From a virus: a DNA stretch of 27,642 nucleotides. The notes under the pieces were generated by a model. The model worked only from the letters and a program-made list of their open reading frames with translations. It was not told the origin of the DNA and made no database searches. Shown here piece by piece: positions 1 through 27,642 of the stretch. The stretch spans positions 1-27,642 of IMG/VR virus record IMGVR_UViG_3300021961_000489; one strand, 5' to 3'. Both the position numbers and the translations under genes were made by a program. Position 1 is the first letter of the stretch, and each line of letters starts with the position of its first letter.

Positions 1-97
1 CCGAGAAGTTGTCGTTGCACTTGATGAAGGCATCACGCAACGGATCTCCCGTTCCATCATTGGGTACTGTCCCGACGTCGATTGGCTGCTGTGCCAT
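1..97 (-). CDS. Partial virion protein with a GTxxNDGTGDPLRxAF N-terminus
   Basis: Only the first 32 codons lie in the window; the gene runs off the left edge. The N-terminus reads MAQQPIDVGTVPNDGTGDPL, followed by RDAFIKCNDNF. From memory, this NDGTGDPLR-x-AF-x-K-x-N-x-NF pattern is a recurring start of phage tail-fibre, spike and other structural proteins. The ATG lies 3 nt after the stop of the preceding gene, so the two are probably co-transcribed downstream of the capsid gene. Which structural protein it is cannot be decided without the rest of the gene. Confidence 0.75.
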   Translation of the reverse strand, partial: MAQQPIDVGTVPNDGTGDPLRDAFIKCNDNFS

Positions 98-100
98 ACC

Positions 101-466
101 TCAGTATTTCTTGCTGAACTTAGTGTTCGTCGGTGAGAAGCCGACCTGCAACTTGGTTCCCCCGCATTTCACGCGCACCTCGGGGTTGTCCCGCTCCACC
201 TCACGCAGGAACTGAGAGTCTTTCCAGCACTCGTAGCCTAGTTTTGCGCCCCAATGATGGTACAGCGTCGGGTCGATACGCATACGCAACCGACCAATGC
301 CGTCGATGCTGCGAAGATCCTGCTGGCTGTCCTTTGCGATGCGCTTCTGGTGCACTTCGGCATTCACCAGATCCGCGTGATATCCGGTAGCCAGTTCTTT
401 GACCACATCCTGACGCAGTTGCGCCGGGAGTCCTTCGAGTACGTTGTCTAGTATGGGTGATTGCAT
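101..466 (-). CDS. Hypothetical head-proximal protein (121 aa)
   Basis: I do not recognise the family. It is the first gene after the major capsid gene, separated from it by a clear intrinsic terminator, so it needs its own promoter or read-through. The start MQSPILDN is chosen because the upstream in-frame start (490) would put translation inside the terminator hairpin. The protein is charged, with a Trp-rich middle (HHWGAKLGYECW) and a C-terminal beta-like stretch (VRVKCGGTKLQVGF). Its position suggests a head-completion or other small virion protein, but that is inference from gene order only. No Shine-Dalgarno is visible; the start follows the terminator's U-tract directly. Confidence 0.7.
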   Translation of the reverse strand: MQSPILDNVLEGLPAQLRQDVVKELATGYHADLVNAEVHQKRIAKDSQQDLRSIDGIGRLRMRIDPTLYHHWGAKLGYECWKDSQFLREVERDNPEVRVKCGGTKLQVGFSPTNTKFSKKY

Positions 467-470
467 GGTA

Positions 471-510
471 TAAAAAAGGGGAGCACCCACCGATATGGCA
501 GATGCTCCCC
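471..510 (-). terminator. Intrinsic terminator after the major capsid gene
   Basis: In the minus-strand transcript GGGGAGCA (plus 503-510) pairs perfectly with TGCTCCCC (plus 478-485) around a 17-nt loop, followed at once by six U residues (plus 472-477). An 8-bp GC-rich stem plus U-tract is the textbook rho-independent form. It sits 13 nt after the capsid stop codon, which fits strong termination of a highly expressed head operon. Confidence 0.9.
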
Positions 511-523
511 ATTGAGTGATTGA

Positions 524-1582
524 TTACGACGCACCAGCGAACATGCCGAAGCCACCGGGGTTCTTCACCACGAGGCCGGCAATGGCCTGCACGAGACGGA
601 TAGGACCGCCGCCAGCGTCAGGGAGATCCTTGACCTCGGGCAGCTTGCAATACCGGATCTCAACCATGTCCATCGGGATGACGTAACCACGATAGGCTTG
701 CGAATCCAAAGCCGCAGAGTTCTTGCCACCGATGAAGGTGGTCGGATGTAGCACGATGCGTCCGAAGTCCCCCTCGAACAGATCGAGCGAAGAGGTGAAC
801 GTGGAGCTGGACAGCTCCTGATTGAACGTGCGGACGCTGGTGGCAGCGATGCTGTTCGTGTTGGCAACCTGCGTGGCAGAAGAGCTGGTCAGGTTGGTGA
901 ACGCACGCTTCAGGGTCGTGCCGAGGATGCAGTCGTAGTCACGATACACGCCCGTCTTGGAGTAGATGGCGGTGAGGACGTTCTGCACGGTGGACTCAGC
1001 GAAGTTCGCCGAGGTGACGGAGCTGATGGCGTTGGTGGCCGCAGTGCCCGGGGTCACGCCGCCAGCAGGAGCGAAGGCGGAACCGGAGGCAAGAGCACCA
1101 ATGTTAGAGCTGTTGGTGCCGAGGAGCCAGTTACCGAGGGAACCAGTCTGGTAGGCAGTGGAGGAACCGTTGTCCTGCTGCGCCGCCTGATTGGTGCAGA
1201 GGAACGTACTCTCCATATCCCGTTTAATCTCAACAAGGAGCTTTGCAACCGAGTATGCGATTTCGCTTGCAGCACCAGCAACATTCTGCGTCTCGGCGAT
1301 GAAACCAACACGAGCGTTGCGACGGAACGCCTGAGCGTAGTTGGTAACGCGCAGACGATTGGCCGACTCGTTCGTGTAGCTGGAGACGTCAGTGCCGTCG
1401 ATCACGCCGCCAAGCTGAGGGGCGGAGTAATCGTCACATTGCCATGACATGACTACGTTTCCAAGATCCCTCCCCTTGGGAGACATCGACACAAAGGGTG
1501 TACTTTTAGCGTCGACGTTAGCGATATAGTCGGCCAATTCCTCGCGGACGCCGACCTGATTGTTTACACCAAGATATGCCAT
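524..1582 (-). CDS. Major capsid protein, SU10/DUF5309-like (HK97 fold)
   Basis: The 352-residue product forms the icosahedral shell. The N-terminus (REELADYIANVDAKSTPF near residues 13-30, then MSWQCDDYSAP) matches the pattern I know from phage SU10-type major head proteins (Pfam DUF5309): a helix ending in an 'N-D-TPF' loop followed by a W-Q-D strand. A second typical feature is the NYAQAFRR segment near residue 80. The gene follows the scaffold gene by 4 nt and is followed by a terminator, the usual order portal, scaffold, capsid. The leader (CTAAAAACCTAATACT before ATG) has no Shine-Dalgarno, surprising for what should be the most abundant protein. Residues 160-240 are Ser/Thr/Ala-rich and may be a surface insertion. 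Confidence 0.88.
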   Translation of the reverse strand: MAYLGVNNQVGVREELADYIANVDAKSTPFVSMSPKGRDLGNVVMSWQCDDYSAPQLGGVIDGTDVSSYTNESANRLRVTNYAQAFRRNARVGFIAETQNVAGAASEIAYSVAKLLVEIKRDMESTFLCTNQAAQQDNGSSTAYQTGSLGNWLLGTNSSNIGALASGSAFAPAGGVTPGTAATNAISSVTSANFAESTVQNVLTAIYSKTGVYRDYDCILGTTLKRAFTNLTSSSATQVANTNSIAATSVRTFNQELSSSTFTSSLDLFEGDFGRIVLHPTTFIGGKNSAALDSQAYRGYVIPMDMVEIRYCKLPEVKDLPDAGGGPIRLVQAIAGLVVKNPGGFGMFAGAS

Positions 1583-1586
1583 AGTA

Positions 1587-2603
1587 TTAGGTTTTTAGAA
1601 TTGTGTGTTGAAGCAACCGCGACAGATCAGCAGTGCTCCCACTTTGGCTGAACGCCTTCTTCGCAGACCTCGCCGCATCGTTGGCCTTGTCAGACTTGAC
1701 CGGACTCGCCTTGGGAGCCGCAGGCTGCTTCGGGGCCACCTTCACAGGGGCCTTTGCAACCTTCGCACTCTTCTCGCGTTCCATTCGAGCCTTCCGACCT
1801 TCTAGGAAGTCACCGATGGCAATCTGATAATCCGGAAACGACGCAAGCTGTGGCATCTGCCGCAACACCTGCTGCGCTTCCGAATACGTCGGATTGCTCC
1901 GGTCCTTCCACCAAGGATACGATGCCTCCGCAACTGGCCGCACTTGTTTGTAAGTGTTGAGGAATTGGTGCCGCGTTGGGATGTGAACATCCAAGGCATC
2001 CTCGACTCGTCGCCGAATCGCCTTGATCTCATCCGCGCTGTACTCTTTCCCGCCCACCTCGCATCCGTCAGCGTTGTCCTCGCACCATCTCTTCAACTCC
2101 CGGGCCTTGCGGTACTCATCGCTGAGTTTCGCCTCGTCCCAGATGTCGGAGAACGGGTTATCGGTCGTCGCTGCCGCCTGCGGTACTGCCGCCTGCTGCT
2201 CAAGAGCTTCCAGCTTCGTCCGCGCCTCATTCAGCTCCCGCTCCAAGGCTTCCGCTTTTGCTGCGGCTTCCTTCTTTTGGGCAACGAGCTTGTTGATGCG
2301 CTTCTGGACTCCAGCCGGTTCGTCCTCGGTAGCGTCTTCAGTCTGCTGAGAAGTCTCTTCTTCCTCAGCGGGATCCTCCACGGGTGTCGCCTCCCCGGTC
2401 TCAGCAGTCTCGGACGCTGACTCCTCGGCAACCGGCTCATCTGCACTCGCAGCGGCTGGTTCCGGTTCCTCGACAGCTTTCGGATTCTCAGAGAACCGAG
2501 TCTCCAACAGTTTCGCCAACGCCACCGTGTCGAGCGGGAGCGGGTTGAGCGGTTGTGCCGTGTTTTGTTGGGGTGTCGCTTCCCCGGTTTGTGTTGCTTC
2601 CAT
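1587..2603 (-). CDS. Head scaffolding protein
   Basis: A 338-residue low-complexity protein lying directly before the capsid gene. The first 120 residues are acidic and Pro/Ala/Glu/Thr-rich; residues about 115-150 form a predicted coiled coil (heptad-like Lys/Ala/Glu/Leu); the C-terminus is Lys/Ala/Pro-rich and ends with a short helical segment (KKAFSQSGSTADLSRLLQ) of the kind that binds coat protein in scaffolding proteins. Scaffolds help the shell assemble and are then lost. Position and composition make the call; no enzymatic motif is seen. The start is uncertain: ATG 2603 is preferred because a perfect hairpin (2640-2657) ends only 10 nt before the alternative ATG at 2630 and AGGG precedes 2603, though the spacing is long. 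Confidence 0.75.
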   Translation of the reverse strand: MEATQTGEATPQQNTAQPLNPLPLDTVALAKLLETRFSENPKAVEEPEPAAASADEPVAEESASETAETGEATPVEDPAEEEETSQQTEDATEDEPAGVQKRINKLVAQKKEAAAKAEALERELNEARTKLEALEQQAAVPQAAATTDNPFSDIWDEAKLSDEYRKARELKRWCEDNADGCEVGGKEYSADEIKAIRRRVEDALDVHIPTRHQFLNTYKQVRPVAEASYPWWKDRSNPTYSEAQQVLRQMPQLASFPDYQIAIGDFLEGRKARMEREKSAKVAKAPVKVAPKQPAAPKASPVKSDKANDAARSAKKAFSQSGSTADLSRLLQHTILKT

Positions 2604-2639
2604 GCTTTTTAGGCCCTGCAAGTCGGGCATACTACGACA

Positions 2640-2657
2640 GGGTTTAACGCTAAACCC
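2640..2657 (-). promoter_or_regulatory. Perfect 7-bp hairpin just upstream of the scaffold gene
   Basis: GGGTTTA (2640-2646) and TAAACCC (2651-2657) are perfectly complementary around a 4-nt loop. In the minus transcript the stem lies 37 nt before the preferred scaffold start and 10 nt before the alternative one. No U-tract follows, so it is not a standard terminator. A translational control or RNA-processing element is possible. Confidence 0.45.
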
Positions 2658-2681
2658 AGAAAGCTGAAGCCCTGATGAACC

Positions 2682-2697
2682 ACGTTATCGCTAACGT
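2682..2697 (-). promoter_or_regulatory. Short dyad ACGTTA-TCGC-TAACGT
   Basis: A perfect 6-bp inverted repeat with a 4-nt loop in the 328-nt gap before the scaffold gene. It could be an operator or a small RNA hairpin; no function can be assigned. Confidence 0.3.
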
Positions 2698-2712
2698 CAA
2701 CAAAGAAAAAAT

Positions 2713-2815
2713 AACTCAGCAACTTGGAATTTACACAAGAAACCCACCCGGTCTCAGCTTATGGGTTTTCTGTGGGTCTGTTTTTCAGTGAAATTCCTTA
2801 TGTTTTTGCTGAGTT
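2713..2815. repeat. 10-bp inverted repeat flanking G-rich repeats
   Basis: AACTCAGCAA (2713-2722) and TTGCTGAGTT (2806-2815) are perfect reverse complements 83 nt apart. Between and beyond them lie G-tract repeats. The arms could close a large RNA stem in the leader of the scaffold-capsid transcript, or could be paired protein-binding sites. Confidence 0.4.
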
Positions 2816-2858
2816 CTAGGATTCCTGTGGGTTTTTTGTGGGTTTTCTATGGGTCTGT
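2760..2858. repeat. Near-identical 22-bp direct repeats with G-tracts
   Basis: The segments 2760-2781 and 2837-2858 share the pattern T[A/G]TGGGTTTTCT[G/A]TGGGTCTGT and differ at two positions. With neighbouring copies of TGTGGGTTT they give six GGG tracts on the plus strand. Four of these, at 2829, 2840, 2851 and 2859, are spaced 8, 8 and 5 nt apart. The plus strand is the template strand for the head genes. The stretch 2631-2958 has no convincing gene on either strand. Confidence 0.5.
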
Positions 2859-2899
2859 GGGTTTGCAGGTTTAGACCCCCTATCTTTGAAAACCATTTA

Positions 2900-2920
2900 A
2901 GTCCCGCTTTTGTGGGGACT
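2900..2920 (-). promoter_or_regulatory. Hairpin after the portal operon's small gene
   Basis: AGTCCC (2900-2905) pairs with GGGACT (2915-2920) around a 9-nt loop; a second hairpin, GGGTT-CTA-AACCC, lies at 2934-2946. Both follow the stop codon of the 77-residue gene in the minus transcript. There is no U-tract after either, so they are at best weak or factor-dependent terminators, or 3'-end stabilising stems. Confidence 0.35.
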
Positions 2921-2958
2921 GTACCGAAAACAGGGGTTCTAAACCCGCAAAGCCGCAG

Positions 2959-3192
2959 CTATTCCACGTCCAGCTTCAGACCCATCTCCACGAGGAACGA
3001 GCGTGCATCCGATAGAGCAGCCGCCCTTCCACAGTTGTAGGCCCGCGCCTCTGGAGTCAGTGCCGAGTTGATCGCTGCGGAGACCTCGTCAGCAATCAAT
3101 TCACCCAGCACCTGCCGCAATGCACGCAGCACCGGCTCATGTTCCCCCACACCACCCAGCGCCATCTTGAGCTGTTCGTCGGTCATTCTCAT
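2959..3192 (-). CDS. Small conserved-looking protein between portal and scaffold
   Basis: A 77-residue protein whose ATG overlaps the portal stop in ATGA (3189-3192), so translation is probably coupled to that of the portal. It is mostly helical: an N-terminal segment (DEQLKMALGGVG), a middle helix (EPVLRALRQVLGELIADEV) and a C-terminal helix (ARSFLVEMGLKLD). One cysteine, no membrane segment. Small genes at this place are common in podovirus head operons, but no role is established here. A second in-frame ATG is two codons downstream. Confidence 0.75.
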   Translation of the reverse strand: MRMTDEQLKMALGGVGEHEPVLRALRQVLGELIADEVSAAINSALTPEARAYNCGRAAALSDARSFLVEMGLKLDVE

Positions 3193-5297
3193 TGAGGAGT
3201 CGCTCCGGGTTGCACACCAAGCCGTCCAGTGACCGCGTTCTGCTGCTGTTGCACGCTGAATTGCAGGTTCTCGACGTACTTCTGCAAATTCGCTTGGAAC
3301 AACGGATCCTGCTGAACCTGCTGCTGGTATTTCGGGTTCGCCTGCAGGATCTGCTGCGCGAAGTTCAACCGAGCCTGCGCCGTAGGATCGTTCTCACGCA
3401 GCTTCGGAGGATTTCCAAGGCTCATCAGGCCAAGTTCGTCGTTGGTCTCGTCGAACATCTTCTGCGAGGCCGGTCCAGCCTGCATGATAAGCTCATTCGC
3501 AAGCGTCGGATCAATCGCACGCAACGCCAGACCCACGAGCTTGGTGCGATCCACCACACCAACGCTGTCCAGAGGCAACACGAGGCTCGAAAGCGCCTTG
3601 AGCTTCTCGGTCACAAGGTCGGTCTGCAGCTCCCGCACGTCGAACTTGAGGCTGACATCGAACTCTTGGACGTTGGTGCTCAGGGGAACGTTGCTGCCGG
3701 TGATACGCGCCACTTCCTCTGGCCCGGTGTACTGCAACGTAAGGCTCAGGACCTGCCGGAACGCCTCGGTCCAGCCGTGCAGCCAGTTGTTTACGAGCCG
3801 TTGCTGACGCATCTGGGTGAGCGCAGGAGGCACCTTTTCGGTGGGCCTTCCGAAGTACCGATCCACCTGCGTCTCGATGGCTGCGATGAGGTTAAACGCC
3901 ACGCTCGGCTCCCGGGCAGGCGGCTGCATGAACGAGATCTCACCCGGACGCAGCACCGGAATCTGCACCGCAGGCCCTAGACGCAGGTTTCCGCCCCGAG
4001 TCTTTGGCACTTGGATGGGAGGAATCGTGTTGAGGCTCGTGTAGTCGAAGATCGAGTCGCGCTGGGCCTTGATCTCGTTCTGCCAAGTCGCGCAGATCTC
4101 CGGAACGCCACGGCTCTCGACGATCTTTCGGTGGATCACCTCAGAACGCCACACGATGAACGGATATTGCCCGTGCTCGTAGTCGATCAACTCGAACTTG
4201 CCCCAAGCATTGCCCACTTGTGGACAGAATACTGTGCAGTAAACGCCCGGGACACCGTCCTCATCGAGCGCTTTTTGATACGCGTAGACAACCTCGATCA
4301 GGTTCTCACGGTCGAGCACCGCATTATTCGTCAGCCCAATCGTGTAGGTGTAGTCAGAGAAGTTGGAGAACCGTCCCCTAGTGGCAATCGCCTGCTTGGC
4401 CCACTCCTCATCCCAGTCGTCGGTCTCGACATGCTGCATCACCTCGATCTCGGTCATGTAGCAACGCCTGAAAACCACACGCGCAGACTGGATGTCGGTC
4501 GTCTCCGGCGGGAAAGCCAGCTCATCATAGGGAGCCAACGCCGCAACACTCGGAGAGTTCTTCACCAGCGTCGGCACATAGATCTCGCACTCACCCTCCT
4601 CACGCAGATCCTTCACACACTCCAGAGCCTTGCGCTTCTTGAGATTCGGGAAAGCCGCCATGAGCAGCTCGGCCAACTGATCGGTGGCATCCGGATTCGC
4701 TAGAAGATTCGGCAGGTCCGCCAGCACGCTTCCTTGAGGGCTCTGAGCCGCGATCTGCATGAGCTGCTCGACCGTGACGTACTGCTCCTTCTGCCCGATC
4801 TCCTGCTGCCACGAGACATGGCATCCGGCCCAGCCGTAGGTCCACAGATACTGACTCAGCAGCTCCACCTCACGGGTCATGTCCGTGTAGAGCTTCTGGT
4901 TCATCACCCAGTCCATGAGGCTGTGCGCCGTCACCGCGGTGTCCAAGCTACGCACGTTGGTGGGAGCCACGCGCAGCATCGAGCGCCAGAAGGCCGTGGA
5001 GCACACATCGACCAGCCCGTTGACCACCTCGTCGGCCAGCGGGATCCGCGTATCGGAGGCACCGTCCCAAGGGAAAGCCATCTTCCCGTTGGGCTGGTTG
5101 TCGTTCCACTTCTTGCCGTCCCCGCTCTGACCGTCCCAGCGGCAGTACCGGGTGTTCTCGGCCTGCCCTACCCTCGTCCCCAGACCAAAGTCCGTTGCCG
5201 CACGGCGCAGCTCCTCGTTCAGCGCCCCCACGTCCGGCGCGTCACCCACATGCGCCATTGCATCACCACTGGTCTTGTAGCTCGTTGCGTATTGCAT
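3189..5297 (-). CDS. Portal protein
   Basis: A 702-residue protein lying straight after the large terminase gene, close in size to the P22-type portal (about 725 residues). It forms the dodecameric ring at the DNA-entry vertex and docks the packaging motor. Features seen: an N-terminal region rich in Trp/Asp, a conserved-looking central stretch (SRGVPEICATWQNEIKAQRD) followed by a Pro-rich loop (TIPPIQVPKTRGG), a long helical region after residue 500, and a Gln-rich C-terminal barrel-like tail. The start at 5297 (MQYATSYK) is preferred because AAAGGG lies 6 nt upstream; a TTG start at 5333 would add 12 residues but lies in a TTGCTT-TTT-AAGCAA hairpin directly after the terminase stop. The family call rests on position, size and overall pattern. 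Confidence 0.85.
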   Translation of the reverse strand: MQYATSYKTSGDAMAHVGDAPDVGALNEELRRAATDFGLGTRVGQAENTRYCRWDGQSGDGKKWNDNQPNGKMAFPWDGASDTRIPLADEVVNGLVDVCSTAFWRSMLRVAPTNVRSLDTAVTAHSLMDWVMNQKLYTDMTREVELLSQYLWTYGWAGCHVSWQQEIGQKEQYVTVEQLMQIAAQSPQGSVLADLPNLLANPDATDQLAELLMAAFPNLKKRKALECVKDLREEGECEIYVPTLVKNSPSVAALAPYDELAFPPETTDIQSARVVFRRCYMTEIEVMQHVETDDWDEEWAKQAIATRGRFSNFSDYTYTIGLTNNAVLDRENLIEVVYAYQKALDEDGVPGVYCTVFCPQVGNAWGKFELIDYEHGQYPFIVWRSEVIHRKIVESRGVPEICATWQNEIKAQRDSIFDYTSLNTIPPIQVPKTRGGNLRLGPAVQIPVLRPGEISFMQPPAREPSVAFNLIAAIETQVDRYFGRPTEKVPPALTQMRQQRLVNNWLHGWTEAFRQVLSLTLQYTGPEEVARITGSNVPLSTNVQEFDVSLKFDVRELQTDLVTEKLKALSSLVLPLDSVGVVDRTKLVGLALRAIDPTLANELIMQAGPASQKMFDETNDELGLMSLGNPPKLRENDPTAQARLNFAQQILQANPKYQQQVQQDPLFQANLQKYVENLQFSVQQQQNAVTGRLGVQPGATPQ

Positions 5298-5335
5298 CTG
5301 CAGCCCTTTGGTCTCTTTTTGCTTAAAAAGCAACG

Positions 5336-7165
5336 CTAATACCCCCCTCCGCCGTAGCTATCCAGCCCGCCGGCACCCACATGCTCGATCTTGGAGATAA
5401 GCAGCATGCCCAAGCAGTCGATGGGATCCTTCGATGCACCCTTCTGCCCATCCCTCCCAGTATGCTCGCTCATGCACCAGATCAGATTGTGAAGATCGTC
5501 GACCACGTAGAGCCGCGGTTCGTTGAGTGACGTCAGTGGCTTGGTGGCGTCGTAACTCAGATCCGAGTTGATGGCAGCCGTACGCTGGTCAACCGGCACA
5601 CCCGGGGCTGGAATGAACGCCATGCCATCGTCCTGATCGCTAGGCTCGGCCAGTAGGTCAATCAATGTTGTACCACCCTGCTCGCTGAGTGCCGGACTGC
5701 CACCTGCCCTCGGGTCAATCAGCCGCATCACCGGCTCACCACGGCCAATCTCTTCCTCGATGGTCCTGAATAGCTGCCGGTACTCGATGACGCTCCGACC
5801 CGCCTCCAACGTCTGCGCTGGCCCCGGCTTCCCGTCCGCCTTCTCGCTTGCCAGCGCCCACTCGCCGTACCCGGTGAAGTCCGGGAACTCGCGCACCACC
5901 ACCTTCCTCCCGTCCTCGTAGACCAATAGCCATAGGCAGTACCAGTTACGGCTGCCAGCCGGGTCGCAGACCATGTACAGCGTGCCCCCATCCGGAATCT
6001 TGCTTCTAGGTATGCAGTGCGTCTCGGGTCGGAACCTCGCAAACGCCTTGCCGATGTTGTCAGAAGCCCAGCCATAGGCACGCGTCAGGATCTGCCCCAT
6101 CGGCGCTCCCACCAGCTTGGAACGCATCTCATCCCACGGGTTGTAGGGGTTGTCCTCAGAGAAGAAGAACACCGTGGACCGATTCTGCTTCTCCAGCCGC
6201 ATAACCCTAGGTGCCTTCCCTACAGGCCATGTGGGCAATCCCTGCTTCCCAACCAGCATCTGACCCTTGTGCCACTCGGTAATGGCAGCCCCACCAGTGA
6301 ACTCCTTGTACACGCTCGCCACACCCTCCAGCGGGGTCTGGGTCACCAGCAGCTTGCCCCTGCGTGTAACCAACCGGTACCTCAGCGTATCTACCCAGCT
6401 CTGCGGCACCAGCTCGTCGCACCAGATCAGGTCCGCCTCCCGACCCTCAATCGTGTTCTCCGACTGCGTGTAGTTCAGGAAGTCGCACCTCGAACCGTTG
6501 GGCAAGATGAAGGAGCCATCCGTGAAGCCGTTCTTCCGGCTGTAGTTCAGGTAGTGGATCTTCCCCTTCTTCGTCGCCTTCAAAGCCACCGGTAGGTACT
6601 GGTAGATCGCAGGCTGTTGCACCGTGACACTCGTGGCGTTGCTGGTATGGCAGCACAGCACGTTGCAGTTCTCCTTGCTCAGCAGCGTCTCCACCACCCG
6701 CCTAGCGGCCCACAGGGTCTTCCCAGCCCGGTTGCCACCAGAGATCAGCAACTCGCTACACTCAGCCCATACCCGATTCGCCAGCTCCCAGTGGTCCGGT
6801 ACGAAACCGTAGGTGAAGGGATCAGCCTTCTCCAGCAAGCACAGTTGGGTCCGCTGGTCGCGTAGCTCCAAGGCTCGGGGATGATCCGCACGGACCTTCG
6901 GGATCACAGGATGCTGCGGCTGCTCGTTCCACCACGCGATGTTGCACTTCTCACGGCAGAAGCGGTTGGTCTCCTTGTCCGGTATGAACGACTTGGAGCA
7001 GGTCAGACACTTCCGGGCAGGGCGATTTGCAAAGTTTTTTCTCTCTGAAGAATGCGTCGCCTTTGTCGGCCCCTCGGAATGCTCGACCCCCTCCCCCCCT
7101 ATGCCTGACGCATCCGGTATGACCGACTCGGATTCTTCACGATGATACTGGCTTATGCTTGGCAT
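5336..7165 (-). CDS. terL: Terminase large subunit with N-terminal zinc-finger-like extension
   Basis: The packaging motor ATPase and nuclease, 609 residues. Walker A is GGNRAGKT (143-150), Walker B is LIWCDE (246-251), and TQTP (275-278) fits the coupling motif. The nuclease half shows the expected acidic set: CDPAGSRNW (Asp401), LIDPRAGG (Asp484) and KDPIDCLG (Asp580). Unusually, the N-terminus carries a CxxC-x13-CxxxC cluster (Cys53, 56, 70, 74) that looks like a small zinc finger. The start is supported by GAGAGGA five to six nt before the ATG. The gene is 42 nt after the probable small terminase; the gap is AT-rich (TATTATATTTAATT) and may hold a promoter. The C-terminus is glycine-rich. 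Confidence 0.95.
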   Translation of the reverse strand: MPSISQYHREESESVIPDASGIGGEGVEHSEGPTKATHSSERKNFANRPARKCLTCSKSFIPDKETNRFCREKCNIAWWNEQPQHPVIPKVRADHPRALELRDQRTQLCLLEKADPFTYGFVPDHWELANRVWAECSELLISGGNRAGKTLWAARRVVETLLSKENCNVLCCHTSNATSVTVQQPAIYQYLPVALKATKKGKIHYLNYSRKNGFTDGSFILPNGSRCDFLNYTQSENTIEGREADLIWCDELVPQSWVDTLRYRLVTRRGKLLVTQTPLEGVASVYKEFTGGAAITEWHKGQMLVGKQGLPTWPVGKAPRVMRLEKQNRSTVFFFSEDNPYNPWDEMRSKLVGAPMGQILTRAYGWASDNIGKAFARFRPETHCIPRSKIPDGGTLYMVCDPAGSRNWYCLWLLVYEDGRKVVVREFPDFTGYGEWALASEKADGKPGPAQTLEAGRSVIEYRQLFRTIEEEIGRGEPVMRLIDPRAGGSPALSEQGGTTLIDLLAEPSDQDDGMAFIPAPGVPVDQRTAAINSDLSYDATKPLTSLNEPRLYVVDDLHNLIWCMSEHTGRDGQKGASKDPIDCLGMLLISKIEHVGAGGLDSYGGGGY

Positions 7166-7207
7166 CAGATCCTCTCAATTAAATATAATACCTATTGTGC
7201 CCTGCGT

Positions 7208-7837
7208 TCAGGAGCCTTCCGGGAGCACCTCTGCGTTGGTCTCGACCTCGACAACGTCTTGTTGGCCCTTGGTGCCTAGCTCCTTCATCAGGTCCCGGTG
7301 GCTTGCCGTTAACGATAAAGAAGCGTGAATTGACGTGGGTTGGCCCTTTAATGTGTTTAACTTATCAATAGCCACAGCCAGCGATATGGGTAGGGTCCTA
7401 CTATCTATCTCCTCGATCGCCGTATCCGCCAGCCTTCTGGTCCCCTTCCAGATGGCTACCTCGAGAAACCCGGTAACGTCTGACCGCCAAGCCTCTTCGT
7501 TGTCCGGGTAGTCCTGTGGCACCTTGACGCCTCGCACGAGCTTGAACGCGGTGCCTTGGCATAGGCCGGTTTCGTCCGAGATCTTGGCGAGTGACTTGTT
7601 GGTCAGCACACCTTCCACGACTGTGTCTGCGATGTCTTGGGTGAGCTTGGAGTTGTGGTGCTGTCCGGGGTGATTGGTGACCTTGTAGTCGTGTTCCTCG
7701 GCTAGGGCCTTGATCTTATCTGCTAGGGCCTTCGGGCAGCGTGGATCGTCACGCAGAGCCCAAGAAACCATGTTCCGGTCCGTGTTGGCCAGCTTGGCTA
7801 GTGTGTTCTGCGAGACTGCCTTGGTGGGCTTACCCAT
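7208..7837 (-). CDS. Probable terminase small subunit (DNA-binding)
   Basis: A 209-residue protein just upstream of the large terminase, where the DNA-recognition subunit usually lies. Two helix-turn-helix-like segments are visible: residues about 8-35 (NTLAKLANTDRNMVSWALRD, LacI/Cro-like) and about 75-110 (NKSLAKISDETGLCQGTAF). The C-terminal third (AVAIDKLNTLKGQPTSI) resembles the oligomerisation region of several phage small terminases. The start codon overlaps the stop of the glycosyltransferase gene by one base (TGATG), so translation is coupled. It would recognise the packaging site and load the large subunit. A transcription regulator is the main alternative. Confidence 0.7.
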   Translation of the reverse strand: MGKPTKAVSQNTLAKLANTDRNMVSWALRDDPRCPKALADKIKALAEEHDYKVTNHPGQHHNSKLTQDIADTVVEGVLTNKSLAKISDETGLCQGTAFKLVRGVKVPQDYPDNEEAWRSDVTGFLEVAIWKGTRRLADTAIEEIDSRTLPISLAVAIDKLNTLKGQPTSIHASLSLTASHRDLMKELGTKGQQDVVEVETNAEVLPEGS

Positions 7838-8553
7838 CAGAGCGTGAAGTTAAAGTCTCCCCAGTGACGCAGGCGTTCTTGCGGGGTGTACATGTACTGT
7901 TTGACCCCAGCAAGTGTGAGCCGGGCTGAGGCTGCGTAGTCCTCGGAGAGGTAATCCTTACCCTTGTCGCATTCGAGCAGGAAGGGCAGCCAGAGCGTTG
8001 GGAACATGCCTGCCATCTCGTCGTTAGCCCAGTCTATGCGGTAGGGGTGTGGCACGGCATCGGTGGCTAGGATCTCCAGAGACTGCTCCAGAGCCTTACG
8101 GGGTATCGCTACGGCACCGCTCGCAAAGAATAGTATGGGTGTGAGGCTAGGCTCATCCTCCAATGGAGTAGCCTCGGGCTTGGGGCGATAGGCTGGCCTA
8201 GGAGGTAGTGCCCTGCAGGAGTAGGGCATACAGACGGCTGCTTGGTGCTTGTGCGCTAGGTCCGCCATGATCATCAGGTCCGCTGTTGAGAACTGAATGT
8301 CATGGTCCAACTGGATCCAGACGTCTTTGTCGTCATCCAAAAAGAACTTGGTAGCTCTACACCTAGAGCGAGAGATTAACGCATCCTCTCTGATAGTACG
8401 CAAAGCAGCGTAGCGAGTACGTTGAGCAAAGTAATTAGCGAGATCTATCCAAGAGGTTAATACCGCGGAGTGCATATCACCATAAGCGTAGCAGGTGACA
8501 TGTACCGACGGTGGTTTCTCGATGATATCCACTGATTTGATCTTATTAGACAT
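7837..8553 (-). CDS. GT-A-like glycosyltransferase
   Basis: A 238-residue soluble protein. After a beta-strand (SVHVTCYAYGDMHSA) it has an Arg-rich helix with ALISRSRCRATKFFL (58-72), then VWIQLDHDIQF (78-88), where Asp83-His-Asp85 fits the DxD metal and sugar-nucleotide motif of GT-A enzymes. Later strands (FFASGAVAIPRKAL) and YLSEDYAASAR (201-211, the SED acceptor-side motif) complete the pattern. The substrate is unknown; phage enzymes of this kind may modify DNA bases or virion proteins. Its place between replication and packaging genes, coupled to the terminase gene, would fit DNA modification before packaging. No Shine-Dalgarno is seen; the leader is an AT-rich dyad. Confidence 0.7.
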   Translation of the reverse strand: MSNKIKSVDIIEKPPSVHVTCYAYGDMHSAVLTSWIDLANYFAQRTRYAALRTIREDALISRSRCRATKFFLDDDKDVWIQLDHDIQFSTADLMIMADLAHKHQAAVCMPYSCRALPPRPAYRPKPEATPLEDEPSLTPILFFASGAVAIPRKALEQSLEILATDAVPHPYRIDWANDEMAGMFPTLWLPFLLECDKGKDYLSEDYAASARLTLAGVKQYMYTPQERLRHWGDFNFTL

Positions 8554-8563
8554 ATATACTTAG

Positions 8564-8577
8564 AGTATAGTTATACT
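8564..8577. promoter_or_regulatory. AT-rich palindrome AGTATA-GT-TATACT
   Basis: A perfect 6-bp dyad with a 2-nt centre in the 23-nt gap between the 73-residue gene and the glycosyltransferase gene, embedded in an AT-rich island (8551-8587) that contrasts with its GC-rich surroundings. It could be an operator or promoter for the packaging block. No clear -35/-10 pair can be assigned. Confidence 0.35.
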
Positions 8578-8798
8578 TAGTTAATTACCTTATCAATCAT
8601 TGCATTGAGATATGACTCCGGAGCAATACGAATATGCTCAAAGCCTCGGATGATGAGCCTATAGGCTGGGTCTGACTCGGACATGGAGAACCTAGCGGCT
8701 ACCTGCTCTGGTGAGGCACTGCCTGATCTGACACTACGGACCACCCAATCCCGGTAGGCGGGTGGGATCATGCGTAGTGCGTACTCTAGGTCTTCCAT
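8577..8798 (-). CDS. Small hypothetical protein, possible DNA-binding
   Basis: A 73-residue protein that I do not recognise. The N-terminal helix (EDLEYALRMIPPAYRDWVV) is followed by a segment, EQVAARFSMSESDPAYRLII (32-51), with helix-turn-helix character, then a C-terminal helix. It sits alone between a hairpin-bearing 99-nt gap and an AT-rich dyad. Codon use and strand agree with the neighbours. No Shine-Dalgarno is evident before the ATG. Confidence 0.6.
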   Translation of the reverse strand: MEDLEYALRMIPPAYRDWVVRSVRSGSASPEQVAARFSMSESDPAYRLIIRGFEHIRIAPESYLNAMIDKVIN

Positions 8799-8824
8799 GC
8801 GATGCTGTTTCTTGGAGCTAGGAT

Positions 8825-8887
8825 GCCCCTAGGAGGCGTTTTGTTCTCTGGCGAGGGTCACCATAGCGCAACTCATCTCCTAGGGGC
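8825..8887 (-). promoter_or_regulatory. 11-bp inverted repeat enclosing a 15-codon mini-ORF
   Basis: GCCCCTAGGAG (8825-8835) and CTCCTAGGGGC (8877-8887) are perfect reverse complements with a 41-nt loop, in the gap between the SSB-like gene and the 73-residue gene. On the minus strand the first arm ends in TAGGAG directly followed by ATG, and a 15-codon frame (MSCAMVTLAREQNAS) runs across the loop and stops at TAG inside the second arm. No U-tract follows. A leader-peptide or operator role is possible, but the zero spacing between TAGGAG and ATG argues against efficient initiation. Confidence 0.45.
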
Positions 8888-8897
8888 TTGTAGGGTC

Positions 8898-9161
8898 TTA
8901 GAACAGGTTGTCGTCTACCGGGGTGTGGGTAGCTGCTGGACGGGGAGCCTTGGTCGAGTGCTTCCATGAGCCGATGATGGGTCCACGTTCACCTCGGTCA
9001 CGGGCTTCCTTGGAGACGCCTTGGACGATGAAACCATCATTGCCGTACTTGTCCGGTCCGCTCTTGGATTCCAGAAGGGTTACTTCGAGGAACTTACCGG
9101 TCTTACCTTCGTACAGATACTGTTTATCTACTTTGCTGACGTTAATGTTGCATCTGATCAT
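8898..9161 (-). CDS. Single-stranded DNA-binding protein-like (small, acidic tail)
   Basis: An 87-residue protein next to the replicative helicase gene. The strand-rich body (CNINVSKVDKQYLYEG, KFLEVTLLE, FIVQGVSKEARDRGERGP) looks like a short OB-type fold, and it ends in the acidic-aromatic tail DDNLF, the type of tip (compare DDDIPF) by which bacterial SSBs recruit partner proteins. From memory, small phage proteins with 'YGNDGFIVQ' and 'SKEARDRGERGPI' occur in replication clusters. The leader is AAC-rich (AACATAACATAAC before ATG) without a Shine-Dalgarno, so it probably begins a new translation unit. Confidence 0.6.
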   Translation of the reverse strand: MIRCNINVSKVDKQYLYEGKTGKFLEVTLLESKSGPDKYGNDGFIVQGVSKEARDRGERGPIIGSWKHSTKAPRPAATHTPVDDNLF

Positions 9162-9181
9162 GTTATGTTATGTTTGTTTGT

Positions 9182-10486
9182 TTACGAATCCTGCAACAGC
9201 GCAGGTTCAAATCTACAATAGGCACCTTCGTAATGGCATGTCACCAGTCCACACTCGCCGTCTCGTTGCTTTGCGATTGAGATAGTGGCTTCACCTCTTG
9301 GTTCTACTCGGTTGCGGTCTAGGAGGAGGACCGTGTCTGCGTCTCGCTCGATCTGTCCAGAGTCTGCTAGGTCACTGAGTCTTGGCTTACGTCCCTTCTC
9401 CTTTTCGGATTCACGGTTGAGCTGCGCGAGAGCCAACATAGCCACTCCAGTCGAAGCTGCACAAGCCTTCAGCGTTCCGGATACCTCGGCCACCTCGTAG
9501 GTTCGCTTCTCGTAGCGTCCGCTTGCGCCGATCTTCTGCAGATAGTCCACGATTACCAGCTTGATGCCATGCTTCCGGACAGCTCGTCGGATGGCTGAGG
9601 TTACGGTGCCGATCTTAGCCCCAGCGGATAGGTCTAAGAAGTGGATCGGTGAGTTCTTGATCTTGATGTTGGCCGCTTGGATCCGGGCCATGTCGTTGTC
9701 CTTGAGCTGACCCGTCTTGATCGACTGCATGGACACCCCGGAGATGCACGAGACGAGGCGTCTGGTGATGGCATTGGTGGACATCTCGCAGGAGACGAAC
9801 AGGGTGGGGACTTTGTGCAGCACCGTAGCGTTGGCCACGATGGAGGTGCCCATGGCTGTCTTGCCGATGCTGGGACGTGCGGCGACTAGGGTAAGCTCCC
9901 GGTATTGCAGGCCATCGAGCATGGAGTCGAGCCTTGGTATGCCAGTCGGCACGCCGCTCAGTTCACCGTTGCGCTTCCAACGTTCCTGCGTGGCCTCGAT
10001 GAAGCTGACGATGGCATCCTTAGCATTGCATGAGTCGGTCTGTGGTGCCGAGTCTAGGACCATTCCGGATTCCACTTGTTTGAGCACCTCGTCGATGCTC
10101 ACCGCTGAGTTCCCGGAGCCTTCGATGATCTTGGAACCCAATTCCCGCAGCTTACGACGTAGGTGCGCCTCGCGTATGTTGTCCGCGAAGTAGCTGACCA
10201 TGCTGGCTGAGGGACACGAGGACATGGCCTCTGCCCAAGTGGCCATCGGGATCTCCAATGACCCGTGAGCCTTGTTCCACTCCTTGGTGAGCCTCTCCAT
10301 GGACGCCGGTTGGTTCTGGCGCACCAGTCCGGCTATAAGCTCCAACGTGAACCTGACGTCCTCGTTGACCAGCATCTCCGGCTGAACCAATGAGACCACT
10401 TCGGAGGCCACGTCCGTGTCGCCGGAGAGACATGCCCCTAGGATTCCCAGCTCATCCTTGGGCGCGAAGTAGGCGTCCGAGTTCAT
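9182..10486 (-). CDS. dnaB: Replicative DNA helicase, DnaB-like
   Basis: A 434-residue ring helicase that unwinds DNA ahead of the fork. Residues about 8-110 form the helical N-terminal collar domain. The RecA-like core has Walker A ARPSIGKT (203-210), Walker B LVIVDYLQ (310-317), AQLNRESE with Gln355 (motif H3) and SGQIERDADTV (376-386) with the arginine of motif H4. The length is close to cellular DnaB (about 470). The ATG overlaps the stop of the initiator-like gene (ATGA) and GGAGG lies 7 nt upstream, so the start is firm. Together with the initiator and SSB genes it makes a compact replication module. Confidence 0.95.
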   Translation of the reverse strand: MNSDAYFAPKDELGILGACLSGDTDVASEVVSLVQPEMLVNEDVRFTLELIAGLVRQNQPASMERLTKEWNKAHGSLEIPMATWAEAMSSCPSASMVSYFADNIREAHLRRKLRELGSKIIEGSGNSAVSIDEVLKQVESGMVLDSAPQTDSCNAKDAIVSFIEATQERWKRNGELSGVPTGIPRLDSMLDGLQYRELTLVAARPSIGKTAMGTSIVANATVLHKVPTLFVSCEMSTNAITRRLVSCISGVSMQSIKTGQLKDNDMARIQAANIKIKNSPIHFLDLSAGAKIGTVTSAIRRAVRKHGIKLVIVDYLQKIGASGRYEKRTYEVAEVSGTLKACAASTGVAMLALAQLNRESEKEKGRKPRLSDLADSGQIERDADTVLLLDRNRVEPRGEATISIAKQRDGECGLVTCHYEGAYCRFEPALLQDS

Positions 10487-11277
10487 CCCATGGCCTCCAT
10501 GAGGGCGATCTGCTCCGCCGTGTACTTGCTGGTGTCAGGGGCGTGGCGTTGAGGCTGGGGTTGGTACGACTCCTTGGGCGGAAAGATTCCAGACCATCCG
10601 CTCGCCATGGAGTGGTCAACCGCAGACGGGAACGTAGCCGCCGTGAACTCTCTGGACCACTTCGTCAGTGCCGCTTTGAGTCCGGTCTGCTTGTAACCCT
10701 CGCGACGCTCCGACTTGTACTTCAGCCAGAGCTTCACGGCTTCGAGACAGTTCTCGGTCCGAAGGATCTCCGGCAACTCGATATCAAAGGCAACAACCCA
10801 AGGCGACTTATCTTGTTCCTTTCCTTGTTCCCTTCCCTTCCCTTCCTTATGGCACGCGTCGGTCACGCGAGGCTCACGCGTCACGCACGCGTCGGTCACG
10901 CGTTGAATATCTTCGGAAACTCCAATGATTTCGATGTTTTCCGCGGTAGGCTCTGGTATGTCTGAAGCCTTCTCCTTGTTGTTTATAACCTGATGTCGAA
11001 GGAAGCCCGGAATGTGTCCAAAAACACCCGTTCCCGACGCGTACTTCACGAGAAAGCCACGCGTGGTCAACGCGTCAAGCACGCGTGAAAAGTCCACGTT
11101 GTCGTAAGGCAGAATCTGGATCCCTAGACGCCTTGGCTCCCACTTGAAGCGTCCCTCCCTGTCAGCAGCACACCACAGGCCTGCGAACGCTACGCGTAAC
11201 GGCAACTGTTCCTCGATCTCAGCCTGATAGAGACCCTCATGCAGGAAGAACTCTGGCTTGATGGTTCGTATTCTCAT
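10483..11277 (-). CDS. Phage replication initiator-like protein
   Basis: A 264-residue protein upstream of DnaB. The N-terminus (MRIRTIKPEFFLHEGL, then LPLRVAFAGLWCAADREGRF) and the stretch around LPYDNVDFSRVLDAL and GHIPGFLRHQVINN match a family that I know from many phages as a winged-helix replication or DnaD-like protein acting with the helicase. The start at 11277 forms ATGA with the methyltransferase stop. The middle (residues about 125-160) is a variable hydrophilic linker (RVTDAC repeated, then KEGKGREQGKEQDK), and the DNA encoding it carries iteron-like repeats, as in the lambda O gene, where the origin lies inside the initiator gene. The C-terminal part probably contacts the helicase; that is inference. 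Confidence 0.8.
   Translation of the reverse strand: MRIRTIKPEFFLHEGLYQAEIEEQLPLRVAFAGLWCAADREGRFKWEPRRLGIQILPYDNVDFSRVLDALTTRGFLVKYASGTGVFGHIPGFLRHQVINNKEKASDIPEPTAENIEIIGVSEDIQRVTDACVTREPRVTDACHKEGKGREQGKEQDKSPWVVAFDIELPEILRTENCLEAVKLWLKYKSERREGYKQTGLKAALTKWSREFTAATFPSAVDHSMASGWSGIFPPKESYQPQPQRHAPDTSKYTAEQIALMEAMG
10811..10849 (-). repeat. Polypyrimidine/polypurine tract in the initiator gene
   Basis: About 39 nt of almost pure pyrimidine on the plus strand (built from TTCC and CCCTT units; purine on the minus strand), encoding a Lys/Glu/Gly/Gln linker. It adjoins the 17-bp repeats. Such tracts are strand-asymmetric and may unwind or form triplexes near origins. Confidence 0.5.
10853..10902. 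repeat. Iteron-like 17-bp direct repeats (candidate origin)
   Basis: CACGCGTCGGTCACGCG occurs exactly at 10853-10869 and 10886-10902, 33 bp apart. Each copy contains ACGCGT, and further ACGCGT hexamers lie at 10876, 10898, 11037, 11059, 11070, 11081 and 11192, nine in 344 bp. I notice only isolated copies elsewhere (for example near 4274 and 6080). Repeats inside an initiator gene next to a purine tract resemble the lambda-type origin. Confidence 0.55.
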
Positions 11278-12026
11278 TGGATTGATGTGACTAGAGTTTT
11301 CCATGCAAGGCGCACCACTGCTGGAACCTGACCGTTTCCGATGCATCGCATGCGGTCCACCCGATTGGCCACCCCATCAGCCACTCTAGCCACATGGGAT
11401 TCAGTGCCGATCTCTTGGTCCGCCGGGTCTCCGGAAGACCAAGGGACGCCATGCGCCTCGCGATTCGTCCACCCTTGTCTAGTTTGGCTAGGGATTCCCA
11501 TGAGACGTTGTTGTCCCTGCCCTCTGAGGCTACTGGGGTAGGCCAAGATCCAGATCCTATCCCTCTTGTGCGGCGCAGAGGTGTGGTCCGCTCCCACAAC
11601 TCCCCAGACCGCATCATACCCCAGCGCGGCAAGATCACCGAGGACCACGGCAAGTCCTCTGGAAACAAGGAGAGGGCTGTTCTCCACGAGGACGTATGAA
11701 GGTCGAACCTCACCGACAACCCTCGCCATGTGTTTCCACAGTCCAGATCGGCTGGCCTCAATTCCTCCACCTTTCCCGGCTGCGCTGATGTCTTGGCATG
11801 GAAAGCCTCCAGTGACGACATCCACCCGTCCAGACCATGGTCTCCCGTCGAATGTTGTGATGTCATCCCAGATCGGGAATGGTCTGAGACATCCGTCGTT
11901 CTGCCGTTCGATGAGCACCCGTCTTGCGTACTCGTCGATCTCAACGGCGCAGACGCATCTCCAGCCAAGCAGGTGACCGCCGAGAATTCCTCCTCCAGCG
12001 CCTGCGAACAATGCCAACTCATTCAT
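11274..12026 (-). CDS. DNA C5-cytosine methyltransferase (Dcm-like)
   Basis: A 250-residue enzyme that methylates cytosine using S-adenosylmethionine. Motif I is LALFAGAGGGILGG (4-17) with Glu29 as the cofactor acid; motif IV is GGFPCQDIS with catalytic Cys77; motif VI is ENSP (115-118, usually ENV); motif VIII is HKRDRIW (153-159); motif X is IGNGQVP (229-235). The target-recognition region between motifs VIII and X (about 165-215) is very short. AAGGAG stands only 3 nt before the ATG, which is tight. The stop overlaps the initiator gene in ATGA. It could protect phage DNA from restriction or mark the origin. A full-length second frame is nested in the gene (see the next entry). Confidence 0.9.
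   Translation of the reverse strand: MNELALFAGAGGGILGGHLLGWRCVCAVEIDEYARRVLIERQNDGCLRPFPIWDDITTFDGRPWSGRVDVVTGGFPCQDISAAGKGGGIEASRSGLWKHMARVVGEVRPSYVLVENSPLLVSRGLAVVLGDLAALGYDAVWGVVGADHTSAPHKRDRIWILAYPSSLRGQGQQRLMGIPSQTRQGWTNREAHGVPWSSGDPADQEIGTESHVARVADGVANRVDRMRCIGNGQVPAVVRLAWKTLVTSIQ
11291..12022 (-). CDS. Overlapping 243-codon ORF nested in the methyltransferase gene
   Basis: In the +1 frame of the methyltransferase gene an ATG four bases after the methyltransferase ATG (ATGAATGAG) opens 243 codons without a stop, ending 17 nt before the methyltransferase stop. The shared AAGGAG lies 7 nt before this second ATG, the better spacing. The product has no enzymatic motif but includes WMSSLEAFHAKTSAQPGK, LPRWGMMRSGELWERTTP, GSGSWPTPVASEG and ALNPMWLEWLMGWPIGWT. 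I recall these phrases from many phage proteins annotated as hypothetical or as methyltransferase-associated. The frame may be truly translated, or it may be only the conserved shadow of methyltransferase motifs (WPTP reads in the other frame as WI-L/V-A, and WLMGWP as VADGVA). I therefore give moderate confidence. Confidence 0.4.
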   Translation of the reverse strand: MSWHCSQALEEEFSAVTCLAGDASAPLRSTSTQDGCSSNGRTTDVSDHSRSGMTSQHSTGDHGLDGWMSSLEAFHAKTSAQPGKVEELRPADLDCGNTWRGLSVRFDLHTSSWRTALSLFPEDLPWSSVILPRWGMMRSGELWERTTPLRRTRGIGSGSWPTPVASEGRDNNVSWESLAKLDKGGRIARRMASLGLPETRRTKRSALNPMWLEWLMGWPIGWTACDASETVRFQQWCALHGKL

Positions 12027-12148
12027 CAACTCCTTGAACAAAAGCACCAACCCAACCAACCCCGGGTAGCGTAGGCACAACGAGGAAGCAGAAGATGCTC
12101 CTTGAAGCCTGCCGGGATTGGCTGGGTTGATGGTTCTGGGTTGTTCAT
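12026..12148 (-). CDS. Possible 40-residue leader protein before the methyltransferase
   Basis: A short frame (starts MNNPEPSTQPIPAGFKEH, ends WCFCSRS) that fills the gap before the methyltransferase and whose stop overlaps that ATG as TGATG. That is typical of translational coupling. The C-terminal half has a Trp/Cys-rich hydrophobic stretch. No Shine-Dalgarno directly precedes its ATG and I know no homologue. It may be a real micro-gene, a coupling leader, or chance. Confidence 0.35.
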   Translation of the reverse strand: MNNPEPSTQPIPAGFKEHLLLPRCAYATRGWLGWCFCSRS

Positions 12149-12157
12149 TCGTTGTTT

Positions 12158-12191
12158 CGGGACGCTACTCCCGGTCCCTCACGCAAGGGAC
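12158..12191 (-). promoter_or_regulatory. Two abutting hairpins
   Basis: CGGGA/TCCCG (12158-12162 with 12169-12173) and GTCCCT/AGGGAC (12174-12179 with 12186-12191) are perfect stems with 6-nt loops and touch each other. They lie between the 61-residue gene and the leader of the methyltransferase operon. There is no U-tract; an operator or RNA control element is more likely than a terminator. Confidence 0.4.
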
Positions 12192-12203
12192 AGTGCTGAG
12201 ATA

Positions 12204-12389
12204 CTAGCGGCGCATCAGGTTGTCAATCTGGGCGTCGGTGAGTCTGTACTTGGGCGGCTGGATCCACCCCTTGAGGATAGCCCGCTCGACCAGTCTAGGA
12301 GCATCGTCGAGTAGCTCCCTCACTTCCGCGTCCGAGAGCTTTGGGTCGCCTTGGACTTCGTTTCCTCGCTTTTTGCTGTGTAATGCCAT
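12204..12389 (-). CDS. Small hypothetical helical protein (61 aa)
   Basis: The start MALHSKKRG is chosen because GAGGAG lies about 10 nt upstream and the longer frame would overlap the preceding gene more heavily. It still overlaps the preceding DNA-binding gene by 70 nt in another frame. The product is charged and helical (LSDAEVRELLDDAPRLVERA), and its C-terminus (RLTDAQIDNLMRR) resembles the tail of small regulators. I do not recognise a family. Confidence 0.55.
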   Translation of the reverse strand: MALHSKKRGNEVQGDPKLSDAEVRELLDDAPRLVERAILKGWIQPPKYRLTDAQIDNLMRR

Positions 12390-12604
12390 GTCGGGTACAC
12401 TCCTCGTTTCTCTGTCTTGATCCGAAATTGTTTTCCTGAGATCAGCCCGGCATCCACGCCTCTTTTTAGAAGTCGATTGGCCTGCGTCCGGGACAGCCCC
12501 CACTCAATAGCGTATTCATCTGCGGTCATCCAGCCCGGAGGCACCGTCTCCGACCGATTGCTGACCGCATCCCGCAACGACTTCAGAAGCTCGGAAGAGT
12601 CCAT
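12320..12604 (-). CDS. Winged-helix/HTH DNA-binding protein
   Basis: A 94-residue protein starting at MDSSELLKS, 22 nt before the stop of the phosphoesterase gene (overlapping frames). The centre, WMTADEYAIEWGLSRTQANR (residues 25-44), is a clear helix-turn-helix, followed by LLKRGVDAGLISGKQF and a beta-wing-like stretch (RIKTEKRGVYPTWHY). The basic C-terminus may add DNA contacts. It could regulate the early genes, but no operator can be assigned; the double hairpin at 12158-12191 is a candidate site. Confidence 0.7.
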   Translation of the reverse strand: MDSSELLKSLRDAVSNRSETVPPGWMTADEYAIEWGLSRTQANRLLKRGVDAGLISGKQFRIKTEKRGVYPTWHYTAKSEETKSKATQSSRTRK

Positions 12605-13332
12605 TGCTGCTCGTTCTGTGGCCACTGGTGGAGATACAGTTGCGCTGATGTATCCGTGTACTCTCCGAATACGATGCCATGGCTCCATGCCAACGTGGAC
12701 CGTCTTCGGTGGGCATACTCCATAGCAGGCAGGTCAGCGAGCGTACCCGGGCTGAGTGCCACTGGATTGTCTGATCGTCGTCCGTAAGCGATACCAGCCC
12801 GATGAGCGTGGGCGACGACGCAGTTTCCAAAGGTTTCGGCGGAGTCTCTGAGGTAGTTCTCTCCATAGAGCACTCCGTGGCCCCAACTGAACCCTCCGAG
12901 CTTGAACCAACAGTCTGGAAGGACTCCATACTTCAGGATCTTGACCCGGCAATGCTTCTCAATCGGTGCCATCATCTTCTCCCAGACCGCCTCTGCGAAG
13001 CCACGGATCACCGCGTTGTGATGGTGCAGGTACATTTTAGCTCGCTCGTCGTGGTTACCGATGGTGAACACCGTTGGCTTGAGCTGGTTGAGGAACTTCG
13101 CACCTTCACCGATGTCGTCTAGGTAGTCGTCGGCAGCATCGGCTTGGTTGGGGTTGCCCAGTGAGCCTGCTCGGAGTGCCGCCAGATCGTAGGCATCTCC
13201 GAGATGTATCACCTCATGCGGCTTGTAGCGTTCCCGAAAGCGTAGCACCGCCTCCAGCGCCTTGGGATTGGCCCGTGACCCATGGGAACAGCCGATGGCC
13301 ATCACCCGTTTGCGGGCCTTGCTGATGTTCAC
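12583..13332 (-). CDS. Calcineurin-like metallophosphoesterase
   Basis: A 249-residue protein with the two-metal phosphoesterase pattern: HLGDAYD (43-49), IGNHDE (91-96), WGHG (150-153) and AHAHRAG (174-180). The first metal motif, normally D-x-H, reads GCSHGS (14-19), so the aspartate is replaced by cysteine; I believe some phage relatives also have GCSHG or GCTHG, so this may be a family trait. Such phage enzymes may act on nucleotides, cyclic nucleotides or nucleic-acid ends; the substrate is unknown. The ATG has no Shine-Dalgarno (leader TTCTGTGAAC), and the 38-nt gap before it separates it from the 72-residue gene. Confidence 0.85.
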   Translation of the reverse strand: MNISKARKRVMAIGCSHGSRANPKALEAVLRFRERYKPHEVIHLGDAYDLAALRAGSLGNPNQADAADDYLDDIGEGAKFLNQLKPTVFTIGNHDERAKMYLHHHNAVIRGFAEAVWEKMMAPIEKHCRVKILKYGVLPDCWFKLGGFSWGHGVLYGENYLRDSAETFGNCVVAHAHRAGIAYGRRSDNPVALSPGTLADLPAMEYAHRRRSTLAWSHGIVFGEYTDTSAQLYLHQWPQNEQQWTLPSF

Positions 13333-13370
13333 AGAACGTCTTATTCAAGATTGGCAAGCGTTTTTCAACG

Positions 13371-13589
13371 TTATTCAGGGAAACCGTAGCATTCCTGAAT
13401 AGTGGAGCACACAAACTGATAGATCTCTTCCAGTGCCTGCTCCGTGCTCTCGTAGTTGTGTCCGTGCTTCACCTTGCTACGCAGCATCTCGCGGATCTCA
13501 TCCAAGGTGATCTTGTACTCAAGGGCGTGAACTGCGTGATAGTGCAGGTTGCTCTCGTCTGGCAGGTTAAATGTCAGGGTTGCTTGCAT
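13371..13589 (-). CDS. Small conserved phage protein (72 aa)
   Basis: Starts MQATLTFNLPDE and has a helical middle (EIREMLRSKVKHGHNYES) and a C-terminal helix ending CYGFPE. I recall many phages encoding a short protein beginning 'ATLTFNLPEE' with an 'LRSKxKHG' core, always of unknown function. Its start lies inside the preceding MazG-like gene (16-nt overlap), and the ATG sits at the edge of a 24-bp tandem duplication, which therefore forms its leader. Confidence 0.75.
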   Translation of the reverse strand: MQATLTFNLPDESNLHYHAVHALEYKITLDEIREMLRSKVKHGHNYESTEQALEEIYQFVCSTIQECYGFPE

Positions 13590-14059
13590 GTTTCGCTGCT
13601 AATGAATTGGGATGTTTCGCTTCTAATGAATTGGGATAGTCTTGCTGGGTGATACGATGGCGACTTGATGACCTTGCCCATCTTGTTGCGAGCGACCCAC
13701 CTGTCTCCTGACTTTGTGAACGTCAGATCTCCAACATACTTCTCATGGGTCAGCTTTTCACCGTTCGTCCAGAACTTGGACATGTTTGATTCATGCACCT
13801 CAATGAATGCATTCTCTATATCTAACGAATGAAACCCTGCGGACACTGCTGCTCCGTAGACAACGTACAACAGGTCTACAACAGCATCCAAGTAATCAGT
13901 CAGGTTGTCCGATGCGCCTAGCTCTTGAGCCTCTTCCATAATCAACTCAACGCGCAGCTTGATTGTCTCGGCGTCTGGAAGTGCTTGATACAGTAGAGTC
14001 TTTTGTCCGAAGGACTTCATAAACTCAATCACCATCGCTTGTTTGTTTGTGTTTCTCAT
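13574..14059 (-). CDS. MazG-like nucleotide pyrophosphohydrolase
   Basis: A 161-residue protein of the all-alpha NTP pyrophosphohydrolase superfamily. The metal-binding pattern is RVELIMEEAQEL (36-47) followed by DAVVDLLYVVYG (58-69), that is ExxE...DxxD; EVHESNMSKFW (87-97) completes the phosphoribosyl-ATP-pyrophosphohydrolase-like core. Phage MazG proteins may remove unwanted NTPs or alter the (p)ppGpp response. The start at 14059 (MRNTNKQA) is preferred to a TTG at 14101, which would read through the palindrome at 14072-14086. The last 20 residues contain an 8-residue tandem repeat (SQFIRSET, SQFISSET) created by a 24-bp duplication. Confidence 0.82.
   Translation of the reverse strand: MRNTNKQAMVIEFMKSFGQKTLLYQALPDAETIKLRVELIMEEAQELGASDNLTDYLDAVVDLLYVVYGAAVSAGFHSLDIENAFIEVHESNMSKFWTNGEKLTHEKYVGDLTFTKSGDRWVARNKMGKVIKSPSYHPARLSQFIRSETSQFISSETCKQP
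13588..13635. repeat. 24-bp tandem duplication across a gene junction
   Basis: Copies at 13588-13611 and 13612-13635 (ATGTTTCGC[T]NCTAATGAATTGGG type) differ at one base. The unit is a multiple of three, so the MazG-like frame stays open. The duplication covers its C-terminal codons and the leader and start of the next gene. Confidence 0.85.
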
Positions 14060-14071
14060 GGTTTTCAATTC

Positions 14072-14086
14072 ACGAGGAATCCTCGT
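14072..14086. promoter_or_regulatory. Operator-like palindrome ACGAGGA-A-TCCTCGT
   Basis: A perfect 7-bp dyad with one central base, 13 nt before the MazG-like ATG. Size and symmetry fit a binding site for a dimeric repressor; the RNA could also form the stem. Candidate binders encoded nearby are the HTH proteins at 14327-14605 and 12320-12604. Confidence 0.4.
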
Positions 14087-14120
14087 ATGTTGGTGTAACA
14101 AAAACTAGTCAGTGTTTGTT

Positions 14121-14330
14121 TCATGACTTGGCCTCCACAATCCGGATGACCTCTGCCAGCGCCTTGCGGTCTTCGGAGATCCACTTCTCTCCAGCGAGCA
14201 GACCCTCAAGCTCCTCTATGCGTTCCTTTGCCTCGGCTAGTTCGTCAGCCAAACGGTGCGCGAAGTCCGCGTCCACGACCCAGACTCCCGGGCGTGTCTG
14301 ATACTCTCTGACGGTTACTCGTTCGCTCAT
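14121..14330 (-). CDS. Small coiled-coil protein (69 aa)
   Basis: Starts in ATGA with the stop of the HTH gene. The first 25 residues look strand-rich (TVREYQTRPGVWVVDADF), followed by a long heptad-type helix (RLADELAEAKERIEELEGLL). I recall no family. It is the last member of a chain of four coupled small genes, so it probably works with, or is at least dosed together with, the HTH protein before it. Confidence 0.7.
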   Translation of the reverse strand: MSERVTVREYQTRPGVWVVDADFAHRLADELAEAKERIEELEGLLAGEKWISEDRKALAEVIRIVEAKS

Positions 14331-14605
14331 CTAGTGCCCCTCCTATAGCGAGCCACGGTGGTCTCGGACACGCCAAGCGCCTGAGCCGCAGCAGACAGCG
14401 TCACCTCTCTTGGGAGTGCTCGGATCTTGTCCGCGATATGCTTTGCGATGCTTGGCCTGCCGATCTTGCTGGATTTGTAGCCTACCGGGTTACGCAACTC
14501 GGCCAGCTCCTGCTCCATTCGACGCGCCTCGGCTATCAGAGACGGCAGCGGAAGCTCTCGGCCCAGAAGCCGGAAGGTGTGGTTGTCTGTACGTGGTGTG
14601 CTCAT
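14327..14605 (-). CDS. HTH protein, resolvase-type C-terminal helix-turn-helix
   Basis: A 92-residue protein with an N-terminal helix (PSLIAEARRMEQELAELRNP) and a C-terminal SKIGRPSIAKHIADKIRA followed by LSAAAQALGVSETTVARYRR, very like the DNA-binding tail of Hin-type recombinases or AT-hook-linked (GRP) regulators. No recombinase catalytic domain is present. Both ends overlap neighbouring genes in ATGA. A regulator of early or middle genes is the simplest reading. Confidence 0.75.
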   Translation of the reverse strand: MSTPRTDNHTFRLLGRELPLPSLIAEARRMEQELAELRNPVGYKSSKIGRPSIAKHIADKIRALPREVTLSAAAQALGVSETTVARYRRGTR

Positions 14606-14691
14606 GCTCCCATCCTCCCGAGTACGTATCCCAGTGTCATCAGGGCCACTACTCCCCAGAGTATCAGGGCCATCTTCAGGTTTTGGTTCAT
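14602..14691 (-). CDS. 29-residue single-span membrane protein
   Basis: MNQNLKMALILWGVVALMTL followed by GYVLGRMGA is essentially one transmembrane helix with a positive N-terminus. It overlaps the preceding gene in ATGA (14688-14691) and the following gene in ATGA (14602-14605), and GGGGA lies about 7 nt before its ATG; these three features together make this tiny gene credible. A role in lysis or membrane anchoring is possible; nothing in the sequence decides it. Confidence 0.6.
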   Translation of the reverse strand: MNQNLKMALILWGVVALMTLGYVLGRMGA

Positions 14692-14897
14692 CGCTTCTTC
14701 CCCTTTGTGTTCTTGTTGCGTTTGAAGGACAACTTGCTGCGGTGCTCGAAGGCTTTGAGTTCCTCGGCGAATGCTGGGTCGGTCAGGCCACGCCTCTGTA
14801 GCCAAGCCTTATATTTCGCGTTCATGTATTGCTGACTGATCATCGGCTCCGCAGGTAATGAGTCCGTGATCTGCATGGATGGTGGTCGTTGTCTCAT
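14688..14897 (-). CDS. Small basic hypothetical protein (69 aa)
   Basis: The start MRQRPPSMQ is preferred because a longer frame would run into the lysozyme-like gene. The middle (PMISQQYMNAKYKAWLQRRG) and helix (DPAFAEELKAFEHRSKL) are followed by a strongly basic tail (FKRNKNTKGKKR), which could bind nucleic acid. No family is recognised. It heads the chain of ATGA-coupled small genes. There is no Shine-Dalgarno; the leader is CA-rich (AACACAACACAGACACC). Confidence 0.6.
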   Translation of the reverse strand: MRQRPPSMQITDSLPAEPMISQQYMNAKYKAWLQRRGLTDPAFAEELKAFEHRSKLSFKRNKNTKGKKR

Positions 14898-14946
14898 GGT
14901 GTCTGTGTTGTGTTGCGCTGCAAAAAATGTAGGTGATGTCCACCCC

Positions 14947-15285
14947 TCAGAAGTCGAGGCCGCTGATAGAACGAACGTTTTTCTTCCAGTTGCGGTTGCC
15001 AACGGGGTCCGCGCTCTCGGGGCAGTAGCGGTCAGCGAGGAAGTCGAGGAACTTGCCCGGCTTACCAGCGGCCTCCCAGCGGCGGTGGTTGTTGCGAATC
15101 GTGTTCAAGCAGACCTTGCGAGCCTCGGTGGCGTCTTTGACTTTGACCGACAGGATGCCGTATGGGGACTTAGCTTTGGAACCACCCTCCACACGGTAGA
15201 TGGCGTCAGCGATGCGGTTGGCGTCGAGAGCGAGAGCGTTGGTTGCGACGAGAGCAAACAGGACGAGATACTTGGTAAGATACAT
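14947..15285 (-). CDS. Secreted lysozyme/transglycosylase-like protein (candidate endolysin)
   Basis: A 112-residue protein with an N-terminal signal or signal-anchor (MYLTKYLVLFALVATNALAL). The mature part begins ANRIADAIYRVEGG, where Glu in a helix before GG-x(4-6)-YGI is the type of catalytic glutamate found in goose-type lysozymes and transglycosylases; KSPYGILSVKV and LDFLADRYCPESADP follow. I recall phage proteins with 'IRNNxRRWxAAGxPGxFxDFLADRYCP' as a recurring small family of uncertain, possibly muralytic, function. Two cysteines could form a disulphide outside the cytoplasm. The position among early genes, away from the virion module, is unusual for lysis. Confidence 0.6.
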   Translation of the reverse strand: MYLTKYLVLFALVATNALALDANRIADAIYRVEGGSKAKSPYGILSVKVKDATEARKVCLNTIRNNHRRWEAAGKPGKFLDFLADRYCPESADPVGNRNWKKNVRSISGLDF

Positions 15286-15324
15286 GCGAGTTACTGGTTA
15301 AGTTAAGTCTGTGGATCATTATCA

Positions 15325-15651
15325 TCAGTGCATCATGCCGGTCTCCCAGCAGCGGGTGCCAGCGGTCACATAGTCTCCGCACTCATCGCACTCCCTGCGT
15401 CCACCACGGTAGGCCGGACGGCACGAGACGCGCTGGACCTGCTGCACTGTGCAGATGGACACATCAGCGTTGGAGTACTTGTCTTTTCCGGTCCAGACCA
15501 CCTTGCCGACAATCTCGGTCTTGGTGCTGCCGTCTCGTTTGGTCACGGTCACGCTGGCTCCGGTGGAGATGTCTCCAGTGACTTTGATCCCCCAGTCTCC
15601 GTTGTTCAGCTTGGTGTAGGTTGCGGTCTGCGCTGCGGTTGCGGTGTTCAT
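15325..15651 (-). CDS. Small protein with C-terminal zinc-ribbon-like cluster
   Basis: A 108-residue protein. The first two thirds are strand-rich (KLNNGDWGIKVTGDI, ASVTVTKRDGS, GKVVWTGKD), resembling a small beta-barrel. The end has the cysteines CRPAYRGGRRECDECGDYV then RCWETG, suggesting one zinc site and possible nucleic-acid or protein binding. I recall similar phage proteins with an N-terminal 'GDWGIKV' part and variable zinc tails, all uncharacterised. The leader is AAC-rich without a Shine-Dalgarno. The 138-nt gap upstream (15652-15789) has no gene; it holds the TACAGAAATCT element. Confidence 0.65.
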   Translation of the reverse strand: MNTATAAQTATYTKLNNGDWGIKVTGDISTGASVTVTKRDGSTKTEIVGKVVWTGKDKYSNADVSICTVQQVQRVSCRPAYRGGRRECDECGDYVTAGTRCWETGMMH

Positions 15652-15735
15652 GTTCTTGTTAAGTTACTTGTTGTTGTTGGTTACTTGCTACGGGGAATAG
15701 TTAACCACAGGTCTCTCATGTCGTCTACAGAAAAA

Positions 15736-15746
15736 TACAGAAATCT
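15736..15746. promoter_or_regulatory. Shared intergenic element TACAGAAATCT (copy 1)
   Basis: This 11-mer occurs here and again at 18720-18730, in each case upstream of a gene block (minus strand AGATTTCTGTA); each copy has an additional CTACAGAAA or TTTCTACAGAAA next to it. It could be an early promoter or operator element, but two copies are thin evidence. Confidence 0.25.
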
Positions 15747-15789
15747 TTCAGCACCATTCTGATCAATGTTTACGGGCCTTCCGTGCGTG

Positions 15790-15978
15790 TCAGGACTGCG
15801 GAATCTTCTTGAACTTCGCTTGGAACTCAGGGGTTCTCCGGATGTACAGCTTGCCGTTTCGCTCGTAGACCGTGGCCTTCTCCTTCATCTCGCCCACTCG
15901 CAGCTCCGCCTCGCCCCACACGTCCACCACGGTGCTTGGTTTTGTCTTGCACTCCCAGAAGTCGTTCTTCGTTTTCAT
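15790..15978 (-). CDS. Small hypothetical protein (62 aa)
   Basis: The start MKTKNDFWECK is taken because it gives a compact strand-rich protein (STVVDVWGEAELRVGEM, KATVYERNGKLYIRRTPEF) with an amphipathic C-terminus. It overlaps the coiled-coil frame at 15827-16084 by about 150 nt, and this is the more protein-like frame in the shared part. Either it is a separate gene, or it is the second half of one product reached by a +1 frameshift around GACAAAACCAAG. Family unknown. Confidence 0.6.
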   Translation of the reverse strand: MKTKNDFWECKTKPSTVVDVWGEAELRVGEMKEKATVYERNGKLYIRRTPEFQAKFKKIPQS

Positions 15979-16084
15979 CGAGTTTATCCAGCAGGAATCC
16001 AATCGTGTCCTTGAGTCGCTCGTTCTCGTCGCTCAGAGCCGTGACCATGGAGGTCAGTTCGTTGATCCGAGAGGCAGCGTCCAC
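15827..16084 (-). CDS. Coiled-coil frame overlapping the 62-residue gene
   Basis: A GTG start gives 85 codons; an ATG at 16048 is an alternative. Residues 1-50 form a convincing coiled coil (INELTSMVTALSDENERLKD, then FLLDKLDENEERLLG), while the rest (Gly/Arg-rich) looks like the shadow of the other frame. The coil may therefore be an N-terminal half joined to the 15790-15978 frame by frameshifting, or a genuine small gene with a low-complexity tail. Confidence 0.45.
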   Translation of the reverse strand: MDAASRINELTSMVTALSDENERLKDTIGFLLDKLDENEERLLGVQDKTKHRGGRVGRGGAASGRDEGEGHGLRAKRQAVHPENP

Positions 16085-16107
16085 GCCTCAAGGTAGTAGA
16101 AAGAAAC

Positions 16108-16171
16108 ACCCCGGCACCAGCCCGTAAGCTGCTTTGGGTCCACCTAGGAGGGGAAAGAACCATGCCGGGGT
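16108..16171 (-). ncRNA. Structured RNA candidate closed by a 9-bp stem
   Basis: ACCCCGGCA (16108-16116) and TGCCGGGGT (16163-16171) are perfect complements around a 46-nt loop that contains smaller pairings (for example CAGC/GCTG and CCC/GGG). In the minus transcript the stem is followed by the U-rich GTTTCTTTCT. It could be a long-loop terminator after the resolvase gene, a regulatory RNA or a protein-binding site. The stretch 16085-16243 has no convincing gene. Confidence 0.4.
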
Positions 16172-16243
16172 CACGCACCACTCGATGCGCTAAATTGATC
16201 CGCGTGGTCAGGTATGCGCGGCCCACCCTATGCAACCAACCTA

Positions 16244-16699
16244 CTAGCGTCCCCCACCCAGAACAAAGTGGAGGACAAGAACTGCATCAGCCGTGGCAAG
16301 GGTGATGTCAAGCGTTGGGTACAACTCCTCAGCCTTTCCCCTGAGCTTCCGTTTCCACTGGGCCTGCGTGTCGACCGATTTGCGACCACCCAACCCAAGC
16401 GGCTCCTGCCAGACCTTGGGCGGGACCCGGTGCAGGGAGTAGCCAAGAGCCACTGCTGCGCCCTCGACTCGGCCCACGTTCTGGAACAGCACTGCCGTGG
16501 TGCTACTGGGAATGTTGCGCCCAGTGAACTTTGGGACCTCCTCGATCCAGAGTTCCGCATCCGCCGTCTTGTAGGTTCTCAGGATGCCTATCAGGGCTGG
16601 CAGAGTGTCCGGCATAGGCTGCAACCAGATGGATCCACCGCAGTCACGGATAGCAAGGCCGCCAGAAGCGCCGGGATCGACCGCTACGAGAGTTTTCAC
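16244..16699 (-). CDS. RuvC-like Holliday-junction resolvase
   Basis: A 151-residue RNase H-fold nuclease. The motifs are VAVDPGASGG (Asp8), ELWIEEVP (Glu53/54) and an end with Asp131 and TADAVLVLHF (Asp138), the acidic tetrad arrangement of RuvC. VLFQNVGRVEG in the middle is also typical of phage RuvC-like proteins. The GTG start overlaps the nuclease gene's stop as GTGA, so the call of a GTG start is firm. It would resolve branched intermediates before packaging or finish recombination begun by the RecT-like protein. Confidence 0.85.
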   Translation of the reverse strand: MKTLVAVDPGASGGLAIRDCGGSIWLQPMPDTLPALIGILRTYKTADAELWIEEVPKFTGRNIPSSTTAVLFQNVGRVEGAAVALGYSLHRVPPKVWQEPLGLGGRKSVDTQAQWKRKLRGKAEELYPTLDITLATADAVLVLHFVLGGGR

Positions 16700-17703
16700 G
16701 AGCGATCCTTGGCTAGGTAGGTGGACGCCGGGCGGTGCCGTATAAGGCCATCCAGCCGCTCTGTGACACGATTCTCGGCATCCTTTCGTGTCAGCCCCAT
16801 CTTCTGGTACTCGGCTATGAGCGACGTAATCGAGAGCTTACAAGAACGGATAAACGCCTCGGAGGACAGCCCGGACCGACCGAACGCCTCGTTGATCTGC
16901 TCCGGTGCAATCTCTCGGCTACCGGACCTGCTCTTGAGCGAGTAGCCCGGGATGTCCACGCCTTCCTTGGCTGCCAACGTGCAGTATTCCTTCACTTCAT
17001 CAGCCCACTTGGACGCCACGTTGGCTAGGTTAAGGGCCTTGGCCAACGACTCCGGTGATGCCACCGAAAGATCGTCCACCTGCACCATCTCGTAGCCATC
17101 AGCCACCTTGTTGATCTCGGCCAGCCGCACCTTGCAGTAGGTCGAGTGCTTGCACCATCCGCAGTAGTCCGAGATCCGGCACTTGGTGGTCGGGTCGTTC
17201 ACCGCATCGAGGATAGGGTAGACGATGTTCTCAGCCTGCTCCCGGGTGATAGTGTAACGGCTGGCAATGCGCTTTTCACCGAACATCAGGTGGACGATGA
17301 TCTCCTTGTGTCCATGCGCCTGCATCAGCCCAAGAGCGTATGCCGCCATCTGCTCCGCGTAGTTGCGCTCGAGCCACTTCAGATCGAACAACTGGTTGCC
17401 CACCACGACGTCCGCAGTGCCTTGCAGGACAACTTTGCTGTCACGGAGGATGTCCACGGGCAGCTCTGACTGAATCTGTGAGCCCATAATGATCCTCGCA
17501 TGGACATAGGCATAGGCCCACTCGACGGCCTCGCGCTCCACGTCAGGAAGCATCGAGACCAGTGCGGTCTTGCCAGCAAACATCTCGGACAGAGCCAGAT
17601 GCCGATCGGTACCAGCCTCGGCAGCAGCCGTTGGAGGACCGGGTTCGTACCGAGGGGACTTCGCCAGCGCCGGTAGCGCAGAAGGTCGTGCCGTAAAGGT
17701 CAT
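16696..17703 (-). CDS. Cas4/RecB-like PD-(D/E)XK exonuclease with Cys cluster
   Basis: A 335-residue protein. The core is AGTDRHLAL (30-38), LQGTADVVV (93-101, Asp98), FDLKW (106-110, D-x-K), then NYAEQMAAYALG (114-125) with the conserved Gln, which is the PD-(D/E)XK exonuclease signature. Four cysteines (175, 181, 184, 190; CRISDYCGWCKHSTYC) suggest an iron-sulphur or zinc site as in Cas4/AddB nucleases, although the usual N-terminal cysteine is absent (LPALAKSPRY). The C-terminal 130 residues are helical and may bind DNA (resembling DUF2800 proteins). It is coupled to the RecT-like gene by ATGA, making a two-component exonuclease-annealing system. Confidence 0.85.
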   Translation of the reverse strand: MTFTARPSALPALAKSPRYEPGPPTAAAEAGTDRHLALSEMFAGKTALVSMLPDVEREAVEWAYAYVHARIIMGSQIQSELPVDILRDSKVVLQGTADVVVGNQLFDLKWLERNYAEQMAAYALGLMQAHGHKEIIVHLMFGEKRIASRYTITREQAENIVYPILDAVNDPTTKCRISDYCGWCKHSTYCKVRLAEINKVADGYEMVQVDDLSVASPESLAKALNLANVASKWADEVKEYCTLAAKEGVDIPGYSLKSRSGSREIAPEQINEAFGRSGLSSEAFIRSCKLSITSLIAEYQKMGLTRKDAENRVTERLDGLIRHRPASTYLAKDRS

Positions 17704-18527
17704 GCGGCCTCCGTGGTCACCTTGTGAGCTGACACTGCCATCGTAAACGCCTCAGGCTTGGCGAGGATCTTCGCAGCCCGGGAATCGGACAGGTCCTTGA
17801 TGGTCTCGGCAGCGGTGATCCACGACTTGCTGATGAGGAAGTCCCGGCCAGCAGCCAGCAGGTCAGCCTTGGCCAGCAGCTCGACTACCTGTGATTGCAG
17901 GGTGAGCTTGGGCTCGTCAGCCGTAACTGCGGCAGGCACAACCTCGACGTCGACGGCCTTGGCTTGCGGCGGGGTGGCGAGGACCTGCACCGGGGAGGGC
18001 TGCGCGAAGTCAGCGATTTCCTCGGGCGTATAGGTGCCAGTCACGACCTCCGGGCAGAGCATCCGGACGGCCTTGGAGATCAGCCTCGCACGCATCATCT
18101 CCGCCGGAAACTTAGCCCAGCCGGAGCCGCCACGAGCAGGTAGGAATCCGGCAGCCTTGGCGTCGTCAGCGGTATAGGCCAACTCGATGTCGTTGCCGTC
18201 GTAGATCCACTGGGCACGCGCTCCGAGAGCATCGAACTGCTTCCAGACGACCTTGCCGCCACGCTCACGATAGAGGGCCAGCATGGCGTCTGCACGAAGC
18301 GAGAGACGGCCTTGGATGACGTGGTAGTGCTTGGCCAGCTCCAGCGGTGGCTTGCGCTCCACGATGCACTGGAGAGCCAATAGGTTGCCCTGCTCCGGAC
18401 GGTCTGCACCGAACATTCCAGAGCGACAGATCCACTCACCCAACTGGGTAGCGGCTGCCATTGGGTCGGCGACTTTGTCGTAGGTGTGGACGGTGTTCTG
18501 TGTGGTAACTGCGGGTAGGTTGCTCAT
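17700..18527 (-). CDS. RecT-like single-strand annealing protein
   Basis: A 275-residue protein. Residues about 20-165 match the RecT-like pattern I know: MAAATQLGEWICRSGMFG, a helix, QGRLSLRADAMLALYRERGG, then a DA-A-AGF segment (TADDAKAAGF) and WAKFPAEMMRARLISKAVRM followed by CPEVVTGTYTPEEI. RecT proteins load on single strands and drive homologous annealing. The C-terminus (180-275) is a variable Ala/Val-rich linker plus a helical tail. The start is fixed by ATGA overlap with the small RHH gene. With the nuclease and RuvC-like genes it makes a full recombination unit, useful for repair and recombination-dependent replication. Confidence 0.88.
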   Translation of the reverse strand: MSNLPAVTTQNTVHTYDKVADPMAAATQLGEWICRSGMFGADRPEQGNLLALQCIVERKPPLELAKHYHVIQGRLSLRADAMLALYRERGGKVVWKQFDALGARAQWIYDGNDIELAYTADDAKAAGFLPARGGSGWAKFPAEMMRARLISKAVRMLCPEVVTGTYTPEEIADFAQPSPVQVLATPPQAKAVDVEVVPAAVTADEPKLTLQSQVVELLAKADLLAAGRDFLISKSWITAAETIKDLSDSRAAKILAKPEAFTMAVSAHKVTTEAA

Positions 18528-18676
18528 CGTAGGATATATGTTTGTTGCACTGCCTTCTCGACCAACGCCTTGACCTTGAAGCCGCCATCCCGGGCATAGG
18601 CCACGAGCTTGCGGTGGAGGTTGGCGTCGATCTGCACGGTCTTGAGCGCGACCGGCCTGCGCGGTTTAGCTGTCAC
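18524..18676 (-). CDS. Small ribbon-helix-helix (Arc/CopG-like) protein, 50 aa
   Basis: A GTG-started 50-codon frame easily missed by length cut-offs. The core LKTVQIDANLHRKLVAYARD followed by GGFKVKALVEKAV is the standard strand-helix-helix pattern of Arc/CopG DNA-binding proteins (polar strand, L-x-x-K-L helix, turn, A-LVE-A helix). Its TGA overlaps the RecT-like ATG in ATGA. It heads the recombination operon and could be its autoregulator; the 52-nt leader holds a TTTCT-AC-AGAAA dyad that might be its site. No Shine-Dalgarno is visible. Confidence 0.7.
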   Translation of the reverse strand: MTAKPRRPVALKTVQIDANLHRKLVAYARDGGFKVKALVEKAVQQTYILR

Positions 18677-18714
18677 GGGGGAGTAGATACCACCCAGCTA
18701 CCACCGCACAACAC

Positions 18715-18730
18715 TTTTCTACAGAAATCT
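18715..18730. promoter_or_regulatory. TTTCT-AC-AGAAA dyad and TACAGAAATCT (copy 2)
   Basis: The perfect 5-bp dyad and the second copy of the 11-mer shared with 15736-15746 lie just upstream of the recombination operon and reach into the stop codon of the surface-protein gene. This is a plausible operator, perhaps for the RHH protein. Confidence 0.3.
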
Positions 18731-19325
18731 ACGGCTTGAGCTGATTGATGCGCGTGATCTCCAGCGCACCGTACTGCTCCGGTACCCCAGCAAAGTCCGT
18801 GGCGATGCCCAAGCCATCCCCAGACTGCGCTCGTTCCACCTGATACCTGATCTGGTAGCTAGTCTCCTTCTTGGGGGCCACCAATGCATCGAGCGTGATG
18901 ACACCCATGACGTTGCCAGAAAAGTAGCCGTTGATGCTCCAAGCCTCGGTGGTCTGATCCGTGCCATTCCACAGCGCTAGCCGTGTTTTCAGCGTGTGAT
19001 GGAAGACGAAGGTCGCCTTGATCTTGTACTTGCCCGGAAGGAGCGTGAACGTGTTCCCAGCCAGCCGCTCCACGGTCTCACCCTGATCGTAGGTGACCTC
19101 GTTGATGGCCCGAGGAGTCCAATCCACCACAGTCTGGTCCGCAGTGTACGACGTCTGGTCACCAGTGATGGTGGTCATGTCCGCCGTGATGGCCATCGTG
19201 GCCGACCCACCATCCTCTCCGGTGGGCAGCTCCATCGTGAGCACCGCGTTACGCACCAGCAGCCCGTCAACGTCGGACCGCAGCTTGTTAACCAGCGCGT
19301 TGGATGTCTTGGGATCGTAGGCCAT
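18729..19325 (-). CDS. Jelly-roll (C1q/TNF-like) virion surface protein
   Basis: A 198-residue protein. The N-terminal part is helical and Thr-rich; from about residue 95 the pattern NTFTLLPGKYKIKATFVFHH ... KTRLALWNGTDQTTE ... SYQIRYQVERAQSGDGLG ... PEQYGALEITRI is that of C1q/TNF-like domains in phage tail and head-fibre proteins ('LPxGxYxIxAxxxx', 'LxN.TDxTT', final 'E.Y..LEI.RI'). It probably trimerises and is displayed on the virion, possibly for receptor or glycan contact. The ATG is one base after the stop of the giant polyvalent gene. It is the last gene of the virion block before the early genes. Confidence 0.65.
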   Translation of the reverse strand: MAYDPKTSNALVNKLRSDVDGLLVRNAVLTMELPTGEDGGSATMAITADMTTITGDQTSYTADQTVVDWTPRAINEVTYDQGETVERLAGNTFTLLPGKYKIKATFVFHHTLKTRLALWNGTDQTTEAWSINGYFSGNVMGVITLDALVAPKKETSYQIRYQVERAQSGDGLGIATDFAGVPEQYGALEITRINQLKP

Positions 19326-19326
19326 G

Positions 19327-22300
19327 TTACTGGAGCTTCTTCTGGATCATCCGCTGCGCGTCATCCACAGAGCCGACTACGCCGACTAGAGATCCGCTTG
19401 GAGAGTAGACACGGAGCTTGCCCTTGGTCTTCCCGGGCAGGATCCGATAGCCGGACATGGAGTAGGCACCCGGGATTGAGGGGTCTGGAACCGGGGCTGG
19501 CATATACCGGATGTCCGGGCTGCTCGACTGAAACCGCTGAGACAGAGGGATGATGTTACCAGCATCGTCGCGGGTTATAGGATTCGCAGACTTAATGGTT
19601 CCTGAATCTTTCAAGAGCCATGCATCGTGCGTCATTGTGTTATCAGGAGTCAGGTCCTCAAACTTTACAGAATCATATCCAAGTTCCCAGATTTGCTCTC
19701 TTACAGAATCTCGATCTAACGATTCAAAAACATAATTATCACCACTAAAATCTTCGTTAGGAAGAATACGCTGAAGATCTTCTGCTGATCTTATTACAAG
19801 CGTGTCTCCAAGCTTTGGGTATACCTTCTGAAGAGCATATTTTATACCGTGCTTATATTGCCTAGCCGCTTTCTTGTCGTTTGTTACATAGCTCTGCTCA
19901 CGGCTTTCCAACTCTCCACCATACTTGTCTCTTCTCACGCTTCTCCAGAACTCTCTGGTATCATATTCAGCATTCTTTGCAGCCTGTTTTACCATCTCCT
20001 GCGCTTTGGCCGTATCCCCAGCTTCCACCGCTGAGAAGTACTCGGCGTCGGAGGGCATGAAGCGTTGGCTGGGGGCTGATGGAATTCCCTCCTTCGACTT
20101 GATCGTGTTGATGATGTTGTCCATCACCGGCATGACCGTCTGCAACGGCTGGGCAGTGACTTCACCACGACTGTTTCGGATACGTTTCTCTGTGCTGAGA
20201 TCAGAGATGTTGTAGAACTTGTCGAGGTACCCGATGGCTTCTCCGTGAATTGTCCAAGGATACGAGTAGTGGAATCCAGTCCTCTCAGGTGACTGCTTCA
20301 CGTTGACTCCAAGCAATGCGACCACGGAACCGAATGGAACATCTGCAAGCTCTGGATCTGCAATGTCGCGAGCTATGTCTGCAGGGGAGATTCCTGCCGC
20401 TTCCAATTCCTTGGCTGTGATTGGAAGTTTCTTTCGCTGCATCTGAGTGAGCAAAGGCTCCATGTCAGCGAAGTTGAGTTGCTTCTGGTTCACAGCCTTC
20501 TTCAGGTCCGAGAACGTGTTGATCTTTCTGAATTTATCTCTGGCAGATTGCTTAATTGACTGAGCCTCAGAGTTGACGATTGCTGACGACATTGCAGCAA
20601 CCTGAGAGTCTGCAGCCCTTTTGGTGATCGTCCTTGAATCAATTGCTGCCTGCATGGCTTCCACATAGGCAAGCTGTCCTGTCTGATTCTTCAAGTGGTT
20701 GATCGGACTCTGCACCGTGATACCAACGATGACGTTTCCATCAGCGTCCGCATCAGCGTTCAGTCTCTTCAGGAAACGACTGGCTGTCGCCTCGTCCGAG
20801 AACGCCCAACCACCTCCGTTGAAGATGTTCATAAAGCCACGACCACCTTGGCCTAGAACACTCAGCTTGCGTTTCGCACCAGTAGGTCCAACAGACATCT
20901 CTCCGATGCCCATCCTGTCTGCTGCCAGTGCGATGATCTTTCTGTCCGCGTAGTCCTCCAGCCTGACCTTGTCACTGGCAGGCATGAACCTACCAATGTC
21001 GGCCTTTGATATGGTGAACGACTCGGAGTCTGGAGCGATGACTACATCCCCCTCTTGTCGAACCTGCCCGAGTGCTTGCCCGCCTTCTTCTCGGACTTGC
21101 GTGCGGTCGAGAGCGCGATTGCGATTGCCTGCTTCTGCGGTTTGCCCGACTTCATCTCGCGTCGGATATTGGAGCTGATCGTTTTCTGTGAGTAGCCTTG
21201 TTTGAGTGGCATAGGTCTTCTCTGCTTTGAGTTTGGCTTGTCCTGCACTGTCGTAGATCCCCAAGAGATCACCGTCCGGTGAATAGAGCCGGAACTTCCC
21301 TCGGCTAGACAGAATCCTGAATCCCGCGTTTGCATCGCTCTCGACAGACTTGTCGCCGATGGCCTCCGCAGGCTGGAAATTGAGCTGGGTACGCCTGTAG
21401 CTGGACTGCTCGCCCATGTCACCAGACCACGGGATCTTCATTCCGGTCTGCTCGACGTTCTGGATACGCTCGATACGGTAGTCTTCGTAGACAGACTTTC
21501 CTTGTCGACTTGCCGTATATCCAACGGTCGGCTCGTTAATCATCACGTCACCCTTCTTCGGGACGGCACCCATCACCTCATTGAAGAAGTTGCGCTTCCT
21601 AGCTCCTTCGACGCCGCCGCCAAGAGCCTCAGCGGAAGGCTTGCCGTTAGGGTCAGCGAGGTTTTTCAGATAGACATCTCGCAGCGTCGCCATCGCCTGA
21701 TCGTAGGATCGGAACAGGTTCTTGTAGGCTTGCTTCTGCAACGCGGCATCCATGCGTGCCTGTACACGACCGAAGTCCACCAGCTTAACCAGCACGCCAC
21801 CTGCGCTGTTGAGACTTATACCATATGGAAGGAAGAGCTTCTGGTTTTCACCATAGACTCCCGGTTTACCTTTTGGTCCGTACACCTTCCAGTAACTGCC
21901 GAAAAGAAGCGATCCATCCTGAATAGCACGAGCGATCTCGGTGATGTATCGGGAAGTCGATGCGCTGAAGATGCCACTGCGAGCAAGTGCGTCAGCCTCC
22001 GCAAGACTAAGGCGACCTTGGATGACGGTGTTCCCCTTGGCGTCGAGTCCTGTGACTGTTCCACGATCCGCAGCAGGCAACGAGTCGAGCAGCTTGATGG
22101 CACGCTGTGCGATGTCGATGTCCTGCAGCTTCAGTTCCTGCCCGGTCTTTGGCCTTCCGATGCTGCCGTCCGGGTTGAGGATGTAGAGATCCTCGAAGCC
22201 ACGAGACATGACCAATGCGGCCTGCTGGTTTGGCGTCAGCTTCCGCATGTCCAGCTTCTGCTCGCTAGGCTCAAATCCCTTCCGCTCGATGATGAGCTGC

Positions 22301-24459
22301 TTGATGGCGTCATCCATCCACGGGATCTTGATGCGCTTGCCGTCAGGCCCGTAGAACGTCTTGGCAATCGGATCGAATCCGCTCTGCAAGGCTTTCTGCG
22401 TGAACTTGTCGGATACAGCTTCCTTCGCGCTGTTGAACGCAGCCTCGAAGAATGAAGGCAGCCGACCCGGAAGGACTGTCTTAGGATCCTTACCAGCCAG
22501 AAACTCCTGCGTGTAATAGGCCGCGAACTCATCAGCCATGTACCGAAGCGCGTCGATGCGTTGAGCGCGTTGCAACTTCGGGTCGAATGCTGATTTGACC
22601 TGATTAAAGATGGCCTTTGCCTTTGCTGGAGCACCAGATGCAAGCATGGCCTGTGCGTACTTGTTTGCGAACGACTTGAACTGAGCCTTGTCTATGTTGC
22701 CCTCGATGATCTGAGATCCAATCCGAGCCACCATGTCCGCCGTAATGCGTGCGTGCAGGATCTCGTGCGGTATGGTCTCTGGAACCGCCTTGTCTACGTT
22801 GACGAGGATGGTCGGTCTACCGCTCTTGACGCTATCAGTCGATAGGGCGACGCCCTTGTACCTGACCTGCTGAAGATCTTGAGGAACAGGATCACCGTCC
22901 TTGTGGAAGACCACATCGACCCCAGCATTCTCAGCATTTGCAATCTCGGACAGAGCTTTGACCAACTGCTTGTCGTCAAGTTGCTCGTAAATCTGCGCCC
23001 TAGCATCTCGGTCCTTCAGCGTAACCGTCTGCTCGGCCTTGGTCGTCGGATTGACGTAGGTGAACTGAACGTCATTCGGCCTCGTGTTGAGATCCTCAGT
23101 GGCAGTGGCACGAACACGGTTGGCATCGAAGACACCCTTTGCCGCAGCCATCCGAATGCCGGACTCGATGCCGCCGAATGCAAATCCGGAACCAATAGCA
23201 GCGGCAATCTGGTCACCCTCTTCGCCGGTCATTCCAGCCAGCAGACCACCAGCAGCGCCAGCACCCAAGGCAGGCACAAGAATGCTCGCGGTCTTTGGAA
23301 CGATAACGTCAGCCCCGGTGCGAGCCACGACGTTCCCGAAGGCACGAGCAGCCCTAGAGGCACCTTCCTGCGCCGCAATACGCTCTCCAAAGCCAAGCAG
23401 GCCGCGCTGGATAGGAGACAGAGCCTGACCTCCAGAAATCGCTCCAGCCTCTCCAAGAGTCTCAAGACCAGCACCAACAGCCTTCGCGGTACCAATCGCA
23501 CTGGCTGCCATTCCAGCCCCGGGGATCGGTATGTTGCCAGCTACAGGTAGCCCTAGAGCTTCAGCGGCAGCCACACCAGTCGTTCCGGTTCCAATTGCTC
23601 GCTCAACAGCCTGACCAGCAGCCTCGGATCCGGTGATGGCAGTGACGGCTCGACCGGCCTGAACTTCTGGGACACGAGCAGCGGTGCCAAGTCCCGCTCC
23701 AACTCTTTGCGCCGTTCCAGCGACGAACGGAATTCCACGAGCAGCACCGCGCAGAGCCTGACCTGCTAATGCTCCACCACCTGCGAAAGCGATGTTCTCC
23801 GGCGCAGCAACGAAGCCGCCAACCTCAAGTCCAGCCGGTGAAAGAGCCTCCTGCGGTATGTTGTAGGCTTGTAGGAACTCCTGAGCCGCTGGTTGCTCAC
23901 CCATCTGAGCCTTGGCCAGCTTGCGCTTCACGTCAGCCAACCCAAGGAACGCCTGATACTTGTCGTCATCAGACCTAAGCGTTTGGCCGTACCGTTCCGC
24001 AAGGCTGTCGATCTCTGACAGGATGGTCTCCTGAAGTCCTCCAAGCAGCTTCCTAGCTCCCGTCTCAGACCTAGCAGCCACCTCCGCAGCAGTGCCAACA
24101 ATAGCTTCCCCACGAGTCACGCCTTCGGGAGGCATGATGGCAGTCTCGCTGATGGCTTCCCCTGCTCGATACGGCAGCGTGGCCAGCATCTTTCCGGTCT
24201 CCAGCGCAGCCTCGCCAAGCGTAGCCATCGGACGCTCACCCAGCAGCGGCTTGGTCTTCTTTGCCTGCAGGTAGGCTAGGTACTCGTCCTTGGATGGCGT
24301 CTCGTCGGATGCGCCTTGCTCGTATCCAAGCACCTTCTGGTAGGAGTCCTCCTGAGTGGGCGGAAACTCCTTGGCTACGATTGCGTCTATGTCCGCGTCG
24401 GATGTCCCGTCAGCGAACTCGATGCTTCCTCGATTCGGAACCTCAACGACGATTGGCAT
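19327..24459 (-). CDS. Giant polyvalent virion protein: zincin motif and ART-like C-terminus
   Basis: A 1710-residue protein. The N-terminus ([20 protein letters not shown]...AIVAKEFP) is the motif found at the start of many phage internal proteins. Residues about 210-450 are a long Ala/Gly-rich hydrophobic stretch that could insert into membranes. HEILH (565-569) after VPETIP is a zinc-metalloprotease motif. A helical middle follows. Residues about 1045-1082 ([20 protein letters not shown]) recur at about 1671-1710 ([19 protein letters not shown]). The region from [12 protein letters not shown] on is shared, as I recall, by phage polyvalent proteins. The part around 1500-1640 ([47 protein letters not shown]) matches ADP-ribosyltransferase-type polyvalent ends. 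It is probably packaged and injected with the DNA to act on the host. Confidence 0.75.
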
Positions 24460-24462
24460 AGG

Positions 24463-25920
24463 CTAGTTGCGCTTGACCGTGTAGTTGACGCCTCCAGTGG
24501 TTTTCCTCTCCTCAGCGGGTTGACCTCCAGCTTGTTGAGGTGACTCCACTCCAAACGTCCCCTCAGGAACGACAAGGAACTCAGGAATCCCACGGTCTTT
24601 TGCTGACCTCATATATCCTGAAGCAACCCGCTTGGCTTCTTTAGTTAGCCCATCGAGGTTTTTCTTTGCAGTTCTAGAGAAATCTTTCCTCTGTTCATCT
24701 GTAAGGAACTGACCAGCTTTTACTTTGTTGTATAGATTCCAGACTCGCTCAGGAATGCCTCCAGCGTTTGATGCGGTTGCAAACTCTCCCTCACGAACAG
24801 TGCTGCCGGGATCGAGTGTCTTCATAAACGAGAAGATCAGAGCAATGTCGTCTGCTGCAGTATACTTGTCCGTTCCAACGTCTTGAATAAATCTGTCGAT
24901 CTGGTTTTGGAATCCGCTAGCCACGCTAAAGTTCTGCATGGCTTTTTCGTTCCTGAAGTCTTTCGCCAAGTTGTCAGATGTCTTTTGAAGACTCTCAGGC
25001 AACGCCGAGTATGCATTCACCACATCTCCGACACGATTAGACTCAACTGGGGAACCAATAGGTTTTCCACCCATCAATGCCTGCACTTTTGTAGTCCCGG
25101 GAATCGGCTGCGAAGTCACAGTCGTATCCACCGGCTTTCCATAGGTCACAGTTCCACCAGCAGGAGTCCGAACAGTTGCCTCCATCGGAACCAATCCAGC
25201 CGGAGGAGTCGCCGCACGCTGCTCTGCGATTCCAGCAACCTGAGCCTGCTGCGCCGGGGTAAGATTGCCGTACCGAGACAGCAGCTCGGAAGTGACGCTT
25301 CGGAACGGAACCGTAGGAGCCTGACCAGCCTGCACGCCATAAGCCGCACGCAAGGCGTCAGAAAGTTGCTTCTGGCCAAGCTCTTCAGCACGAGCCTGAC
25401 CAACAGCGATCTGAGCCTGAGCTAGTTGAGCCTCTCGCAGAGCACGGGTGGTTTCTTGTTCTCCGCGCTGCTGGTACTGGTTAAGCAGCATGGCGACGTC
25501 ACCAATGGCCGCCTTCTTCTTGGCGAGGCTCATGTCTCCGAACTTGTCACCGATAGCCACCATGCGGTTTAGCATCGAGCGGTCGGCCTGAACCTTCTGC
25601 GTAAACCGATTGAGATCCGCCTCGCTTACACCGGGAGGCAACTGGCCCGTCTCGTAGTAGTTCTGGAGCGCCTGATAGCTTGGGTCGGACGCCAGAGCCT
25701 GCTGGGCCATGCCGAAGAGCGTCTCTCCGGTTTGGATGGCAGCCTCGTTCTGCGCCTTGTTGTCCCGATACCGTTGAATGGCCTGACCGATACCAGCACC
25801 AAGCTGCGCGATGCCAGCGGCTAGGTTTCGTCCCGGCGCTGTGGCAGCCTCCATGTAACCGGGTGGAAGTACCGGCTGACGCATCCCAGTGTAGGGTGTC
25901 GAATATCCGTAAGTGGCCAT
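24463..25920 (-). CDS. Internal virion/ejection protein (485 aa)
   Basis: A mostly helical protein with the start MATYGYSTPYTG; GAGGA lies 6 nt upstream, so the longer frame to 26037 is rejected. Residues 20-220 are Ala/Gln-rich coils (AGIAQLGAGIGQAIQRYRDN). The conserved block IALIFSFMKTLDPGSTVREG, then EFATASNAGGIPERVWNLYN, is one I recall from internal core proteins of many podoviruses. Just before it the DNA becomes clearly more AT-rich (about 24600-25030). It lies 3 nt before the polyvalent gene and should be part of the same injected core. Confidence 0.72.
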   Translation of the reverse strand: MATYGYSTPYTGMRQPVLPPGYMEAATAPGRNLAAGIAQLGAGIGQAIQRYRDNKAQNEAAIQTGETLFGMAQQALASDPSYQALQNYYETGQLPPGVSEADLNRFTQKVQADRSMLNRMVAIGDKFGDMSLAKKKAAIGDVAMLLNQYQQRGEQETTRALREAQLAQAQIAVGQARAEELGQKQLSDALRAAYGVQAGQAPTVPFRSVTSELLSRYGNLTPAQQAQVAGIAEQRAATPPAGLVPMEATVRTPAGGTVTYGKPVDTTVTSQPIPGTTKVQALMGGKPIGSPVESNRVGDVVNAYSALPESLQKTSDNLAKDFRNEKAMQNFSVASGFQNQIDRFIQDVGTDKYTAADDIALIFSFMKTLDPGSTVREGEFATASNAGGIPERVWNLYNKVKAGQFLTDEQRKDFSRTAKKNLDGLTKEAKRVASGYMRSAKDRGIPEFLVVPEGTFGVESPQQAGGQPAEERKTTGGVNYTVKRN

Positions 25921-25922
25921 AA

Positions 25923-26348
25923 CTAGTCCTCGTGCTGATCGTGGTATGCTGCCTCTCGAAGTCTCAATGAAATTGCCCGCATAAGCGACCAACCGCCCAC
26001 GATCCACGCCACGGTCAGGATCATGTCGTTGCCGCACTGCCGGATCACGTCAGCCACTCGCTGCTTCCAAGGCTCATTAGACGTCTCCCAAGCCACAGAA
26101 TCCGCGTAGGTGTTGGTGATCGACGCAATGACCGGCTGAAGCCGCCAAGCGTGCTGCAAATAGAACGGCGTCGAGTACAAGGCATTGGCCGACATCAGTA
26201 CCCGCAGCAGGCTCTCCGGGTCGTAGGCCGTGTCGCCGTCGATGAGATCGTCGATCTGGTGGCAGTAGGCGTGGAAGGCCACCACAAAGGCCAAGGCGTC
26301 CGGGTGTCCGTGGCAGACTTCTTGATAGATGGCGACAATCTCCTTCAT
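25923..26348 (-). CDS. Conserved helical phage protein with DDxxD motif
   Basis: A 141-residue all-helical protein. FHAYCHQIDDLIDGD (25-39) contains Asp33-Asp34-x-x-Asp37, and later NTYADSVAWETSN and VIRQCGNDMI. I recall short podovirus proteins with 'YCHxIDDxIDG...WE.S...ADV.RHCGNEM' of unknown function located among tail and internal-core genes. The DDxxD motif looks like that of isoprenoid synthases, but the rest of such an enzyme is missing, so I call no enzyme. The ATG overlaps nothing downstream; its start is in ATGA with the cupin gene's stop. Confidence 0.75.
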   Translation of the reverse strand: MKEIVAIYQEVCHGHPDALAFVVAFHAYCHQIDDLIDGDTAYDPESLLRVLMSANALYSTPFYLQHAWRLQPVIASITNTYADSVAWETSNEPWKQRVADVIRQCGNDMILTVAWIVGGWSLMRAISLRLREAAYHDQHED

Positions 26349-26674
26349 GCCGGGACGAAGTCTGTAGCCGCACTGCTAGGCTTGCCACGCCAGATCTCTA
26401 GGTTGCTGAAGACCGCGAACGAATGGACCTTGGCACCATGCACCGCTCCAGCAGGGACACTCCTAGTCCAGCCAATGTTCCGCGCGCAGAGCGTCCGCCG
26501 CTTGTTGCCCATCATCCACTCGACGTTACCCAGCCAGTGCGTGATCCGGGAATCACACTGCTCGTGGGTGTGCAGCGGGATGACCTCTCCCTTAGGGCAG
26601 AACCAGACCTCCAACTGCCAGTTGAACAACCGAAACAGTTTGATTCCTACGCATCGCTGGAACCTTACAATCAC
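26345..26674 (-). CDS. Cupin-fold protein
   Basis: A 109-residue protein with both cupin motifs: G-x5-HTHEQ (Gly29, His35, His37) and GWTRSVPAGAVH (Gly68, Pro74, Gly76, His79), so it probably binds a metal in a small beta-barrel. It starts at GTG 26674 in a GTGA overlap with the preceding gene's stop, with GGAG 4 nt upstream; an earlier GTG (26692) would overlap more. It lies in a row of virion genes, yet a cupin need not be structural. Possible roles are a small-molecule binding or chaperone-like protein; the substrate is unknown. Confidence 0.72.
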   Translation of the reverse strand: MIVRFQRCVGIKLFRLFNWQLEVWFCPKGEVIPLHTHEQCDSRITHWLGNVEWMMGNKRRTLCARNIGWTRSVPAGAVHGAKVHSFAVFSNLEIWRGKPSSAATDFVPA

Positions 26675-27045
26675 AGTGCTCCACCTAGCCACTTGGCAGC
26701 AGTGCCGAGCTTGGCCCCAGCATAGTTTGCACCGCTCTCAATACCGGAGATCATGTCCTTCTGTAGATCGGATTTCATCTCGTCACGTTGGTTCAGCAGG
26801 CCGCCATACTCTCCCATGATGCCGCGCCCCATGTTGGGATCCATTCCCAGCTTCTTGATCTCTTCGTCAGAGTATCCCTGCTCCTTGAGGAACTGGATCT
26901 GACCGTACTGCTTGTCCAGACCCTGAGCGTACCGTTGCAGCCCGGAAGGTCCTTGAGACATGGGCATGCTGGGCGCTTGGTATGGCTGACTCATGCCGTA
27001 CCGACCAAAGCCACCGCCGGCTTGTTGTGAGTATCCGTAGTTCAT
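26671..27045 (-). CDS. Gly/Gln/Tyr-rich small virion-associated protein (124 aa)
   Basis: The N-terminal third is disordered-looking and rich in Gly/Gln/Tyr/Met/Pro (MNYGYSQQAGGGFGRYGMSQ), followed by a helical part (GLQRYAQGLDKQYGQIQFLK, YSDEEIKKLGMD) and an amphipathic C-terminal Gly/Ala helix (YAGAKLGTAAKWLGGAL) that could touch membrane. The start is coupled to the preceding gene by ATGA (27042-27045). I know no family; position suggests a small internal or tail protein. Confidence 0.7.
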   Translation of the reverse strand: MNYGYSQQAGGGFGRYGMSQPYQAPSMPMSQGPSGLQRYAQGLDKQYGQIQFLKEQGYSDEEIKKLGMDPNMGRGIMGEYGGLLNQRDEMKSDLQKDMISGIESGANYAGAKLGTAAKWLGGAL

Positions 27046-27642
27046 AGAGATCCAGCCGCACTGATTCCTGCACCGATGAGAGCCGTCTGATTGGCCGCAC
27101 TAGCCGTCCTCGCCGCGAGCTGTGCCTGCATGTTTCCACCATAGATGTCCGCAGCGTACTGGCTTTCCGGGTTGAACAACATTCCCGGAGCCATGCCCTG
27201 CGCCTGACCAAAGGCACCTTGGGTCAGGCCGAACGCCTGCGAGGGGCGTCCAAGGACCTGCTGAAAGACGTCACCGTAGACTCCTCGCTCCGCCGCAAGT
27301 GCGCCCATAGCCTGCTGCTGGCGTTGCTGCTGAAGTCCAGCACCCATGAGCTGAGACCGCACGGCCTCCTCGACCGCACCACGAGGACTCTCGGCTAGGC
27401 CACGCGCCGCATAGGCCGCACGAGTCTGCTGTTGGGCCATCCGCTGCTGCTCCGGGGTCAGCCTAGACCCAGCCGACAGTGCAGACTGAGCCTGCTGCGT
27501 CATCGTGTCAGCAAGCCTCGCAGCCTCCGGTGACGATGCCCGAATCGCTTCTCTGGCACGGGGACCCAGCGTCTCGATGTCGCCGATGTCAGCCGCACGC
27601 GAGATACCACGGGCCTGCGCCTCGGTCTTGGCAAGCTCCGGT
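27042..27642 (-). CDS. Partial Gln/Ala-rich tail or ejection protein (C-terminal part)
   Basis: The reading frame is open to the right edge, so this is the 3' part of a longer gene (199 codons visible), not a complete gene starting at the ATG at 27503. The visible part begins ELAKTEAQARGISRAADIGD and continues with IETLGPRAREAIRASSPEAA, SRLTPEQQRMAQQQTRAAYA and a Gly-rich end. This repeated Gln/Ala/Arg helical style is what I know from podovirus tail-tube or internal core proteins. Coupled by ATGA to the next gene. Confidence 0.78.
   Translation of the reverse strand, partial: PELAKTEAQARGISRAADIGDIETLGPRAREAIRASSPEAARLADTMTQQAQSALSAGSRLTPEQQRMAQQQTRAAYAARGLAESPRGAVEEAVRSQLMGAGLQQQRQQQAMGALAAERGVYGDVFQQVLGRPSQAFGLTQGAFGQAQGMAPGMLFNPESQYAADIYGGNMQAQLAARTASAANQTALIGAGISAAGSL

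Follow-up and report, generated by a model that had tools for sequence, protein, structure and literature searches.

A phage C5-cytosine methyltransferase gene with a nested +1 frame: probable catalytic and recognition subunits from one stretch of DNA

In the C5-cytosine methyltransferases (MTases) whose structures have been solved, motifs I-VIII and X belong to the large domain, and the target-recognition domain (TRD) and motif IX belong to the small one (PMC3404938). Some members of the family are divided between two polypeptides. M.AquI is split between motifs VIII and IX, with a large subunit that contains I-VIII and a small subunit that contains IX-X (PMC3404938). For M.EcoHK31I (YGGCCR; Lee, Kam and Shaw 1995), the account in the same source gives motifs I-VIII and X to the large polypeptide and only motif IX to the small one, and it assigns the predicted TRD to the large subunit (PMC3404938).

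We analyzed a virus DNA of 27,642 nucleotides (IMG/VR record IMGVR_UViG_3300021961_000489, hereafter the window), which also carries terminase, RecT and exonuclease genes, and found a locus whose two nested frames of the same strand, judging from the sequence, very probably specify a single C5-cytosine DNA methyltransferase that is a heterodimer. Both frames are complete, lie on the minus strand and start 4 bases apart. The first, alpha, has 250 codons (12026-11274, with an ATG at 12026-12024 and a TGA stop at 11276-11274) and specifies the predicted large-domain subunit of 250 amino acids. The second, beta, is in the +1 frame and has 243 codons (12022-11291, with an ATG at 12022-12020 and a TAG stop at 11293-11291); its 243-residue product would be the small-domain subunit, with the target-recognition region and motif IX. 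The paired start codons form the string ATGAATG (12020-12026, minus strand), and the Shine-Dalgarno sequence AAGGAG (12030-12035, minus strand) is common to both frames, 3 nt upstream of the alpha ATG and 7 nt upstream of the beta ATG. An earlier sequence-only reading had described this nested frame and its shared Shine-Dalgarno, and we confirmed both the coordinates and the spacing. The ATG of the next gene overlaps the MTase stop codon (ATGA at 11277-11274). That gene encodes a replication-initiation protein and is followed by a DnaB-like helicase.

Alpha matches PF00145 with E=6e-31 (108.6 bits, cut-off 22) and also matches phrog_363. Motifs I, IV, VI and VIII occur in order, all on the minus strand: motif I, the AdoMet site, is FAGAGGG (11988-12008), catalytic motif IV is PCQ (11793-11801), and motif VIII is HKRDRIW (11550-11570). 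In motif IV, Pro 76 and Cys 77 are invariant and Gln 78 is conserved in at least 90%; Glu 115, Asn 116, Arg 155 and Arg 157 are invariant as well. The Pfam match reaches no further than residue 168, past motif VIII, and about 70 residues, largely disordered in the AlphaFold model, separate motif VIII from motif X (GNGQVP, residues 230-235; 11322-11339, minus strand). With pLDDT below 50 over most of residues 177-215, the model contains no folded recognition domain in alpha. The same reading had assigned all of the C5-MTase motifs to this frame, which is incorrect: I-VIII and X are present, and motif IX and the TRD are not in the same chain as the catalytic motifs. Alpha aligns with motifs I-VIII of the monomeric enzymes M.HhaI and M.HaeIII and is predicted to share their fold, the folded part of its predicted structure matching M.HhaI across I-VIII. 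In these two enzymes, unlike in alpha, a single chain also includes the TRD and motif IX.

Of the divided enzymes, M.EcoHK31I, which we compared by description only, is similar in having two polypeptides, and the window MTase would work like it, because motifs I-VIII and X are on the large polypeptide and IX appears to be on the small one. The small gene of EcoHK31I is reportedly nested in another frame of the large gene. The two differ in that the predicted TRD of M.EcoHK31I is on the large subunit, whereas the TRD position in the window is constrained in beta and not in alpha, and in that the window type is a widespread phage and prophage family with paired starts. M.AquI resembles some relatives of the window locus (L207, L343, L355 and L368) in which the small subunit has both IX and X. 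It differs from the window itself, where motif X is on alpha and the beta gene lies wholly inside the alpha gene. In PHROGs, the families matched by beta and alpha (phrog_1008 and phrog_363, respectively) are labelled only "DNA methyltransferase" and are not paired as overlapping subunits. A literature search that covered few subscription journals found no report of the phage family as nested subunits.

The +1 product and its putative motif IX

Beta matched phrog_1008 with E=7e-19 and had no match among Pfam and NCBIfam models. Phrases in its sequence had been linked, in the sequence-only reading, to a recurring phage protein family, and the PHROGs match bears this out.

The C-terminal end of beta has the motif IX pattern, LNPxWVEWLMGWPxGW (in the window LNPMWLEWLMGWPIGW, 11357-11404, minus strand), for which the counterpart in an ordinary MTase is LTPRECARLMGFPDTF. 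When beta was compared with 30 ordinary MTases by hhalign, the top local alignment fell exactly on motif IX and was not significant (E 0.15-0.39). The in-frame motif X match in beta relatives was also weak by profile (E 0.14). Motif IX on a second polypeptide is thus indicated by pattern and position, with a profile score that is weak by itself. The stretch between motifs VIII and IX, at the target-recognition position (11412-11549, minus strand), is constrained in the beta frame and not in the alpha frame, and the recognition region appears to lie in beta. It contains a WPTP motif in the beta frame (11534-11545, minus strand), of which relatives have zero to three strict copies.

Beta proteins in the alignment range from 207 to 320 amino acids and are longer in two relatives (L259, 3001-4212, and L101, 3001-4078), in which several WPTP-type units occur between motifs VIII and IX. 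Such multiple units are possibly modular recognition segments.

About 150 residues precede the recognition region of beta and are overprinted on the catalytic motifs. AlphaFold gave no confident fold for beta alone (pLDDT 56), a Foldseek fold search with beta returned nothing, and a search of solved structures found no relative. The beta proteins that carry both IX and X had no match in a Pfam scan. The N-terminal residues have no counterpart in known MTases, and this, together with the non-significant profile match to motif IX and the lack of a solved relative, could indicate a genuinely overprinted protein that has a separate function, such as regulation or anti-restriction, and is not the part that makes the MTase whole. 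We consider this unlikely, given that alpha is without motif IX and a recognition domain, that the C-terminus of the +1 product has the motif IX pattern in the right place and, in 13 relatives, in frame with motif X, and that the constraint on the recognition position, a variable stretch, is in the beta frame. With motif IX missing from the MTase frame and apparently supplied by the +1 product, the most likely role of beta is that of second subunit in this enzyme, not that of an overprinted protein unrelated to it.

Motif arrangement and start codons among the relatives

The arrangement of the window, with motif IX in the +1 frame and motif X in frame 0, is found in 338 phage and prophage loci. 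In 21 other loci, alpha closes after motif VIII and both IX and X are in the +1 frame. The LNPxWVEWLMGWP segment is followed by an in-frame motif X, typically RLKAIGNGQVP, in 13 distinct relatives, and in L368 the beta with IX-X has a gene of its own that lies 170 nt downstream of alpha. This architecture, with IX and X in one frame in related loci, is at the sequence level the deciding evidence for the putative motif IX of beta. A tree of the alpha core needs 2 to 9 changes for the movement of motif X between the frames. Mycobacteriophage Krili (L108, 1419-2370) has a version of the pair that overlaps only in part and in which gp6 and gp5 each bear the name DNA methylase: frame 0 closes after motif VIII, and from there the +1 frame goes on by itself.

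Both start codons, with that of beta 4 nt after that of alpha, are present in 201 of 232 relatives. A further 25 of the 232 keep only the beta start there, and their alpha would begin upstream. Where the relatives have a detectable Shine-Dalgarno of the AAGGAGG type, the commonest distance from its end is 4 nt to the alpha start and 8 nt to the beta start. Given the paired starts and this spacing, one initiation region can feed both frames. In the mechanism that we propose, one Shine-Dalgarno would load ribosomes, and initiation at either of the two start codons 4 nt apart would produce both subunits from one mRNA. Frame 0 would supply the large catalytic domain, in which motifs I-VIII, with the AdoMet and cysteine motifs among them, are joined by a disordered linker to motif X, and the +1 frame would supply the small domain, with the target-recognition region between VIII and IX and motif IX itself. 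We infer that both proteins are made, that they bind one another and assemble into an active enzyme, and that this enzyme probably protects the phage genome from host restriction.

The loci with IX and X both in the +1 frame could also produce a canonical enzyme by a single shift after motif VIII, as would be the case if programmed frameshifting fused the two frames into one polypeptide in place of two starts and two subunits. We rejected this explanation as very improbable. The alpha stops are scattered from 7 to 206 codons past motif VIII and share no sequence, which argues against a common frameshift site. In addition, beta keeps its own start 4 nt past that of alpha and is open through the whole N-terminal half, and a fusion in loci of the window type would be without motif X.

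A few relatives depart from the usual arrangement. In three divergent members from Pseudomonadota (L315, L320 and L336), the beta open frame begins well upstream of that of alpha, and the order of the starts may be reversed. The nearest relative of the window pair (L001, 3001-3744), with 74% identity in alpha and 70% in beta, has a TGA at alpha codon 108 and an intact beta. Single alpha nonsense codons with an open beta also occur in L146, L173 (where the stop is in the catalytic PCQ) and L193, and alpha is closed after 116 codons in L410. The interruptions of alpha in these loci could be caused by recent decay, by sequencing error or by retention of beta alone. The MTase of E. coli PCP07014 (L420, 2001-2762) is marked as a pseudogene, and its alpha and beta matches both stop near codon 122.

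Selection in the two frames

In the window gene alone, the +1 frame stays open in 1.3% of 20,000 synonymous codon shuffles that preserve alpha (P=0.013). Across 72 full-length relatives, selected by their MTase-frame peptides only and with the +1 frame disregarded, there were 3 interior +1 stops where synonymous shuffling predicts 330, with none in alpha codons 31-205 against about 216 expected. The sequence-only reading had named stops in the +1 frame of close relatives as evidence against a second gene, and they are nearly absent. Distant family members are similarly depleted (13 stops vs 52 expected). The +2 frame had 888 stops vs 824 expected in the 72 relatives, and we rejected it as coding. 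The shuffling null is calibrated, since neither 1077 neighboring genes (9644 observed, 9547 expected) nor 30 ordinary C5-MTases (547 +1 stops observed, 552 expected) showed any depletion or +1 opening; the shuffles ignore shared ancestry, which is addressed by the neighboring genes and by the independent pairs described below. Conservation of the +1 peptide is far above that in alpha-preserving shuffles, including residues of its N-terminal part.

Divergence at each codon position was compared in 32 independent pairs at 78-95% identity. Over motifs I-VIII, divergence at alpha positions 1, 2 and 3 was 0.105, 0.050 and 0.215, and the third base of alpha was the most divergent in all 31 decided pairs (31 to 0). 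Between VIII and IX the values were 0.411, 0.204 and 0.194. The fastest base there is alpha position 1, which is the third (wobble) base of beta, and it was the most divergent in 28 of 30 decided pairs (28 to 2). The window and L001 show the same wobble switch, with 0.18, 0.07 and 0.27 over I-VIII and 0.49, 0.30 and 0.14 over VIII-IX. Overlap-aware rates between VIII and IX were 1.06 for alpha (dNN/dSN) and 0.16 for beta (dNN/dNS), and the alpha rate over alpha residues 1-60 was 0.12. The sequence-only reading had also proposed examining synonymous sites for constraint. Over motifs I-VIII, changes silent in alpha occurred at 0.17-0.27 per site when they altered beta and at 0.8-1.0 when they did not; the equivalent rates in neighboring genes were 0.37 and 0.54. 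We did not trust the dNN/dNS ratio alone, because neighboring genes already give 0.77. Taken together, the wobble switch and these rates show the shared stretch to be dual-coding and assign the target-recognition position to beta. Ownership of the sequence thus switches along the gene at motif VIII, from alpha before it to beta between VIII and IX.

All distant phrog_1008 matches with a detectable +1 product overlap an MTase at +1. The sequence-only reading had asked whether every +1 hit overlaps an MTase; given enough upstream sequence, each lies on one or just beside one. Standalone +1 proteins far from any MTase were sought and none was found. In L351, L358 and L377, where no core was detectable, no more than about 135 nt separate the match from the end of the retrieved DNA; the match in L326 is weak and has four stops.

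The +1 frame is a genuine gene under selection. Of the two alternatives in the sequence-only reading, there is strong support for the first, in which start choice yields two proteins from the same DNA. The other, that the +1 family is only C5-MTase motifs read in another frame with nothing translated, could draw on the location of its matches over or beside MTases and on the part of +1 conservation that is forced by alpha, and it is excluded, with a probability close to nil, by the stop depletion, by the wobble switch at motif VIII, by the lack of a +1 opening in ordinary MTases and by the 21 loci in which IX and X continue in the +1 frame after alpha has closed.

Distribution and annotation

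Relatives were found in IMG/VR phages, in genomes (probably as prophages) of Pseudomonas, Acinetobacter, Pantoea and Nitrosomonas, in bins assigned to Phycisphaerae, Anaerolineales and Patescibacteria, and in phages of Salmonella, Acinetobacter, Vibrio, Klebsiella and Mycobacterium. They occur in 17 of 299 Pseudomonadota genomes and, at the sensitivity used, in 4 of 5426 E. coli genomes. We consider it probable that a catalytic domain in frame 0 and a recognition domain in frame +1 of one enzyme, with selective load passing between the frames along the gene and with two starts served by one Shine-Dalgarno, have persisted in hundreds of phages and prophages from many phyla.

The +1 family, for which Pfam and NCBIfam have no model, most likely supplies the half that is lacking in hundreds of phage "DNA cytosine methyltransferases". 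If so, an annotated MTase expressed by itself would be an inactive enzyme. A recognition domain in an overlapping frame would also bear on how phages change their methylation specificity. For the study of dual-coding selection, the pair offers two full-length nested genes of unusual length and conservation, and the cost of the overlap is directly measurable because each frame dominates a different segment.

Annotation takes one frame only, beta in phPA-G and Rctr197k and alpha in S9-5 and E. coli PT62. The prophage of E. coli PT62, a strain from a pigeon, has two MTases (L419, 1043-2029 and 4001-4738), both with the +1 beta profile, and RefSeq annotates only alpha for each of them.
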